Origin: Frigoribacterium sp. PvP032
Lineage (GTDB): Bacteria; Actinomycetota; Actinomycetes; Actinomycetales; Microbacteriaceae
DNA: 64,000 nt
Reading direction: 5' to 3'
NCBI RefSeq assembly: GCF_017833035.1
Contig: NZ_JAFIBM010000001.1
Coordinates: forward strand, 2,997,762 to 3,061,761
This document shows, piece after piece, positions 1 through 64,000 of this stretch. Within the stretch, counting starts at the first letter, position 1; each line of letters starts with the position of its first letter. The translations under genes were made by a program, and so were the position numbers. A model generated the notes under the pieces. That model had not been told where the DNA came from. It was given only the letters and a program-made list of their open reading frames with translations, and searched no databases.

Positions 1-1
1 G

Positions 2-373
2 GCGACCGAGAACTACGACCTCTGCGTCGGCAGCGTCGACGGCATGTTCACCGACGCGAAGGCCCTGCTCAAGCGCGGCATGGAGCTCGTCGTCTCGGCC
101 TGGAAAGAGGCAGCCCGCGACTGGAACTGGCAGCGCATGGACCGCTACATCATGCACCAGGTCAGCGACGTGCACACCGGCGCCTTCGTCAAGGCCGCGG
201 GCATCGACCGCAAGCGCGTGCCGCTCACGTACCCGACCCTCGGCAACGTCGGCCCGGCGTCGATCCCGATCACCCTCGTCGAGGAGTCGCGCACCCTCTC
301 GAAGGGCGATCGCGTGCTGCTGATGGGCGTCGGCTCCGGCATCAACACCGCGATGATGGAGCTCGCCTGGTGA
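2..373 (+). CDS. oleA: OleA-type thiolase-fold condensing enzyme, C-terminal part (5' end outside window)
   Basis: The open frame enters the window at base 2 and ends with TGA at 371-373, so only about the last 123 residues are present. The fragment carries the thiolase-superfamily histidine in MHQVSDVH and the asparagine in TLGNVGPASIP; the catalytic cysteine would be upstream. OleA condenses two fatty acyl-CoAs to a 2-alkyl-3-ketoacid. I chose OleA over FabH (KAS III) because the next genes are an oleBC fusion and oleD. The stop overlaps the GTG of oleBC by 3 nt, so the genes are probably translationally coupled. The first ATG in the fragment (44) is internal, not a start. Confidence 0.88.
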   Translation, partial: ATENYDLCVGSVDGMFTDAKALLKRGMELVVSAWKEAARDWNWQRMDRYIMHQVSDVHTGAFVKAAGIDRKRVPLTYPTLGNVGPASIPITLVEESRTLSKGDRVLLMGVGSGINTAMMELAW

Positions 374-3213
374 GTCGCCTGCCCTCGGCCGCGCGGGCGA
401 CGTCGCCCGCGACGCTCCCCCCGGCCGGGCTCGAGGGCCTCGACCCGTCGTGGTCGCGGCTGGTGACCGTGCCTGCTGGAGGCGCCGAGCGCGTCGACCG
501 CACCTGGCACCTCCTCGACAACGGTCCCGCCCTCGAGGCCCTCGGCGTCGAGCCCGTCGGCACCGTGCTCTGCGTGCACGGCAACCCGACCTGGTCGTAC
601 CTCTGGCGCCGCCTCGTGGCGCAGGCGACCGAGGCCGCCAAGGCCGGGCGACCCGCCTGGCGCGTCGTCGCCGTCGACCAGCTCGACATGGGCTTCTCCG
701 AGCGCACCGGCGTCGAGCGGGGCCTGCCGCAGCGGGTCGCCGATCTCTCCGCGCTCACCGCCGAGCTGGGCCTCGACGGGCCCGTCGTCACCCTCGGGCA
801 CGACTGGGGCGGCGTCGTCTCGATGGGCTGGGCGGTCGACCACCCCGGTCAGCTCGCCGCGGTCACGATGCTCAACACCGCGATCCACCAGCCGGCGGAC
901 GAGCAGATCCCCGCGCCCTTGCGCCTCACGCTCGCCCGGGGAGTCCTCGGCCGGGCGACCGTGGCGACGACGGGGTTCATCGACGTGACGCTCGGGCTCG
1001 CTCGGCCCACGCTTCCGGACACCGTCCGCGCCGGTTACAAAGCCCCCTACCTCTCCGCCGACCGGCGCGGCGGCGTCGGCGGCTTCGTGGCCGACATCCC
1101 GGTCGACCAGCGGCACCCGAGCCGGGCCGAGCTCGACCGGATCGCGGGCGGGCTCCGCGACCTGACCGTGCCGAGCCTGATGCTCTGGGGCCCGCGCGAC
1201 CCGATCTTCGGCGACCGCTACCTGGACGACCTCGTCGACCGCCTCCCGCACGCCGACGTGCACCGCTTCGAGGGCGCCGGGCACATGATCGCCGAGGAGG
1301 TCGACTACGCCGCGGCCGTGCTGACCTGGCTGGGCGACCGGTTCCCCGACGGGCCGAGCCGCGCCTCCTCGTCCGGTGACGACGCAGCGCCGACGACCGA
1401 AGCACCGACCCCGGATGCGCCGACGCCCGCAGCACCGGCACCCGTCGCACACGCCGAGGAGGCGCTCGGCACCCCCCAGGACCGCCCGCTCTGGTCGTAC
1501 CTCGAGTCCCTCGCCGACAGCACCGAGGCCGCCCTGATCGAGATGGTGCCGCACGGTGCCGCCCGCGGCTCCGAACCGCGCCGGGTCAGCTGGCGACTGC
1601 TGAGCAGGCGCGTGCACGAGCTCGCGCTCGGCCTGCGCAAGCACGGCGTGCGAGCGGGCGACCGGGTGTCGCTGCTCGTGCAGCCAGGGGCAGACCTCAC
1701 CGCCGTGCTCTACGCCTGCGTGCGGATCGGGGCGGTGGTCGTCGTCGCCGACGCCGGTCTCGGCGTCCGCGGGCTCACCCGTGCCGTGCGCGGCGCCTGG
1801 CCCGACCACGTCATCGGCCAGCTGCCCGGACTGACCGCGGCCCGTGCTCTCGGCTGGCCAGGACGCGTCGTCTCGACCCAGCGCCTCTCGCCCGTCCTGA
1901 CGCGCACGCTCGGCGTCGAGACCTCGCTGCCCGAGATCGCCGCCCTCGGCCGCCGTGCCCACGAGGCCATGGCCGAGCTGCCAGGGGCACCTCCTGCCGA
2001 GGCACCCGCCGCGATCCTCTTCACGTCCGGCTCGACCGGGCCTGCCAAGGGCGTCGTCTACCGTCACGGCCACCTGACCGCGCTGCGGGACGCCCTCGCT
2101 GACCAGTACGGCGTCGGGCCCGGCACCGGCCTCGTCGCCGGCTTCGCGCCCTTCGCGCTGCTCGGCCCCGCGCTCGGAGCGACGAGCGTGACGCCCGACA
2201 TGGACGTCACCTCGCCGCGCACGCTGACCGCCCGCGCCGTCGCGGCCGCGGCCGAGGCCGTCGACGCGACGGTCGTGTTCCTCTCCCCCGCCGCGCTGAC
2301 CAACGTGGTCGCCACCGCCGACGAGCTCGACGACTCCGGTCGCCGTGCGCTCGCGGGCGTGCAGACGTTCCTCTCGGCCGGCGCCCCCGTCTCGGCATCG
2401 CTGCTCACCGCCGCGGGCGACCTGATGCCCGGAGCCGTGCCGCACACCCCCTACGGCATGACCGAGGGGCTGCTGATGACCGACGTCACGCTCGACGAGG
2501 TCCGCGAGGCCGCCAGCGACCCGTCGGCGAACGGGGTCTGCGTCGGGCGTCCCGCGCCGACCGTGCAGGTGCGCGTGGCTCCCCTCGACGAGGCGGGACG
2601 CGCCTCCGACACGTTCTCCGACGCCGCGGGCGTCACCGGCGAGATCGTCGTCTCCGCACCTCACCTCAAGCACGGCTACGACCGGCTGTGGCTGACCGAC
2701 CGGGCCAGCGTGCGCGGCGTGGCCGACACGACCGGCGAGGCCGGTGCTGCAGTCGGGACCGACGCCTCCTCGGCCGGGTCGTCCGGTCGCTGGCACCGCA
2801 CCGGCGACGTCGGGCACCTCGACGAGCAGGGCCGCCTCTGGGTCGAGGGGCGCCTGCCGCACGTCGTGACGACCGCCTCCGGCCCCCTGACCCCGGTCGC
2901 GGCCGAGCAGGCCGTCGAGTCGCTCGCGGGCATCGCCCGGGCAGCTGTCGTGGGTGTCGGACCAGCCGGCACGCAACAGGTCGTCGTGGTCGCCGAGGCC
3001 GCGCCTGCCGTGCGTCGTCCGGGGCTCGCCTCGGCCGAGCTCTCGGCGTCGGTCCGTGCTGCCGTCCACGGCGCCGTCGGCCATCGCGTCGCCGCCGCGC
3101 TCGTCGTGCCGGTGCTGCCGACCGACGTGCGCCACAACAGCAAGATCGACCGCGCTCGTCTCGCGGCGTGGGCCGAGTCGGTGCTGTCGGGCGGACGGAT
3201 GCGCCGCCCGTGA
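370..3213 (+). CDS. oleBC: OleBC fusion: beta-lactone decarboxylase fused to beta-lactone synthetase
   Basis: 947 residues. The N-terminal part (about 1-325) is an alpha/beta hydrolase of the haloalkane dehalogenase type: HGNPTWSYLWR, nucleophile Asp145 in GHDWGG and His305 in GAGHMIAEE. A Pro/Ala/Thr-rich linker (about 330-365) joins it to an acyl/aryl-adenylating domain with the P-loop TSGSTGPAKG at 552-561 and TGDVGHLDEQGRLWVEGR near the C-terminus. In the Ole pathway OleC makes a beta-lactone from the beta-hydroxy acid and OleB decarboxylates it to a cis-olefin. The fusion of B and C is known from actinobacteria such as Micrococcus. GTG start at 370 overlaps the oleA stop. The OleC segment contains a small non-conserved insert around 775-800. 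Confidence 0.9.
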   Translation: MSRLPSAARATSPATLPPAGLEGLDPSWSRLVTVPAGGAERVDRTWHLLDNGPALEALGVEPVGTVLCVHGNPTWSYLWRRLVAQATEAAKAGRPAWRVVAVDQLDMGFSERTGVERGLPQRVADLSALTAELGLDGPVVTLGHDWGGVVSMGWAVDHPGQLAAVTMLNTAIHQPADEQIPAPLRLTLARGVLGRATVATTGFIDVTLGLARPTLPDTVRAGYKAPYLSADRRGGVGGFVADIPVDQRHPSRAELDRIAGGLRDLTVPSLMLWGPRDPIFGDRYLDDLVDRLPHADVHRFEGAGHMIAEEVDYAAAVLTWLGDRFPDGPSRASSSGDDAAPTTEAPTPDAPTPAAPAPVAHAEEALGTPQDRPLWSYLESLADSTEAALIEMVPHGAARGSEPRRVSWRLLSRRVHELALGLRKHGVRAGDRVSLLVQPGADLTAVLYACVRIGAVVVVADAGLGVRGLTRAVRGAWPDHVIGQLPGLTAARALGWPGRVVSTQRLSPVLTRTLGVETSLPEIAALGRRAHEAMAELPGAPPAEAPAAILFTSGSTGPAKGVVYRHGHLTALRDALADQYGVGPGTGLVAGFAPFALLGPALGATSVTPDMDVTSPRTLTARAVAAAAEAVDATVVFLSPAALTNVVATADELDDSGRRALAGVQTFLSAGAPVSASLLTAAGDLMPGAVPHTPYGMTEGLLMTDVTLDEVREAASDPSANGVCVGRPAPTVQVRVAPLDEAGRASDTFSDAAGVTGEIVVSAPHLKHGYDRLWLTDRASVRGVADTTGEAGAAVGTDASSAGSSGRWHRTGDVGHLDEQGRLWVEGRLPHVVTTASGPLTPVAAEQAVESLAGIARAAVVGVGPAGTQQVVVVAEAAPAVRRPGLASAELSASVRAAVHGAVGHRVAAALVVPVLPTDVRHNSKIDRARLAAWAESVLSGGRMRRP

Positions 3214-3355
3214 GGGTGCTCGCGTCCCTGCGCGTTCCCGCGCGCACCGGGCGGGCGGGTTCGTCGTCGGCGGGCCGTCGTGGTCGCCCGTGCGCGACGA
3301 ACACGACCGTTCACGCAGGCTCCGTGCCTGCCGCACCTGCCGAGGAGTCGCACCC

Positions 3356-4339
3356 GTGAGGGTGCTCGTCACCGGCGCGAGCGGCCTGCTCGGCGGCGCC
3401 GTCGCCCGCGCGGTCGCGGCGGCCGGGCACGAGGTCACCACCTTCCAGCGTCGGCCCTCAGGCGTCGCCGGGGTGCGCGACGTCGCCGGCTCGATGACCG
3501 ACACCGCTGCCGTCTCGGCCGTGGTCGAGGGGCAGGAGGCGGTGGTCCACCTGGCCGCCAAGGTCTCGCTGGCGGGCGATCCCGCCGAGTTCGAGGCCGT
3601 CAACGTCGGGGGCACGAGCTCCCTGCTCGACGCGATGCGCGCCTCCGGCGTGGCCCGCCTCGTCTTCGTCTCGTCGCCCTCGGTTGCCCACGGAGGCGCC
3701 TCCATCGTCGGCGAGGACGCTGCGCCGGCATCCCCCTCGCGAGCACGCGGCGACTACGCCCGCACGAAGGCCGCGGCCGAGCTGCTCGCCCTGGCTGCGG
3801 CGACGGACGACCTGCGCGTCGTCGCCGTCCGGCCGCACCTGGTCTGGGGCCCTGGCGACACGCAGCTCGTCGAGCGCATCGTCGAGCGCGCCCGGCAGGG
3901 GCGGCTGCCGCTGCTCGACCACGGCGCCGCCCTGATCGACTCGACCTACGTCGACAACGCCGCCTCGGGCATCGCCGCCGCGCTCGAGCGGGTCGACGCC
4001 GCCTCGGGCCGCGCCTACGTGATCACGAACGGCGAACCGCGCACGGTCGCCGACCTGATGGCGGGGATCTGCGCCGCGGGCGGTGCACCCGTGCCGCGCC
4101 TCCGGGTGCCGGCCGCGGTCGCCCGGGCCGCGGGGTCGCTCGTCGAGCGCGTGTGGGCCGTGCGGCCGGGGGCCGACGAGCCGCCGATGACGCGGTTCCT
4201 CGCGGAGCAGCTCTCGACCGCGCACTGGTTCGACCAGCGACGCACGCAGCACGACCTGCAGTGGACGCCCGAGGTCTCGGTCGACGAGGGCCTCCGCCGC
4301 CTCGCCGCCTGGTACGCCGCGGGCAGCCCCGCCGTCTGA
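3356..4339 (+). CDS. oleD: OleD: NAD(P)-dependent 2-alkyl-3-ketoalkanoic acid reductase
   Basis: 327 residues starting at GTG 3356, behind GAGGAG with a 9-nt gap. It is an extended SDR/NAD-epimerase fold: VLVTGASGLLGG is the nucleotide-binding loop and YARTK the catalytic Tyr-X3-Lys. OleD reduces the OleA product to the beta-hydroxy acid used by the OleC domain, which completes the olefin pathway with the two genes before it. The 142 nt between oleBC and oleD carry no gene. The sequence CCGTGAGGGTGCTCG occurs both at the oleBC stop (about 3208) and at the oleD start (about 3354), a direct repeat that may mark a past duplication. Confidence 0.88.
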   Translation: MRVLVTGASGLLGGAVARAVAAAGHEVTTFQRRPSGVAGVRDVAGSMTDTAAVSAVVEGQEAVVHLAAKVSLAGDPAEFEAVNVGGTSSLLDAMRASGVARLVFVSSPSVAHGGASIVGEDAAPASPSRARGDYARTKAAAELLALAAATDDLRVVAVRPHLVWGPGDTQLVERIVERARQGRLPLLDHGAALIDSTYVDNAASGIAAALERVDAASGRAYVITNGEPRTVADLMAGICAAGGAPVPRLRVPAAVARAAGSLVERVWAVRPGADEPPMTRFLAEQLSTAHWFDQRRTQHDLQWTPEVSVDEGLRRLAAWYAAGSPAV

Positions 4340-4376
4340 CGCGCGCGCCCTGGCGCACACGCCCGCACGCCCGACG

Positions 4377-4528
4377 ATCGAGTTGCCCCGAATTGCTGCC
4401 TTGCCACGCGCGAGGTGACCGTTCGGGGCAACTCGTCCGCGCCCACGGGCACACCCGCACGACCCGGGGATCGAGTTGCCCCGAATTGCTGCCTCGCCGC
4501 GCGCGAGGCGACCGATCGGGGCAACTCG
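4377..4528. repeat. Two tandem copies of a 60-bp palindromic repeat (GAGTTGCCCC family)
   Basis: Two near-identical units at 4377-4435 and 4470-4528. Each is an inverted repeat with outer arms CGAGTTGCCCCGA and TCGGGGCAACTCG (unit 1: 4379-4392 with 4422-4435; unit 2: 4472-4484 with 4516-4528). The units differ at a few loop positions. They lie between the convergent oleD and putA genes, so they may also end transcription of both. A third relative is at 14287-14343. Confidence 0.85.
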
Positions 4529-4548
4529 CACGGTACGGCGGGCGGCGA

Positions 4549-7500
4549 CTAGATGACCGCGTCCGACCAGGGGTCGGGGTTGCCGAAGCGGTGCGCCGTG
4601 ATCGACACGGCCTGCTCCCGCAGGAACGGCAGCAGCTCGAGCCGCCCGGTCGGCGTGACCGCTGCGGCGAAGACCGCGACCGCCGGGTCGCCGCCGAGCG
4701 CGTCGGCGAGGGCCGAGGAGGCGGCTCCCGCGTCGTCAGCACCGGTCACGAGGCGCACGCGCTCGGTCCGCAGCCCGCCCGAGCGAACTCGCTCGTGCCA
4801 GGCGTCGTCGCTCTCGACCCTGATCGCCCCGACGCCGAGGCCGAGCGACGACACGAACGCCTCGGGCAGGGCCGTGGCGACGGAGGCCGTGAACGGCGAG
4901 CCCGAGCGGACGCCGGCGAGGAGCACGCGGACGACGTCGGCGAGGGAGGCGCCCTCGGCAGCGCGCACCGTCACCGCGAGCGGGCGGTAGCGCAGGAGGT
5001 CGCGCTCGAGGCCGAGCTGGCTGACGTCGCGGGCGACGCCGAACTCCGCCTGCCAGAAGTGCTCGTCGGTGGCGACGGCCGCGGCGACCAGGTCGGCGTC
5101 GGCCCCGAGCGACGGGGTCGCGGCGCGCAGGGCGGCGGCGACGGCCTTCGCGGGCAGCGCCTCCTGAGAAGCAGCACCGGCGAGCGTCGTGGGCTGCCAC
5201 GAACCGAGGTGCACGAGGTAGTTCGGGCCGCCGGCCTTGGCCCCGGCGCCGACCGACGACTTCTTCCAGCCGCCGAACGGCTGACGACGGACGACAGCGC
5301 CGGTGATGCCGCGGTTCACGTAGAGGTTGCCGGCCTCGACGCCGTCGAGCCAGGTCGTCAGCTCGGCAGGGTCGAGGGTGTGCAGCCCGGCCGTGAGGCC
5401 GTAGTCGGTGGCGTTCTGCAGGGCGATCGCCTCGTCGAGGGTCGCGGCGGTCATGACGCCGAGCACCGGTCCGAAGTACTCGGTCAGGTGGAACTCGCTG
5501 CCTGCCGCGACTCCGGCGCGCACGCCGGGCGACCAGAGGCGGCCGCTGTCGTCGAGCTGGCGGGGCTCGACGAGCCACGACTCCCCCGCGCCCAAGGTCG
5601 TGAGGGCGCGCTCGAGCTTGCCCGAGGCAGGCTCGATGATCGGGCCCATCTGGGTCGTGGGCTCGGACGGGTACCCCACGCGCATCGTGGAGGCCGCGTC
5701 GACGAGCTGGCGGCGGAACCGCTCCGAGCTGCCGACCGAGCCGACGAGGATCACGAGGCTCGCCGCCGAGCACTTCTGCCCCGCGTGACCGAAGGCGGAC
5801 TTGATCACGTCGGCGGCCGCGAGGTCGAGGTCGGCGCTCGGCGTGACGATGATGGCGTTCTTGCCGCTCGTCTCGGCGAGCAGCGGCAGGTCGGTGCGCC
5901 AGCTCGTGAAGAGCGCGGCCGTCTCGAAGGCACCGGTGAGGATCACCCGGTCGACCGAGGGGTGCGAGACGAGGTGGCGGCCGAGGTCGCCCTCGTCGAC
6001 GTCGACGAGCCGGAGCACGTCTCGGGGCACGCCGGCCTCCCACAGCGCCTCGACCATCACGGCGCCGCAGCGCTTCGCCTGGCCGGCGGGCTTGACGACG
6101 ACGCTGCTGCCCGCGGCGAGCGCGGCCAGGGTCGAGCCGGCGGGGATCGCGACGGGGAAGTTCCACGGCGGGGTGACGAGCGTCAGCCGCTCGGGCACGA
6201 AGTCGGCGCCGTCGACGACGTCGAGTTCTTCTGCGAGGTGGGCGTACCAGTTGGCGAAGTCGATCGCCTCGCTCACCTCGACGTCGCCCTCGGCGACGGT
6301 CTTGCCGGTCTCGCTCGCCGCGACCTCCATCAGGTCGGCCCGTCGGGCGGCCAGCGTGACGGCGGCGGCTCGGAGCACCTCGGCCCGGCCCGCGCCTCCT
6401 CGTGCCGCCCAGGCGGGCTGGGCCGCGACCGCTCCGGCGACGATCTCGTCGAGCACGGAGGCGTCGGTCACCCGAGCCTGCTCGATCAGGTCGACTCCGA
6501 GCACCGAGTCGACGGAGCGGCGCTGGATCTCGCGGCCCCAGGTGCGGTTGTCGGCCTTGGCGGGGTCGGTGTCGGGCTCGTTGTCGAAGCCGCTGCCGGC
6601 TTCGCGGGGCCGGAGCGCCTGCGCGCCGTCGAGCCGGCTCTGCACGCGGTGCGGGGCCGGCGCCTCGACGTCGACGTCAGCGAGCGAGGCGAGGAAGCGG
6701 CCCTTCTCGCGCTCGAACATCGCCTCGTTCGAGGCCAGCTCGAAGACGGCCGACATGAAGTTCTCGCTCGAGGCGTTCTCCTCGAGGCGGCGGATCAGGT
6801 AGCTGATGGCGACGTCGAACTCGCGCGGGTGCACGACCGGCGTGTAGAGCAGCAGCCCGCCGACGTCGGCCTTGACGAGCTCGGCCTGCCCCTCGGCCAT
6901 GCCGAGCAGCATCTCGAACTCGACCCGGTCGCCGACGCCGCGCGCCTCGGCGAGGAGGTGCGCGAAGGCGATGTCGAAGAGGTTGTGGCCCGCGACGCCG
7001 ATCTTCACCGCGCGCGTGCGCTCGGGCGTCAGCGCCCAGGCGAGGACGCGCTTGTAGTTCGTGTCGCTGGCCTTCTTGGTGTCGTAGGTGGCGAGCGGCC
7101 ACTCGTGCACGACGGCGTCGACGGTCTCCATCGCGAGGTTCGCGCCCTTGACCACGCGGACCTTGACGGAGGCCCCGCCCGCGTCGACCCGTCGGGTCGC
7201 CCACTCGGTCAGGCCCTGCAGCGCGCCGAGCGCGTCGGGCAGGTAGGTCTGCAGCACGATGCCTGCTTCGAGGCCCTGCAGCTGCGGCTGGTCGAGGAGG
7301 CGCGTGAAGACCGCGATCGTCAGGTCGAGGTCGCGGTACTCCTCCATGTCGAGGTTGATGAACTTGGGCTCGCGCGAGCGGGCGGCCAGCTCGTAGAGGG
7401 GCGTGAGCTTCTCGACGACGCGCTCGACGGTCTCGTCGAAGGCCCACATCGAGAGCTGGCTGACGATCGAGGAGACCTTGATCGACACGTAGTCGACGTC

Positions 7501-8037
7501 GTCGCGCTCGAGCAGCGCCCGGGTGCCCGCCAGGCGGTGCTCGGCCTCGGCGTCGCCGAGCACGGCCTCGCCGAGCAGGTTGAGGTTGAGGCGCGTGCCC
7601 TCCGCCTTGATGTTGCTGATGGCCGCGCCGAGCTTCGCGGGCCGGGCGTCGGCGATGAGGTGGCCGACCATGCCGCGCAGCACGCGTCGGGCGACGGGCA
7701 CGACGACGCCGGGCAGCACGGGGGCGACGACGCCGCCGACCCGGACGGCGCCGCGCATGTACCAGGGCAGGAAGGCGGGGACCTGCGACGCGAGGCGCGA
7801 CAGGTTGCGGGCTGCCACGCTGAGGTCCTCGGGGCGGACGACCCGGTCGACGAACCCGATGGTGAAGGCGAGGCCCGACTCGTCCTTGAGCACCTGCGCC
7901 AGCAGGTGGGCCGAGTCGGTGCTGGGGGCCGACGAGGCCTCGTGCGCCCACCGGCGGGCCAGGGCGACGGCGTCGTCGCCGATCGACTCGGGGAGAGCAG
8001 CAGCTGCCGGCCTGGCCGGCTGGTCGATGGTGGTCAT
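4549..8037 (-). CDS. putA: PutA: bifunctional proline dehydrogenase / glutamate-semialdehyde dehydrogenase
   Basis: 1162 residues. The N-terminal half (about 40-460) is the FAD-dependent proline dehydrogenase barrel (YVSIKVSSI, VKGANLAME, FEMLLGMAEG). Residues about 510-950 are the aldehyde dehydrogenase with catalytic Cys756 in HAGQKCSAAS and the E of LAETSGKNAI. About 200 further residues form the C-terminal domain seen in longer PutAs. There is no N-terminal ribbon-helix-helix DNA-binding domain, so it should not repress its own gene. The ATG at 8037 was chosen because a TATCGT box lies exactly 6 nt upstream; the open frame continues 55 codons further but without family similarity. It converts proline to glutamate in two steps. 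Confidence 0.93.
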   Translation of the reverse strand: MTTIDQPARPAAAALPESIGDDAVALARRWAHEASSAPSTDSAHLLAQVLKDESGLAFTIGFVDRVVRPEDLSVAARNLSRLASQVPAFLPWYMRGAVRVGGVVAPVLPGVVVPVARRVLRGMVGHLIADARPAKLGAAISNIKAEGTRLNLNLLGEAVLGDAEAEHRLAGTRALLERDDVDYVSIKVSSIVSQLSMWAFDETVERVVEKLTPLYELAARSREPKFINLDMEEYRDLDLTIAVFTRLLDQPQLQGLEAGIVLQTYLPDALGALQGLTEWATRRVDAGGASVKVRVVKGANLAMETVDAVVHEWPLATYDTKKASDTNYKRVLAWALTPERTRAVKIGVAGHNLFDIAFAHLLAEARGVGDRVEFEMLLGMAEGQAELVKADVGGLLLYTPVVHPREFDVAISYLIRRLEENASSENFMSAVFELASNEAMFEREKGRFLASLADVDVEAPAPHRVQSRLDGAQALRPREAGSGFDNEPDTDPAKADNRTWGREIQRRSVDSVLGVDLIEQARVTDASVLDEIVAGAVAAQPAWAARGGAGRAEVLRAAAVTLAARRADLMEVAASETGKTVAEGDVEVSEAIDFANWYAHLAEELDVVDGADFVPERLTLVTPPWNFPVAIPAGSTLAALAAGSSVVVKPAGQAKRCGAVMVEALWEAGVPRDVLRLVDVDEGDLGRHLVSHPSVDRVILTGAFETAALFTSWRTDLPLLAETSGKNAIIVTPSADLDLAAADVIKSAFGHAGQKCSAASLVILVGSVGSSERFRRQLVDAASTMRVGYPSEPTTQMGPIIEPASGKLERALTTLGAGESWLVEPRQLDDSGRLWSPGVRAGVAAGSEFHLTEYFGPVLGVMTAATLDEAIALQNATDYGLTAGLHTLDPAELTTWLDGVEAGNLYVNRGITGAVVRRQPFGGWKKSSVGAGAKAGGPNYLVHLGSWQPTTLAGAASQEALPAKAVAAALRAATPSLGADADLVAAAVATDEHFWQAEFGVARDVSQLGLERDLLRYRPLAVTVRAAEGASLADVVRVLLAGVRSGSPFTASVATALPEAFVSSLGLGVGAIRVESDDAWHERVRSGGLRTERVRLVTGADDAGAASSALADALGGDPAVAVFAAAVTPTGRLELLPFLREQAVSITAHRFGNPDPWSDAVI

Positions 8038-8043
8038 GCGGTC

Positions 8044-8074
8044 ACGATAAGTCCGGAACTTGCCAGGTGGCAAG
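8044..8074 (-). promoter_or_regulatory. putA leaderless promoter with an operator-like palindrome over the -35
   Basis: Read on the minus strand: TTGCCA (8073-8068), an 18-nt spacer, TATCGT (8049-8044), then 6 nt to the putA ATG. The -35 lies inside the palindrome CTTGCCAGGTGGCAAG (8059-8074, 7-bp arms, 2-nt centre). A protein bound there would block the -35. The regulator is not identifiable from the window. Confidence 0.65.
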
Positions 8075-8253
8075 GTTTGACACACGACCGTAACGTGGCG
8101 GCCTGCTCGTGCCTCCTGCACAGGCGACCGACGCCTCCTCGGCACGGCCTGCGACCGACCCGTCCTCTGGTGGGCGGGCCTCGCGGCTGGTACTTTCACC
8201 ACGTCGCCGAACCAGGGGGTCCGGTGACGTCACCCCACGTCGGAGGCGCGCAG

Positions 8254-9312
8254 ATGGCGATGATCGAGGCCTCGGGCCTGACCAAGACGTACCGCTCGAA
8301 GTCGGGCCCTGTCCACGCCCTGACCGGCTTCGACCTGAGCGTGCCCGAGGGCACGGTCAAGGCGCTGCTCGGGCCGAACGGCGCCGGCAAGACCACGGTG
8401 GTCAAGATGCTGACGACCCTCGAGGTGCCCGACGCGGGCACGGCGCACATCAACGGGATCGACGTCGTGGCCGACCCGCAGGCGACCCGCCGCACCATCG
8501 GCGTCTCCGGCCAGTACGCGGCCGTCGACGAGAACCTCACCGGCTTCGAGAACCTCGACATGATCGGCCGGCTCTACCACCTGGGCACGAAGGTGTCGCG
8601 CGAGCGGGCCCGCGAGCTGATCGACGTCTTCGACCTGTCCGCGGCCGGCGACCGCCCCGTCAAGGGGTTCTCGGGCGGCATGCGGCGACGCATCGACCTG
8701 GCGGGCGCGCTCGTGACGAACCCGCGGGTGCTGTTCCTCGACGAGCCGACGACCGGGCTCGACCCCCGCAGCCGCCTCGCCCTGTGGGACATCATCACCT
8801 CGCTCGTCGCGGGCGGCACCACGGTGCTGCTGACGACGCAGTACCTGGAGGAGGCGGACCGGCTGGCCGACGACATCGCCGTCATCGACGGCGGCCGCGT
8901 CATCGCCGAGGGCACCGCCGACCACCTCAAGGCCCAGGTGGGCGGGCACCGCCTCGTCGTCGCCCTCGTCGACGAGGCCCGTGCGGGCCAGACGCTCGAG
9001 GTGCTGCGGCGACACGGCGACGCCGAGCCGACGCTCGGCAGCGACGGCCGGCAGGTCGAGGTCGCCGTCACCGACGGCCCGACCGCCCTGCAGCGCACGC
9101 TCGCCGACCTCGGCGCCGCGGGCATCGAGCTGCACGACGCCGGCATGCGCCGCCCCACGCTCGACGACGTGTTCCTGCAGCTGACCGGGCGCAAGGCCGG
9201 CCCTGACGACGACGCCGACCCCGACACGGGCTCGGTTGCGACCGGCGGCCGGGCGGGCCGGGCAGGCCGTGCCGCTCGCCGCGACGAGAAGAAGAAGGAG
9301 GCGCGGCGATGA
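8254..9312 (+). CDS. DrrA-type ABC exporter ATP-binding protein
   Basis: 352 residues with Walker A GPNGAGKTT, signature SGGMRRRID, Walker B VLFLDEPTTGLD and the H-loop region TTQYLEEAD, followed by the C-terminal extension typical of the daunorubicin-resistance (DrrA) family. The ATG at 8254 has GGAGG 7 nt upstream (8242-8246). The lysine/arginine-rich tail (RRDEKKKEARR) overlaps the next gene by 4 nt (ATGA). It energises the permease encoded next to export an unknown substrate, often a drug, lipid or antibiotic in this family. Confidence 0.92.
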   Translation: MAMIEASGLTKTYRSKSGPVHALTGFDLSVPEGTVKALLGPNGAGKTTVVKMLTTLEVPDAGTAHINGIDVVADPQATRRTIGVSGQYAAVDENLTGFENLDMIGRLYHLGTKVSRERARELIDVFDLSAAGDRPVKGFSGGMRRRIDLAGALVTNPRVLFLDEPTTGLDPRSRLALWDIITSLVAGGTTVLLTTQYLEEADRLADDIAVIDGGRVIAEGTADHLKAQVGGHRLVVALVDEARAGQTLEVLRRHGDAEPTLGSDGRQVEVAVTDGPTALQRTLADLGAAGIELHDAGMRRPTLDDVFLQLTGRKAGPDDDADPDTGSVATGGRAGRAGRAARRDEKKKEARR

Positions 9313-10157
9313 CCGCGACGACGAGCGCCCTCGCGCAGACCCTCACGCCCCTCGGCCCCACGGGGATCGGCACCTGGGCCTCCGACGGCTGGACGGTGAC
9401 GAAGCGCAACCTGATCAAGGTGAAGCGCTCGCCCGACATGTTGATCTTCGCCGTGCTGCAGCCGATCATGTTCGTGCTGCTCTTCAGCCAGGTCTACGGC
9501 GGCGCGATCGCCGTGCAGGGCACCGACTACACGCAGTTCCTGATGGCCGGCATCTTCGCCCAGACCGTCGTCTTCGGCTCGACCTTCTCGGGCGCCGCGA
9601 TGGCGCAAGACCTGAAGGAGGGGATCATCGACCGGTTCCGCACCCTGCCGATGAGCCCCTCGGCGGTGCTGATCGGGAGGACGAACAGCGACCTCGCGCT
9701 CAACTCGATCTCGATGGTGATCATGATGCTCACCGGCCTCGCGGTCGGCTGGCGGGTGAACACGCCGCCGCTGATGTTCCTCGGGGGCATCGCGCTGCTG
9801 CTGCTCTTCAGCTACTCGTTCAGCTGGGTGATGGCGCTGCTCGGCATGAGCGTCAAGACGCCGGAGACGATCAACAACGCGTCGTTCATGATCCTGTTCC
9901 CGCTCACGTTCATCTCGAACGCCTTCGTGCCGAGCGACACCCTGCCGACGGTGCTGCGGGTCTTCGCCGAGTGGAACCCGGTGTCGTCGCTCGTGCAGGC
10001 CGCCCGCACGTCGTTCGGCAACCTCGGCGACACCCCCGTGCCTGACATCTGGACCCTGCAGCACCCGTACGTCACCGTGCTCGTCGGCCTCGCGGTCATG
10101 CTCGTCGTCTTCGTGCCGCTGAGCATCCGCAAGTTCCAGCGCATCAGCGCGAAGTAG
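9309..10157 (+). CDS. DrrB-type ABC-2 exporter permease
   Basis: 282 residues with about six hydrophobic segments of the ABC-2 type (start TVTKRNLIKVKRSPD, then membrane spans from about residue 50 to the C-terminus). It starts at ATG 9309 inside the stop of the ATPase gene and forms the membrane half of that exporter. The last codons (ending ISAK) lie in the first unit of a 29-bp tandem repeat that continues into the intergenic region. Confidence 0.92.
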   Translation: MTATTSALAQTLTPLGPTGIGTWASDGWTVTKRNLIKVKRSPDMLIFAVLQPIMFVLLFSQVYGGAIAVQGTDYTQFLMAGIFAQTVVFGSTFSGAAMAQDLKEGIIDRFRTLPMSPSAVLIGRTNSDLALNSISMVIMMLTGLAVGWRVNTPPLMFLGGIALLLLFSYSFSWVMALLGMSVKTPETINNASFMILFPLTFISNAFVPSDTLPTVLRVFAEWNPVSSLVQAARTSFGNLGDTPVPDIWTLQHPYVTVLVGLAVMLVVFVPLSIRKFQRISAK

Positions 10158-10244
10158 GCACAGCCCAGCGCATCAGCGCGGGGTAGGCACAGCCCAGCGC
10201 ATCAGCGCGGGGTAGGCACAGCCCAGCGGATCAACGCGAAGTAG
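10137..10244. repeat. 29-bp tandem repeat spanning two convergent stop codons
   Basis: Units start at 10137, 10166 and 10195 (29 bp each) and a fourth partial, diverged unit starts at 10224. Each contains CAGCGCATCAGCGCG then GTAGGCACAGCC. Unit 1 encodes the permease C-terminus and stop; unit 4 contains the C-terminal codons and stop of the convergent TetR gene. Units 1 and 4 share AA where units 2 and 3 have GG. Confidence 0.9.
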
Positions 10245-10887
10245 CCGCGGCCACCTCGTTGCGCACGGCCTCGTCGAGCTGCTCGGTCGGCACCGTCACG
10301 ACCGTGCCGATCACGAGCCGCATCAGGTCGGCGACCTGAACCTCGTCGCGCCGGTACAGCCACTGCAGCTGCAGGCCGTCCTGCACGGCCAGCACGACGC
10401 GGGCCGCCGACTCGGCGGTGAAGCCGTCCCGCAGCCAGCCGCGCGCCTCCGCGACGGCGAGGTACGCCGAGGTCGACCCGATGATGCGGTCGTAGTGGTC
10501 GGCGTAGTAGTCGTGGGCCGGGTGATCGGTCGACGTGGCCTCGGCCGACGCCGTGATGAACAGCGAGATGACGGCGGGCACGTCGACGTTGTACTCGGCG
10601 AGCGCGACGAGCTCGGCGAGGCGCATGCCGCCCTCGTCGTCGAAGTGCTGCCGGAGGCGCTCGTCACGTCGACGGAGGACGGCCATGAGTAGCTCGTCCT
10701 TGGTCGCGAAGTAGTGCATCAACGACTGGTGCGAGACGCCGCAGCTGCGGGCGATCTCGCGCAGCGAGGCACCGTGGAAGCCGACCTTGCCGAAGACGGG
10801 CAGGGCCGCCTCGAGGATCGCCTCGCGCTTGGCGACGCCCTTGCGGTAGCGGCCTGGCGGGGCGGCGGGCTCGTCGAGTGCGGACAT
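10231..10887 (-). CDS. TetR-family transcriptional repressor
   Basis: 218 residues. The N-terminal HTH is clear (REAILEAALPVFGKVGFHG, then SLREIARSCGVSHQSLMHYF at about residues 38-57); the remainder is a helical ligand-binding domain. The ATG at 10887 was preferred over an upstream ATG (10941) because TAGGCT lies 7 nt before it (10900-10895, minus strand). It is divergent from the MFS exporter at 10964 and convergent with the Drr-type exporter, so either could be its target; the shared promoter region favours the MFS gene. Confidence 0.88.
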   Translation of the reverse strand: MSALDEPAAPPGRYRKGVAKREAILEAALPVFGKVGFHGASLREIARSCGVSHQSLMHYFATKDELLMAVLRRRDERLRQHFDDEGGMRLAELVALAEYNVDVPAVISLFITASAEATSTDHPAHDYYADHYDRIIGSTSAYLAVAEARGWLRDGFTAESAARVVLAVQDGLQLQWLYRRDEVQVADLMRLVIGTVVTVPTEQLDEAVRNEVAAATSR

Positions 10888-10894
10888 CGGGGCC

Positions 10895-10957
10895 AGCCTA
10901 GGGCGGGCGGCGATCGGTCGCACCGCCTCCTGGTCCCCCATGAGCCGAGCGTAGGCT
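10895..10957. promoter_or_regulatory. Back-to-back leaderless promoters of the TetR and MFS genes
   Basis: Minus strand TAGGCT at 10900-10895 is 7 nt from the TetR ATG; plus strand TAGGCT at 10952-10957 is 6 nt from the MFS GTG. The two promoters share about 50 nt, so one repressor could control both. I saw no strong palindrome here. Confidence 0.6.
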
Positions 10958-10963
10958 CGCCGC

Positions 10964-12244
10964 GTGAGGTGGTCGCTGCTGCGCATCCCGGCGTTCCGCG
11001 CCCTGTGGGTCGGACGTCTGCTGTCGTGGGTGGTCGGCGGGCTGGCCCCTCTCGCCCTCGTCTTCGCGGCCGTCGACCTCGGCGCGGACGCGACGCAGCT
11101 CGGCCTCGTCGTGGCGGCTCGCGCGGTGCCGAACGTGGTGCTCGTGCTCGTGGGCGGCGCCCTCGCGGACCGGCTGCCGCGGCGCCTGGTGGCCACCGCC
11201 TCCTCGGTGGTCTCGGCCGCCTCCCTGGTGGCTGCAGGGGTGCTGCTGCTGACGGGGCGCGAGACCCTGGTGACGCTGGCCGTCGCGGCCGCCCTGACGG
11301 GCGCCGCCGCCGCGTTCTTCGGACCGGCCTCGAGCGCGATGCTGCGCGACGTGCTCGTCGAGCCCCTCGTCCGCGACGGCACCGTGCTGGCGCGCATCAG
11401 CATGAACGTCGGCCTGATCGTCGGCACGGCCGTCGGAGGCGCGCTCGTCGGCGTCGCGGGGACGGGCAGCGCTCTGCTGGTCGGCGCCGGTTTGTCGGTG
11501 GTGGCCGCGCTGGCCTTCGCACGCGTCCCGCGCTCGGTGACGGGCGCCTCCGGCTCGGGGTCGCTGCTGCACGACCTGGGCTCGGGGATCGGCTTCGTGG
11601 CGCGGTCGCCGTGGCTGCGGGCGACCCTGGCGCTCGCGTTCGTGCACCAGCTCAGCTTCGCGGGCGGGGTGCAGGTGATCGGGCCGCTCGTGGCGGACGA
11701 GTCGTTCGGCCGCGTGCTGTGGGGCTTCGCCGGCGCGGTCCAGACGCTGGGCCTGGTCGTGGGCGCGGTGTGGGCAGGCAAGCTCCGCGGACGCCTGCGC
11801 CTGGCGGTCGCGTGCCTGGCGACGTCGGCGCTGGTGCTGCCCCTCGTGCTGCTCGCGGGGGCGCACCTCGACCAGCCGGAGGTGCTGGACGCGCCCTACG
11901 TCGATCCGCTGCACTGGGCGTTCTGGCTCTGCCTCGGCCTCTTCGTGTCGAGCGTCGGCCTCGAGCTGTTCACGGTCCCGCTCGACGTGGCGATCCAGAC
12001 GCTGGTGCCGCGGGCCTACCTCGGCCGGGTCTTCGGTGCGCTGACGCTGGCGACGCTGGCGGGCATCCCCGTCGGCGAGCTCGTGGTCGGGCCCCTGGCC
12101 GGTCGCTTCGGCACGCCATCCGCCCTGCTGGTGCTGGCGGGCCTGATCGCCGTCGTCGCCGTGGCGGTCGCCGTCAGCCCGCGGGTGCGCCGGATCGACG
12201 CACCCGCGGCCCAGTCGGCCGACGAGCGGGTCGGCCAGGAGTAG
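10964..12244 (+). CDS. MFS exporter (EntS-like group)
   Basis: 426 residues with about 12 hydrophobic segments. The loop-2 motif GGALADRLPRR (after segment 2) is the MFS signature, and the pattern FRALWVGRLLSWVVGG at the N-terminus fits the 12-TM efflux group often annotated as enterobactin/siderophore or macrolide exporters. The GTG at 10964 is 6 nt after a TAGGCT box, consistent with a leaderless mRNA. The substrate is unknown. The divergent TetR gene is the probable regulator. Confidence 0.88.
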   Translation: MRWSLLRIPAFRALWVGRLLSWVVGGLAPLALVFAAVDLGADATQLGLVVAARAVPNVVLVLVGGALADRLPRRLVATASSVVSAASLVAAGVLLLTGRETLVTLAVAAALTGAAAAFFGPASSAMLRDVLVEPLVRDGTVLARISMNVGLIVGTAVGGALVGVAGTGSALLVGAGLSVVAALAFARVPRSVTGASGSGSLLHDLGSGIGFVARSPWLRATLALAFVHQLSFAGGVQVIGPLVADESFGRVLWGFAGAVQTLGLVVGAVWAGKLRGRLRLAVACLATSALVLPLVLLAGAHLDQPEVLDAPYVDPLHWAFWLCLGLFVSSVGLELFTVPLDVAIQTLVPRAYLGRVFGALTLATLAGIPVGELVVGPLAGRFGTPSALLVLAGLIAVVAVAVAVSPRVRRIDAPAAQSADERVGQE

Positions 12245-12264
12245 CTCGACGAGGAGCCGTCCGA

Positions 12265-12501
12265 TCAGCGGTAGTCGCCCCGCGCGATCGCCTCGGCGTA
12301 CTTGCGCACGTCCGGGCCGGGCTCGTAGTCGATGAACCGGCCCTTCAGGCGCTCGTTCAGCGAGGCGAACGCGGGCTCCCAGTCGTCGCCCTCGTGCTCG
12401 GCCGCGACCTCGCGGACGGCGTCCTGCAGCACGCGGTCGGCGTCCGTGAGGATCTTGTCGCGGGCTTCCTGGTTCCAGGTGACGTCGGTCAGATCTGCCA
12501 T
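12265..12501 (-). CDS. Small acidic hypothetical protein (78 aa)
   Basis: 78 residues, charged and probably soluble and helical (DADRVLQDAVREVAAEHEGD). No family recognised. It starts 12 nt after the stop of the DUF2945 gene on the same strand, so the two form a small operon. Codon use matches its neighbours, which supports a real gene. Confidence 0.65.
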   Translation of the reverse strand: MADLTDVTWNQEARDKILTDADRVLQDAVREVAAEHEGDDWEPAFASLNERLKGRFIDYEPGPDVRKYAEAIARGDYR

Positions 12502-12513
12502 GGTGCTGGTCCC

Positions 12514-12720
12514 CTACTTCTTCTTCGAGAGGGCCGACTCCTTGTGAGCCGCCTCCGCGTCGGTCTTGTCGCTCTTCACGATGAAGTACGGCTCGTCGTC
12601 GGACGCCTTGAACTTCTGGCCGTCGAACTGGAACTCCTTCACGCGCTTGTCCACCACGGTGCCGTGGGTCTCGCCCTGCGGCGTCTTCCACGTCACGTGG
12701 TCGCCCTTGCTGAACGTCAT
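12514..12720 (-). CDS. DUF2945 / HVA1 family small TUDOR-like protein
   Basis: 68 residues with the family pattern: FSKGDHVTWKTPQGETHGTV near the N-terminus (an SH3/Tudor-like barrel), then EPYFIVKSDKT and a lysine-rich end. Proteins of this family are widespread in soil and plant-associated bacteria; their role is not established. First gene of a two-gene unit with the 78-aa protein. An AGGAGGCACG sequence precedes the ATG (12730-12721). Confidence 0.8.
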   Translation of the reverse strand: MTFSKGDHVTWKTPQGETHGTVVDKRVKEFQFDGQKFKASDDEPYFIVKSDKTDAEAAHKESALSKKK

Positions 12721-12846
12721 CGTGCCTCCTCAGGCTGTCGGATGCGCTGGACGGTACCCGCGCCTCCTCGGGCCTTCCCGGGCGGGGCACAGGCAGGGCG
12801 CGCCCCGGGGTCGGTCCCGCTGCGTGAGCCTGCCGGGTCGGCTGCG

Positions 12847-13329
12847 TCAGCTGCGCAGCGCGTCGAGCGCGGCGGTCACGCGTCGCTCGCGCGTCACATC
12901 GGTCTTCGCGTCGGCGATCGGCAGCGTCAGGGCCGCCTGCCTGCTGGGCGAGAGGGCGTCGAAGGAGGCGCGGAGGGCGTCGTCCCCGGCCCACGCCTCG
13001 GCGAGCGCGGCGGGTACCTCGACCACCCGGGGCTCCGTGTCGAGCACCAGCGTCACCTCCACCTGCTGGCCGCCGACCAGCCCGGAGGCCCGCCGGTGCT
13101 CGGCGCTGAGCGACACGAGGGACCGGCCGCCCATGCTGCCCACCGTGTTGCGGTACGTGTAGGGCTCGGTGGGGGCGTCGCCGGTGCCGTGCACCGTCAC
13201 GACGACGGCCGGGCGCTTCCCGGCGCCGAGCACCGCGAGCTCGTCGGGCGGCACCACGAGTCCGGTGACGCCCGGGCGGGCCTCGAACACGACGGTGGGG
13301 AAGGTGACGGGAGGCACGGAGTCGGTCAT
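12847..13329 (-). CDS. DUF1905 / YdeI (OmdA-like) domain protein
   Basis: 160 residues. The N-terminal part (about 1-95) fits the DUF1905 beta-barrel (VVVTVHGTG, YRNTVGSMGGRSLVSLS, QVEVTLVLDTEPR), and the C-terminal part (about 100-160, FDALSPSRQAA) fits the YdeI/OmdA helical domain. The function is not established. The ATG has TACCCT 6 nt upstream, so the transcript is probably leaderless. Confidence 0.8.
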   Translation of the reverse strand: MTDSVPPVTFPTVVFEARPGVTGLVVPPDELAVLGAGKRPAVVVTVHGTGDAPTEPYTYRNTVGSMGGRSLVSLSAEHRRASGLVGGQQVEVTLVLDTEPRVVEVPAALAEAWAGDDALRASFDALSPSRQAALTLPIADAKTDVTRERRVTAALDALRS

Positions 13330-13405
13330 GGGCAGAGGGTAGGGCGCTCGCGCGTCCGCGGGGAAGGGGCGCAGACGACGAGGCGGCGCCTGCGGGACCG
13401 CGGCC

Positions 13406-13454
13406 GCGCCTCCTCGACCCTGACCGCGCCTCCTCGTCCTGGCCCGCGCCTCCT
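13406..13454. repeat. Three GCGCCTCCT motifs at exactly 20-bp spacing
   Basis: CCGCGCCTCCTCG occurs at 13404, 13424 and 13444 with different 7-bp spacers, immediately downstream of the SDR stop codon. This is a local tandem cluster of the motif that is scattered through the window. Confidence 0.85.
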
Positions 13455-13456
13455 CG

Positions 13457-14221
13457 TCAGACGGAGATGCCGCCGTCGGTCGTGATGAGCTGGCCGGTGA
13501 CCCAGCGACCCTCGGGCGACATCAGGAACCGGACGGTGCGCGAGACGTCCTCGGGGGTGCCGAGGCGGCCCGTCGGCTGCAGCGCGGTCAGCGTGCGGCG
13601 GGTGTCGTCGTCCATCCAGCCGGTGTCGACCGGTCCGGGGTTGACGGCGTTCGACGAGATGCCGAGGTGTGCCAGCTCGCGGGCGGCCGCGATCACGATG
13701 CGGTCGAGCGCGCCCTTGCTCGCGCCGTAGGGCAGGTTGTGCACGGTGTGGTCGCTCGTGAGCGCCACGACGCGGGCGCCGTCGGGCAGCTCGTCGAGGG
13801 GAGGCAGCTGCTCGGCCAGCCCCTTGATGCACAGCCAGGCGGCGCGCGTGTTGACGGCGAAGTGCCGGTCGAAGGCCTCGACGGAGGTGTCGAGGATCGA
13901 CGAGTCGAAGCTCTGCGAGTGCGACAGGACGAGTCCGGTGACGGGGCCGAGGTCGGCGTTCACCTGAGCGAGGAGGCGGACGGGGGTCTCGGCGTCGGAG
14001 AGGTCGGCCTGGTACACGCGGGCCCTCCGGCCGAGGCACTCCACCTCAGCGACCAGCTCGGAGAGGTCGCCAGGGCGCGCACCCCAGCTCATGGAGTCGT
14101 CGTACGGGTCCCAGGTGGCGAGGGCCAGGTCCCAGCCGTCGGCGGCGAGGTCGCGGGCGATCGCGCGGCCGATGCTCTCGCGCCGTCCGGCGCCGGTCAG
14201 GAGGCAGGTCTTCGTCGACAT
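13457..14221 (-). CDS. SDR-family oxidoreductase (classical type)
   Basis: 254 residues. The Rossmann loop is TGAGRRESIGRAIA, close to the enoyl-reductase-like SDR pattern with a longer first loop; the active site has Ser in LTSDHTV and Tyr-X3-Lys in YGASK; the C-terminus ends ITTDGGISV. The substrate is unknown. TACGCT lies 6 nt before the ATG. The region where the -35 should be is a CTCGCT hexamer array, which is unusual (see repeat at 14245). Confidence 0.88.
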   Translation of the reverse strand: MSTKTCLLTGAGRRESIGRAIARDLAADGWDLALATWDPYDDSMSWGARPGDLSELVAEVECLGRRARVYQADLSDAETPVRLLAQVNADLGPVTGLVLSHSQSFDSSILDTSVEAFDRHFAVNTRAAWLCIKGLAEQLPPLDELPDGARVVALTSDHTVHNLPYGASKGALDRIVIAAARELAHLGISSNAVNPGPVDTGWMDDDTRRTLTALQPTGRLGTPEDVSRTVRFLMSPEGRWVTGQLITTDGGISV

Positions 14222-14244
14222 GCAGCCAGCGTAGGGGGCGGGTG

Positions 14245-14280
14245 GCTCGCTCTCGCTCTCGCTCTCGCTCTCGCTCTCGC
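14245..14280. repeat. Hexanucleotide microsatellite (TCTCGC)n upstream of the SDR gene
   Basis: One GCTCGC followed by five perfect TCTCGC units. It begins 11 nt upstream of the SDR -10 box (14233-14228, minus strand), so it fills the position where the -35 would lie. Confidence 0.9.
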
Positions 14281-14286
14281 GGCGAT

Positions 14287-14343
14287 CGAGTTGCCCCTTC
14301 TTGCTGCCTCAGGCCGCGCGAGGCAGCAAGAAGGGGCAAGTCG
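14287..14343. repeat. Third GAGTTGCCCC-family palindrome; likely terminator
   Basis: Perfect 19-bp inverted repeat: arms 14291-14309 (TTGCCCCTTCTTGCTGCCT) and 14321-14339 around an 11-nt loop. The ends match the pair at 4377-4528 (GATCGAGTTGCCCC...GGGGCAA). It lies just after the stop of the SRPBCC gene (minus strand), so it could terminate that transcript. Confidence 0.85.
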
Positions 14344-14373
14344 CACGTCTCGGCGCGAGCTCGTCGAGCAGGG

Positions 14374-14778
14374 TCAGCCCGCGAGCTCGTCGAGCAGGGC
14401 GGCGAGCCGGTCGAGGTCGCGCCCGACGGCCTCGACGTCGGCCGCGAAGTCGGCGTCGGAGGTGCCAGGCCGCCTGAACAGCGTGAACACCACCTCGCTG
14501 CCCTGGTCGTTGGCCAGCACGCGGAGGGGGTTGTGCACGACCGTGCCGTCGGGGAGCGTCACGTCGTGGTCGAGCACGCCGAGCTCGACGGGCCCGGTGA
14601 ACGCCACCTCGACGACGCCCATCGGCGAGTCGGCGAGCCACCGCCCGGCCTCGTGCCGGACGCCGCTGCTGAGGCCGGTCGCCCACGACGGCAGCCGAGC
14701 CGGGTCGCCCGCGACCCGCGCGACGGTCGCGACGTCGTGCTCGATCGCGCGGGAGACGTGCACGGCGGGCCAGGTCAT
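14374..14778 (-). CDS. SRPBCC-like (START/polyketide cyclase fold) protein
   Basis: 134 residues from ATG 14778, which has TACCGT 6 nt upstream. The pattern VHVSRAIEHDVATVARVAGDPARLPSWA followed by GVVEVAFTG and FTLFRRPG fits the SRPBCC ligand-binding fold. The ligand or reaction is unknown. It is single-copy and monocistronic, with the palindrome at 14287-14343 just downstream. Confidence 0.72.
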   Translation of the reverse strand: MTWPAVHVSRAIEHDVATVARVAGDPARLPSWATGLSSGVRHEAGRWLADSPMGVVEVAFTGPVELGVLDHDVTLPDGTVVHNPLRVLANDQGSEVVFTLFRRPGTSDADFAADVEAVGRDLDRLAALLDELAG

Positions 14779-14856
14779 GCGGGGACGGTACCAGCGCGGC
14801 CGGCGCTCCGCCACGTCGCCGGGGGCGTCGTCACCGGCACGGCAGAACTGTGGGAG

Positions 14857-15099
14857 CTAGTGCCCGCGCCGCGCCTGCCAGCGGTTGACGAAGAACACCA
14901 CGATGCCGACGACGGCCAGCACGACGCCCATCACGAGCCAGACGGGGTCGTCGCCCGGGCTGCGTCCGACCAGCGCCCGGACGACGAGGAACAGCCCGAC
15001 CACGACCGCCACCCAGGGCATGACGTCGCGCAGGGGGTTGAACCGCAGACGCCGGAACCGCCTCGGGACGGTGTCGTCGCCGTCGCTGCTCTCGCTCAT
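14857..15099 (-). CDS. Small two-TM membrane protein
   Basis: 80 residues from ATG 15099. Two hydrophobic segments (about 27-43, MPWVAVVVGLFLVVRAL, and 52-72, PVWLVMGVVLAVVGIVVFFV) with basic flanks (PRRFRRLR and NRWQARRGH). No family recognised. CATGCT is 7 nt before the ATG, which supports this start over upstream in-frame starts. Confidence 0.7.
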   Translation of the reverse strand: MSESSDGDDTVPRRFRRLRFNPLRDVMPWVAVVVGLFLVVRALVGRSPGDDPVWLVMGVVLAVVGIVVFFVNRWQARRGH

Positions 15100-15195
15100 G
15101 CCCGCCAGCATGCCAGCCCGGTCGGGCTGGCGGGGCTCGTCCTGTGTGGTTCGGGGCCGCGCCTCCTCGTCATCCAGGAAGCTGCGACGCTCCGG

Positions 15196-15262
15196 TCCTG
15201 ATCCGTGCACGGATCAGGAGGCAGAGTCCCCCTGTCGCGAAGATCAGGACTCGTCTTCCTGA
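15196..15262. repeat. TCCTGA/TCAGGA palindrome cluster
   Basis: A perfect 24-bp palindrome at 15196-15219 (half-site TCCTGATCCGTG), followed by TCAGGA (15244-15249) and TCCTGA (15257-15262), then a short direct repeat of GAGGGGCGGGTCAG (15266-15295). It sits between the LysR-like gene stop and the small membrane gene. A related cluster is at 39620-39715. Confidence 0.8.
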
Positions 15263-15291
15263 ATGAGGAGGGGCGGGTCAGGAGGGGCGGG

Positions 15292-16044
15292 TCAGCGGCC
15301 GCGGCGCGGGCGGCTGCGGCCGGTGCCGCGCTGCGGCCCGCCGCGACCGCCGGGCGGCGTCTTCTTCTGGCCTAGGCCCGAGCCGCGACCGCCGGCCGCG
15401 CCGCCCTTGCCGGGACCCTTGGCCTTCGCGGCGGGCGCCTCCTGCGCGTCGTCGTCGCGCCTCCTCGACCGGCTGCTGTTGCGGGTGCGTCCGCGGACGA
15501 CGCCGATGAAGTCGTCGATGTCGTCGTCGAGCTCGCCGATCGGCCAGACGAGCGCGATCGTGGTCGGGCGCACGTCGGAGAGGAACCGGTGCGTCACGCC
15601 CGAGCGTCCGTGCAGCCTCGCGAGCGACTGCGGCATCACCGCGACGCCGGAGCCGGTCGCCACCACCTCGATCGCCTGGGCCTCGTCGAGCGCGGGGTCG
15701 AGGTCGTGCCGCACCTCGCCGGCCAGGTCGTCGAGCGAGAGCTCGTCGTCCTTGCCCGCGGCGGCGAGGGGGTGTTCCTTGCCGAAGCAGACGACCGCGC
15801 GCTCGTCGTAGAGCGCGATGGACGAGAAGTCGTCGCCGAGCGCGAGCGGCAGCCGGGCGAGCACCATGTCGACGCGGTCGTCGCCGCGCAGCACGTCGAG
15901 CACCTCTGTCACGTCGCCCGTCACCTCGACCACGTCGAGGGGCAGGTCCGCGCGACGCTCCTCCCAGAGCCGCGACCACTTCGAGAGGGTCACGCCTGGC
16001 ACGAAGCCGATGCGGAAGGAGGCGCGGCTCGGCTCGGTCGTCAT
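15292..16044 (-). CDS. LysR-type substrate-binding domain protein without HTH
   Basis: 250 residues. Residues about 8-185 match the periplasmic-binding-protein-like effector domain of LysR regulators (FRIGFVPGVTLSKWSRLW, RVDMVLARLPL, VATGSGVAVMPQSLARL), but there is no N-terminal winged helix. The last 65 residues are a Gly/Arg/Lys-rich low-complexity tail that could bind nucleic acid. TAGCCT is 6 nt before the ATG. It is divergent from the DUF5997 gene. The tail may let it act on DNA or RNA without an HTH, but that is inference. Confidence 0.8.
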   Translation of the reverse strand: MTTEPSRASFRIGFVPGVTLSKWSRLWEERRADLPLDVVEVTGDVTEVLDVLRGDDRVDMVLARLPLALGDDFSSIALYDERAVVCFGKEHPLAAAGKDDELSLDDLAGEVRHDLDPALDEAQAIEVVATGSGVAVMPQSLARLHGRSGVTHRFLSDVRPTTIALVWPIGELDDDIDDFIGVVRGRTRNSSRSRRRDDDAQEAPAAKAKGPGKGGAAGGRGSGLGQKKTPPGGRGGPQRGTGRSRPRRGR

Positions 16045-16362
16045 CGCGCCAGGCTACCGGGCAGCCTGCGTCCCGCGGCCCGGGGCCGACCCCGCGCGCC
16101 TGCTCACGCCCCGCCACCGCGGCCGCTGCTCCGGACCCCGCGCCCCCGCACCCCGCACCCCGCACCCCGCCTCCGCCTCCGCTCGCCGGCTCCCCCACCT
16201 CGAACAGTCGAGGCCACACGGGCGCGGAACGGGAGGCGGCGCAGAGCAGGAGGCGGTGAGGACGAGGAGGCGGCGCGGACGGTGGGCACGGGCGACTCGC
16301 GCTTCTCCACAGGCACGGCCCGCGGCCCCGGCCCGCCGTCGCCCGGGCGGTACCCTTGCGGG
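16045..16362. other. Intergenic region with CACCCCG and CCTCCG simple repeats
   Basis: 318 bp between two divergent genes. It holds both leaderless promoters (TAGCCT for the LysR-like gene; TACCCT at 16351-16356 for DUF5997), three CACCCCG units (16149-16169), two CCTCCG units (16170-16181) and several AGGAGGCGG sequences (about 16243-16272). No coding frame here has convincing features. Confidence 0.6.
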
Positions 16363-16812
16363 ATGACCTCGGAGACCCCCAGCGGCAAGAGCCCGCAGAC
16401 CCTCAAGCCCTTCACTGCCGCGAAGAAGCTCGGGGTGCACCTGCCGGCGACCCCCGAGTCGTTCCAGGCCACGCCCGTCACCCGCGAGGAGTTCGCCGAG
16501 CTGACCGCGAACCCGCCCGAGTGGCTCGCCGAGCTCCGCCGCACCGGCCCGCACCCGCGGCCCGTGGTCGCGCAGAAGCTCGGCATCACGATCTCCGGCC
16601 TCGCCCGTGCCGGTGTCGACGACGCGCTCACCACCGACCAGATCCACGCCCTCCTCGAGGAGATGCCGCAGTGGCTCGTCACCGAGCGCGCCAACCTCGC
16701 CGAGGTGCGCGACGAAGAGCTGCGCGTCAAGGAGCGCGACGCCGGCCGTGCCGTGCTGCGCGCCGAGCGCGAGGCCGCCGAGAAGGCCGAGCAGGAGCGC
16801 CGCGGCCTGTAG
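16363..16812 (+). CDS. DUF5997 family protein
   Basis: 149 residues matching the small actinobacterial DUF5997 family: an N-terminal half with TLKPFTAAKKLGVHLPATP, then PPEWLAELRRTGPHPR, a middle helical segment GITISGLARAGV and a long charged C-terminal helix (about 115-149). The TACCCT box is 6 nt before the ATG. The family is often found beside a LysR effector-domain gene, as here. Function unknown; the shape suggests a small DNA- or protein-binding partner. Confidence 0.82.
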   Translation: MTSETPSGKSPQTLKPFTAAKKLGVHLPATPESFQATPVTREEFAELTANPPEWLAELRRTGPHPRPVVAQKLGITISGLARAGVDDALTTDQIHALLEEMPQWLVTERANLAEVRDEELRVKERDAGRAVLRAEREAAEKAEQERRGL

Positions 16813-16918
16813 TCCCCGCCGCCGGGGCCGAGTCCCCGCAGCCGGGGCCGCCGTCGAGTCCGTCGCGCGTGCCAGACCCGGCGCGCCCTGGCCCGGCCGA
16901 GCCACTAGCGTCTGACCC

Positions 16919-17815
16919 ATGTCCTTCAACGACGACACCCGCATCGACAGCAGCAAGGTCAAGCGCGCGGGCCGCGGCCGCACCACCGGCATCGCCGCGG
17001 GGGGCGTCGGCATCGTCGGCGTCATCGTCGTCGCGCTGATCAGCCAGTTCACCGGCGTCGACCTCTCCGGCCTCGTCGGCGGCGCACAGGTCGGCCCCGC
17101 GCAGCAGGTCGAGGGCGAGTCGCTCCAGGGCTGCTCGACGGGAGCCGACGCGAACGCGAACATCGACTGCCGCATGGCAGGGGCCGCCGACTCGCTCGAC
17201 ACCTACTGGGCCTCGGCCGCGCCCGAGGTCGGCATACAGGGCTACGCCAGCCCTGAGTTCTTCCTCTTCACCTCCTCCGTCGACACCGGCTGCGGGGGCG
17301 CGACCAGCGCGACCGGTCCCTTCTACTGCCCGCCCGACCGGGCGCTCTACGTCGACACCGACTTCTTCGACCAGCTGCGCGAGCAGTTCGGCGCCTCGGC
17401 CGGCCCGCTGGCCCAGATGTACGTCGTCGGGCACGAGTGGGGCCACCACATCCAGCAGCTGAGCGGCTCGTTCGACCGGGCCGACCGCAGCCAGACGGGC
17501 CCCGGCTCCGACACGATCCGGCTCGAGGTGCAGGCCGACTGCTACGCCGGCGCCTGGGTGGGCTCCGCCACGACGATCCAGAACGAGTACGGCGAGACGT
17601 TCCTCGAGCCGGTGACGCGCGAGCAGGTGGCCGACGCGCTCAACGCGGCCGCGGCCGTCGGCGACGACCGGATCCAGGAGGCGTCGGGCGGCCGCGTGGA
17701 CCCCGACACCTGGACGCACGGCTCGGCCGAGCAGCGCACCCGCTGGTTCGAGGCCGGCCGCGCCGGCGGCCCGACGGCCTGCGACACCTTCAGCGTCCCC
17801 ACGAGCGAGCTCTAG
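16919..17815 (+). CDS. Membrane-anchored neutral zinc metallopeptidase (YpfJ family)
   Basis: 298 residues. A single transmembrane segment at about residues 23-45 (TTGIAAGGVGIVGVIVVALI) follows a basic N-terminus, so the catalytic part lies outside the membrane. The metal site is HEWGHH with His172, Glu173 and His176, and the distal part has the family pattern RLEVQADCYAGAW. Conserved cysteine pairs (CSTG/CRMA and CGGA/CPP) suggest disulphides. TAGCGT lies 7 nt before the ATG. The substrate is unknown. Confidence 0.88.
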   Translation: MSFNDDTRIDSSKVKRAGRGRTTGIAAGGVGIVGVIVVALISQFTGVDLSGLVGGAQVGPAQQVEGESLQGCSTGADANANIDCRMAGAADSLDTYWASAAPEVGIQGYASPEFFLFTSSVDTGCGGATSATGPFYCPPDRALYVDTDFFDQLREQFGASAGPLAQMYVVGHEWGHHIQQLSGSFDRADRSQTGPGSDTIRLEVQADCYAGAWVGSATTIQNEYGETFLEPVTREQVADALNAAAAVGDDRIQEASGGRVDPDTWTHGSAEQRTRWFEAGRAGGPTACDTFSVPTSEL

Positions 17816-17843
17816 CCAGGAAGGCGGCCGCATCGCCCGTGGG

Positions 17844-17897
17844 GCGAGCTGGCCGCAGTGCGAGCTGGCCGCAGGGCGAGCTGGCCGCAGTGCGAGC
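17844..17897. repeat. 16-bp tandem repeat upstream of the MDR oxidoreductase
   Basis: Three full units of GCGAGCTGGCCGCAGK (17844, 17860, 17876) plus GCGAGC at 17892. It lies 84 nt upstream of the ATG at 17981. Confidence 0.88.
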
Positions 17898-17980
17898 GCT
17901 CGGCAGAACTCCCAGCCGGTTCTCCGCCCGGCAGCACCTCCGCAGGAGCAGACTCTGCTCACGTCGCGAGGAGGCACGCC

Positions 17981-18982
17981 ATGGTCAAGACAGGCAGAGC
18001 AGTGGAGTACGACCGGTACGGGGACATCGACGAACTGCACTTCGTCCCCCAGCAGCTCCCGGTCCCGGCCGACGACGAGGTCGTCGTCGAGGTCGTCTGC
18101 GCCGGGCTCAACCACATCGAGAACTTCACGCGGGCGGGCGACTTCCAGGACCGCCTCCCGCAGACGTTCCCGGCCCACCAGGGCTCGTGCTTCGCGGGCA
18201 TCGTCAAGAAGCGCGGCTCCGCGGTGCGCGATCTCGCGGTCGGTGCCGAGGTGATCGGCCACGCCGTCGGCGGCGGCGCCCACGCCACATGGATCACCGT
18301 CCCGGCCACAGCCGTCGTCCGCAAGCCGAGCAGCGTCTCGTGGGAGGTCGCGGGCGGGCTCTACCTCGCCGGCGCCACGGCCTACGACATCGTCCGCTCG
18401 CTGCACCTCGGCGAGGGCGACGTCGTCGTCATCACGGCCGCGGCGGGCGGCGTCGGCCACATCGAGTGCCAGCTCGCCCTGGCCGCCGGCGCGAAGGTGA
18501 TCGGCACCTGCAGCCCCGGCAACCACGACTACCTGCGCCAGATCGGCGTCACGCCCGTCAACTACGGCGAGGGCCTGCAGGAGCGCATCGAGACGGCCGC
18601 GGGCCGCCCGGTCACGGCCTTCATCGACAACTTCGGCGGCGACAACCCCGCGCTCAGCACCGAGCTCGGCGTCTCCGCGTCACGGTTCAGCTCGAGCGAG
18701 CACCGCCTCGACGTCGAGATGCGCTTCATCACGGCCGAGCGCGACGACACCGAGCCGTCGATGATCCTCGCGGCGCTGGCGAAGCTGATCGCCGACAACA
18801 AGGTGCGGGTGCTCATCTCGGGCTTCTACCCGTTCGACAACATCGCGCAGGCCTACGAGGACCTGGCCGAGCACCACTCCCGCGGCAAGGTCGTCGTCGG
18901 CATGCAGCCCGTCGAGACCGGCGCCCGCTCGCACTGGTACCTGTCGGCGAAGGCTCGCTCGCTGGCCGAGCAGCGCGGCTAG
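17981..18982 (+). CDS. MDR-superfamily oxidoreductase (quinone reductase-like)
   Basis: 333 residues from ATG 17981 (GAGGAGG upstream at 17968-17974). N-terminal GroES-like barrel, then the NADP-binding loop TAAAGGVGHIECQLALAAGAK. The catalytic and structural zinc ligands of alcohol dehydrogenases are absent, which fits NADPH:quinone reductase or enone reductase types. The stop overlaps the end of the convergent PfkB gene by 4 nt (18979-18982). Confidence 0.85.
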   Translation: MVKTGRAVEYDRYGDIDELHFVPQQLPVPADDEVVVEVVCAGLNHIENFTRAGDFQDRLPQTFPAHQGSCFAGIVKKRGSAVRDLAVGAEVIGHAVGGGAHATWITVPATAVVRKPSSVSWEVAGGLYLAGATAYDIVRSLHLGEGDVVVITAAAGGVGHIECQLALAAGAKVIGTCSPGNHDYLRQIGVTPVNYGEGLQERIETAAGRPVTAFIDNFGGDNPALSTELGVSASRFSSSEHRLDVEMRFITAERDDTEPSMILAALAKLIADNKVRVLISGFYPFDNIAQAYEDLAEHHSRGKVVVGMQPVETGARSHWYLSAKARSLAEQRG

Positions 18983-19869
18983 GGCCGGCGCAGCAGCGCG
19001 CCCGGTGCGCGCACTGTCGCGGCCGCGACGCGCATCGCGTCCGTGAGCGCCGCCTCCCAGTCGACGCTGCCGGGAGCAGTCGACTGCGCCAGCAACGACG
19101 CGACGACGGAGGCGAACGTCGCGTCGCCCGCGCCCATCGTGTCGACGACGTCGCCGTCGAGCGCCGCGATGCCCTGCCGCAGCGGCTCGTGCCCGGCGAG
19201 CGTCAGGCTGGCCCCGTCGGAGCCGCGCGTCGCGAGCACTCCCCCGGCGCCCGCGGCGAGCAGCGCCTCCTGCCACTCGTCGAGCGTGCCGCCGGCGACC
19301 AGCTCCGCGTCGTCCTCGCCGACCTTGACCAGCAAGGAGGAGGCGGCCGCCCGGGCGAAGCCGGTCGCGAAGGCCTCGGGGTCGCGCAGGAACCCGGGGC
19401 GCGGGTTCGGGTCGACGACGAGCCGCGGCGGCTCGGCCCCGACGGCTGCGAGCAGCCGCTCGGTCAGCCGGGCGTCGTCGAACGGGTACGAGCTGACGGC
19501 CACGAGCGGCGCGACCGCGATGGCGGCGAGCTGGGCGTCGCCGAAGTCGAGGCCGCGGGCGACGGCCGCGTCGCTGAAGGCGTAGGTCGGCTCGCCGTCG
19601 ACGCGCTCGCTGACGGCGCGGCCGGTGCCGAGCGGGTTCGTCGTGGCCACGAGCTCGACGCCGTGCTCGGCCAGGTGCGAGCGGATCGACGCCCCGTCGG
19701 CGTCGTCGCCGACCGAGGCGAGCAGGGTGGTGGGGACGCCGAGCCGGGCGAGCCCGACGGCGACGTTGAGGCCGGCGCCGCCGACGTGGTCGTCCGAGCC
19801 GGAGGGGGTGCGCAGCTCGTCGATGAGCGCGTCGCCGATGACGACGACGCGGCGTGCAGACTGGTCCAT
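18979..19869 (-). CDS. PfkB-family carbohydrate kinase
   Basis: 296 residues. The PfkB sugar-binding motif GGAGLNVAVGLARLG is at about residues 31-45 and the catalytic/anion-hole motif DTMGAGDATFASV is near residue 235-250, with the general base Asp in GAGD. The sugar is unknown. The ATG has TAGGGT 6 nt upstream. The neighbouring divergent ROK gene is another sugar-kinase-related protein, so a carbohydrate role for the pair is plausible. Confidence 0.9.
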   Translation of the reverse strand: MDQSARRVVVIGDALIDELRTPSGSDDHVGGAGLNVAVGLARLGVPTTLLASVGDDADGASIRSHLAEHGVELVATTNPLGTGRAVSERVDGEPTYAFSDAAVARGLDFGDAQLAAIAVAPLVAVSSYPFDDARLTERLLAAVGAEPPRLVVDPNPRPGFLRDPEAFATGFARAAASSLLVKVGEDDAELVAGGTLDEWQEALLAAGAGGVLATRGSDGASLTLAGHEPLRQGIAALDGDVVDTMGAGDATFASVVASLLAQSTAPGSVDWEAALTDAMRVAAATVRAPGALLRRP

Positions 19870-19969
19870 GCGGACACCCTACGGGCGCGCACGGACGTCG
19901 ACTCACCGGACGCCCGTCGTGCGGCCGGTCGCCCCTCGCCCCGGCCGGGCTCCGCACTACGCTGGCGCG

Positions 19970-20941
19970 GTGACTGACTACGCTCTGGCCGTCGACGTCG
20001 GCGGCACCAAGGTCGAGGCCGCGCTCGTCGCGGCCGACGGCGTCCTCTCCCCCGGCAGCCGCGACCGCCGCCCCACCGGCCACGACTCCACCAGCGACCA
20101 GCTCGCCGACGCCGTCCGTGACGTCGTGCGCCACGCGCTCGCGGCGCTCGGCGACGGAGACGTGCTGGTCGGCGCGGGCATCGGCAGCGCCGGCCCGGTC
20201 GACCTCGTCGAGGGCTCGGTCTCGCCCATCAACCTGCCCGCCTGGCGCGGCTTCCCGCTGCGCGCGCTCGTCGCGGAGCTGCTGGCCGAGGCGAGCCGCG
20301 GCGCTGGCGCCCCCGCAGGCACCGGCTCCGCCGACCTCCCCGTGACCCTGCGCCTCGACGGCGTCAGCCTCGCCCTCGCCGAGCACTGGGTGGGCGCCAC
20401 CCAGGGCGTCGACAACGCCGTCGCGATCACCGTGTCGACGGGCGTCGGCGGCGGGCTGATCGTGAACGGCCGCCTCCTGTCGGGGGGCACCGGCAACGCC
20501 GGCCACATCGGCCAGATCCAGATCGCCGACCGGCCGGCGGGCGAGAACGCCTGGGCGGCCACCCTCGAGGTCATCGCCTCGGGCCCCAACGTCGTGCGCT
20601 GGGCGCAGCAGCAGGGCTGGCAGGGCGAGCGCGGCGAGGACCTCGCCGCCGGCTACGTCGCCGGAGACGTGATCGCCGTCGCGGCCGTCCGCCGCTCGGC
20701 CAACGCCGTCGGCGAGGCCATCTCGTCGGTGACGACCCTGCTCGACCTCGACGTCGCCGCGATCGGCGGGGGCTTCTCGCGCGTCAGCGACGACTACCTC
20801 GACCTGGTCAGGGCCACCGTCGAGGAGGCGCCCGTCAACGGCTACGCCCGTCGCGTCCGCGTCGTCCGCTCCGGCCTCAGCGACGAGAGCCCGCTCGTCG
20901 GGGCCGCCGCCCTCGTCTGGCAGGCGGACCTGCTCGGCTGA
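19970..20941 (+). CDS. ROK-family protein lacking the zinc-binding cysteines
   Basis: 323 residues from GTG 19970 (TACGCT 6 nt upstream). The ATP-binding DVGGTKVEAALV and the sugar-binding STGVGGGLIVNGRLLSGG and GNAGHIGQIQI segments are typical of ROK kinases. The usual CxCGxxGCxE zinc motif is missing: after GQIQI the sequence runs IADRPAGENAWAATLEVI. It could be a kinase of a group without zinc (such as some glucokinase or N-acetyl-sugar kinase relatives) or a non-catalytic sensor. There is no N-terminal HTH, so it is not a ROK repressor. Confidence 0.85.
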   Translation: MTDYALAVDVGGTKVEAALVAADGVLSPGSRDRRPTGHDSTSDQLADAVRDVVRHALAALGDGDVLVGAGIGSAGPVDLVEGSVSPINLPAWRGFPLRALVAELLAEASRGAGAPAGTGSADLPVTLRLDGVSLALAEHWVGATQGVDNAVAITVSTGVGGGLIVNGRLLSGGTGNAGHIGQIQIADRPAGENAWAATLEVIASGPNVVRWAQQQGWQGERGEDLAAGYVAGDVIAVAAVRRSANAVGEAISSVTTLLDLDVAAIGGGFSRVSDDYLDLVRATVEEAPVNGYARRVRVVRSGLSDESPLVGAAALVWQADLLG

Positions 20942-21097
20942 GCCCACGCCTCCTGCGGGCCCGCCTGTCGTGGCCGCCCAGGCTGGGAGCCGTTGTCGGA
21001 GGCCGGGAATAGGCTCTTTCCATCCCCACGACGACGTCGGGATCCCGCGCGCCCGCACCCGGGTGCGCACGACCCGCCACCACACGGAGGTATCTCC

Positions 21098-22141
21098 ATG
21101 CCCACCACCGTCCCCGTCATCCAGACCCCCTCGGCCGGCGCGCCCTTCGAGCGCTCGACCGTCCAGCTGCGCGACGTCGGCCCGAACGACGTCCAGATCG
21201 ACATCGCCTTCGCCGGCGTCTGCCACAGCGACATCCACCAGGCCCGCGAAGAGTGGGGCAAGGCCATCTTCCCGATGGTGCCCGGCCACGAGATCGCCGG
21301 CGTCGTCACCCAGGTCGGCTCCGACGTGTCGAAGCACAAGGTCGGCGACCGCGTCGGCATCGGCTGCTTCGTCGACAGCTGCCGCGAGTGCGAGAACTGC
21401 CTCGCGGGCGAGCAGCAGTTCTGCGTCAAGGGCAACGTGCCCACCTACAACGGTCGCCAGTACTCGGGCGAAGAGACCTACGGCGGCTACGCCAAGCAGA
21501 TCGTCGCCGACGAGAACTACGTGCTGTCGATCCCCGAGGGCATCGCGCTCGACGAGGCCGCGCCGCTGCTCTGTGCCGGCATCACGACCTACTCGCCGCT
21601 GAAGCACTGGGGCGCGGGCCCCGGCAAGAAGGTCGCCGTCGTCGGCATGGGCGGCCTCGGCCACATGGCCGTGAAGATCGCGCACGCCATGGGCGCCGAG
21701 GTCACCGTCATCAGCCAGACGCTCTCCAAGCAGGAGGACGGCCTGAAGCTCGGCGCCGACCACTACTACGCGTCGAGCGACCCCGACACGTTCAAGCAGC
21801 TGCGCAGCTCGTTCGACCTGATCATCAACACGATCTCGGCCGACATGGACATCGACGCGTACGCCCGCACCCTCCGCCTCAACGGCACGATGGTGTTCGT
21901 CGGCCTGCCCGAGAACCCGCAGTCGTTCAGCGCCGGCTCCCTCATCGGCGGCCGCCGCAGCCTCGCCGGCTCCAACATCGGCGGCATCCCCGAGACGCAG
22001 GAGATGCTCGACTTCTGCGCCGAGCACCACATCGGCGCCGAGATCGAGACGATCAGCGCCGACGACATCGACGACGCCTACGAGCGCGTCGTCGGCAGCA
22101 AGGTCCGCTACCGCTTCGTGATCGACACCGCCACGATCTAG
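21098..22141 (+). CDS. Zinc-dependent NADP alcohol dehydrogenase (YahK / cinnamyl-alcohol type)
   Basis: 347 residues. Catalytic zinc ligands Cys in GVCHSDIHQ and His-Glu in PGHEIAG; structural zinc cysteines in CRECENC and the C of QQFC; dinucleotide loop VVGMGGLGHMAVKIA. This is the CAD/YahK group, which reduces aldehydes with NADPH. ATG 21098 has CGGAGG 7 nt upstream. The strong hairpin 22153-22194 follows. Confidence 0.92.
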   Translation: MPTTVPVIQTPSAGAPFERSTVQLRDVGPNDVQIDIAFAGVCHSDIHQAREEWGKAIFPMVPGHEIAGVVTQVGSDVSKHKVGDRVGIGCFVDSCRECENCLAGEQQFCVKGNVPTYNGRQYSGEETYGGYAKQIVADENYVLSIPEGIALDEAAPLLCAGITTYSPLKHWGAGPGKKVAVVGMGGLGHMAVKIAHAMGAEVTVISQTLSKQEDGLKLGADHYYASSDPDTFKQLRSSFDLIINTISADMDIDAYARTLRLNGTMVFVGLPENPQSFSAGSLIGGRRSLAGSNIGGIPETQEMLDFCAEHHIGAEIETISADDIDDAYERVVGSKVRYRFVIDTATI

Positions 22142-22152
22142 CGCTCGCCGCC

Positions 22153-22194
22153 ACGCCGAAGGCCCCCTCCCGACCGGGAGGGGGCCTTCGGCGT
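22153..22194. terminator. Bidirectional terminator hairpin (19-bp stem)
   Basis: Perfect arms 22153-22171 and 22176-22194 around the loop GACC. Between the alcohol dehydrogenase and the convergent MarR gene. Confidence 0.88.
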
Positions 22195-22309
22195 CGCCTG
22201 CACCCGACCCCGATCACGTGTCCGGGCGACTTCGTCGCATGCGGGCGGTCACGACCGCCCGTCTCGGACGAACTCGCCCGCGGAGCAGCCCCGAGGAGGC
22301 GCGGGTCGC

Positions 22310-22852
22310 CTACCGCGGGTCGGCGGGCGTGTTGAAGCGGTGCAGCCACCCGGCGAACTCGCCGAGCTCGTCGTCGGTCCAGCCCTCCACGTGGCTGCGG
22401 AACACGGCGCGGTTCTCGTGCCGCACCTCCAGCATGCGGGCCTCGGCGCGGTCGGTGCTGCCGAGCGTCATCACACGGCCGTCGGCGGCGTCGGGCACGA
22501 CGTCGACGAAGCCCGCCTCGCGGAGCAGGGCGACCTGGCGGCTCACGGCGCTCTTGTCGAGGGCCATCGCCTTGACGATGTCGCCTGCCGTGCAGGGCTG
22601 GTGCTTCATCACGTAGCGGAGCACGTAGAACGCGGTGGGCGGCACGTCCGGGTCGAACCGCGACGCGGCGGCGGCGATCGTGCGCTTCGCCTCGACCATC
22701 ATCGAGCCGATCTCGTCGACGACGCTCGCCATCAGGCCCTCGCGCCCGTCGTCGTCCGGCCCGGGAAGGCGCGGTGCGGCGGCGGCGCCGACCGGGCGCG
22801 GTGCGTCGAGCACCGCGCCCGCGGGCGTGCCGTCATCGGTCGGCTGCGACAT
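22310..22852 (-). CDS. MarR-family repressor
   Basis: 180 residues. The winged helix is clear: KHQPCTAGDIVKAMALDKSAVSRQ then ALLREAGFVDVVPDAADGRVM (wing). The N-terminal 35 residues are variable. It starts 20 nt inside the end of the DHA2 exporter gene, so it is the second gene of that operon and probably senses the exporter substrates. The paired operators at 24895-24937 upstream of the exporter would then be its autoregulatory site. Confidence 0.9.
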   Translation of the reverse strand: MSQPTDDGTPAGAVLDAPRPVGAAAAPRLPGPDDDGREGLMASVVDEIGSMMVEAKRTIAAAASRFDPDVPPTAFYVLRYVMKHQPCTAGDIVKAMALDKSAVSRQVALLREAGFVDVVPDAADGRVMTLGSTDRAEARMLEVRHENRAVFRSHVEGWTDDELGEFAGWLHRFNTPADPR

Positions 22853-24839
22853 CCTTCTCCTCGACCAGGGACGAGAACACCGGGCTCTCGGCCAGTTCGT
22901 CGTCCGACACCGGATGGCCAGCCACCTCGGCGGCACCGGTGGCGATGATCGTGTCGATGGTACCGGTGCCCGTCGTGGCGTGGGCGTGATGACGACGCCC
23001 GCCCGAGGTCGAGGCCGTGGCCGTAGCCGAGGCCGTAGCCGAGGCCGAGGCCGAGGGCTCCCGCGCGTCGTCGCCCTGGTCGACGGGCGACGTGGGCGCC
23101 GGCGTCGACACGCCGTCGGTCGTGGTGGCCGGTGCGCTCGACACGGACGGGGCGAGCCCTGCCGTGGCCGCGACGCCCTTCTCGACCGCCGAGGCGTCGT
23201 CGTCAGGGGCGGCACCAGCACCAGCAGCACCAGCACCGTCGCCCGACGCGGCAGCCCGCTGGATGCCCGTCTTCGTGCCGAGCTCGACGTTCGGCAGCAG
23301 GCAGACGAACACGATGGTGATGACGGCGAGCGGTGCAGCGATGAGGAACACGTCGGCGACGCCCTGGCCGTAGGCCGACTCGATGATGGTGCGGATCGGG
23401 CCGGGGACGGTGCTGAGGTCGGGGATGCTCGTCGAGCCGCCGCTGCCGAGCGCGCTCGGGTCGACGCCGGCGTCGGTGAGGCCGTCCGTGATGTAGCCGG
23501 AGACCTTGGTGCCGAGCACGGCGCCCATCACCGAGACGCCGATGGTGCCGCCGAGGCTGCGGAAGAACGCGACGCTCGAGGAGGCGGCGCCCACGACGCT
23601 GACGTCGACCGAGTTCTGCACGACGAGCACGAGGTTCTGCATCACCATGCCGATGCCGAGCCCCATCATCGCCATGAAGACGGAGACGATCGCGAAGTTC
23701 GTGTCGTACTCGATGGTCGACATGAGGAACAGGCCGGCCGCCAGCAGGATCGACCCGACGATCATGTAGGGCTTCCACTTGCCGTACTTCGAGATGAGCG
23801 CGCCGGCGACCATCGACGAGATGAGCAGGCCGAGCACCATCGGCAGGGTCAGGATGCCCGCCATGGTGGGCGACTGGCCGCGGGCCAGCTGCATGTACTG
23901 GCCGAGGAACACGCTGGTGCCGAACATCGCGACGCCGACGCTGAGCGAGGCGACCACCGCGAAGGTGAAGGTGCGGTTCTTGAAGAGCGTCAGGGGGATG
24001 ATCGGCTCCTTCGAGCGGAACTCCACGACGACGGCCAGCGCGAGCAGCACGGCCGCGCCGACGCCCATCAGCCAGCTGGTGGTCGAGTTCCAGTCGAACT
24101 GCTTGCCGCCGAGCGACACCCAGACGAGCAGCAGCGAGACGCCGCCGGCGATCAGGCCGGCGCCCCAGTAGTCGACCACGACGGCCTTCTTGGGCTTCGG
24201 CGGCAGGTGCAGGGTGCGCTGGATGACGATGAGCGCGGCGACGCCGACGGGCACGCCGACGAAGAAGTTCCAGCGCCAGCCGATCGAGTCGGTCAGGACG
24301 CCGCCGAGCAGCGGTCCGCCGATGGTGCCGACGCTCATCACGGCGCCGAGGTAGCCCATGTACCGGCCGCGCTCACGCGGGCTGATGATGTCGCTCATGA
24401 CGACCTGCACCAGGGCGGTGAGGCCGCCGGCGCCGAGGCCCTGGAACACGCGGAAGGTGATCAGCGTCGCGGTGTTCTGCGAGAACCCGGCCGCGACCGA
24501 CGCGAGCACGAAGAGCACCAGCGCGACCTGCAGCAGCACCTTGCGGTTCGTGAGGTCGGAGAACTTGCCCCAGAGCGGCGTGCTCACGGTGGTCGCGAGC
24601 AGCGTCGCCGTGATGACCCAGGTGTACGAGGTCTGGCTGCCGTTCAGGTCGCTGACGATGCGCGGCAGCGAGGTCGACACGACGGTCGACGACAGGATCG
24701 CCACGAGCATGCCCATCAGCAGGCCCGACAGGGCCGTGAGGACTTCGCGGTGGCTCATGCCGGGCGCCTCGCCCGGTTCGTGCGGCGCCGCGGGCTTCGT
24801 GCCCGCGCCCGCCGATGCGGTGGTGGTGGTCTGCGACAA
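22833..24839 (-). CDS. DHA2-family (EmrB/QacA-type) 14-TM drug exporter
   Basis: 668 residues from a TTG start at 24839, which has GGAG 6 nt upstream and lies downstream of the promoter; the next option is ATG 24758. The transporter core (about 28-520) carries the DHA2 pattern SSTVVSTSLPRIVSDLNGS, WGKFSDLTNRK, RVFQGLGAGGL and GPLLGGVLTD. After the last membrane segment an unusual tail of about 140 residues is low in complexity (Ala/Ser/Thr repeats around SASASATASATATAS, then acidic). The tail has no recognised domain. The downstream overlapping gene is a MarR regulator. Confidence 0.9.
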   Translation of the reverse strand: MSQTTTTASAGAGTKPAAPHEPGEAPGMSHREVLTALSGLLMGMLVAILSSTVVSTSLPRIVSDLNGSQTSYTWVITATLLATTVSTPLWGKFSDLTNRKVLLQVALVLFVLASVAAGFSQNTATLITFRVFQGLGAGGLTALVQVVMSDIISPRERGRYMGYLGAVMSVGTIGGPLLGGVLTDSIGWRWNFFVGVPVGVAALIVIQRTLHLPPKPKKAVVVDYWGAGLIAGGVSLLLVWVSLGGKQFDWNSTTSWLMGVGAAVLLALAVVVEFRSKEPIIPLTLFKNRTFTFAVVASLSVGVAMFGTSVFLGQYMQLARGQSPTMAGILTLPMVLGLLISSMVAGALISKYGKWKPYMIVGSILLAAGLFLMSTIEYDTNFAIVSVFMAMMGLGIGMVMQNLVLVVQNSVDVSVVGAASSSVAFFRSLGGTIGVSVMGAVLGTKVSGYITDGLTDAGVDPSALGSGGSTSIPDLSTVPGPIRTIIESAYGQGVADVFLIAAPLAVITIVFVCLLPNVELGTKTGIQRAAASGDGAGAAGAGAAPDDDASAVEKGVAATAGLAPSVSSAPATTTDGVSTPAPTSPVDQGDDAREPSASASATASATATASTSGGRRHHAHATTGTGTIDTIIATGAAEVAGHPVSDDELAESPVFSSLVEEKDVAADR

Positions 24840-24894
24840 GGTCGGCTCCGTGGTGACTCTGAGATGTGGGGGCCCGGACGTCGTCGGCCAGGTA

Positions 24895-24937
24895 GTTGTA
24901 GAACCACAACCATACGCCTCAGTTGACGATCTGCAAC
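24895..24937 (-). promoter_or_regulatory. Exporter promoter with two GTTG-N8-CAAC operators
   Basis: Two 16-bp pseudo-palindromes, GTTGTAGAACCACAAC (24895-24910) and GTTGACGATCTGCAAC (24922-24937), start 27 bp apart (about 2.5 helix turns). On the minus strand TTGCAG (24936-24931), 16 nt, TATGGT (24914-24909). One operator covers the -35, the other the -10 edge and start site. The MarR protein of the same operon is the likely ligand. Confidence 0.72.
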
Positions 24938-24979
24938 CACTTTCGTGCAGATCGCGCATGTTTTTTTGACCGAGCGCAC

Positions 24980-25022
24980 GCAGGAGGCGCGGTGCCCGTC
25001 GAACGGACACCGCGCCTCCTGC
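24980..25022. terminator. Hairpin built from a GCGCCTCCT motif pair
   Basis: Arms GCAGGAGGCGCGGTG (24980-24994) and CACCGCGCCTCCTGC (25008-25022), a perfect 15-bp stem, just after the stop of the AI-2E family gene. No U-run follows on that strand. Confidence 0.75.
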
Positions 25023-25038
25023 GCGCACCAGCGGCGAG

Positions 25039-26181
25039 CTAGCGGACCTCTTCGGGTCTCTTCTGCCGGAACATCTCGGCCGGCTGGTCCGGGCCCTTCC
25101 AGACGCCGACGATGCCCCAGGCGACGGCGGTCAGCGGCACGGCGATCACGGCGCCGACGATGCCGCCGAGCACGGTGCCCGCGGTCAGCGCGACCAGGAT
25201 GACGAGACCGTGCAGGCGCAGCGTGTGGCCCATCAGCACGGGCTGCAGCAGGTTGCCCTCGAGCTGGTTGACGAGCACGACCACCGCGATGACCCAGATG
25301 GCGTCGATCGGGCCGTTGGCGACCAGGGCGACGAGCGCGGCGAGGATGCCGGCCGCGGTCGCGCCGACGAGCGGGATGAACGCGGTGAGGAACACGACGA
25401 CGGCCAGCGGCAGCGCGAGGGGCACGCCGATGATCCAGAGGCCGATGCCGATCCCGATCGCGTCGACGGCGGCGACGGTGGCCGTGCCGCGCACGTAGCC
25501 GCCGAGCGTCTGGACGGTCTTGTCGCCGATGCGACGGGCGCGGGCGTACTGCTGGCCGCGGAACGGGCGGAGCATGAACTCCCAGATCGCGGGCCCGTCC
25601 TTGAGGAAGAAGAACAGCACCACGATCATCAGCACGAGGCCGGTGGCGAAGCTGCCGACCGCGCTCGCGCCGGCGAGGGCGCCCGAGCCGAAGGAGGCGC
25701 TGGTCACGAAGTTCACGACGGTGTCGCGGACGTCCTCGATCTGCTGGTCGGTGATCGAGAACGGCAGCGTCGTGATGAAGTCCTGCAGCTGGCCGATGCC
25801 CTTCTGCGCGGACGAGACGAGCGACGAGGCCTGGTTCTCGACGGCCCAGACGACCAGCCAGCCGACGAGGCCCAGGACGCCGAGGATGCCGACGAGGGCG
25901 ATCAGCGTGGCGAGCAGCGAGGGCACGCGTCGGTGCCGCAGCCACGACACCACCGGGTGCATCGCGGACGCGAAGATGAGGGCGAGCAGCACCGGGATGG
26001 TGACGAGGCTCAGGGTCTTGAACGAGTAGATGAGGCCTGCGGCGACCACCACGACGACGATGATCTGGATCGATCGCGTCGCGAGGCGGCCGAACGGGTC
26101 GCCCCACTGGTTGGCCTGGGTGGCGACTGCCTGCGCGGCGTCGGCCGTCGCGTCGCCCTCGCGGCTGCGGAATATGGCCAC
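25039..26181 (-). CDS. AI-2E family transporter / PerM-like permease
   Basis: 380 residues from GTG 26181, which has GAGGA 6 nt upstream. About eight hydrophobic segments with the family pattern: a basic-flanked N-terminal pair, a soluble amphipathic segment (about 100-150, SSAQKGIGQLQDFITTLPFS), FFFLKDGP, and C-terminal LEGNLLQPVLMGHTLRLHG. This is the AI-2E/UPF0118 superfamily; substrates are not established, and some members are sodium/proton antiporters. Confidence 0.88.
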   Translation of the reverse strand: MAIFRSREGDATADAAQAVATQANQWGDPFGRLATRSIQIIVVVVVAAGLIYSFKTLSLVTIPVLLALIFASAMHPVVSWLRHRRVPSLLATLIALVGILGVLGLVGWLVVWAVENQASSLVSSAQKGIGQLQDFITTLPFSITDQQIEDVRDTVVNFVTSASFGSGALAGASAVGSFATGLVLMIVVLFFFLKDGPAIWEFMLRPFRGQQYARARRIGDKTVQTLGGYVRGTATVAAVDAIGIGIGLWIIGVPLALPLAVVVFLTAFIPLVGATAAGILAALVALVANGPIDAIWVIAVVVLVNQLEGNLLQPVLMGHTLRLHGLVILVALTAGTVLGGIVGAVIAVPLTAVAWGIVGVWKGPDQPAEMFRQKRPEEVR

Positions 26182-26264
26182 GTGGTGTCCTCTTCGTCTC
26201 GGTGCGCCGGTCTCGGCGGCACGGGTCGTCGACCCCAGCGGTCGACCGCACCCATCGAACCGCG

Positions 26265-27074
26265 TCAGCGTGCCCGGGGGCCGGATCTCGCCCGGCGTGC
26301 CCCCGCAGGGTGCCCGCCCGCCATGCTCGCGCGGAGCGAGAACGGGTCGCGGCGCCACCAGCGGACGAACGGCACGCCGTCCCGCCCGTGCACGGCGAAC
26401 GACCGCACGGCGCGCGTGCTGCGCAGCCACTGTCGGCCGCCGCGGGCGAACGGGCGGGCCGAGATCGACGCGACCACGTCGCGCCGCCACACGATGCGAC
26501 CGGGCTGCCCGAGCACGAGGTCGCCGAGGTGCACCGCGAGGTCCATGTCGTCGTGCAGCCCGACGTCGCGCCGGTGCACGTCGGCCCGCACCGCCTCCCA
26601 GGCCGAGCGCCGCATCATCATGGTCGAGCCGAAGAGCGGCCAGTGCGCGAGGCCTGCGCCGACGAGCACGTGGTATGCCCCGACGTAGCCCAGCGACAGG
26701 ATGCGCTGCAGGCCCATCGGGGCGTCGTAGAAGCGGGCGCCGGTGCTCGCCGCGACCGCCTCGGGATGCTCGTCGAAGGTGCGCGAGAGCTCTTCAACCC
26801 AGGTGCGCGGCAGCACGCTGTCGGCGTCGCAGCGCCCCACGAGGTCGCCGAGCGCGCCGTCGTAGCCGGTCGACGCCGCGGCGGCGATGCCGACGACGGG
26901 CTGGTGCAGCACGCGGGCGCCGGCGGCCAGGGCGACGGCGACGCTGTCGTCCGAGCTGCCGTTGTCGACGACGACGACCTCGTCGGGCAGCACGGTCTGG
27001 CGGGCCAGCGACCGCAGGCAGACCTCGAGGTGACGTGCGTCGTCACGGACCGGGATCACGACGGAGACACGCAC
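26265..27074 (-). CDS. Family 2 glycosyltransferase
   Basis: 269 residues from GTG 27074. GT-A fold: VSVVIPVRDDARHLEVCLRSLARQ at the start, the donor motif VVVDNGSSDDS, and an acidic GRCDADSVLP that provides the metal-binding DxD. Two hydrophobic patches (about residue 140-170) may help membrane contact. The acceptor is unknown. The divergent phosphoesterase gene is 31 nt away. Confidence 0.85.
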   Translation of the reverse strand: MRVSVVIPVRDDARHLEVCLRSLARQTVLPDEVVVVDNGSSDDSVAVALAAGARVLHQPVVGIAAAASTGYDGALGDLVGRCDADSVLPRTWVEELSRTFDEHPEAVAASTGARFYDAPMGLQRILSLGYVGAYHVLVGAGLAHWPLFGSTMMMRRSAWEAVRADVHRRDVGLHDDMDLAVHLGDLVLGQPGRIVWRRDVVASISARPFARGGRQWLRSTRAVRSFAVHGRDGVPFVRWWRRDPFSLRASMAGGHPAGARRARSGPRAR

Positions 27075-27105
27075 GGCCCCATCCTGCCCGCCTACCCTGG
27101 GCGCC

Positions 27106-27657
27106 ATGAGCACCTCCGTCGTCGTCGTGTCCGACACCCACGTCCCGCAGAAGGCCAAGGCCGTGCCCGCGGCCGTGTGGAGCGCGGTCGAGAGGGCCGA
27201 CGTCGTCGTCCACGCGGGCGACTGGACCGGCGTGCCGCTGCTCGACGAGCTCGAGGCCAGGGCGCGCCTCCTCGTGGCCGTCTGGGGCAACAACGACGGC
27301 GACGACCTGCGAGCCCGCCTGCCCGAGGTGGCCCGCACGACGATCGACGGGGTCCGCCTCGCCGTCGTGCACGAGACCGGACAGAAGGAGGGGCGCGAGA
27401 CCCGGATGGACCGCGCCTTCCCCGAGACGGACCTGCTGGTCTTCGGCCACAGCCACATCCCGTGGGACACGACCACCCCGGCCGGCCTCCGGCTGCTCAA
27501 CCCCGGCTCGCCGACCGACCGCCGACGTCAGCCGCGGGCCACGTACCTCACGCTCACGCTCGACGCCGGCGCGGTGCGCGACGTCGCCCTGCACGAGCTG
27601 CCGCTGCGCGCCGACGCGCTCGACGGGGTGCTGCCGCACCCCCGCATGACGACCTAG
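27106..27657 (+). CDS. MJ0936/YfcE-type metallophosphoesterase
   Basis: 183 residues with all calcineurin-like metal motifs: VVSDTHVP, HAGDWTG, WGNND, VVHETG and FGHSHIPW, then NPGSPTDRR. TACCCT is 7 nt before the ATG (27093-27098), so it is probably leaderless. Such enzymes cleave phosphodiesters or cyclic nucleotides in vitro; the physiological substrate is unknown. The stop codon overlaps the convergent thioredoxin-gene stop (CTAG at 27654-27657). Confidence 0.92.
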   Translation: MSTSVVVVSDTHVPQKAKAVPAAVWSAVERADVVVHAGDWTGVPLLDELEARARLLVAVWGNNDGDDLRARLPEVARTTIDGVRLAVVHETGQKEGRETRMDRAFPETDLLVFGHSHIPWDTTTPAGLRLLNPGSPTDRRRQPRATYLTLTLDAGAVRDVALHELPLRADALDGVLPHPRMTT

Positions 27658-28637
27658 CCGGCGGGCGTCTCGGCCGGCGCCTGCTCGGCGGGCGTCTCGG
27701 CGGGGGCCTCGGGCGACGGCGTCGGGGTCGCCGTGGCGGCGTCCGCGTAGCTGTTGCCTGCGGCGGTCACGACGAAGTTGCGGAACTCCTCGTTGGTGAA
27801 GGGCTGGCTGAACTCGTACTGCTGGCCGTTGACGAGCACCGTCGGGGTGCCGCGGAACGACTGGACGTTGCTGTTGGGCAGCGGGCCGTCGAGGGCGCGC
27901 TCGGTGGCGGCGCCCACCCACGACGCGAACTCCTGGTCGTCGATGCACTGCGTGATCTGCGAGGCCGAGGTGACCCCGTCGACGCCGGTCGCGATCTCGG
28001 CCAGGCGGGCGTCGTCGAGGCCGCGCGTGCCCTCTTCCGGCTGGTTCTCGAACATCGCGGTGTTGAAGTCGAAGAACGAGTCCGGCGAGTAGTTCGCGAC
28101 GCACGCGGCGGCGTTGGCGGCCCGGTTCGAGTACTTCGTGCCGAGCGAGCTGTTCGTGAGGATCGCCACCGGGTGGTACTCGACCGTGGCCGCGCCCGAC
28201 GAGACGAGGCCGGCGATGTACTCGTTGTTCGCCTCTTCGAAGCCGCCGCAGATCGGGCAGAGGTAGTCGAGGTAGATCACGATGTCGACGGTGTCGGACG
28301 ACGCGGTCGTCTCGGTGGCCGTGGGCTCGTCGTCGGCGCCGAGGGCAGGGGTCGTCTCGGCCACGAAGTCCTGGCCGATGCGGATGCCGTCGCTGGCCAT
28401 GTTGGCGGGGCCCGGGCCCGCGGGACGGATGCTGTTGGTGATCACGACGACGACGGCCACGACGATGGCGAGCACCACGACGACGAGGCCGCCCTGCAGC
28501 AGCCACCGGCTCGTCTTCTGGCGCCGCTTCTGCTTCTTGCGGGCGAGCTGGGCGCGCTCACGGGCGGCTGCGCGGCGCTGGTTCTTGGTCGCGTTCTTGC
28601 TCAGCGGCTCGGAGCCTGAGGGGCCGATGTCAGTCAT
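27654..28637 (-). CDS. DsbA-like membrane-anchored thioredoxin-fold protein
   Basis: 327 residues. A basic N-terminus (NQRRAAARERAQLARKKQ) precedes a transmembrane segment at about 48-70, then the exported thioredoxin fold with active site CPIC in YLDYLCPICGGFEE and cis-Pro region PTVLVNGQQY. A Pro/Ala/Thr-rich C-terminal tail follows. The two other cysteines (AACVANY and QCIDDQEF) may form a disulphide. It probably makes or isomerises disulphides outside the membrane. Confidence 0.9.
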   Translation of the reverse strand: MTDIGPSGSEPLSKNATKNQRRAAARERAQLARKKQKRRQKTSRWLLQGGLVVVVLAIVVAVVVVITNSIRPAGPGPANMASDGIRIGQDFVAETTPALGADDEPTATETTASSDTVDIVIYLDYLCPICGGFEEANNEYIAGLVSSGAATVEYHPVAILTNSSLGTKYSNRAANAAACVANYSPDSFFDFNTAMFENQPEEGTRGLDDARLAEIATGVDGVTSASQITQCIDDQEFASWVGAATERALDGPLPNSNVQSFRGTPTVLVNGQQYEFSQPFTNEEFRNFVVTAAGNSYADAATATPTPSPEAPAETPAEQAPAETPAG

Positions 28638-28913
28638 GGAACGGTTCTCCGATGCGCGACGAGGTCGCGGTCGCGTCGTAGGGGGCTGAACGGGCCCGAG
28701 GAGGTGGAGGGCCCGGTCGATGGTACGAGCGCGGACTGGGAAAAGTCCAAACAACCCGTGGCCGGATCGTGACTCCGTGGCCCCCGGAGAGGTGGGGATG
28801 AGTCACCTCCTGTGGCATGCTGTGCAGAGTGGTCACTGCTGACCCAGGGTGATCACCAATCCGTTCACGAAGGATCGTCCGGCACGTACCTGCCGGTGAA
28901 GGAGAAATGAATC
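28638..28913. promoter_or_regulatory. Divergent control region of the DsbA-like gene and msiK
   Basis: 276 bp without a gene. It includes GGTGATCACC (28848-28857), a perfect 10-bp palindrome 57 nt upstream of the msiK ATG, and an AAGGAG ribosome-binding site (28899-28904) 9 nt before that ATG. The untranslated leader is unusually long for this window. Confidence 0.55.
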
Positions 28914-30014
<1,101 letters not shown>

Positions 30015-30027
30015 CGACACCCTGATC

Positions 30028-30075
30028 GGCCCGTCGAGACCGTCCGGAGCAGCGCTCCGCACGCCTCGGCGGGCC
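30028..30075 (+). terminator. Terminator-like hairpin after msiK
   Basis: Outer 11-bp arms with one G-U pair (30028-30038 and 30065-30075) enclose an inner 6-bp hairpin (30045-30050 and 30054-30059). Confidence 0.6.
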
Positions 30076-30219
30076 GTTCGGCTGTCCGCGGCCGCAGCTC
30101 CTGCGTGACTCGGCCCGCGCCTCCTGCGACACTGGCTCCAGCCGTGCGTCCGTCTCTCGTCAGACCGCCGGCTTCTTCGCCCGCACTCCCCCGGTCCCGC
30201 CACCCCCTCGAAAGCGACC

Positions 30220-31530
30220 ATGAGCGACTCCCTCAACATCACGTCCGCCACGGCCGACCCTGCCCTCCTCGACCTGCCCTGGGCGCTGCCCCTCGACGAG
30301 TGGCCCGACGACGCGATCGCGACCCTGCCGAAGGGCATCTCGCGGCACCTGGTCCGCTTCGCGCACCTCAGCGGCTACGTCATCGCGATCAAGGAGACCT
30401 CGGGCGAGATGGCCCGCGGCGAGTACGAGATGCTCCGCACCCTGCAGCGGATGGACATCCCCTGCGTCGACCCGCTCGCCGTCATCACGAACCGGCACGA
30501 CGTCGACGGCAGCCTGCTGAACCCCGTGCTCGTCACCCGGCACCTCAAGTTCTCGCTGCCCTACCGCGCGCTCTACTCTCAGACCCTCCGGCCCGAGACG
30601 GCGACTCGCCTCGTCGACGCGCTCGCGCTGCTGCTCGTGCGCCTGCACGTGATCGGCTTCTACTGGGGCGACGTCTCGCTCTCGAACACGCTGTTCCGCC
30701 GCGACGCCGGCGCCTTCGCCGCGTACCTCGTCGACGCCGAGACGGGCAAGCTCTACCCGGGCGGCCTCTCGAACGGACAGCGCGAGAACGACCTCGAGGT
30801 CGCCCGCGTCAACATCGCCGGCGAGCTGCTCGACCTCGAGGCCGGCGGGCGTCTCGACGACAACCTCGACGCCGTCGACGTGAGCAACGGCATCGTCGCG
30901 AAGTACCGGAGCCTGTGGACGGAGCTCACCGGCAGCGAGACCTTCGACAGCTCGGAGCGCTGGCGCATCAACGACCGCGTCGAGCGCCTCAACGACCTCG
31001 GCTTCGACATCGAGGAGCTGGCGATCAAGACCACCGAGGGCGGCACGCAGGTGCGCATCCAGCCCAAGGTCGTCGACGCCGGGCACCACTCCCGGCGGCT
31101 GCTGCGCCTCACCGGCCTCGACGTCGAGGAGAACCAGGCCCGCCGCCTCCTGAACGACCTCGACGCCTACCGCCTGCGGACCGGCCAGATCGACGCCGAC
31201 GAGGAGATGGTGGCGCACGAGTGGGCCGCCCGCGTCTTCGAGCCCGTCGTGCGGTCGATCCCGCGCGAGATGCGCGGTCGCCTCGAGCCCGCCGAGGTGT
31301 TCCACCAGCTGCTCGAGCACCGCTGGTACCAGTCGCAGCAGGAGGGCCGCGACGTGCCGATCGCCGAGGCGCTGACCTCGTACATCAACGACGTGCTGCG
31401 CCACCGTCGCGACGAGCGCACCGTCATCGCCCCCGCCACCGAGTCGATCCGGCTGCCCGACGCCGACCTCGACGGGGACGACGACGAGGCCGAGGACGAC
31501 GAGCTCGAGGACTGGCGCGCGAAGGTCTGA
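30220..31530 (+). CDS. DUF4032 protein with kinase-like motifs
   Basis: 436 residues. The N-terminal half resembles the small-lobe/large-lobe layout of lipopolysaccharide-kinase-like proteins: VIAIKETSGEMARGEYEML (possible Lys and Glu), FYWGDVSLSNTLF (catalytic-loop-like D and N) and YLVDAETGKLY (possible metal-binding DxE). The C-terminal half (about 215-436) is the DUF4032 helical domain ending in a very acidic stretch (DGDDDEAEDDELED). Function unknown. In actinobacteria this family commonly lies next to the MsiK ATPase, as here. Confidence 0.82.
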   Translation: MSDSLNITSATADPALLDLPWALPLDEWPDDAIATLPKGISRHLVRFAHLSGYVIAIKETSGEMARGEYEMLRTLQRMDIPCVDPLAVITNRHDVDGSLLNPVLVTRHLKFSLPYRALYSQTLRPETATRLVDALALLLVRLHVIGFYWGDVSLSNTLFRRDAGAFAAYLVDAETGKLYPGGLSNGQRENDLEVARVNIAGELLDLEAGGRLDDNLDAVDVSNGIVAKYRSLWTELTGSETFDSSERWRINDRVERLNDLGFDIEELAIKTTEGGTQVRIQPKVVDAGHHSRRLLRLTGLDVEENQARRLLNDLDAYRLRTGQIDADEEMVAHEWAARVFEPVVRSIPREMRGRLEPAEVFHQLLEHRWYQSQQEGRDVPIAEALTSYINDVLRHRRDERTVIAPATESIRLPDADLDGDDDEAEDDELEDWRAKV

Positions 31531-31547
31531 CGACCGCCCCCTTCAGC

Positions 31548-31630
31548 CGAACACCCCGTAGCGGGGTGTTCGCGTGTGACAGGCGACGCGAAGGAGGCGC
31601 GGTGCCGGTCTGACCGGCACCGCGCCTCCT
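31548..31630. terminator. Two hairpins in a row between convergent genes
   Basis: First hairpin CGAACACCCCG (31548-31558) with CGGGGTGTTCG (31562-31572), loop TAG. Second hairpin: 18-bp perfect arms 31592-31609 (AGGAGGCGCGGTGCCGGT) and 31613-31630, loop CTG; its arms are GCGCCTCCT motifs in inverted orientation. Confidence 0.85.
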
Positions 31631-31646
31631 CTGCGGATCGCCGGCG

Positions 31647-32687
31647 CTACTTGCGCTCGGCGCGCAGCTTCGAGATCTCGTAGAGCGTCACGCTCGCGGC
31701 CATGCCGGCGTTGAGCGACTCGACGGCCGTCGTGATCGGGATCGACACCACGGCGTCGCAGGTCTCGGCGACGATGCGAGAGAGGCCCTTGCCCTCGCTG
31801 CCGACGACCACGACGAGCGGGCGGTCGGCGAGCTCGAGGCCCGGCAGCATGACGTCGCCGCCGCCGTCGAGGCCCAGCACGAACACGCCCTGCTCCTTGA
31901 ACGACTTGAGCGTCTGAGTCAGGTTCGCCGCCATCGCCACGGGGATGCGCGCGGCGGCGCCCGCCGAGGTCTTCCAGGCGGAGGCGGTGAGGCCGACCGA
32001 GCGGCGCTGCGGGATGATGACGCCCTGGCCGCCGAACGCGCCGACGGAGCGGATGATCGCCCCGAGGTTGCGCGGGTCGGTGATGCCGTCGAGAGCCACG
32101 AAGAGAGGCGTCTGCTGCCGCTTGACGGAGGCCTCGAGCAGGTCGATCGGGTGCGCGTACTGGTACGGCGGCACCTTGAGGGCCACGCCCTGGTGCACGG
32201 AGTCGGGCCCGGTCAGGCGGTCGAGCTCGGGACGCATGACCTCGAGCACGGGCAGCCCGCGCCGGGTCGCCAGCGTGAGGATCTCCTTCGTGCGGTCGTC
32301 CATCTCGATGCGCGCGGCGATGTACAGCGTCGAGGCGGGGATGCGTGTGCGCAGGGCCTCGAGCACCGAGTTGCGGCCGGTGACCATCTCGCTGTCGTCC
32401 GCCGTCTTCGGGCGACGACGGGGCGCCTCCTGCCCGCCCCGGCCGGCCACGGCCGACCCGGCGCGCGGGCCGTTGCCGGCACGGCCGCGGGCGGCGTCGA
32501 GGCGCTCGCGCGCCGCCTTCGCCTTGCCTGCGGGGTGGTAAGGACGGTCCTCCGCCGCGGGCGTGGGCTTCTTGCCCTCGAGCGCCTGGCGCCCCTGGCC
32601 GCCGCTGCCGACCTGCTTGCCCTTGCTGCCCTTGCGGACGGCGCTGCTGCTCGGCCGCCCCTTGTTCGCTCCGCTGGTGTTCTTCAC
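31647..32687 (-). CDS. rlmB: 23S rRNA Gm2251 methyltransferase (RlmB family)
   Basis: 346 residues. A basic disordered N-terminus (about 1-98), then a SpoU substrate-binding domain (VTGRNSVLEALR) and SPOUT motifs: DGITDPRNLGAIIRSVGAFG, VVVGSEGKGLSR and SIPITTAVESLNAGMAAS. It 2'-O-methylates guanosine in 23S rRNA. GTG at 32687 overlaps the cysS stop (GTGA), the last gene of the carD-ispDF-cysS-rlmB run. Confidence 0.92.
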   Translation of the reverse strand: MKNTSGANKGRPSSSAVRKGSKGKQVGSGGQGRQALEGKKPTPAAEDRPYHPAGKAKAARERLDAARGRAGNGPRAGSAVAGRGGQEAPRRRPKTADDSEMVTGRNSVLEALRTRIPASTLYIAARIEMDDRTKEILTLATRRGLPVLEVMRPELDRLTGPDSVHQGVALKVPPYQYAHPIDLLEASVKRQQTPLFVALDGITDPRNLGAIIRSVGAFGGQGVIIPQRRSVGLTASAWKTSAGAAARIPVAMAANLTQTLKSFKEQGVFVLGLDGGGDVMLPGLELADRPLVVVVGSEGKGLSRIVAETCDAVVSIPITTAVESLNAGMAASVTLYEISKLRAERK

Positions 32688-34102
32688 TGTTCGAGGCTCC
32701 AATGCGACCCGCTGGGGGTGTCTTCGATGGTGATGCCGGCGGACGCCAGCATCTCGCGTACGCGGTCGGCCTGCGCGAAGTCGCGCGCGGCCCTGGCTTG
32801 CTGACGCTGTGCGAGGAGGGTCTCGACGATGGTACCGAGCGCGCGGTGCGCGTCGCCCTCGTCGGCTCCGCGCCACTCCGGCGCGAGCGGGTCGACGCCG
32901 AGGACGGCGACCATGGCCTGCACGCGCTGCCACTCGCGGGCGGCTGCGTCGAGGTCGCCGTCGTCGAGCGCGGAGTTGCCGGTGCGCACGGCATCGTGCA
33001 GCACCGCCAGCGCCTGCGGCACGTTGAGGTCGTCGTCCATCGCCTCGGCGAAGTCGTCGGGGACGACACGCGCCCCGACGCCGACGAAGCGGGTGCCCGC
33101 CAGGCGACGCCCGGCACGGGAGAGGAACGTCTCGATGCGGTCGAGGGCGGCCTCCGCCTCGAGCAGCGCGCCGTCGTGGTAGTCGATCGTCGACCGGTAG
33201 TGCGCCGAGCTGAGGAACCAGCGGACGACGACGGGACGCGCGGCGGCGAGGAACTCGCTGGCGAAGATGGAGTTGCCGAGCGACTTCGACATCTTCTGGC
33301 CCTCGACGGCGACGAGGCCGTTGTGCAGCCAGTACGAGGCGAAGTCGTCGCCGGCGGCCGTCGACTGCGCGAGCTCGTTCTCGTGGTGCGGGAACCTCAG
33401 GTCGAGGCCCCCGCCGTGGATGTCGAACGCGCTGCCGAGGTAGCGGCGCGACATCGCCGAGCACTCGATGTGCCAGCCGGGACGACCGTCGCCCCACGGC
33501 GACGACCACGCGGCGGACGCGGGCTCGTCGGCCTTCGCGCCCTTCCAGAGGGCGAAGTCGCGGGGGTCGCGCTTGCCGCGGGGGTCGGCGTCCGCGGCCG
33601 GCGCCATGTCGTCGAGGCCCTGGTTCGTGAGGGCACCGTAGGTCGGCCAGCTGGCCGTGTCGAAGTACACGTCTCCCGAGTCGTCGGGTGCGACGTACGC
33701 GTGCCCCTTCTCGATCAGCGTCGTGACGAGCTGCTGCATCTCGGTGACGCTCGCGGTCGCCCGCGGCTCGTAGGTCGGGGCGAGCACGCCCAGGGCCTGG
33801 TACCCGGCCGTGAACTCGAGCTCGTAGCGGTACGCGCGCGCCCACCATTCTTCATCGGTGCCGCTCGCCAGCGCGAGGATCTTGTCGTCCACGTCGGTGA
33901 CGTTGCGCACCAGCGTCACGTCGAGCCCGCGGTAGGTGAACCACCGGCGCCACAGGTCGTAGACGAGGGCGCTCCGGAGGTGGCCGATGTGCGGCGACGA
34001 CTGGACCGTCGGCCCGCAGACGTACAGCCCGACCTTGCCGGGGACGAGGGGGACGAAGTCGACGAGCGCCTGCTCGCGCGAGTCGTAGAGGCGGATGGTC
34101 AC
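32684..34102 (-). CDS. cysS: Cysteinyl-tRNA synthetase
   Basis: 472 residues. HIGH motif at 38-41 with zinc ligand Cys29 in YVCGPTV; other zinc ligands in IECSAM and HHENE; KMSKS motif in [11 protein letters not shown]-terminal DALR-like helical domain (about 330-460). It charges tRNA-Cys in the cytoplasm. It overlaps ispDF by 4 nt (ATGA) upstream and rlmB downstream. Confidence 0.96.
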
Positions 34103-35547
34103 GCGGATCGGTCCGTTTCGGTGGTGTCGGGCTGGTCGGTCTGGTCTGTCTGGTCTCGCTGGACGTCGGTGCCCGTCGTCGAGTTGCCACGAGGAGGCGC
34201 GGTCCGCTCCCGAGGCTCGACCACCGACACCAGCGCGGTCGCGATCGCCGTCACGCCCTCCCCGCGTCCGGTGAAGCCGAGCCCGTCGGTGGTGGTCGCG
34301 GAGACGCTGACCGGCGCGCCGACGACCTCGATGAGCCGCGCCTCCATCTCGAGGCGGCGGGCGCCGACGCGGGGACGGTTGCCGATGACCTGGACCGCGA
34401 CGTTCACGACGTCGAAGCCCGCGTGGGTGAGGCGCTCGAGCGCCGCGGTGAGGAACACCTCGCCGCCCGCGCCGGCGAAGCGCGGGTCGGAGGTGCCGAA
34501 GACGGAGCCGATGTCGCCGAGGCCGGCGGCCGAGAGCAGGGCGTCGACGATCGCGTGCGCGACGGCGTCGCCGTCGCTGTGCCCGGCGAGGCCGGCCTCA
34601 CCCGGGAAGTGCAGGAGGCCGAGGTGCAGCGGCTCGGCAGCGTCGAAGGCGTGCACGTCGACGCCGAGTCCGGTGCGGAGGCGGTCTGCCGAGGCCCGGG
34701 AGCCAGCGACAGGTGCGGCGGCGGCCGGGTAGGCGGCGCGATCGGCGGCGCGCTCCGCGACCAGCGTCTCGGCCCGGCGGAGGTCCCAGGTCGTGGTGAT
34801 CTTGAACGCGGCGGGATCGCCGGCGACGACGACGACCTCGTGGCCGGCCGCGGCGAAGAGCGCAGCGTCGTCGGTGAACTCGGTCACCACAGCAGCCTCG
34901 GTGGGCACGGCGCGCTCGGCGACAGGGCTCCCGACGGCCGCCGCGTAGGCGGCGTCGAGCTCGGCTCGCGGGAAGCCCTGCGGGGTCTGGACGGCCACGA
35001 GCTCGGAACGGTCGACGGTGCCGACGACCCGACCCGCGCCTCCTGCAGAGACCTTCTTGATGGTGTCGGTGACTGGCAGGCCGGGCACGACGCCGTACCC
35101 GGTGGACTCGACCGTCTCGGCGACGAGGTCGAACTGCGCGGTGGGGGTGAACGGACGCGCGCAGTCGTGCACGAGCACCGTGCGGACGCCGGGCGCGACG
35201 ACGGCGAGGCCGAGTGCGACGGACTGCTGGCGGCTGTCGCCGCCGACGACGACCGTCACGTGGTCGGCGGCGACGCCGGCGACGCCGTGCACCAGGGAGG
35301 TGGCCTCGTCGACGAGCTCGGCCGGCGCGACGACGACGACGTGCGTCGGGACGGACGAGGCGAAGACCGCCTCGAGCGAGCGCTCGAGGATGCTGCGGCC
35401 GGCGACCTCGACGAACGCCTTGGGGCGGCCCTGCGCCAGGCGGGTGCCGCTGCCCGCCGCTACGACGACGACCGCGCGGACGGTGCCGCCGAGGGGTGAG
35501 ACCCCGGGGGCGCCGACCGCGCGGTCGTCGGTGGTGCTAGGAGGCAA
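34099..35547 (-). CDS. ispDF: IspDF: fused MEP cytidylyltransferase and MECDP synthase
   Basis: 482 residues. IspD domain (about 24-250): [32 protein letters not shown] and the T of PTEAAVVT. IspF domain (about 290-445): [28 protein letters not shown] and [14 protein letters not shown]. It makes two steps of the MEP isoprenoid pathway in one chain. The C-terminus has a repetitive DQTDQTDQ tail coded by imperfect direct repeats (about 34135-34160). TTG start at 35547, within the last codons of carD; no better start is visible. Confidence 0.92.
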
Positions 35548-36019
35548 GAACCTCGTCGAGGACGCTCGACGCCTTCTCTTCGTCCGTCTTCTCGGCGAGC
35601 GCGAGCTCGCTGATCAGGATCTGGCGGGCCTTGGCGAGCATGCGCTTCTCGCCGGCGGACAGCCCGCGATCCTGGTCGCGGCGCCACAGGTCGCGGACGA
35701 CCTCTGACACCTTGATGACGTCGCCGGACGCGAGCTTCTCGAGGTTCGCCTTGTAGCGGCGGGACCAGTTGGTGGGCTCTTCGGTGAAGGGGGCACGGAG
35801 CACGTCGAAGACGCGGTCGAGCCCTTCTTTGCCGATCACGTCGCGGACGCCGACCAGGTCGACGTTGTCCGCGGGTACTTCGATGGTCAGATCACCCTGG
35901 GTGACGCGAAGCTTGAGGTACAGCTTCTCTTCGCCCTTGATGATCCGCTTCTTGACTTCAGATATGGTCGCGGCCCCGTGATGGGGGTAGACGACGGTCT
36001 CTCCGACCTCGAACTGCAT
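35537..36019 (-). CDS. carD: CarD-type RNA-polymerase-binding regulator
   Basis: 160 residues. Tudor-like RNAP-interaction domain at the start ([20 protein letters not shown]) and a C-terminal helical DNA-binding domain (about 70-150, [32 protein letters not shown]). It stabilises open complexes at rRNA and many other promoters. First gene of the carD-ispDF-cysS-rlmB unit; GGAG is 9 nt before the ATG, and a TATCCT-like box lies about 35 nt upstream. Confidence 0.95.
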
Positions 36020-36154
36020 GAATCAGGCTCCGTTCTGCGGCACCCAGGATAACATGCGCGTCCCTCGGCCAGGCATGCCTGAGAAGCCGGGGTGCACGGC
36101 ATCGCCTAGGCTAGACGAGAACCCTTGCCGTGAACTGGAACCTGGAGGTCACCC

Positions 36155-36784
36155 GTGCGAGTCGGACCTGTGCTCGAGACGAACTCGACGGTCGCCCGTG
36201 CGCGACGCTTCTCCCGCGGGGCCGCCGTCACCGCGACCGCCCTGGCCGTGGTCACCATGGTCGCGGGCTGCAACTTCATCAGCCCCCAGCGCACCACCAA
36301 GATCTACGACGCGAGCGACGGCACGAGCATCACCGTCGGCGACGTCAAGGTCCGCAACGCGATCGCCCTGACCGACGACGGCGCCGAGGCGAGCCTCGTG
36401 ATGACCGTCATCAACGACAGCGACGACGCCGTCCAGGTCGCGTTCCAGTACGAGACCGAGTCCGGCGACGAGACGCAGACCGTCGAGGTCGACGCCCGGT
36501 CGCAGGTCGACCGCGGCACGAGCACCGACGTCGACCAGCTCGTGATGAGCGACCTCGACGTCACGCCCGGCCAGCTGCTGCCGGTCTTCGTCCAGTACGG
36601 CACCGAGACGGGCAAGATGCTCCAGGTCCCCGTGCTGACCGGCGCCCTGCCCGAGTACGCGACCCTGCTGCCCACCCCCACGCCGAGCGGCGCGACGGCC
36701 GAGCCCGGCGAGTCGTCGACCCCGCTGCCCGAGAGCGACGTCCAGGAGGCGGAGCCCAGCCCGTCGGCCACCGCCGACCGCTAG
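36155..36784 (+). CDS. Exported lipoprotein of unknown function
   Basis: 209 residues. Signal peptide and lipobox with lipid-attached Cys39 (VTMVAGC). The mature part is beta-rich (ITVGDVKVRNAIALTDDG, SLVMTVINDSDDAVQVAFQY), resembling an immunoglobulin-like or copper-chaperone (PCuAC) sandwich, but I see no clear metal-binding Met/His cluster. The tail is Pro/Ser/Thr-rich. GTG at 36155 has GGAGG upstream; TAGGCT at 36107-36112 may be the -10. Confidence 0.8.
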   Translation: MRVGPVLETNSTVARARRFSRGAAVTATALAVVTMVAGCNFISPQRTTKIYDASDGTSITVGDVKVRNAIALTDDGAEASLVMTVINDSDDAVQVAFQYETESGDETQTVEVDARSQVDRGTSTDVDQLVMSDLDVTPGQLLPVFVQYGTETGKMLQVPVLTGALPEYATLLPTPTPSGATAEPGESSTPLPESDVQEAEPSPSATADR

Positions 36785-36814
36785 CCCCGGCTGCAGCACC
36801 AGAGCTGCACCACG

Positions 36815-36855
36815 ACGAAGGCCCGGCCCCTGCAGATGCGGGGCCGGGCCTTCGT
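36815..36855. terminator. Bidirectional terminator hairpin (16-bp stem)
   Basis: Arms 36815-36830 and 36840-36855 with a 9-nt loop, between the lipoprotein gene and the convergent regX3 gene. Confidence 0.88.
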
Positions 36856-36876
36856 GTCGCAGCGACGACCGGGGCT

Positions 36877-37563
36877 CTAGGCCTCGATGCGGTAGCCGAG
36901 CCCGCGCACGGTCACGAGCGCCTTCGGCTCGGACGGCACCGGCTCGATCTTCGAGCGGATCCGCTTGATGTGCACGTCGAGGGTCTTGGTGTCGCCGAAG
37001 TAGTCGGAGCCCCAGACGCGGTCGATCAGCTGCCCCCGGGTGAGCACCCGGCCGGCGTTGCGCATCAGCAGCTCGAGCAGCTCGAACTCCTTGAGCGGCA
37101 TCGCGACGTCATCGCCGCGCACGGTGACGACGTGTCGCTCGACGTCCATCCGGATGTCGCCTGCCTCGAGCACGCCGTCGGCGAGGTCGTCGTCGTCGTC
37201 GACCCTGCGGCGCAGCACGGCGCGGATGCGCGCGAGCAGCTCACGCGTCGAGTACGGCTTCGTGACGTAGTCGTCGGCCCCGAGCTCGAGCCCGACGACG
37301 ATGTCCACCTCGCTGTCCTTCGCGGTCAGCATGACGATCGGCACCTGCGACTTCGACCGCAGCACGCGGCAGACCTCGGTCCCGGGGATGCCGGGGAGCA
37401 TCAGGTCGAGCAGCACCAGGTCGGCGCCGGTCTTGTCGAAGGCGGCCAGCGCGGAGGGGCCGTCGTCGGCCACCGTGACGCGGTAGCCCTCGCGCTCGAG
37501 GATGAACGCCAGGGGCTCGCTGAGCGACTCCTCGTCCTCGACGATCAGGATGTGGGTGGTCAT
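36877..37563 (-). CDS. regX3: OmpR-family response regulator RegX3/PhoP type
   Basis: 228 residues. Receiver with acidic pocket VEDEES and phosphoacceptor Asp53 (LVLLDLMLP), then an OmpR-type winged helix (about 125-228, LKEFELLELLMRNAGRVLT, TVRGLGYRIE). It is the phosphate-starvation regulator paired with SenX3, whose stop overlaps this start by 4 nt. It should bind the PHO-box-like repeats in front of phoU, ppk and pstS. Confidence 0.95.
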   Translation of the reverse strand: MTTHILIVEDEESLSEPLAFILEREGYRVTVADDGPSALAAFDKTGADLVLLDLMLPGIPGTEVCRVLRSKSQVPIVMLTAKDSEVDIVVGLELGADDYVTKPYSTRELLARIRAVLRRRVDDDDDLADGVLEAGDIRMDVERHVVTVRGDDVAMPLKEFELLELLMRNAGRVLTRGQLIDRVWGSDYFGDTKTLDVHIKRIRSKIEPVPSEPKALVTVRGLGYRIEA

Positions 37564-38750
37564 CGGATATCGGTGTCTCCTCGTGTGGTGACCGGGATGG
37601 GGACGCTGCGGGTCTCAGGACGGGTCTCGACCTGGGGCAGACGGACGGTGAAGGTCGACCCGCTGCCGACCTGGGACCAGACGCGTACGTCGCCGCCGTG
37701 GTTCTGCACCACGTGCTTGACGATGGCGAGGCCGAGACCGGTGCCGCCTGTGCGTCGCGAGCGTGCGGGGTCGACGCGGTAGAAGCGCTCGAAGACGCGC
37801 TCGAGCTCGTCCTCGGGGATGCCGAAGCCCTGGTCGGTGACCGCGACCTCGACCGAGCCGTCACCGCCAGAGGCCAGGCCGATGCCGACCCGCGAGCCGT
37901 CCGGCGAGTACGCGATGGCGTTCGCGACGAGGTTGTCGACCGCGGTGACGAGCATGGCCTCGTCGCCGAGCACCTTCGCGCTCTTGCCGCCGCGGACGAT
38001 GAGCTCGACGGACCGCGCCTCGGCGACGACGCGGTTGCGGTCGACGGCCGTGTCGACGACCGACCGCAGGTCGATGGTCTGCGACGACCCGAGCGCGTCG
38101 ACGGCCTGCAGCCGCGACAGCTCGATGATGTCCTGGGTCAGACGGCCGAGCCGGTCGGCCTCCTGCGTGAGGCGGCCCGCGAAGTGGCGCACCCGGTCGG
38201 GGTCGGCCGACGCGGCGTCGAGCGCCTCGGCGAGCAGCCCGACCGCGCCGATCGGCGTCTTCAGCTCGTGGCTGATGTTCGCGACGAAGTCACGGCGCAT
38301 GTCGTCCAGTCGCCGGCCCTCGGTGTGGTCCTCGGCGAGCACGAGCACGTAGCGGCCGCCCACGGCCGCCGCCCGCACGCCGAGCTCGATGGTGGCCTCG
38401 GAGCCGGGGAGGCGCGCGAGGGTGAGCAGCGCCTCCTGCGGCTCGCCCTCGTGGCGGACGCGGCCGACCATCGCCTCCATCTCGGGGTGCACGAGGTGGT
38501 GCTGCACCGAGACGAGGCCGAGCTGCGTGGCCGCCGCCGAGGCCTTGAGGACGTTGCCGGAGGGGTCGACCACCATGCCGGCGGACTCGAGGGCGTCGAG
38601 CACGGCGTCGATGCCGTCGGGCAGCGTGCTGTCGACGAGGGCCGCGACGCGAGCGGCGCGGTGCTGCGCCGCCACGACGACGAGCACGATCGCCGCACCC
38701 ACGACGGCGCCGAAGAGCAGCGACGCCGGCACCAGCCAGGCGGAGTCCAT
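37560..38750 (-). CDS. senX3: SenX3-type phosphate sensor histidine kinase
   Basis: 396 residues from ATG 38750. One transmembrane segment at about 6-28, a PAS-like region (about 40-135), a dimerisation helix with His161 (NISHELKTPIG), and the ATPase domain with NAIAYSPDGS, GFGIPEDEL and GGTGLGLAIVK. The small periplasmic part suggests sensing through the Pst system and PhoU rather than direct ligand binding. Confidence 0.94.
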   Translation of the reverse strand: MDSAWLVPASLLFGAVVGAAIVLVVVAAQHRAARVAALVDSTLPDGIDAVLDALESAGMVVDPSGNVLKASAAATQLGLVSVQHHLVHPEMEAMVGRVRHEGEPQEALLTLARLPGSEATIELGVRAAAVGGRYVLVLAEDHTEGRRLDDMRRDFVANISHELKTPIGAVGLLAEALDAASADPDRVRHFAGRLTQEADRLGRLTQDIIELSRLQAVDALGSSQTIDLRSVVDTAVDRNRVVAEARSVELIVRGGKSAKVLGDEAMLVTAVDNLVANAIAYSPDGSRVGIGLASGGDGSVEVAVTDQGFGIPEDELERVFERFYRVDPARSRRTGGTGLGLAIVKHVVQNHGGDVRVWSQVGSGSTFTVRLPQVETRPETRSVPIPVTTRGDTDIR

Positions 38751-38821
38751 GCGGTCGACTTTAGTGAACAGCAGGGGGCCGGATCGACCGCCCCCTGCCC
38801 GAGCGCTGTACTTTGGTGACT

Positions 38822-38850
38822 GTTCAGTCGCTGGGCACCAGTCGTTAACC
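38822..38850. promoter_or_regulatory. PHO-box-like 11-bp-period repeat before phoU
   Basis: Three heptamers at exact 11-bp spacing: GTTCAGT (38822), GGGCACC (38833) and GTTAACC (38844). The region is shared by the divergent senX3 and phoU genes. Confidence 0.68.
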
Positions 38851-38943
38851 TCCACCCGAGAGAGTCGTCTGGAATGTGCGGGCGACGTCGTCTGCGGCAC
38901 GGGCGCACACCCGCCCCGACACCACGAGAGGTCCCATCACCAC

Positions 38944-39597
38944 ATGCGCGAGGTATTCCAGCAGGAGCTGCAAGAGGTGCAGGAGCGCCTCGTCGAGATC
39001 GCGGGCCTCGTCGCGATCTCGATCGACAACGCCACCACCGCCTTCAACGAGTCGAACGTCACGCTGGCCGAGAAGGTCATCGCCGACGACGACCAGATCG
39101 ACCAGCGCGCCATCGCGCTCGACGAGCTCGCGATCGACATCCTGGCCCGTCAGAACCCCGTCGCCCGCGACCTGCGCATCGTCGTGAGCGCCCTCCGCAT
39201 CAGCTCGTCGCTCGAGCGCATGGGCGACATGTCCGAGCACATCGCCCAGCTGGCGCGCTACCGGTTCCCCGAGAAGGTCGTGCCGAAGTCGCTGCGCCCC
39301 ACCTTCAAGGAGCTCGGCGAGCTCGACGTCGCGATCGCCCACAAGCTGACCGAGCTGCTCACGACGGAGGACGTCCGCCTCGCGGAGGAGATCCGCAACG
39401 ACGACGACCGCATCGACGAGCTGCACCTCAGCGTGTTCGACAAGGTGCTCGGCGAGACCTGGAAGGGCGCCGCCGTCGACACCGTCGACTCGACCCTCGC
39501 GTCGCGCTACCACGAGCGCTTCGCCGACCACGCGGTGTCGATCGCCAAGAAGGTCCAGTACCTCGCGACCGGTGACTGGGTCGTCCCCGAGGCCTGA
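38944..39597 (+). CDS. phoU: PhoU phosphate-transport regulator
   Basis: 217 residues, all helical, in two repeated three-helix PhoU domains (about 1-105 and 115-210; metal-binding-like E/D-rich helices such as ADDDQIDQRAIALDE and NDDDRIDELH). It couples the state of the Pst importer to SenX3. It is divergent from senX3-regX3, the usual actinobacterial layout, with a PHO-box-like repeat about 95 nt upstream. Confidence 0.95.
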   Translation: MREVFQQELQEVQERLVEIAGLVAISIDNATTAFNESNVTLAEKVIADDDQIDQRAIALDELAIDILARQNPVARDLRIVVSALRISSSLERMGDMSEHIAQLARYRFPEKVVPKSLRPTFKELGELDVAIAHKLTELLTTEDVRLAEEIRNDDDRIDELHLSVFDKVLGETWKGAAVDTVDSTLASRYHERFADHAVSIAKKVQYLATGDWVVPEA

Positions 39598-39619
39598 CCT
39601 GCCGTTCGCCTCTCCTCAT

Positions 39620-39715
39620 TCAGGACGATCAGTCCTGAGTCGCGCAACTCAGGTGCCGAGAGTCCTGAGTCGTGCACAGTTCAGGAGGTGCCGGCCGTCA
39701 CCTCCTGAATTGCAC
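39620..39715. repeat. TCCTGA/TCAGGA palindrome cluster after phoU
   Basis: Contains TCAGGAC/GTCCTGA (39620-39638), CCTGAGT/ACTCAGG around CGCGCA (39634-39653), a direct repeat of GAGTCCTGAGTCG (39660-39672), and an 11-bp stem TTCAGGAGGTG/CACCTCCTGAA (39680-39709) extended by GTGCA/TGCAC. The last hairpin probably ends the phoU transcript. Related to the cluster at 15196-15262. Confidence 0.8.
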
Positions 39716-39730
39716 GAGAGGATGGTGGGC

Positions 39731-40264
39731 ATGGCTTCCGTCGCGATCCTCGTCAACGGTCTTCCCGGATCGGGCAAGACCACCCTCTCGGCCACGCTCG
39801 CCGGCGTGCTCGGCTGCCCCCTGCTGGCGAAGGACCCGATCAAGGAGGCGCTGGCCGACCTGGCCGGGCCGATGATCGCCCCCGAGGCGCTCGGCACCAT
39901 CGCGATGGACACGGTCTGGGCAATGGCGGCCGAGGTCGAGGCCGGCGTGGTCGTCGACTCGTTCTGGCACCGGCCGCGCGACCTCGAGCTCGCCCGCGCC
40001 GGGGTGTCGCGGGCCGGTTCGCCGCGCACCCTCGAGGTCTGGTGCGACGTCGACCCCGACGTGGGGCTGCAGCGCGTCGTCGACCGGCTCGCCGCCGGAG
40101 GGCGTCACCCCGCGCACGGCACGGTCGAGTCGACCCGAGCGTCGTGGCCCGAGTGGGCCGAGGCGGCCGCGCCGCTCGGCGAGTGGCCCGTGCTGCGGGT
40201 CGACACGAGCACACCCGTCGACGTCGACGACCTCGTGATGAAGATCAGCGAGCAGTTCGTCTAG
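39731..40264 (+). CDS. P-loop kinase-like ATPase (AAA_33 / CPT-like)
   Basis: 177 residues. Walker A GLPGSGKTTL at the very start, then LLAKDPIKEALADL and VVVDSFWHRPRD, consistent with small-molecule kinases of the chloramphenicol-phosphotransferase or AAA_33 type. ATG 39731 was preferred to ATG 39722 because the GAGAGG sequence then has a normal 9-nt gap. The substrate is unknown. Confidence 0.8.
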   Translation: MASVAILVNGLPGSGKTTLSATLAGVLGCPLLAKDPIKEALADLAGPMIAPEALGTIAMDTVWAMAAEVEAGVVVDSFWHRPRDLELARAGVSRAGSPRTLEVWCDVDPDVGLQRVVDRLAAGGRHPAHGTVESTRASWPEWAEAAAPLGEWPVLRVDTSTPVDVDDLVMKISEQFV

Positions 40265-40274
40265 GCACGACGCA

Positions 40275-40310
40275 GTCGAGGCCGCCACGATCGCTCGTGA
40301 CGGCCTCGAC
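40275..40310. terminator. Hairpin between convergent genes
   Basis: GTCGAGGCCG (40275-40284) pairs with CGGCCTCGAC (40301-40310); an inner ACGA/TCGT pair is possible. Confidence 0.75.
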
Positions 40311-40327
40311 GACTCAGCTGGGTACGG

Positions 40328-41071
40328 CTACTTCTTGCCCTGGGCCGCGACGGCCGCGGCTCCGGCGGCGGCGGCCTCCGGGTCGAGGTAGCGCGCCGGC
40401 CCGGTGGGGCGGAAGTCGTCGTCGAGCTCGTAGACGAGCGGGATGCCCGTCGGGATGTTCAGCTCGGAGATCTCGTCGTCGCTGATGCCGTCGAGGTGCT
40501 TCACGAGCGCGCGCAGCGAGTTGCCGTGCGCGACCACGAGCGTCACGTCGCCGGCGGCGAGGCTCTGGGTGATGTCGCTCTCCCAGTACGGGATCATCCG
40601 CTCGATGACCAGGGCGAGCGACTCGGTGCGCGGAGCGTCGACGCCGAGCTCGGCGTACCGCTTGTCGTGGGCCTGCGAGAACTCGCTGTCGTCGTCGAGC
40701 GGGGGCGGCGGCACGTCGAACGAGCGGCGCCAGGTCTGGAACTGCTCGGGGCCGTACTGCTCAAGGGTCTGCGCCTTGTCCTTGCCCTGGAGCGCGCCGT
40801 AGTGGCGCTCGTTGAGGCGCCAGGAGCGCTTCACGTCGATCCAGAGGCGGTCGGCTTCTTCGAGGGCGATGTCGGCGGTCTGGATCGCGCGCGTCAGGCG
40901 CGACGTGTAGAGGATGTCGGGCAGCAGGTCGTGCTCGCGCAGAAGCTCGCCCGCGCGCTTCGCCTCGGCGCGCCCCTGCTCGGTGAGCCGCACGTCGACC
41001 CATCCCGTGAAGAGGTTCTTGGCGTTCCATTCGCTGTTGCCGTGTCGCAGGAGGATGAGCGTCGAAGTCAT
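40328..41071 (-). CDS. gpmA: 2,3-bisphosphoglycerate-dependent phosphoglycerate mutase
   Basis: 247 residues with the histidine phosphatase motif [10 protein letters not shown] (His10), the family pattern [11 protein letters not shown], and the second catalytic His in [11 protein letters not shown]. It interconverts 3- and 2-phosphoglycerate in glycolysis. The ATG has both TACGCT 6 nt upstream and an overlapping GGAGG, so the transcript may be leaderless or very short-leadered. The C-terminal Ala-rich tail is normal for the family. Confidence 0.96.
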
Positions 41072-41112
41072 GCCTCCAGCGTATCGCTGCGCCCCGGTGC
41101 GAGACTTGGCCC

Positions 41113-41889
41113 ATGCCCGTCGGATCCGTCACCCGCGGCACCACCGGCACCAACCGCCTCCGTCGGGTCGACCGCTGGATAGCCGCCCACCCGGCGCTGC
41201 GCCGAGCCGGCGACCCGCTCGTCGTCGACCTGGGGTACGGGGCGAGCGCGACCACGCCCCTCGAGCTGCACCAGCGCCTCCTCCTGGCCCGCCCCGACGT
41301 CGAGATCGTGGGCATCGAGATCGAGCCGGAGCGAGTCCGGCGGGCGCAGCTGTCGGCACGGCCCGGCGTCAGCTTCCGGCTCGGGGGCTTCGAGGTGCCG
41401 CTCGACGGCGGCCGTCGCCCTGCGGTCATCCGCGCGTTCAACGTGCTGCGCCAGTACGACGAGTCGCAGGTCGCCGCCTCGTGGGCGCTGATGACGTCGC
41501 GCCTGCAGCCCGGCGGCGTGCTCGTCGAGGGGACCTGCGACGAGATCGGCCGCGTCTCGAGCTGGGTCGACGTCGACGAGGAGGGGCCCCGCACGTTCAC
41601 GATCTCGCTGCGGCTGGCCTCGCTCGAGCTGCCCTCGATCGTGGCCGAGCGCCTGCCGAAGGCGCTGATCCACCGCAACGTCGCGGGCGAGCGGGTGCAC
41701 GACCTGCTCGTCGACCTCGACCGCGCGTGGGCCGTCGCGGCTCCGCTGTCGGTCTACGGGCCGGTGCAGCGCTGGGTCGCGACCGTCGAGGGGCTCCGTG
41801 CCGGCGGCTGGCCGGTGCTGCACGGCCGGAGACGGTGGCGGCTCGGCGAGCTGACGCTGCCGTGGGACGCGGTCGCACCGCGCGCCTGA
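41113..41889 (+). CDS. Class I SAM-dependent methyltransferase-like protein
   Basis: 258 residues. The SAM-binding loop is [20 protein letters not shown] followed by the acidic [11 protein letters not shown]. The middle and C-terminal parts do not point to a substrate. GAGACT lies 6 nt before the ATG, so it is probably leaderless and expressed alone, divergent from gpmA. Confidence 0.78.
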
Positions 41890-41908
41890 CGCTCGGACGG
41901 CCTGAGCC

Positions 41909-43027
41909 TCAGACGTCCGCGAGCCGACGCCGGGCCTCGGCGTGGTCGAGCCCCGTCGCCATCAGCAGGTCGATCACGAGCGGCCGCATCATCAGCACGA
42001 CCATCGACTCGGTGACGGGCGCTCCGGGGGCGACGACCGAAGGGTCGAGGCGGGCCGCCACCGCGCTGAGGGCGTCCCGGGCGACCGGCACCCGCTCGAC
42101 GTCGTCGACGGACTCGCCCAGCACCGCCACGGCCCGTCCTGTGCTCTCGACGACGTCGGCGAGGCCCAGGCGGTCGCGGCCGTCGCCGACCGCGGTGTCT
42201 ACCCGCCGGGCGATGACGCGCAGGTTGCGGACGGCGAGGTCGACGTCCTGCCGCAGCTCCTGCTGCTGCCGCAGGTACGGGAGGCGCGAGCGGAGGAACG
42301 GGGACAGCCGCGAGATCGAGACGGCCGACTCGAGCGTCGAGGCCCAGTCGTCGAGCAGGGGCTGGGTGGAACGGAGGCGGCGGAGGGCCTCGTCGGCCCG
42401 GCGGACGTCGTCGGAGCGGAGGGCCTCGACCAGCGCGGCGAAGGCGCCCGCGAGCTCGGCGAAGAGCCTCCGGGCGTCGAGGCGGACGAGGCGGATCGGG
42501 TCACGGGGCACGATCGCGGTGACGGCGAGGGCGACCGCTCCCCCGACGGCACCGTCGATGCTGCGGACGAACGGGCCGCCGTCGGGGTCCGGCAGCAGCA
42601 TGACGAGCATCGCCTGGGTCGCGGCAGCGGCGGCGAAGCCCGCGCTCGGCGACGCGAACCGCGCGACGGCGAGCACCACCAGCAGCACGACTGCGACCTG
42701 CCAGAGGCCCTTGCCGAGCACGAGCAGCATCACCTCGCTCAGCGCGATGCCGATCAGGATGCCGACGGCGTTCTCGAGCACGACCTTCGGACGCGCGTCC
42801 CTGGCGAGGCCGAGCGACGAGATCGTGATGGTGACGGCGAGGAGGGGCACGGCGTGCCCGAGGCCGTAGTGGGCGATCGAGTACGACGCCGTCACGGCCA
42901 CGACGATCTGGACGATCGCGGGCAGCGCCGCCAGCGTGCGCCGCGCGGAGGTCCGGACGTCGAGGGCCCGGACGTCGAGCGCAAGGGGCCTCAGGGCACC
43001 GCGCGGCTCGCGCGGCCCGCGCACCAC
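41909..43027 (-). CDS. FUSC / aromatic-acid-exporter-type membrane protein
   Basis: 372 residues if started at GTG 43027 (GTG 43024 is equal), 5 nt after the ygfZ stop; the open frame runs further upstream but lies over ygfZ. The N-terminal half has about six membrane segments (PAIVQIVVAVTASYSIAHYGLG, KVVLENAVGILIGIALSEVMLLVLG) and the C-terminal half is a long soluble helical region. Proteins of this type export aromatic or other small acids or are linked to membrane stress. Confidence 0.75.
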   Translation of the reverse strand: MVRGPREPRGALRPLALDVRALDVRTSARRTLAALPAIVQIVVAVTASYSIAHYGLGHAVPLLAVTITISSLGLARDARPKVVLENAVGILIGIALSEVMLLVLGKGLWQVAVVLLVVLAVARFASPSAGFAAAAATQAMLVMLLPDPDGGPFVRSIDGAVGGAVALAVTAIVPRDPIRLVRLDARRLFAELAGAFAALVEALRSDDVRRADEALRRLRSTQPLLDDWASTLESAVSISRLSPFLRSRLPYLRQQQELRQDVDLAVRNLRVIARRVDTAVGDGRDRLGLADVVESTGRAVAVLGESVDDVERVPVARDALSAVAARLDPSVVAPGAPVTESMVVLMMRPLVIDLLMATGLDHAEARRRLADV

Positions 43028-43032
43028 GTCGG

Positions 43033-44181
43033 CTAGCGGCGGACGGCCCCCAGGCGCGGCAGCCGGGGCACACCGGCTGAGGCGCCCGCGGAGGCCGGCA
43101 CGATCGTCTGCGGGGAGGCGGCGACGACGATGTCGGCCGAGAGGACCGCGAGCGGCGCGGTCTCGTCGGTGGTGCGCTTGACCAGCGCGAGGGCGATCGG
43201 GCCGAGCTCGTGGTGCACGGCCGACGAGGTGACGTGGCCGACCTCGCGGGTCGTGTCGGCGGCGAGCACGACCGGGTCGCCGTGCGCGGGCAGCACCGAG
43301 TCGCTGCCGTCGAGGTGCAGCATCACGAGACGGCGGGGCGGGTGCCCGATGTTGTGCACCTTGGCGACCGTCTCCTGGCCGCGGTAGCAGCCCTTGGCGA
43401 GGTGCACGGCGCTGCGCATCCAGTCGAGCTCGTGCGGGATGCTGCGCTCGTCGACCTCGGTCGTGAGGCGCGGGCGCCAGGCCTCGATGCGCAGGGCCTC
43501 GAGCGCGAGCGTGCCCGCGACGGGCACCGAGGAGGCGGCGAGCGCGTCGAGGTCGGACCGTGCGACGAGCGTCTCCCGGGCCGTCCACTCGCGGCCGGGG
43601 TGGCCCTCGGCGTCGGCGTACGAGTGGCCGCCGACGGCGACCTCCGACCACGGGTCGACCCAGACGACCGGCACCCCGGCGGGGGCGAGCACGGGCACGG
43701 GCAGGTCGATCTCGCCGAGCGAGCCGATCGTCGCGACGTCGGCGGTGCGGTCGGCCACCTCGACGCGGAGCATGAAGCGCATCCGGTCGAGCCAGGCGCG
43801 AAGGGGCTCGGCCTCGGGGAGGTCGACGAGCAGCCAGGTCGTCTCGCCGTCGTCGACGACGCGGGCCGCGTGCTCGAGGCGCCCGTTGGCGTCGAGCAGC
43901 AGCGTCTCGGTCGAGTCGCCGGGGGCGAGGCCCGTGAGGCTCTGGCTGGTCAGCGAGTGCAGCCAGGTCAGCCGGTCCGGGCCCGTGACGGTGAGGACTC
44001 CCCGGCTCGACAGGTCGACGACCGCGCGGCCGGCGGCCAGGGCGCGCTGCTCGGCGACGGGGGTGCCGTAGTGCGCGGCGACGCCCGTGCCGTCGTCGAC
44101 GAAGCCGTCCCGGGCGGAGAACGACGAGACGACGGCGGCGGGAGAGTCGTCTGCGGCGGTTACCGTGCCGTCGTCAGCCAA
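43033..44181 (-). CDS. ygfZ: YgfZ/IbaG-type folate-binding Fe-S cluster maintenance protein
   Basis: 382 residues. GcvT-like fold with the signature KGCYRGQE (about residue 265-272) and the tetrahydrofolate-linked core LDLSSRGVLTVTGPDR. The family helps repair or assemble iron-sulfur enzymes such as MiaB. TTG start at 44181 lies within the end of the nitrobindin-like gene, so translation is coupled; the exact start is uncertain. Confidence 0.88.
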   Translation of the reverse strand: MADDGTVTAADDSPAAVVSSFSARDGFVDDGTGVAAHYGTPVAEQRALAAGRAVVDLSSRGVLTVTGPDRLTWLHSLTSQSLTGLAPGDSTETLLLDANGRLEHAARVVDDGETTWLLVDLPEAEPLRAWLDRMRFMLRVEVADRTADVATIGSLGEIDLPVPVLAPAGVPVVWVDPWSEVAVGGHSYADAEGHPGREWTARETLVARSDLDALAASSVPVAGTLALEALRIEAWRPRLTTEVDERSIPHELDWMRSAVHLAKGCYRGQETVAKVHNIGHPPRRLVMLHLDGSDSVLPAHGDPVVLAADTTREVGHVTSSAVHHELGPIALALVKRTTDETAPLAVLSADIVVAASPQTIVPASAGASAGVPRLPRLGAVRR

Positions 44182-44809
44182 CGCGGGCCAGCCGACCCGA
44201 CGCGTGCGTGCGCAGCTCTTGCCCGAGCGCCGCGACGTCCCACGCCCAGAGGAGGTCGTTCTCGACGAGGCCGTACATGCGGGTCGCCGCCGAGTACTCC
44301 TTGGCGTTGCTCGACCGGAGCACCGCGTCGGTCGAGAGGTCGATGCGCGGCCCCTTGACCCGGCCGAGATAGAGCTCGTTGACGCCGGTGGGGTGCACGA
44401 GCTGGACCTCGAGGCCGAACCCGTCGTCGGGGCGGCGGAGGATCTCGACGGTCTGTGCGCTCGAGTACGGCGCGACGCCCTGGCCGGGCAGCATGCCGGG
44501 CCCGCGGTCGCCGACCTCGGCCGGTCGCTCGAGGCGCCAGAAGCCGGTCTCGCTCGCCAGCGGGGTGCGCTCGTCGTCGAGCTCCCACGAGAACGAGCTG
44601 TAGTTCAGCCAGGGCGCGCCGTCGTGGCTGAAGCTGACGCGCTGCCCGAACTCGTGGGTGCGGCGCACGGCGGGCGGCTTGCCGTCGACGGGAGCGTCGG
44701 GGTCGCCCTCGCCGATCTTGTAGTCGACGACGCCGGTGCCCTCCCAGACGCCGATCAGCCACGACAGCGGGACGAGCTCGGCCGGCAGGTCGGTGGGGAT
44801 GTCGATCAC
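44174..44809 (-). CDS. FABP-like / nitrobindin-family heme beta-barrel protein (DUF1794)
   Basis: 211 residues. The GVWEGTG motif (residues about 20-26) and the ordered beta-barrel pattern (FSHDGAPWLNYSSFSW, FGLEVQLVHPTGVNELYLG) match the nitrobindin/FABP-like group, which binds heme with nitric-oxide and peroxynitrite chemistry in characterised members. It overlaps ygfZ by 8 nt. An Fe-S repair protein and a heme NO-binding protein together suggest nitrosative or oxidative stress protection. Confidence 0.85.
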   Translation of the reverse strand: MIDIPTDLPAELVPLSWLIGVWEGTGVVDYKIGEGDPDAPVDGKPPAVRRTHEFGQRVSFSHDGAPWLNYSSFSWELDDERTPLASETGFWRLERPAEVGDRGPGMLPGQGVAPYSSAQTVEILRRPDDGFGLEVQLVHPTGVNELYLGRVKGPRIDLSTDAVLRSSNAKEYSAATRMYGLVENDLLWAWDVAALGQELRTHASGRLARVG

Positions 44810-44813
44810 GGGT

Positions 44814-44930
44814 CTAGCGCTGTCCCTTGAACAGCTTGACCAGCACGACGACCGAGACGAACGCGATGGCGAGCGACGCGAGGCCGAGGAGCCCGATGTA
44901 GAAGATCTCGAGGGCGAGCAAGGAATCCAT
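44814..44930 (-). CDS. 38-aa single-transmembrane small protein
   Basis: ATG at 44930 (minus strand) opens a 38-residue frame: residues about 5-33 are hydrophobic (LALEIFYIGLLGLASLAIAF then VSVVVLV), ending KLFKGQR. TAGGCT lies exactly 6 nt upstream (44942-44937), the same leaderless promoter layout as neighbouring genes. Its stop precedes the nitrobindin gene start by 4 nt, so the two probably share a transcript. The frame is too short for routine gene callers. It could be a membrane anchor or regulator, but no family is recognised. Confidence 0.6.
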   Translation of the reverse strand: MDSLLALEIFYIGLLGLASLAIAFVSVVVLVKLFKGQR

Positions 44931-44936
44931 GCCGCG

Positions 44937-44942
44937 AGCCTA
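44937..44942 (-). promoter_or_regulatory. -10 box of the 38-aa gene
   Basis: TAGGCT on the minus strand, 6 nt before the ATG. Together with the downstream nitrobindin-like gene and ygfZ it may drive a three- or four-gene unit. Confidence 0.55.
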
Positions 44943-45023
44943 CCCGGGGGGCGACGAGATGGACAGGCGGGGGAGGCGCGGTGCCCGCAGCGTCGAACGA
45001 CCTGCGTCGGCGAGCGGCCTGCG

Positions 45024-45317
45024 TCAGCGCAGCAGCGCGACGACCCCGGTGGTCGCCGCCAGCAGCACGAGGCTGCCGCACAGCGCCAGCATCGTCCGCG
45101 AGACGAGTCCGTCCTTCTCGCTCGCCGCGAGCTGCAGGACGAAGGTGAGGAGGATCGACCCGCCGAGGGCCAGGGACAGCCAGGTGTAGTGGTCGTCCCC
45201 CGTCGTCGTCACGGCGATGACCACGCCGGCGACCAGCGCGAACAGCCAGACGGGGACGATGGTGACCGGCTTGAGGCGCACGAGACGGCTCGGGGTGCTG
45301 TCGGGTGCTGTGCTCAC
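45024..45317 (-). CDS. Small multi-TM membrane protein
   Basis: 97 residues with three hydrophobic segments (about 20-40 [17 protein letters not shown], 46-66 [20 protein letters not shown], 74-96 [21 protein letters not shown]). No family recognised. Divergent from the glnR gene, sharing about 120 bp of control region. Confidence 0.75.
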
Positions 45318-45436
45318 TGGGTCGTCCCTCGTTCGTGACCTGCGCCTCCTGCCCTAGCATCGGGGTGGTCGGGCTGGTCGTGGCGGTCGTCGCGCTTGTC
45401 CTAGGCTGTTCGACAGTACATTCACTGGAGGTCCGT

Positions 45437-46117
45437 GTGGCACAGCTGTTGGTCCTGACCTCTGCCGGCTCCTCCGACGTGCTCCCCGCGCTCGCCCTGC
45501 TGAGCCACCGTACGCGGCAGATCCCGGCCGAGCCCGCCCAGCTCGTCAACGCACCGTCGAGCGACCTGATCTTCGTCGACGCCCGCGTCGACCTGGCCAG
45601 CGCGAAGTCGCTCTGCAAGATCCTGCGCACGACGGGCGTGACGGTGCCGCTCGTGCTGGTGCTCACCGAGGGCGGCCTGACGGCCGTCAACCACGAGTGG
45701 GGCGCCGACGACGTCGTCCTCGAGACCGCGGGCCCCGCCGAGGTCGACGCCCGCATCCGCCTGGTCGTCGGGCGTCTCGCGCAGTCGCAGACGGGCTCGA
45801 AGATCCACGCGTCCGGCGTGGTCATCGACGAGGCCAGCTACTCGGCCAAGGTGCACGGTCGGCCGCTCGACCTCACGTTCAAGGAGTTCGAGCTGCTCCG
45901 CTTCTTCGCCACGCACCCCTCCCGCGTCTTCACGCGCGAGCAGCTGCTGAGCGAGGTCTGGGGCTACGACTACTTCGGCGGCACGCGCACCGTCGACGTG
46001 CACGTCCGTCGCCTGCGCGCCAAGCTCGGCGACCTCGAGTCGCTGATCGGCACGGTCCGCAACGTCGGCTACCGCTTCAACGTGTACGACGACGAGCCGG
46101 GCGCGGTCGTCCGATGA
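45437..46117 (+). CDS. glnR: GlnR-type orphan OmpR regulator of nitrogen metabolism
   Basis: 226 residues. It matches actinobacterial GlnR throughout: degenerate receiver [21 protein letters not shown] with Asp48 in [10 protein letters not shown], then the winged helix [21 protein letters not shown] and [17 protein letters not shown] with [11 protein letters not shown]. No cognate kinase is nearby. GTG at 45437 has GGAG 6 nt upstream; TAGGCT at about 45402-45407 may be the -10. The stop overlaps mshD (ATGA). Confidence 0.9.
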
Positions 46118-46944
46118 CCTCCGAGGGCGAGCCGGCCGAGCTGGACGCCGCGGGCCTCGAGGCGCTGGCCCGGGCGGCGCAGGCCGTCGACGGCAGCCCG
46201 CCGGTCAACGACCAGGCGCTCGTCGAGGCCCGCACGGGCGAGGCGCGCCTGCTCGGCGACGAGCACGCCGCCGCGGTGCTCCGGCCCGGCGAGGTCGAGC
46301 TCGTGGTGCACCCCGACCACCGGCGACAGGGGCTCGGTGCGGCCCTCGCGCGACGCGTCGTCGACGAGACGACGGGTCCGCTCGCCTTCTGGGCGCACGG
46401 CGACCACCCCGGCGCACGGGCCCTGGCCGCGCAGCTGGGCCTCGTCGAGACGCGCCGGCTGCTCCAGCAGCGCGCGCCGGTCGAGCGACGCACGCCGCGC
46501 CTCCGTGACGGCGACCGCATCGCCGCCTTCCGCCCCGGCGTCGACGACGCGGCCTGGCTCGACCTCAACGCCCGCGCCTTCGCCGACCACCCCGAGCAGG
46601 GCTCCCTGACGCAGGCCGACCTCGACGCCCGCGAGGCCGACGACTGGTTCGACGCCGGCGACCTGCTGCTGCTCTGGCGGGGCGACGAGCTGCTCGCCTC
46701 GTGCTGGCTCAAGCTCGAGGCCGGCCAGCCGGGCGAGTTCTACGCCGTCGCCGTCAGCCCCGAGCACCAGGGCGAGCACCTGGGAGGCGCGGTGGTCGAC
46801 GCCGGCCTCGCCCGCCTCCTCGACAGGGGCGTCACCACCGCCGCCCTCTACGTCGAGGGCGACAACGCCGCCGCGCTGCGGCTCTACGCGGCCCGCGGGT
46901 TCGTCGACCACGCCGTCGACGTGCAGTACACGCTCACGCGCTGA
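46114..46944 (+). CDS. mshD: Mycothiol synthase (MshD)
   Basis: 276 residues with two GNAT acetyltransferase domains; the C-terminal one carries the acetyl-CoA loop [19 protein letters not shown] and [18 protein letters not shown]. It N-acetylates Cys-GlcN-inositol in the last step of mycothiol synthesis. The glnR-mshD pair, with a 4-nt overlap here, is conserved in actinobacteria. Confidence 0.9.
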
Positions 46945-47035
46945 CGCCCCGGCGGGTCACGCACCCTGCGAGAGCCTCAGGCGCCGACCAGGGCGGCGGT
47001 AGTGTTGGCCGGTCACGACTGACCAGGGGGACCAG

Positions 47036-48181
47036 ATGAGCGACGACGCACTGCCGCAGGCCGAGGGCCAGACCTCTCCGGAGGCGCGGCAGCAGACCGC
47101 GTCGAAGCCCGGTCAGGAGACGTCGTCCTCACCGTCGCCCGCCCCGGGCGGGCGTGGACGTCGCGGCTGGAGCCGTCGCCGCACGCTGCTGGTCGGCGGG
47201 GCCGCCGTGCTCTTCGCGCTCGGCATCGTCGCCGCCGTGGTCGTCGGCCGCACCGCCGCCACGCACCAGCCGCAGGCCGCCGTCGTCGCGTACCTCGACG
47301 CCGTGCAGCAGGGCGACGTCGAGCAGGCGATGTCGCTCGACGGGACCGAGGTCGGCGACGACGACGTGCTCCTCACGAACGACGCCTACGCCGGCGCCAC
47401 GGACGGCGTGACGGGCTGGCGCGTGACCGGCTCGCGCGTCGAGGGCGACTCGGCGGCCGTGTTCGCCGTCGTCCAGCAGGGCGGCGAGGCGGGCGCCGTG
47501 TACGACCAGCAGTTCACGCTCGAGAAGGACGGCACCGACCTGCTCTTCTTCGACCGGTGGACGCTCACGCCCGTCGAGCTCGGCACCCTCACCGTGCAGG
47601 TCGGCGCGCCCGACGCCGCCGTCGTGACGGCGGCCGGGGTGGAGGTGCCGCACGCCGGCGCCGAGGGCGACACGGTCGAGCTGCGCGCGTTCCCCGGCAG
47701 CTACCCCGCCACGCTCGACGGGGCGGGCGCCTACGAGGCGGACGACGTCGTCGGCATCGCGACCGGCGCCTCCTCGACCGGCAGCCCCGCCACGCTCGTC
47801 GCGTCGCTGACCGACTCGGGCCAGGCCGCCGCCCGTGCCGCCGTCGACGGGTGGCTCGCCGCGTGCGTCGCCAGTCCCGACCTCGCCCCCGCCGGTTGCA
47901 GCTTCCAGATCGTCAACGAGCCGACCGGCTACACGCTGTCCGAGCAGAAGTGGACCCTCGAGACGGCGCCGGTCTACGAGGTCGGCGAGTGGTCGAGCCA
48001 GGGCTGGCGGGTCGACGCCACGACGGAGGGGTCGGCGACGTTCACGTCGTCGCTCAGCGACGGTGCGGGCGGCACGGGCACGTTCAACTCGGTCGGCGCG
48101 GTGCGCGTGCCGATCCAGGGCGTCATCTCGGACGTCACGGCCGAGGGCGCGACCTTCACCTCGACGCTGCTGCAGTACTGA
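47036..48181 (+). CDS. Membrane-anchored protein with unknown exported domain
   Basis: 381 residues. A disordered N-terminus (about 1-50), one transmembrane segment at about 50-72 (TLLVGGAAVLFALGIVAAVVVG), then an exported region of about 300 residues. The part from 80 (QAAVVAYLDAVQQGDVEQAM, VTGWRVTGSRVEGDSAAVFAV) resembles DUF4878/NTF2-like lipoprotein domains; two cysteines (AACVAS and GCSF) may pair. Function unknown. TAGTGT at about 46998 is a possible -10. Confidence 0.7.
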   Translation: MSDDALPQAEGQTSPEARQQTASKPGQETSSSPSPAPGGRGRRGWSRRRTLLVGGAAVLFALGIVAAVVVGRTAATHQPQAAVVAYLDAVQQGDVEQAMSLDGTEVGDDDVLLTNDAYAGATDGVTGWRVTGSRVEGDSAAVFAVVQQGGEAGAVYDQQFTLEKDGTDLLFFDRWTLTPVELGTLTVQVGAPDAAVVTAAGVEVPHAGAEGDTVELRAFPGSYPATLDGAGAYEADDVVGIATGASSTGSPATLVASLTDSGQAAARAAVDGWLAACVASPDLAPAGCSFQIVNEPTGYTLSEQKWTLETAPVYEVGEWSSQGWRVDATTEGSATFTSSLSDGAGGTGTFNSVGAVRVPIQGVISDVTAEGATFTSTLLQY

Positions 48182-48349
48182 CGGCGGCGGGCGCACCGGG
48201 CCCTCGGGGCACTCGCCGGGGTACGTGCCGGGGTACGTGGCGGCTCGCCGCAGGCCTACTCGGAGCTGCACCCCGACCTGGCACGCCGCTCACAGCCTGA
48301 GGGAGTGGATTGTCGTCATCGGATCGTCCACGACCTGCAGGAGAACACC

Positions 48350-48568
48350 ATGAACCCCGTCAAATTCATCTCGGACCTCGGCGTCAAGAGCGACCACGCC
48401 TACTGGGGCGGCTTCGCCTCCATCGTGATCGCGCTCGTCGCGTGGCTCGCCTCCCAGGGCAAGGACTCCAACGACAAGGCGCAGTCCGACCGCTGGGGCA
48501 TCTTCATCGGCCACTGGGCGCCCACCTTCTTCGCCCTCGGCATCGCCCTGAAGCAGGAAGAGAAGTAG
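48350..48568 (+). CDS. Small membrane protein (72 aa)
   Basis: 72 residues with one transmembrane segment (about 20-35, FASIVIALVAWLAS) and a second short hydrophobic part near the end (FIGHWAPTFFALGIAL). GGAG is 6 nt upstream of ATG 48350. No family recognised. The preceding gap contains a tandem GCCGGGGTACGT repeat (about 48212-48241). Confidence 0.75.
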   Translation: MNPVKFISDLGVKSDHAYWGGFASIVIALVAWLASQGKDSNDKAQSDRWGIFIGHWAPTFFALGIALKQEEK

Positions 48569-48597
48569 GCAGCTCCCCTCAGGGCGGCACGCTCAGC

Positions 48598-49218
48598 TCA
48601 GGAGGCGGCCCCGGGTCGTGAGACGCGGGCGAGCAGTGCCGCGGCGAGCTCGCGGGCGGCCTCGACCGGCCGGGGGAACGTCGCCATCCCGAGCGTGACC
48701 AGGGCGCCCTCGTGCAGCAGCATCAGCTGCCGCGCGAGGGCGCCTTCGTCGTTGCCTCCGAGCCCCGCCTCCGCGAGGAGGCCGCCGAGCAGCTCGAGCA
48801 TCCAGCGTTTCTGCCGCGTGAGCTCGGGCAGCACCGGCCCGCCGTCGTCCGGGCCGCCGACCTCGGCGCGCGCGTTGATGACGCCGCAGCCCTTCGGCGA
48901 GTTGTCGGCCGACCAGGTGAGCGTCGCGTCGAAGACCGCGAGCACCCGCTCGGGGCCGGGCTCGGGCGTGCGCGCCAGCTCGGCGGCGAGGTGGGCGCGC
49001 CACCTCGCGTCGCGGTGCTGCAGGTACGAGACGACCAGCGCCTCCTTCGAGCCGAAGCGGTCGTACAGGGTCTTCTTCGTGACGCCGGCCGCCTCGGCGA
49101 TCGTGTCGACGCCGACGGCGTGCACGCCGCGGTCGTAGAAGAGGTCGGAGGCGGCGTCGAGGAGGCGGCGCGCACCGGGCGTGAGGAGGGGCAGCTCGGG
49201 TGCGGTGAGATCGACCAT
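48598..49218 (-). CDS. TetR-family repressor
   Basis: 206 residues. HTH: ARRLLDAASDLFYDRGVHAVGV then TIAEAAGVTKKTLYDRFGSKEAL (about residues 18-60); the C-terminal ligand domain includes the SPKGCGVINARAEVGG segment typical of the TetR/AcrR group that regulates transporters. TATAGT is 7 nt before the ATG 49218. It should bind the palindrome at 49225-49246 and control both itself and the divergent EamA transporter. Confidence 0.92.
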   Translation of the reverse strand: MVDLTAPELPLLTPGARRLLDAASDLFYDRGVHAVGVDTIAEAAGVTKKTLYDRFGSKEALVVSYLQHRDARWRAHLAAELARTPEPGPERVLAVFDATLTWSADNSPKGCGVINARAEVGGPDDGGPVLPELTRQKRWMLELLGGLLAEAGLGGNDEGALARQLMLLHEGALVTLGMATFPRPVEAARELAAALLARVSRPGAAS

Positions 49219-49224
49219 GCACTC

Positions 49225-49246
49225 GACTATACCTATCTGTATAGTC
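49225..49246. promoter_or_regulatory. Symmetric operator and divergent leaderless promoters of TetR and EamA genes
   Basis: Inverted repeat GACTATAC (49225-49232), 6-nt centre, GTATAGTC (49239-49246). The same bases supply both -10 boxes (TATAGT, minus 49231-49226 and plus 49240-49245), each 7 nt from the ATG it serves. A TetR dimer here would occlude both promoters. Confidence 0.8.
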
Positions 49247-49252
49247 ACGAGC

Positions 49253-50242
49253 ATGACTAAACCGATCGGTGTACTCGATGAGCAGCGCGCAGACAGGCCG
49301 GAGCGCGCAGACGGGCCGGGCCGGACGAGACGTGCGTCCGCCGTCCTCACGGTGCTCGCCGCAGCCGCCTTCGTCCTCGCGTGGAGCTCGGGCTTCACCA
49401 TCGCGGCCGTCGCGACCGTCGACGCGCCCGCGACGACGCTGCTGCTCTGGCGGTTCCTGCCGCTGGCGGCGCTGCTCGTCGTGGTCGCCGTCGCCAGGGG
49501 CCGGCTGCGCGGCGTGCCCGTCGTCGAGCTCCGACACCAGGCCGTGATCGGCCTGCTCGCGCAGTTCGGCTACGTGGTGTTCGTCTACGCGGCCGTCGGC
49601 GCCGGGGTGGCGACCGGCAGCACGGCCCTGGTCGACGCGGTGCAGCCTCTCGTCGTGGCCACCCTCGTCGGCCCGCTGCTCGGGCTGCGGGTGCGGGGCG
49701 CGCAGTGGGCGGGGCTCGGCGTCGGGGCCGCCGGCGTCGTGCTCGTCGTCGGCTCGCAGCTCGGCGGGTCCGACGCACCGGCCTGGGCGTGGGCGCTCCC
49801 GGCGCTGGCCATGGCCAGCCTGATCGCCGGCACGCTCGTCGAGCGACGCGGCGGGGCGGAGCTGCCCGTGCTGACGACGCTGACCGTGCACGTGAGCGTG
49901 ACGGCCGGGGCGCTCGTGGTGCTCGCGGCGGCGACCGGGACGCTCGTGCCGCCTCCGTCGCCGTCGTTCTGGGCCGCGACCGTGCTGTCGGCACTGGTGC
50001 CGACCCTCGCCGCGTACGGCCTGTACTGGTGGCTGCTGCGCCGGCTGGGCGTGACCGCCCTGAACGCGCTGCTCTTCCTGGTCGCGCCGACCACCGCGGC
50101 CTCCGGCGCGTTGCTCCTCGGCGAGCCGCTCACGGCGTGGACCCTCGCGGGCTTCGTGCTCAGCGGAGCCGGTTCAGCCCTCGTGCTGACGAGCGGACGA
50201 AGGAGGCGCGCACCGGCCGGCGAGGCCCTCGCGACCCCCTGA
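49253..50242 (+). CDS. EamA/DMT-superfamily transporter
   Basis: 329 residues, about ten membrane segments in two EamA repeats ([22 protein letters not shown] and [21 protein letters not shown]). The ATG 49253 is 7 nt from TATAGT. Probable metabolite or drug exporter controlled by the divergent TetR protein. An AGGAGGCGC sequence lies near the 3' end. Confidence 0.9.
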
Positions 50243-50330
50243 GGCGCCCCTGCCGCTCGCCTGCCGGGGCCTGTTCCGCGCGTCCGCGACGCCTCCGCCG
50301 CGCCTCCTCCACAGCCGCGGGGCCTGGCCT

Positions 50331-50359
50331 CGTCACCAGCCGTTCACGTCAGGGGGACG
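50331..50359 (+). promoter_or_regulatory. PHO-box-like repeat before ppk
   Basis: Heptamers CGTCACC (50331), GTTCACG (50342) and GGGGACG (50353) at exact 11-bp spacing, matching the actinobacterial PHO-box unit GTTCACC with decay; 33 nt upstream of the ppk ATG. CACGAT at 50381-50386 may be the -10. Confidence 0.6.
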
Positions 50360-50391
50360 TCGGCGGCCACCAGGGGTGGCACGATGGTGCG

Positions 50392-52560
50392 ATGGACAGC
50401 GAACCACGCGTCGACGGCGCCGGCGTCACCCCCGATTTCCTCGACGACTTCGACGAGATCGTCAGCTTCGAGGAGGGCACCCTCCCCGCCGAGCGGTACC
50501 TCGACCGAGAGCTCAGCTGGCTGGCGTTCAACCAGCGCGTGCTCGAGCTCGCAGAGGACCCGACGACGCCGCTGCTCGAGCGCGCGAACTTCCTCGCGAT
50601 CTTCGCCAGCAACCTCGACGAGTTCTTCATGGTGCGCGTCGCCGGCCTGAAGCGGCGCATCGCCACCGGGCTCGCCGTGCCGACGAACGTCGGCCGCGGC
50701 CCGAACGAGGTGCTCGCCGACATCAACGCCAAGGCGCACGACCTGCAAGAGAGGCACGCACGCGCGTTCCTCGACCTGGTCAAGCCCGACCTCGACGACG
50801 CGGGCATCCACATCGAGAAGTGGTCCGACCTCGAGGAGGCGGACCGCGTCCGCATGCGCGAGATCTTCACGGAGCAGATCTTCCCCGTGCTGATGCCCCT
50901 AGCCGTCGACCCCGCGCACCCCTTCCCCTACATCTCCGGCCTTTCGCTGAACCTGTCGGTGCGCGTCCGCAACCCGAAGACGATGCGCCAGGAGTTCGCG
51001 CGGCTCAAGGTGCCGCAGATGCTGCCGCGCTTCGTGCAGCTGCCCGACAACGACAGCGGGCGCGTGCGCTTCATCCCGCTCGAGGACCTCATCGCGAACC
51101 ACCTGCAAGACCTGTTCCCCGGCATGGAGGTCGTCGAGCACCACGTGTTCCGCGTCACCCGCAACGAGGACGTCGAGGTCGACGAGGACGAGTCGGAGAA
51201 CCTGATCCAGGCGCTCGAGCGCGAGCTGCTCCGTCGGCGCTTCGGCCCGCCCATCCGCCTCGAGATCACGGACGACATGGACCCGGTCACGCTCGAGCTG
51301 CTCGTCCGCGAGCTCGACGTCACCGACCAGGAGGTGTACCGGCTGCCGGCGCCCCTCGACCTCGCGGGCCTCTTCGAGATCACGAAGATGCCGCGTTCCG
51401 ACCTGAAGTACCCCAAGCACCTGCCCCAGACGGCGCTGCAGCTGCAGCCGACCGAGCCGAACATGAAGCCCGACATGTTCGCGAGCATCGCCCGGCAGGA
51501 CATCCTGGTGCACCACCCGTACGAGTCGTTCGCGACGAGCGTGCAGGCGTTCCTCGAGCAGGCGGCGGCCGACCCCAACGTCCTCGCCATCAAGCAGACG
51601 CTCTACCGCACGAGCGGCGACAGCCCCATCATCGAGGCGCTGATCGACGCCGCCGAGTCGGGCAAGCAGGTGCTCGCCCTCGTCGAGGTCAAGGCGCGCT
51701 TCGACGAGCAGAACAACATCACCTGGGCCCGCAAGCTCGAGAAGGCCGGCGTGCACGTCGTCTACGGCCTCGTCGGGCTCAAGACCCACTGCAAGCTCGC
51801 GCTCGTCATCCGCCAGGAGAAGGGTCGGCTGCGGCACTACACGCACATCGGCACGGGCAACTACAACCCGAAGACCAGCCGCATCTACGAGGACATGGGC
51901 CTCTTCACCGCCGACGACCAGGTCGGCAAGGACCTGACGCGCCTCTTCAACGAGCTGTCGGGCTACGCGATCGAGAAGAAGTTCAAGCGCCTGCTCGTCG
52001 CGCCGCGCTACCTGCGCCGCGGCCTGCTCAAGCAGATCCAGGGCGAGATCGAGGCCGCGCAGGCCGGTCGCCCCTCGGGCATCAAGATCAAGATCAACTC
52101 GATCGTCGACGAGCAGATCATCGACGCGCTCTACAAGGCCAGCCAGGCCGGCGTGCCGGTCGACGTCTGGGTGCGCGGCATCTGCACCATCAAGCCGGGC
52201 AAGCCCGGCCTGAGCGACACGATCCGGGTGCGCTCCGTCCTCGGCCGCTACCTCGAGCACTCGCGCCTCTTCTGGTTCGCGAACGACGGCGACCCGCAGG
52301 TCTTCATCGGCAGCGCCGACATGATGCACCGCAACCTCGACCGCCGCATCGAGGCCCTGGTGCGCCTCACGCAGCAGGACCACCTCGACCAGGTCGCCGA
52401 GCTGTTCGACCGCGCGATGTCCGACGAGACGGCGTCGTGGTGGCTCGAGAGCGACGGCACCTGGACACGCCACGCGCGCGACGCCTCCGACGCCCCGCTC
52501 GCCGACATGCAGAACGTGCTGATGAAGCAGATCACGCAGCGCCGCCGGGCCAGCCGGTGA
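50392..52560 (+). CDS. ppk: Polyphosphate kinase 1
   Basis: 722 residues. The autophosphorylated histidine is probably His485 in [15 protein letters not shown]; other PPK1 signatures include [16 protein letters not shown] at the start, [14 protein letters not shown] and [11 protein letters not shown]. It makes polyphosphate from ATP. The last codon overlaps the mutT1 start. The neighbour mutT1 and the upstream PHO-box-like repeat put it in the phosphate response. ATG 50392 follows CACGAT by 6 nt. Confidence 0.95.
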
Positions 52561-53501
52561 GCACGGTCGCCCCCACGACGATCGTCGCCGCCGGCGCGGT
52601 CTGCTTCCGCCTGGTCGACGGCAAGGCGCGCGTGCTGCTCATCCACCGTGAGCACCACGGTGACGTCTCGCTGCCCAAGGGCAAGGTCGACCCCGGCGAG
52701 TCGACGCCGCAGACCGCCGTCCGCGAGATCCGGGAGGAGACGGGCTACCGCGTGGCCCTCGGCGCTCCCCTCGGCACGGCCGAGTACGTGATGCCCGGCG
52801 GCCGCGACAAGATCGTGCACTACTGGGCCGCCGAGGTCACCGACGAGTCGTTCGCGGCCGCCGGGCGCTTCACGCCCAACAGCGAGGTCGCGGCGATCGA
52901 GTGGGTCTCGGTCGAGAAGGCGCGCGCGAAGCTGACCTACGAACGAGACGCGGAGGTGCTCGACCGGTTCGCCGACCGGGTCGCGTCGGGCGCCGCGCGC
53001 ACCTTCGCCCTCGTGGCGCTGCGCCACGCCAAGACGACGTCGCCGGGCGAGTGGACCGGCTCGGACGCGACCCGCCCGCTGCTGCCGCAGGGCCGCCGCC
53101 AGGCGAAGTCGATCGCGCCCGGCATCGCGGCCTGGGCCCCGCAGCGACTGATCAGCAGCACGGCCGCTCGTTGCCTCGCCACCCTCGAGCCCCTGTCGGC
53201 GCTCACGCGCGTCGGGGTGAAGCAGACGGACTCGATCAGCCAGGACGCGTTCGACCGCCACGACGACGACGTGCCCGGCGTCGTCGCGAAGCGCCTGAAG
53301 AAGCGGGTCCCGGCCGTGTTCTGCACGCACGCCCCGGTGCTGCCCGAGCTCGTGCGCCAGATCGCCGCCGCGACCGTGGGCGGGCACCGGCTCGACCTGC
53401 GCCGCGCCTCCTCGCTGAGCCCCGGCGAGTACACCGTGCTGCACGTGTCGTGCTCCGACGCCGCCCTCGTGGCCGTCGAGACGCACGGCCCCGTGCTCTA
53501 G
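52557..53501 (+). CDS. mutT1: MutT1-type two-domain NUDIX hydrolase / histidine phosphatase
   Basis: 314 residues. The Nudix box [20 protein letters not shown] is at about residues 42-61; the C-terminal domain (about 150-314) has the histidine phosphatase motif [13 protein letters not shown] and the second His region [12 protein letters not shown]. Mycobacterial MutT1 lies beside ppk as here and removes oxidised nucleotides or diadenosine phosphates. GTG start overlaps the ppk stop (GTGA). Confidence 0.88.
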
Positions 53502-53522
53502 GCCGGACGCCGGTCAGCCCTA

Positions 53523-53549
53523 GCGCCCCGTGGCCCTGCCGCGGGGCGC
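53523..53549 (+). terminator. Hairpin after mutT1
   Basis: GCGCCCCG (53523-53530) pairs with CGGGGCGC (53542-53549); separates ppk-mutT1 from the pst operon. Confidence 0.7.
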
Positions 53550-53656
53550 GAGCTGTGCCGCGATCGATGTGGACACGGTGGGCCCGGGTGCGCGGCGGGT
53601 GATCCTGGCCCGACCGGCGGGCAGCGGCGGGCACGCCCGGCCGATGTTCCCCCCGC

Positions 53657-53697
53657 GTTAACCTCCCGTTCACCATCGCAGACGACCGTGGTTAACC
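53657..53697 (+). promoter_or_regulatory. PHO box before pstS
   Basis: GTTAACC (53657) and GTTCACC (53668), exactly 11 bp apart; a third GTTAACC is at 53691. This is the strongest PHO-box match in the window and lies about 85 nt upstream of the pstS start. Confidence 0.8.
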
Positions 53698-53775
53698 GCC
53701 CGACGTAGCGTCTCGCAACGGGCCAGCACCGGCCCCCCAGCACCCCACAGCACCACATCCCGAAAAGGAACCTCT

Positions 53776-54873
53776 GTGAACTTCAAGCGCACCGGCAGCA
53801 TCGTGGCGATCGCCGCGGTCGGCACCATGCTCCTCGCGTCCTGCGCCTCCAACGAGGCCGGCTCCGGCACCTCGACCGAGGGCGCCTCCTCCGACCTCTC
53901 CGGCACGATCGCCGGCATCGGCGCCTCGTCGCAGCAGGCAGCCCAGGAGGCCTGGGTCGCCGGCTTCCAGACCGCCAACCCCGACGTGACCGTCAACTAC
54001 GACCCGCAGGGCTCCGGCGGCGGCCGTGAGAGCTTCATCTCCGGCGCCGCGGCCTTCGCCGGCTCGGACCGCGCGTTCAAGACCGACGAGATCTCGTCGA
54101 GCACCTTCGCGGGCTGCACGCCCGACACCGGCATCGTCGAGCTGCCCGCCTACGTCTCGCCCATCGCGGTCGTCTACAACCTCGACGGTGTCGACGAGCT
54201 CAACCTCGCCCCCGCCACCATCGCCGGCATCTTCGCCGGGACGATCACCTCGTGGGACGCCCCGGAGATCGCGGCGGACAACCCCGACGCCGACCTCCCC
54301 AGCACGCCCATCACGGCCGTGCACCGCTCGGACGACTCGGGCACCACCGAGAACTTCACCGACTACCTCAACAAGACGGCTCCCGACGTGTGGACCGCCG
54401 AGGCGGACGGCGTGTGGCCCTTCGAGACCGGCGAGGGCGCGAACCAGACGTCGGGCATGATCGACGCCGTGACCAACGGCACCGGCACCATCGGCTACGC
54501 GGACGCCTCGCGCGCCGGAGACCTCGGCGTCGCGAAGATCAAGGTCGGCGAGGAGTTCGTCGAGTACTCGGCCGAGGCCGCCGCCGCCATCGTCGATGCC
54601 TCCCCTGAGGAGGAGGGCCGGACCGAGGGCGACATCGCCATCGAGCTCGACCGCACCTCGACCGAGGAAGGCGTCTACCCGATCGTCCTCGTGAGCTACC
54701 TGATCGGCTGCGAGTCGTACGAAGACGCCGAGCAGGGCGCGCTCGTGAAGTCGTACTTCGAGTACGTCACGAGCGACGAGGGCCAGCAGGTCGCGGCCGA
54801 CGCCGCCGGCTCGGCTCCCATCTCGAGCACCCTCTCGGGCCAGGTCGCCGACGCGATCGCGCTCATCAAGTAG
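53776..54873 (+). CDS. pstS: PstS phosphate-binding lipoprotein
   Basis: 365 residues. Signal peptide with lipobox LLASC and lipid-modified Cys23. The mature protein has the PstS pattern GSGGGRESFISGAAAFAGSDRA, RSDDSGTTENFTDYL and the phosphate-contacting TISAVHRSD-type segment. GTG at 53776 has AAGGAA upstream. First gene of pstSCAB; a strong hairpin follows that may favour pstS over the rest. Confidence 0.96.
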   Translation: MNFKRTGSIVAIAAVGTMLLASCASNEAGSGTSTEGASSDLSGTIAGIGASSQQAAQEAWVAGFQTANPDVTVNYDPQGSGGGRESFISGAAAFAGSDRAFKTDEISSSTFAGCTPDTGIVELPAYVSPIAVVYNLDGVDELNLAPATIAGIFAGTITSWDAPEIAADNPDADLPSTPITAVHRSDDSGTTENFTDYLNKTAPDVWTAEADGVWPFETGEGANQTSGMIDAVTNGTGTIGYADASRAGDLGVAKIKVGEEFVEYSAEAAAAIVDASPEEEGRTEGDIAIELDRTSTEEGVYPIVLVSYLIGCESYEDAEQGALVKSYFEYVTSDEGQQVAADAAGSAPISSTLSGQVADAIALIK

Positions 54874-54887
54874 CACCCGCCACACCG

Positions 54888-54920
54888 GGCCCGGGACCGC
54901 ACGCCGTGCGGTCCCGGGCC
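54888..54920 (+). terminator. Hairpin between pstS and pstC
   Basis: 14-bp perfect stem, arms 54888-54901 (GGCCCGGGACCGCA) and 54907-54920, loop CGCCG. Likely attenuates transcription so that pstS is made in excess. Confidence 0.8.
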
Positions 54921-55012
54921 GTCTCCCTGACAGGACACTGCAGCATCCGCACCACCGGCAGCACCCGCACAGCCACCCGAGCACCGATGACCCACCCGGA
55001 GGACCTCGTCCG

Positions 55013-55975
55013 ATGACCGCCCCCGCATCGACCGCCACGAAGGTCAGAGCACCTCGTGCGCCGCGTCGCCCCGCAGACAGGATCTTCTCGGGCAGCACGA
55101 TCGTCGCCGGCGGTCTCATCCTCGCCATACTCGCCGCCGTCGCGCTGTTCCTGATCGTCCAGAGCGTCCCCGCCCTCACCGCAGACCCGTCGGACATCTC
55201 CCTCTCGGGCTTCCCCGACTCGTTCTGGCAGTACGTCGGACCGCTCGCCTTCGGCACGGTCTACGCAGCGGCGCTCGCCCTCGTCATGGCCCTCCCCGTG
55301 GCCATCGGCATCGCGCTCTTCATCTCGCACTACGCGCCCCGCCGCCTGGCCGCGGGCCTCGGCTACGTCATCGACCTTCTGGCCGCCGTGCCGTCGGTGG
55401 TCTTCGGCCTGTGGGGAGGCATCGTCCTCGCGCCCGCGGTCCAGCCCGTCTACTCGTGGATGACCGACAACCTCGGCTGGTTCCCGCTCTTCGCCGGTCC
55501 CGTGTCGGGCACCGGCCGCACGCTGCTGACCGCCTCCATCGTGCTCGCGGTGATGATCCTGCCGATCATCACCGCGCTGAGCCGCGAGGTGTTCCTGCAG
55601 ACGCCGACCCTGCACGAGGAGGCGGCCCTCGCGCTGGGTGCCACCCGTTGGGAGATGATCCAGGTGGCGGTCCTGCCCTTCGGCCGCCCCGGCATCATCT
55701 CGGCCTCGATGCTCGGCCTCGGCCGGGCCCTCGGCGAGACCATGGCCGTCGCGCTCGTGCTGTCGCCGGCGCTCGTCATCAACCCGGCGATCCTCACCTC
55801 GACGAACTCGTCGACGATCGCCGCCAACATCGCCCTGAGGTTCCCCGAGGCGCACGACATCGGCATCAACACCCTCATCGCGACCGGTCTCGTCCTGTTC
55901 GTCATCACGCTGGTCGTCAACTCGATCGCCCGCATCGTCATCAACCGCCGCAAGGCCTTCTCCGGAGCGAACTGA
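55013..55975 (+). CDS. pstC: PstC phosphate transporter permease
   Basis: 320 residues, about six membrane segments, with the binding-protein-dependent permease EAA loop TLHEEAALALGATRWEMIQVAVLPFGRPGII. Stop overlaps pstA by one base (TGATG). Confidence 0.95.
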   Translation: MTAPASTATKVRAPRAPRRPADRIFSGSTIVAGGLILAILAAVALFLIVQSVPALTADPSDISLSGFPDSFWQYVGPLAFGTVYAAALALVMALPVAIGIALFISHYAPRRLAAGLGYVIDLLAAVPSVVFGLWGGIVLAPAVQPVYSWMTDNLGWFPLFAGPVSGTGRTLLTASIVLAVMILPIITALSREVFLQTPTLHEEAALALGATRWEMIQVAVLPFGRPGIISASMLGLGRALGETMAVALVLSPALVINPAILTSTNSSTIAANIALRFPEAHDIGINTLIATGLVLFVITLVVNSIARIVINRRKAFSGAN

Positions 55976-57072
55976 TGGCCACCACCACCCAGGACCGTCC
56001 CCGCACGGCCAGCCGCACCGTCAACACCCTCACCACCGGACGCCTGCCCAAGGGCGCGCCGCTGGTCATCCTCGCCGGCAGCTGGGCGATCATGCTCGTC
56101 GTCTTCGGCCTGCTCCAGGCCGGCGGCGTCACCGAGACCTTCAACTGGGTCGCCGCGATCGTGCTCGGCACGATCCTCTACGCCGCGCTCGTGTTCGTCA
56201 TCTCGATGCAGGTCGAGGGCATCCGCCGCGCGAAGGACCGCGTCGTCACGACCCTGGTCAGCGCCGCGTTCATCCTCGCGCTGATCCCGCTCATCTCGGT
56301 CCTCTTCACCGTCGTGACCTCCGGCGCGGCTCGCTTCGACGGCGACTTCTTCGCCATGTCGATGCGCAACGTGGTCGGCGCGGGCGGCGGCGGGCTGCAC
56401 GCCCTCACCGGCACCCTGCTGATCACGGCCCTGGCCGCCGTGATCTCGGTGCCGATCGGTCTGCTCACGGCCATCTACCTCGTCGAGTACGGCCGCGGCC
56501 GCCTGGCGCGCGCGATCACCTTCTTCGTCGACGTCATGACGGGCATCCCGTCGATCGTCGCCGGCCTGTTCGCCTACGCCCTGTTCGTGATCTTCTTCGG
56601 CGAGGGCGTCCGCATGGGCGCCGCCGGCTCGGTGGCCCTGGCCGTGCTGATGATCCCCGTCGTCGTGCGCAGCACGGAGGAGATGCTCAAGCTCGTCCCG
56701 AACGAGCTGCGCGAGGCCGCCTACGCGCTCGGCGTGCCGAAGTGGCTGACGATCCTCAAGGTCGTGCTCCCCACCTCCATCGCGGGCATCACCACCGGCG
56801 TCATGCTCTCGATCGCCCGCGTCATCGGCGAGACGGCCCCGCTGCTCATCACCGCCGGCTTCACGGCGAGCATGAACTACGACCTGTTCGACGGCCGCAT
56901 GCAGTCGCTGCCGGTCTTCGCCTACAGCTCGTACGTCAGCCAGGGCACCGACGCCACCGCCTACATCGACCGCGCGTGGACCTCGGCCCTGACGCTGATC
57001 CTCATCGTCATGGCGCTGAACCTGCTGGCCCGCCTCATCGCGCGCCTCTTCGCCCCCAAGCTCGGCCGCTGA
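55975..57072 (+). CDS. pstA: PstA phosphate transporter permease
   Basis: 365 residues with an N-terminal extension and about eight hydrophobic segments; the EAA loop is VPNELREAAYALGVPKWLTILKVVLPTSIAGI. Membrane partner of PstC. The final 86 nt before pstB contain a GCGCCTCCT motif. Confidence 0.95.
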   Translation: MATTTQDRPRTASRTVNTLTTGRLPKGAPLVILAGSWAIMLVVFGLLQAGGVTETFNWVAAIVLGTILYAALVFVISMQVEGIRRAKDRVVTTLVSAAFILALIPLISVLFTVVTSGAARFDGDFFAMSMRNVVGAGGGGLHALTGTLLITALAAVISVPIGLLTAIYLVEYGRGRLARAITFFVDVMTGIPSIVAGLFAYALFVIFFGEGVRMGAAGSVALAVLMIPVVVRSTEEMLKLVPNELREAAYALGVPKWLTILKVVLPTSIAGITTGVMLSIARVIGETAPLLITAGFTASMNYDLFDGRMQSLPVFAYSSYVSQGTDATAYIDRAWTSALTLILIVMALNLLARLIARLFAPKLGR

Positions 57073-57158
57073 CGGCCACGCGCCTCCTCGTCCCTCTTCC
57101 CCCCGCGTCTCCGCACCCGACACGCAGCACGACGCCGCACCTCACCGAAGGAACCTGA

Positions 57159-57938
57159 ATGTCCAAGCGCATCGAGGTCAAGGACCTCAACGTCTACTAC
57201 AGCAAGTTCAAGGCCGTCGAGGACGTCAACATCACCATCGAGCCCCGCACCGTCACGGCCTTCATCGGCCCGTCCGGCTGCGGCAAGTCGACGTTCCTCC
57301 GCACTCTGAACCGCATGCACGAGGTCATCCCCGGCGCCTACGTCGACGGCGAGGTGCTGATCGACGGCAACGACCTGTACAGCCCCGGTGTCGACCCCGT
57401 GCTCGTCCGCCGTCAGGTCGGCATGGTGTTCCAGCGCCCGAACCCGTTCCCCACCATGAGCATCCGCGACAACGTGCTCGCCGGCGTGAAGCTCAACAAC
57501 CGCCGCATGGGCAAGGGCGAGCAGGACGACCTGGTCGAGAGCTCGCTGCAGGGCGCCAACCTCTGGAACGAGGTCAAGGACCGCCTCGACAAGCCCGGCT
57601 CCGGTCTCTCGGGCGGCCAGCAGCAGCGTCTCTGCATCGCGCGCGCCGTCGCCGTCTCCCCCGACGTGATCCTGATGGACGAGCCCTGCTCGGCCCTCGA
57701 CCCGATCTCGACGCTGGCCATCGAGGACCTGATCGAGGAGCTCAAGCAGCAGTACACGATCGTCATCGTGACCCACAACATGCAGCAGGCCAGCCGCGTC
57801 AGCGACAAGACGGCCTTCTTCAACATCGCCGGCACCGGCAAGCCCGGCAAGCTCATCGAGTACGACGACACCGCCACGATGTTCTCGAAGCCCAGCGTCC
57901 AGGCGACCGAGGACTACGTCTCCGGCCGCTTCGGCTGA
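57159..57938 (+). CDS. pstB: PstB phosphate transporter ATPase
   Basis: 259 residues. Walker [11 protein letters not shown]-loop [11 protein letters not shown], signature [13 protein letters not shown], Walker [12 protein letters not shown] and H-loop [11 protein letters not shown]-hydrolysing subunit of the PstSCAB phosphate importer. Followed by a strong hairpin. Confidence 0.97.
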
Positions 57939-57952
57939 GCCCGGCACGACGT

Positions 57953-57990
57953 GAAGGAGGCGGCCCACCTGCTGGTGGGCCGCCTCCTTC
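57953..57990. terminator. Hairpin between pstB and the anti-sigma factor gene
   Basis: 17-bp perfect arms 57953-57969 (GAAGGAGGCGGCCCACC) and 57974-57990, loop TGCT. Serves both convergent genes. Confidence 0.88.
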
Positions 57991-58018
57991 GTCGTGTGGT
58001 GCGGTGGCGCTGTCTCGG

Positions 58019-58930
58019 CTACGCGGCCTGCACGGCCATGATCGGGTCGCTCGTGGGCTGCTCGGAGCCGCCGGCGGGCTCGACCGTCAGGCCGATGGTG
58101 TCGCCGGGCTTCATCTCGCCCTTGAGCACCTTGGTGACCGTCGAGTCGGTGTCGGTGTCGAACGTGCCGGCGGGGACGGCACCGTCGGCGCCGATGTACC
58201 AGAGCTCGTACGTCTGGTCGCCGGGCAGCGACGTGAGGCCGTCGAGGACGACCGCCGAGCGCTTGAGCTCGTTCGACCAGACCAGCGTCGCGGTGCCGCC
58301 GGTGCTGACGTCGGTGACCGTGCGCTGGAAGTCGCCCGCCGCGTAGATCTCGTCTATCGAAGAGGCCGTGGGCCCCTGCTGCTGGCTCGGGCCGGTGACC
58401 TCGGACAGCAGCGCGCCTCCTCCGAAGAAGAGCGCAGCGGCTGCCGCGGCGACGCCGAGCATCGCGACGGGACGGGTGAACCAGCGGGCACGGGCGGCAC
58501 CCGTCGGCTCGATCACCCTGGCAGCGGTCTCGGACTCGCTCGGCTCCATCTCGGGGACGGCGTGGCGGCCGGGGCGGGCGATCTCGTGGTCGTCACCCGC
58601 GCCTCCTGCGACCTGGGCCGCTGCCGGCGTCTGCGAGGCAGAGTCGGAGGTGGTCTGGGCGGGCAGCTGAGGCAGCCCGACGATGGCGTCCATGATGCTC
58701 GCGCGGAGGGCGGCCGAAGGCATCACGGGCGGTGCCGCGTGGGCGAGCAGCAATGCGGTCTCTCTCAATTCGGTCACTTCCCTTCTGGTGCTCTCGGACT
58801 CCTCCAGCAGAGTCTCGAAGTCGTGTCGTTCGTCGTCGCTCAGGGCGTCGAGTGCGTAGGCACCCGACATCGCCTCGAGCGAGTCGTGGGGCGGGTTGCC
58901 GCCAGTGGTGGAGTCGTCGCGGTAGGTCAC
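58019..58930 (-). CDS. rskA: RskA-type anti-sigma factor
   Basis: 303 residues. The cytoplasmic N-terminus (about 1-100) lacks the zinc HCC motif, one transmembrane segment lies at about 150-172 (PVAMLGVAAAAAALFFGGGAL), and the exported C-terminus has a RskA beta domain (ATLVWSNELKRSAVVLDGLTSLPGDQTYELWYIGADG). It should hold SigK inactive until cleaved. GTG at 58930 overlaps the sigK stop (GTGA). Confidence 0.92.
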   Translation of the reverse strand: MTYRDDSTTGGNPPHDSLEAMSGAYALDALSDDERHDFETLLEESESTRREVTELRETALLLAHAAPPVMPSAALRASIMDAIVGLPQLPAQTTSDSASQTPAAAQVAGGAGDDHEIARPGRHAVPEMEPSESETAARVIEPTGAARARWFTRPVAMLGVAAAAAALFFGGGALLSEVTGPSQQQGPTASSIDEIYAAGDFQRTVTDVSTGGTATLVWSNELKRSAVVLDGLTSLPGDQTYELWYIGADGAVPAGTFDTDTDSTVTKVLKGEMKPGDTIGLTVEPAGGSEQPTSDPIMAVQAA

Positions 58931-59535
58931 GATGCCACTCCCATCTCGTCGCGCAGGCGGATCATGCCGTCGCGCAACCTCGTCTTGACGGTGCCGATCG
59001 GCACCCCCAGCATCGCGGCCACCTCGCTGTGGCTGTAGCCGCCGTAGTACGCCAGCCTGACGGCCTGGCTCTGGAGCTCCGTGAGTCGTCCCAGTGCACG
59101 CTCGACGCGCTCGTGCTCGATCCGGATCTCGACGGACTCGGTGACCGAGTCGTAGCCGGGCTCCAGGTCGCGCACGCCGATCTTGAGGTCTCGGTCGCGG
59201 CCGGCCTGCGAGGCGCGGACACGGTCGACGGCCCGGCGGTGGGCCATCGTCAACATCCAGCTGGAGGCGCTGCCCCGGGTGGTGTCGAAGCGAGCGGCGT
59301 TCTGCCAGATCTCGAGGAACACCTCCTGGGTGACCTCCTCTGACTGCGAGTGGTCTTTCAGGAGCCGCTTGATCAGGCCCATCACACGGGGTGCGGTCTG
59401 GTCGTACAGCTCGGCGAAGGCCACTCGATCGGCCTGGGCGACCTTCACGAGGAGCTCGTCAGGTGTCGACGCACGCGCCTCTTCCTGGGGAGTCTCGATG
59501 TCATGGGTCACGAGCTTCAGCATGTCAGGGTTCAC
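58927..59535 (-). CDS. sigK: SigK-type ECF sigma factor
   Basis: 202 residues from GTG 59535 (ATG 59523 also possible, with GAGGTG upstream). Region 2 (FAELYDQTAPRVMGLIKRLL, DHSQSEEVTQEVFLEIWQNAARFD) and region 4 (LTELQSQAVRLAYYGGYSHSEVAAML, GVPIGTVKTRLRDGMIRLR) are complete. It recruits RNA polymerase to stress promoters under control of the membrane anti-sigma factor encoded next. The 620 bp upstream hold no gene. Confidence 0.93.
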   Translation of the reverse strand: MNPDMLKLVTHDIETPQEEARASTPDELLVKVAQADRVAFAELYDQTAPRVMGLIKRLLKDHSQSEEVTQEVFLEIWQNAARFDTTRGSASSWMLTMAHRRAVDRVRASQAGRDRDLKIGVRDLEPGYDSVTESVEIRIEHERVERALGRLTELQSQAVRLAYYGGYSHSEVAAMLGVPIGTVKTRLRDGMIRLRDEMGVAS

Positions 59536-60157
59536 CTCGATCCGCTCGTGTCGGGTTGACCGTCACAGGATCGTGACGGGTTCGTGCTGGTGTCTCGGTC
59601 GTTGCTGGTGGTGCGAAGTCGTTCTGGTCGAGCTGGTCCTCGCTGGTGTGAGTCGCTCCCCCCGCCCGGTGACCGTCTGGGATGGCGTTCAGGCCCGGGC
59701 CGAGCGGAGGGAACGACCGCGTCGTCCCGCCAGTCAGGGCGGCGGGAAGTCAGCGGAGGATCTCTCGATCCCTCACGCTCATGGTTCGGCACCGGGGGGC
59801 TGCCGGTTTGGGCGACTTTGCCTCAGGTGCAAGGAGCCTCCGGCACGGGCTGCGCCTGCACGGTGGCCGAGTGGTCACGAACGGTCGGCCTCGGTACCGG
59901 AGAGCACCTCTTCGGACCACTCGGCGGCGGCCGTCGACGGAGTGCATCGATGAAGTGCACGGCCCCGGCTGGCCCGAGCGGGGATGGTCACGCTCGGTGC
60001 GGGGAAGAGGGTGTCGAGCCGCAGGAACGCCTCTCGGCGCGAGGCCGCTCGAAGCGGCTAAATTTGGAGCCCGGGGTTTCTACGGCCCGACAGTGATCGA
60101 GTCTAACCGCCGTCGCCGAGCCTCGCACGGGCGTTCGCCGGGTGCGAACGCGGAGCG
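59536..60157. other. Long gene-free region upstream of sigK
   Basis: About 620 bp with no convincing coding frame. It contains no strong hairpin. It may hold sigK promoters and control sites, which here could include a sigK-type -35/-10 pair, but I cannot place one with confidence. Confidence 0.5.
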
Positions 60158-60787
60158 TCAGTCGAGGCTGCCGTCGCGCCAGAGCGCAGCGCAGGCGGTG
60201 AGGTCGACGCCGAGCTCTGAGAGGCGGAGCGCACGCCGGGTCAGCGTCGAGGCGAGGTCCGAGCCGATCGTGTCCTGCTCGTCGGCCACCGTCGTGGCGC
60301 CGGCCGCCGCCAGGCGGCAGAAGGCCGCGCCGCGCTCGAGCGCGACCGCGAAGTCGCCGTCGAACACCCCGCGGAGGATGAGGTCGGCCAGCGCGAGCAC
60401 CTCGGCCGGGGTCGCGGGCGTCGGGGCCCCGGCGACGATCGGGTCGATGGTGGTCGACGTCTCGACGCCGCGGTCGAAGAGGTACGTGACCTCCTCCGGC
60501 GCCTGACGGATGACCGCGCGCACGAGGTAGATCCGCCACAGCGCGCCCGGCAGGGTGTGCGGAGCAGCCCGGGCCCACAGCTCGGCGACGACGTCGATGC
60601 CGTGCTCGTCGCTGAACGAGACGAGCCGGTCGAGGATCTCGGGCTGCGGGTCGTGCTTCACCCTCGCGACGAGGGCGGCGGCCGACTCGTGCGCGATCCG
60701 GTTCACGGTCGCCGGGTCGTCGCCTCCCTGGAACGCCTCGAAGGCGGCGCTGGGGAACTGGGTCGGGCGGTGGAAGTCTCTGGGCAT
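60158..60787 (-). CDS. Conserved hypothetical actinobacterial protein
   Basis: 209 residues from ATG 60787, which has TATCGT 7 nt upstream. Mostly helical (PATVNRIAHESAAALVARVKH, LPGALWRIYLVRAVIRQAPEEVTYLFDRG); no catalytic motif is visible. No function assigned. It lies between sigK and the tRNA-Lys gene. Confidence 0.78.
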   Translation of the reverse strand: MPRDFHRPTQFPSAAFEAFQGGDDPATVNRIAHESAAALVARVKHDPQPEILDRLVSFSDEHGIDVVAELWARAAPHTLPGALWRIYLVRAVIRQAPEEVTYLFDRGVETSTTIDPIVAGAPTPATPAEVLALADLILRGVFDGDFAVALERGAAFCRLAAAGATTVADEQDTIGSDLASTLTRRALRLSELGVDLTACAALWRDGSLD

Positions 60788-60921
60788 CGCCTCGACGATA
60801 CGCGCGTGCACCGACAGCGGCGTGTGCGCCGGGCCTCGTCCGGCTGCGTCGCCCACAGCCGCGAAGGAGGCGCGCTGCCGGCCCGCGAGGACTCCCCCGA
60901 TCCCGTATCGTTGACGCTCGA

Positions 60922-60994
60922 GGGCCTCTAGCTCAGTTGGTAGAGCATCGGACTTTTAATCCGCGGGTCATGGGTTCGAGCCCCATGGGGCCCA
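60922..60994 (+). tRNA. tRNA-Lys (anticodon UUU)
   Basis: 73 nt with 7-bp acceptor stem (GGGCCTC with GGGGCCC, one G-U), D-loop AGTTGGTA, anticodon loop CTTTTAA, T-loop TTCGAGC and discriminator A. The CCA end is not encoded (ACGACC follows). Confidence 0.95.
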
Positions 60995-61002
60995 CGACCT
61001 CG

Positions 61003-61038
61003 GGAGGCGGCGTCCGGCACGGCCGGTGCGCCGCCTCC
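61003..61038 (+). terminator. Hairpin after tRNA-Lys
   Basis: GGAGGCGGCG (61003-61012) pairs with CGCCGCCTCC (61029-61038), 10-bp stem, just after the tRNA. Confidence 0.78.
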
Positions 61039-61421
61039 TTCGTCGTCGGGACGAGCGCGGACGTGGCTGCAGCGCCGACGCGGGAGACGAGCGTGCCCCC
61101 GACCGGCGGAGCCAGCGGGGGCACGGTGCACCAGGAGCGGCTCCGGTCCCCGGATCAGGTGGGGATCGGCGCACGGACCTCTCGGCGACTTGTGTCCGGT
61201 AACCAGCCGAACGGATACACGTTAGCGCCCGAACTGGCAGATGCGGACGTGTGGCAGGACCGCTTGCGCATACTGGACAACAGGTCAGCGGGTCGGTTTC
61301 ACCGGACGGCACGTGTTGCGCAACCGCAGCGGCGCCCCCGTCGACGCCTCCGAAGCAGCAAGCCACGCGATGACGACAAGACGACGCGGAACACCACGTC
61401 GCTTCGTCGTCGTCGCGTCGC
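61039..61421. other. Gene-free region after tRNA-Lys
   Basis: About 380 bp without a convincing frame. Composition is less GC-rich than its surroundings around 61195-61300. No repeats, tRNA or hairpin of note. Confidence 0.45.
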
Positions 61422-62396
61422 CTAGGCCCGAGCCGAGCCGCCAGAGGCGCCCGCGGCCCCCGCGGCAGCCTCGACCCGACGGATGCCCCACGCGGCCGTC
61501 CACGTCTCGCCCGGCTCGAGCCAGACGAGCCCCTCGCCGGTCGCGAGCGCGTTCGGCGGCGCAGTCATCGGCTCGACCGCGACGGCGAGCCCCTCGACCC
61601 CCGCTCGCGGGAAGTTCCGCGGCGTGAACACCTGCACGTACGGGAACGCCTCGTCCTGCCACAGCTCCGTCGCCGTGCCGTCGGGCGCGGTCAGCCGCGT
61701 GCGTCGCACGCCGTCAGCACCGGGCTGCACGTCACGGAATGGCGCGTCGAGGTCGAGGTCGCCGAGCCGGGGCCCGCCACGGAGGTCGGCCGACGTGCCT
61801 GCCACGGGCGACGTGCCGGTCGGGATGCCGCGTTCGCTGACCTCGTACCGGGTCGCCGCCTCCAGCGTGATCGTCAGGGTCGCCGGGTCGTGCTCGCCGA
61901 CGCGCAGGAACGGGTGCGAGCCGACGGCGAACGGCGCCCGCGACGCACCGACGTTCGAGACGGTGTGCACCACCCGCATCCCGTCGGCGACGAGCTCGTG
62001 GCGCACCGTCGTCTCGAGCGTGGAGGGCCAGCCGTGCTGCGGGAACACCGTCGCCGCGAGCGTCACCGCGTGCGGCTGCACGTCGACCGCCCGGTACGCC
62101 GTCCAGCGGAGCAGACCGTGGCTCGCGTTGCCCTTGGCCGGCTCGGTGAGGTCGAGCTGCAGCTCGCGGCCGTCGAGGGTCCAGCGGCCGCCGTCGACGC
62201 GGTTCGGCCAGGGGAACAACGTGATGCCGCACGCCGACGGCGGCGTCTCGTGCTCGGCGAACGTCTCGGTGAGCGCCTCGCCGTCGACGGCGAGCGCGCG
62301 CAGCCCGGCGGCGACCTCGGTCACCGTCGCGGTGACGACGCGACCGTCCGCCTCGAGCCGCAGCTCGTGCTGGTGTCCGGAGGGTGGAGTCGGCAT
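61422..62396 (-). CDS. Aldose 1-epimerase family protein
   Basis: 324 residues. Galactose-mutarotase fold with ITLFPWPNRVDGGRW, catalytic His in NASHGLLRW and the second in VGSHPFLRVG, and Glu in VEPMTAPPNALATGEGLVWLEPGE. It interconverts sugar anomers. The gene start at 62396 is preceded by AAGGGACG. The DeoR-type regulator gene ends 113 bp upstream. Confidence 0.9.
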   Translation of the reverse strand: MPTPPSGHQHELRLEADGRVVTATVTEVAAGLRALAVDGEALTETFAEHETPPSACGITLFPWPNRVDGGRWTLDGRELQLDLTEPAKGNASHGLLRWTAYRAVDVQPHAVTLAATVFPQHGWPSTLETTVRHELVADGMRVVHTVSNVGASRAPFAVGSHPFLRVGEHDPATLTITLEAATRYEVSERGIPTGTSPVAGTSADLRGGPRLGDLDLDAPFRDVQPGADGVRRTRLTAPDGTATELWQDEAFPYVQVFTPRNFPRAGVEGLAVAVEPMTAPPNALATGEGLVWLEPGETWTAAWGIRRVEAAAGAAGASGGSARA

Positions 62397-62463
62397 GGTC
62401 GTCCCTTCGTCGTGAACGTCGCGACCGGCATGAGCGTCGTCGCAGGAGGTGCGGGTGCGGACT

Positions 62464-62507
62464 GCAGGAGGCACGGCCGTGCCGGTGGCCGGCACCGCGC
62501 CTCCTGC
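62464..62507. terminator. Imperfect hairpin between the DeoR and epimerase genes
   Basis: GCAGGAGGC (62464-62472) pairs with GCCTCCTGC (62499-62507) with an inner TGCCGG/CCGGCA stem (62480-62485 and 62489-62494). Built partly from the GCGCCTCCT motif. Confidence 0.65.
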
Positions 62508-62508
62508 G

Positions 62509-63396
62509 TCAGCCTGCCAGGTCGTCGTCGGCCCCGTCCGGGTCGGCTGCGGCACCCGTGTCCGGACCGATGGCCGGCCCGCCCTCGGGCTCGGCGGGCA
62601 GCTCGGCCTCGACGACCTCGAGCCCGGCTCGTCGAAGGGCATCGACCTGTCCGGCGTCGGCGTCCGCGGTGATCAGCGCCTCGAACCGGTCGAGCGGGCC
62701 GATCACGCCGAGGTGCGCCTCGCCGAGCTTGCTGCCGTCGGCCACGATGTACGAGCGCCGCGCGGTGGTGGTCATCAGGCGCTTGAGATCGGTCTCTGGC
62801 AGGTTGACGTTGGTCGCGCCGTGCTCGGCGTGCACGCCGGTGCAGCCGATGAACGCGAGGTCGGCGGTGATCGAGCTGAACACGCTGGTCGCGAGCGGGT
62901 TGACGAGGGAGTGCTGCAGCGGGCGGAGCGTGCCGCCCGAGACGATCACCGTGAAGCGCGGCACCGCCTGCTCGAGGGCGAGCGCGATCGTCAGCCCGTT
63001 CGTCACGACGACGACCCCCTCGAGGTCGTGCCGGTCGAGCAGCGCCAGCGCGATCTGCGTCGTGGTCGTGCCGACGTCGATCACGACGCAGTCGCCCGAG
63101 CGCACGAGCGCGGCGGCTCGGTCGCCGATCGCCTTCTTGGCGTCGGTGCCGACCGCGCTCTCCTCCTCGAAGGGGCGCTCGACCGGGCGCTCGACGGAGA
63201 GGGCGCCGCCGTGCACCCGCGACAGCAGGCCCTCGGCGGCGAGGCTCTCGAGGTCGGTGCGGATCGTCACCTCGGAGAGGCGGAACTCACGCGCCAGCTC
63301 GGCGGTCGAGACGAACCCGCGGCGGCCCACGATGTCCGCGATGCGGTCGCGACGACGCTCGCCGGGCAGCGGGGCGTCGACGGGGTTGCGGGTCAC
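62509..63396 (-). CDS. DeoR/GlpR-family sugar-metabolism repressor
   Basis: 295 residues from GTG 63396 (a start 14 codons earlier at 63438 is also possible). N-terminal HTH (RRDRIADIVGRRGFVSTAELAREFRLSEVTIRTDL) and the DeoR sugar-phosphate sensor domain with GTTTTQIA, TNGLTIALAL and VADGSKLGEAH. It probably senses a sugar phosphate and controls the neighbouring galT and epimerase genes. GAAAGCAGGTGAAAGCA upstream (63407-63432) contains a direct TGCTTTC repeat that could be an operator. Confidence 0.9.
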   Translation of the reverse strand: MTRNPVDAPLPGERRRDRIADIVGRRGFVSTAELAREFRLSEVTIRTDLESLAAEGLLSRVHGGALSVERPVERPFEEESAVGTDAKKAIGDRAAALVRSGDCVVIDVGTTTTQIALALLDRHDLEGVVVVTNGLTIALALEQAVPRFTVIVSGGTLRPLQHSLVNPLATSVFSSITADLAFIGCTGVHAEHGATNVNLPETDLKRLMTTTARRSYIVADGSKLGEAHLGVIGPLDRFEALITADADAGQVDALRRAGLEVVEAELPAEPEGGPAIGPDTGAAADPDGADDDLAG

Positions 63397-63453
63397 CCCC
63401 TGATCTTCGTATGCTTTCACCTGCTTTCGCAAGCGCAAGTCGCGGGGGCGTCC

Positions 63454-63551
63454 GCAGGTCCCACCCCCGCCCCGCAGGTCCCACCCCGCCCCGCAGGTCC
63501 CACCCCCGCCCCGCAGGTCCCACCCCGCCCCGCAGGTCCCACCCCGCCCCT
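63454..63551. repeat. Tandem repeat of five GCAGGTCCCACCCC units upstream of galT
   Basis: GCAGGTCCCACCCC occurs at 63454, 63474, 63493, 63513 and 63532, alternating 20- and 19-bp spacing (39-bp higher-order unit). It fills most of the space between the divergent DeoR and galT genes, ending 12 nt before the galT ATG. Confidence 0.9.
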
Positions 63552-63563
63552 CTAGGAGGCACC

Positions 63564-64000
63564 ATGGCGTCCATCGCCATCCGCCCGACGACCCTGGCCG
63601 ACGGGCGCGAGCTCATCTACTTCGACGACGCGGACACGACCCTCGGCGCCGAGCGCCGCGCCGATGCCCGCGTGCTCGACCCGCGCCCCGAGACCGCCTC
63701 GATGCGGCAAGATCCGCTCACCGGCGAGTGGGTCTCGATCGCCGCCTCCCGTCAGAACCGCGTGTTCCTGCCGCCGGCCGAGCTCGATCCCCTGGCCCCC
63801 GCCTCCTCGACGAACCCCTCCGAGATCCCCGACCTGTACGACGTGGCCGTCTTCGAGAACCGCTCCCCGTCGTTCGGCCCGACCCTCGACGGGCCCGACG
63901 CCCCCGCGGGCCTCGCCGACCTGGCCGAGGTCGGCCTCGGGCGCACCCGCCGCAGCGTCGGCCGATGCGAGGTCGTCTGCTTCAGCCCCGAGACCCACGG
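63564..64000 (+). CDS. galT: Galactose-1-phosphate uridylyltransferase, N-terminal part
   Basis: The first 145 residues; the gene runs off the window. The GalT pattern MRQDPLTGEWVSIAASRQNR is visible, followed by an insert and RCEVVCFSPETHG (the conserved CEVICF-type motif just before the H of the zinc site). ATG at 63564 has AGGAGG 5 nt upstream. It should convert galactose-1-phosphate and UDP-glucose in the Leloir pathway. Confidence 0.9.
   Translation, partial: MASIAIRPTTLADGRELIYFDDADTTLGAERRADARVLDPRPETASMRQDPLTGEWVSIAASRQNRVFLPPAELDPLAPASSTNPSEIPDLYDVAVFENRSPSFGPTLDGPDAPAGLADLAEVGLGRTRRSVGRCEVVCFSPETH

Follow-up and report, generated by a model that had tools for sequence, protein, structure and literature searches.

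Probable control of a divergent tetR/eamA pair through two matching DNA sites: one holds both predicted promoters and the other forms the first codons of the exporter

Introduction

In Tn10-type tet systems, which encode a TetA-type exporter, both operators lie between the divergent genes, outside coding sequence. Repressor bound at tetO1 shuts off both genes, whereas at tetO2 it impedes tetA and no more than down-regulates tetR (as described in PMC3037858). The tetR mRNA of Tn1721 is reported to be leaderless (PMC3017554, PMC4681348). Several other described systems share elements with the locus studied here. The AcuR operon of Rhodobacter sphaeroides has a TetR-family repressor and a transcript found to be leaderless by 5′ RACE; its operator, TAATAGAC-n6-GTCTATTA, overlaps the promoter and has 8-nt arms and a 6-nt spacer, the same dimensions as the palindrome described below (PMC3017554). 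C.Kpn2I has a regulator site in a coding region, overlapping divergent promoters and an elongation roadblock, according to PMC6237814, and nreAXY of Mesorhizobium, an efflux operon, is described as leaderless, its promoter containing a dyad operator (PMC12724321). Leaderless messages are documented in Streptomyces coelicolor, where 264 mapped mRNAs have leaders shorter than 10 nt (PMC4681348). For mycobacteria, translation is reported for any mRNA whose first codon is ATG or GTG, and only these two codons are reported to start leaderless translation (PMC4633059).

Here we describe a tetR/eamA pair in a 64-kb window, the whole stretch of DNA analysed, which has a GC content of about 72% and comes from a 3.33 Mb genome assembled as a single contig, the closest named relatives of which belong to Frigoribacterium (Microbacteriaceae). 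Judged from its sequence, the locus resembles tetR/tetA of Tn10 and Tn1721 in having a divergent TetR repressor and exporter and two candidate operators, one of them over both predicted promoters. The pair is probably switched through two matching DNA sites, O1, containing both predicted promoters, and O2, which would form the first codons of the exporter.

Results

The tetR and eamA genes

The TetR-family repressor gene occupies 48598–49218 on the minus strand (206 amino acids, predicted leaderless ATG at 49218), and the gene for the EamA drug/metabolite transporter occupies 49253–50242 on the plus strand (329 amino acids, predicted leaderless ATG at 49253). The two genes are divergent and separated by 34 bp. 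The repressor matches Pfam TetR_N (PF00440) with an E-value of 1.1e-16 and 60.7 bits (cut-off 24), and the transporter matches PF00892 over two stretches with an E-value of 1.9e-16 and 61 bits (cut-off 28.2). No NCBIfam equivalog matched the TetR protein at its cut-off. The AlphaFold model of TetR has a mean pLDDT of 83, and its nearest solved chain is SCO4454 (3g7r; Z 18.2 over 181 residues), with NemR at Z 16.9 and QacR at 16.6. As these nearest chains are either uncharacterised or tied in Z, we name no inducer. Cys111, within a KGC motif, is invariant, a feature that we take to be reminiscent of redox-sensing members of the family. A second, distant TetR-family stretch (L005) is present in the window at 10636–10821 on the minus strand, with 32% identity over residues 18–79.

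Both predicted −10 boxes lie in one palindrome

The intergenic region contains the palindrome GACTATAC-CTATCT-GTATAGTC at 49225–49246 (putative operator O1; 16-bp core 49228–49243). Its 8-nt arms are perfect and separated by a 6-nt spacer, and wider arms of 17 nt are 82% complementary. Along the plus strand the order is CAT (49216–49218), 7 nt, ACTATA (49226–49231), 8 nt, TATAGT (49240–49245), 7 nt, ATG (49253–49255). The candidate −10 box of eamA is therefore TATAGT at 49240–49245 on the plus strand, and that of tetR is TATAGT at 49226–49231 on the minus strand, each 7 nt from the ATG that it would serve. The preliminary description had proposed such an arrangement, an inverted repeat holding both −10 boxes between a TetR repressor and an EamA transporter, and it is confirmed to the base, as are the two 7-nt distances on opposite strands (starts at 49218 minus and 49253 plus).

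A sigma-70 consensus scan of the locus found no promoter. The best matches to TTGACA at −35 were 3/6 and 2/6, and only the −10 boxes are recognisable. The O1 core covers −25 to −10 relative to both predicted starts. A distance of 35 bp separates these start points; with the predicted promoters overlapping back to back, there would hardly be room for polymerase on both at once.

Both starts are best read as leaderless, judging from 75 relatives with the same layout (see below). Among these, TANNNT is present in the EamA-side arm of O1 in 71 and in the TetR-side arm in 69, and in 63 both arms contain TANNNT with both starts 6–8 nt away. A Shine–Dalgarno-like tetramer precedes the EamA start in none of the 75. 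The same comparison supports the earlier proposal of two leaderless starts. Within the window, TANNNT was found 6–8 nt before an early ATG or GTG in 11 of 40 coding frames, compared with 1 of 457 internal ATG or GTG codons; this census used codon-composition filters, covered part of the window's genes, and does not have tetR or eamA among its matches. The leaderless starts predicted by this census are at 8037, 10964, 13329, 14221, 14778, 16044, 16919, 19970, 38750, 41071 and 60787. Leaderless starts as such are common in this window and no surprise, so the layout is not unusual in that respect.

A second copy of the site lies inside the eamA reading frame

A search for the palindrome with up to three mismatches gave two matches in the 64-kb window, compared with 0.01 expected from shuffled sequences. 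The second, at 49255–49276, is inside the eamA open reading frame, and the single-operator picture was rejected as incomplete. We designate this site O2 (putative operator, 49254–49278; 16-bp core 49258–49273). It lies within codons 2–7 of eamA, the core beginning on the wobble base of codon 2. The gene starts here with ATG ACT AAA CCG ATC GGT GTA CTC, encoding MTKPIGVL, and the relatives encode peptides like MSKQIGIP. The 25-nt stretches around O1 and O2 are 80% identical when one is reversed. With a 16-bp weight matrix trained on sites from 28 of the relatives' loci, O1 scored 26.5 bits and O2 25.7; no other position in the 64-kb window exceeded 2.8. A search of the whole genome for a wider regulon gave no other good site, and one doubtful match with two mismatches at 554589.

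The centres of the two cores are 30 bp apart, about the same distance as between the tet operator centres of Tn10. Counted from the predicted eamA start the O2 core covers +6 to +21; counted from that of tetR it covers −40 to −55. The conservation described below points to O1 and O2 as candidate sites for TetR.

Downstream of O2, two tandem 18-nt copies at 49284–49319 lengthen the EamA N-terminus before the first membrane helix, and in one relative (L009) a different repeat array occupies the same place. This linker looks free to vary.

Distribution of the two-site layout

Relatives were collected from three samples. TetR relatives were found in 148 of 299 genomes of the family at E ≤ 1e-20 and in 37 of 297 genomes of the order at E ≤ 1e-40, the 30 best places being kept as loci in each case; from named genomes, scanned once, the top 80 of 487 confirmed stretches were taken. 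Removal of identical promoter regions left 121 nonredundant TetR loci. Loci were picked by TetR similarity and sites by the weight matrix; the counts that follow are of species, and related ones are not independent events.

Two sites and a divergent EamA were present at 93 of the 121 loci. In 75 of these the EamA start lies between the sites, with an in-frame ATG or GTG 6–10 nt after the forward −10 box and always 5 or 8 nt before O2; L112, where the EamA start meets an in-frame stop, was left out of this group. Two further loci (L011 and L029) have ATA or ATT at the expected start, and 16, in Streptomyces, Micromonospora and Amycolatopsis, have two or three sites with the EamA start downstream of the last. 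The remaining loci comprise one with EamA apart from tetR, 11 with EamA and one or degraded sites, and 16 with no recognised EamA.

Spacing within the 75 loci is narrow. The forward −10 box is 7 nt from the EamA start in 53, 6 in 13, 8 in 6, 9 in 1 and 10 in 2, and the start is 5 nt from the O2 core in 67, 8 nt in 6 and both in 2, which have two ATGs. The centres of O1 and O2 are separated by 30 bp in 48 loci, 29 in 12, 33 in 7, 31 in 6 and 32 in 2. On the other side, the TetR start is 6 or 7 nt from its −10 box in 67 and 9 nt in 1, and 7 have no start at 5–9 nt. The four loci with an EamA-side hexamer other than TANNNT are the f15 genomes L128 and L130–L132. These four, the 7 without a TetR start in that range, the replaced EamA start of L011 and L029 and the lack of a recognisable −35 box speak against the proposed switch.

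In a quick, unrooted tree of TetR, the 16 loci whose O2 precedes the EamA start make up one side of a branch with an SH-aLRT of 92, which is below the program's support mark. The layout with O2 in the reading frame occurs on both sides of that branch, in the f15 genomes and in a large group of Microbacteriaceae, Cellulomonadaceae and Micrococcaceae. The Amycolatopsis taiwanensis locus (L120) has three putative operators in a row before EamA, with centres 25 bp apart. Four more distant TetR relatives (L133, L135, L138 and L142) have two putative operators of the form TTCAC-GATC-GTATA, and there the gene facing tetR, whose start looks by eye like that of a quinone oxidoreductase, has a leader and a Shine–Dalgarno-like sequence.

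Loss, movement and exceptions

At the split locus (L021, genome G165), EamA lies about 700 bp from tetR and has its own TAAACAGATCTGTATAGT-7 nt-ATG-O2 with 30-bp spacing. The tetR gene keeps a single site, in which the EamA-side hexamer is TATAGG. At four Cellulomonas and Cellulosimicrobium loci EamA was not found by tblastn within 2.0–2.5-kb flanks. One site is left at each and O2 is gone; the TetR-side −10 box is TATACT in three and TATATC in L093, and the other arm reads TCTA. At these EamA-less loci (L085, L087, L088 and L093) tetR faces another gene, preceded by GAATGTACAGTCACTCACATG and itself leaderless-looking. In L070 a frameshift, or else an assembly error, splits EamA over two frames, and O2, at 10.5 bits, is degraded. 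L114 has EamA with a leaderless-looking start and one site only, O2 being missing, which counts against O2 being indispensable. In L011 and L029, O1 and O2 are intact and the expected EamA ATG is replaced. Since leaderless translation in mycobacteria is reported to start only at ATG or GTG (PMC4633059), EamA at these loci may start 13 codons later or be non-functional; alternatively, translation may begin on a non-standard leaderless codon.

At E ≤ 1e-50, EamA was found in 29 of 299 genomes of the family (12 of 85 genera), every one of them among the 30 genomes that have a close TetR. In the thirtieth (G034), tetR is in two pieces and there is no EamA. In two genomes of the same genus the flanks of the pair are nearly contiguous, separated by 137 bp in G110 and 105 bp in G298, giving an approximate extent of 48569–50305 for the cassette; in G035 the gap is 711 bp. 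In G298 the contig with these flanks also carries the tetR–eamA pair, some 82 kb from them. From these comparisons, the two genes look to have been passed on, lost and relocated together.

O2 is conserved as DNA

The codons in O2 were compared across the 75 same-layout loci. None of 450 cells varied at the six wobble positions, and 79 of 750 varied at the ten non-wobble positions. Over 304 aligned codon columns elsewhere in the same genes, the wobble position varied in 37%, and in 33% in the 87 columns with conserved residues. Freedom from wobble variation in O2, against 37% elsewhere, indicates that O2 is conserved as DNA. Conservation of the EamA N-terminus as protein was rejected as an explanation, because frozen wobble positions with variable non-wobble positions are the reverse of protein selection. 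The codons used are AGT, AAA, GGT and ATA, and elsewhere ATA makes up 1.2%, GGT 9% and AGT 4% of their synonymous sets. A or T occupies the third position in 353 of 532 O2 codons compared with 61.5 expected (76 loci, L112 included). In the usual layout, residue changes in O2 (K/I/R/T at codon 3 and I/V/L at codon 7) for the most part affect two symmetric, tolerant positions of the operator, namely the third base counted from each end of the core.

The two sites differ in their outer bases. The outer T of the hexamer, which is outside the 16-bp core, is kept at O1 on both sides (74/75 and 72/75). The full TANNNT, retained in the O1 arms as given above, is found in the O2 arms in 15/75 and 6/75. 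O1 thus appears to be an operator plus two −10 boxes, and O2 an operator alone.

Alternative readings of O2

O1 alone overlaps both −10 boxes, so one operator might block both promoters with O2 conserved for the EamA N-terminal peptide. MSKQIGIP/L is indeed well conserved, and L114 retains EamA with one site. We nevertheless consider this very improbable, as the contrast between wobble and non-wobble positions runs opposite to protein selection, the O2 codons are rare ones, and the motif lies upstream of the EamA start in the 16 Streptomyces, Micromonospora and Amycolatopsis loci. O2 could instead be an element of the mRNA or, like an A/U-rich start region, enhance translation of the leaderless message. 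It is among the first bases of the predicted transcript, and A/T-rich early codons aid initiation in many bacteria. To this reading we give the smallest chance of all: O2 scores like O1 in the same matrix and has dyad symmetry, it is absent from tetR and untranslated in Streptomyces, and mycobacterial leaderless translation is described as having no downstream sequence preference (PMC4633059).

Somewhat less improbable, and still unlikely, is an EamA start at a GTG about 13 codons further on, which would place O2 in a 5′ untranslated leader as in Streptomyces. L011 and L029, which have an in-frame GTG further on and neither ATG nor GTG at the expected place, fit such a start. However, 75 of the 77 loci of this layout have ATG or GTG at 6–10 nt, always in the EamA frame. 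The two O2 positions, +5 and +8, differ by one whole codon, and L022 and L017 have no in-frame ATG or GTG between the first ATG and the first membrane helix.

Discussion

Two sites at nearly constant positions, conserved as DNA, accompany two genes that are inherited together. The reading that we consider likely is a Tn10-like two-operator switch of a TetR repressor and an exporter, with two overlapping leaderless promoters and the second operator inside the transporter reading frame. We infer that TetR binds both sites, that the mRNA 5′ ends lie at the predicted starts, that O1 and O2 have distinct roles and that a ligand is involved. A TetR dimer on O1 would cover both −10 boxes and shut off tetR and eamA. 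A second dimer on O2, 30 bp away and almost on the same helical face, would tighten repression of eamA from +6 to +21, by steric block or as a roadblock, with little effect on tetR. A ligand, probably a substrate exported by EamA, would release TetR. This division of labour, as described for Tn10, is suggested by the placing of O1 at the same distance from both starts and of O2 just inside one transcription unit and well upstream of the other. The preliminary description had one dimer blocking both genes: a dimer on O1 could do so, and what it missed is O2, which makes two operators and probably acts on eamA only.

With eamA predicted to be leaderless and its start codon between the operators, O2 doubles as eamA codons 2–7, and the operator would set the N-terminus of the transporter. 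On balance we favour the further view, with more reserve, that across a wide range of actinobacteria an operator has turned into coding sequence, the same DNA serving as repressor site, start of the transcript and codons for the first residues, and that the MSKQIGIP peptide owes its existence solely to the need for TetR to bind at this place. The locus would show how far a bacterial switch may be compressed without mRNA leaders, the 34 bp between two start codons holding two predicted promoters and one putative operator, with a second operator that is coding. It offers a clean test case of DNA selection overriding protein selection, with wobble positions frozen and residue-changing positions free, and a warning that N-terminal conservation may stem from regulatory DNA. 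As a repressor/exporter part that is small and portable, it may also be of use in high-GC actinobacteria. If the reading is right, operator-born N-termini are to be expected in other leaderless genes, and with them a type of annotation trap, regulatory DNA being mistaken for conserved protein sequence.

The described systems each differ from this locus. AcuR, in what PMC3017554 reports of it, is a single operon in one direction with one operator, no divergent partner and nothing inside an open reading frame. C.Kpn2I is a restriction–modification controller with the site in the regulator's own gene (as given in PMC6237814). In the account of nreAXY the repressor is of the CsoR/RcnR family and acts on one operator, between −35 and −10, of a single-direction operon (PMC12724321). 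In searches of the open-access literature we recognised no paper dealing with this pair of TetR and EamA, or with an operator placed within the reading frame of a leaderless transporter. The ingredients are known, and their combination, two predicted leaderless promoters in one palindrome with an operator that codes for the transporter start, did not turn up in that literature and looks new. In contrast to Tn10 and Tn1721, the transporter here is also predicted to be leaderless and both −10 boxes lie within one palindrome. The exporter is EamA in place of a TetA-type protein, and O2 is in coding sequence, in EamA codons 2–7. The switch would work like tet but, given this position of O2, is not filed as a Tn10-type member.
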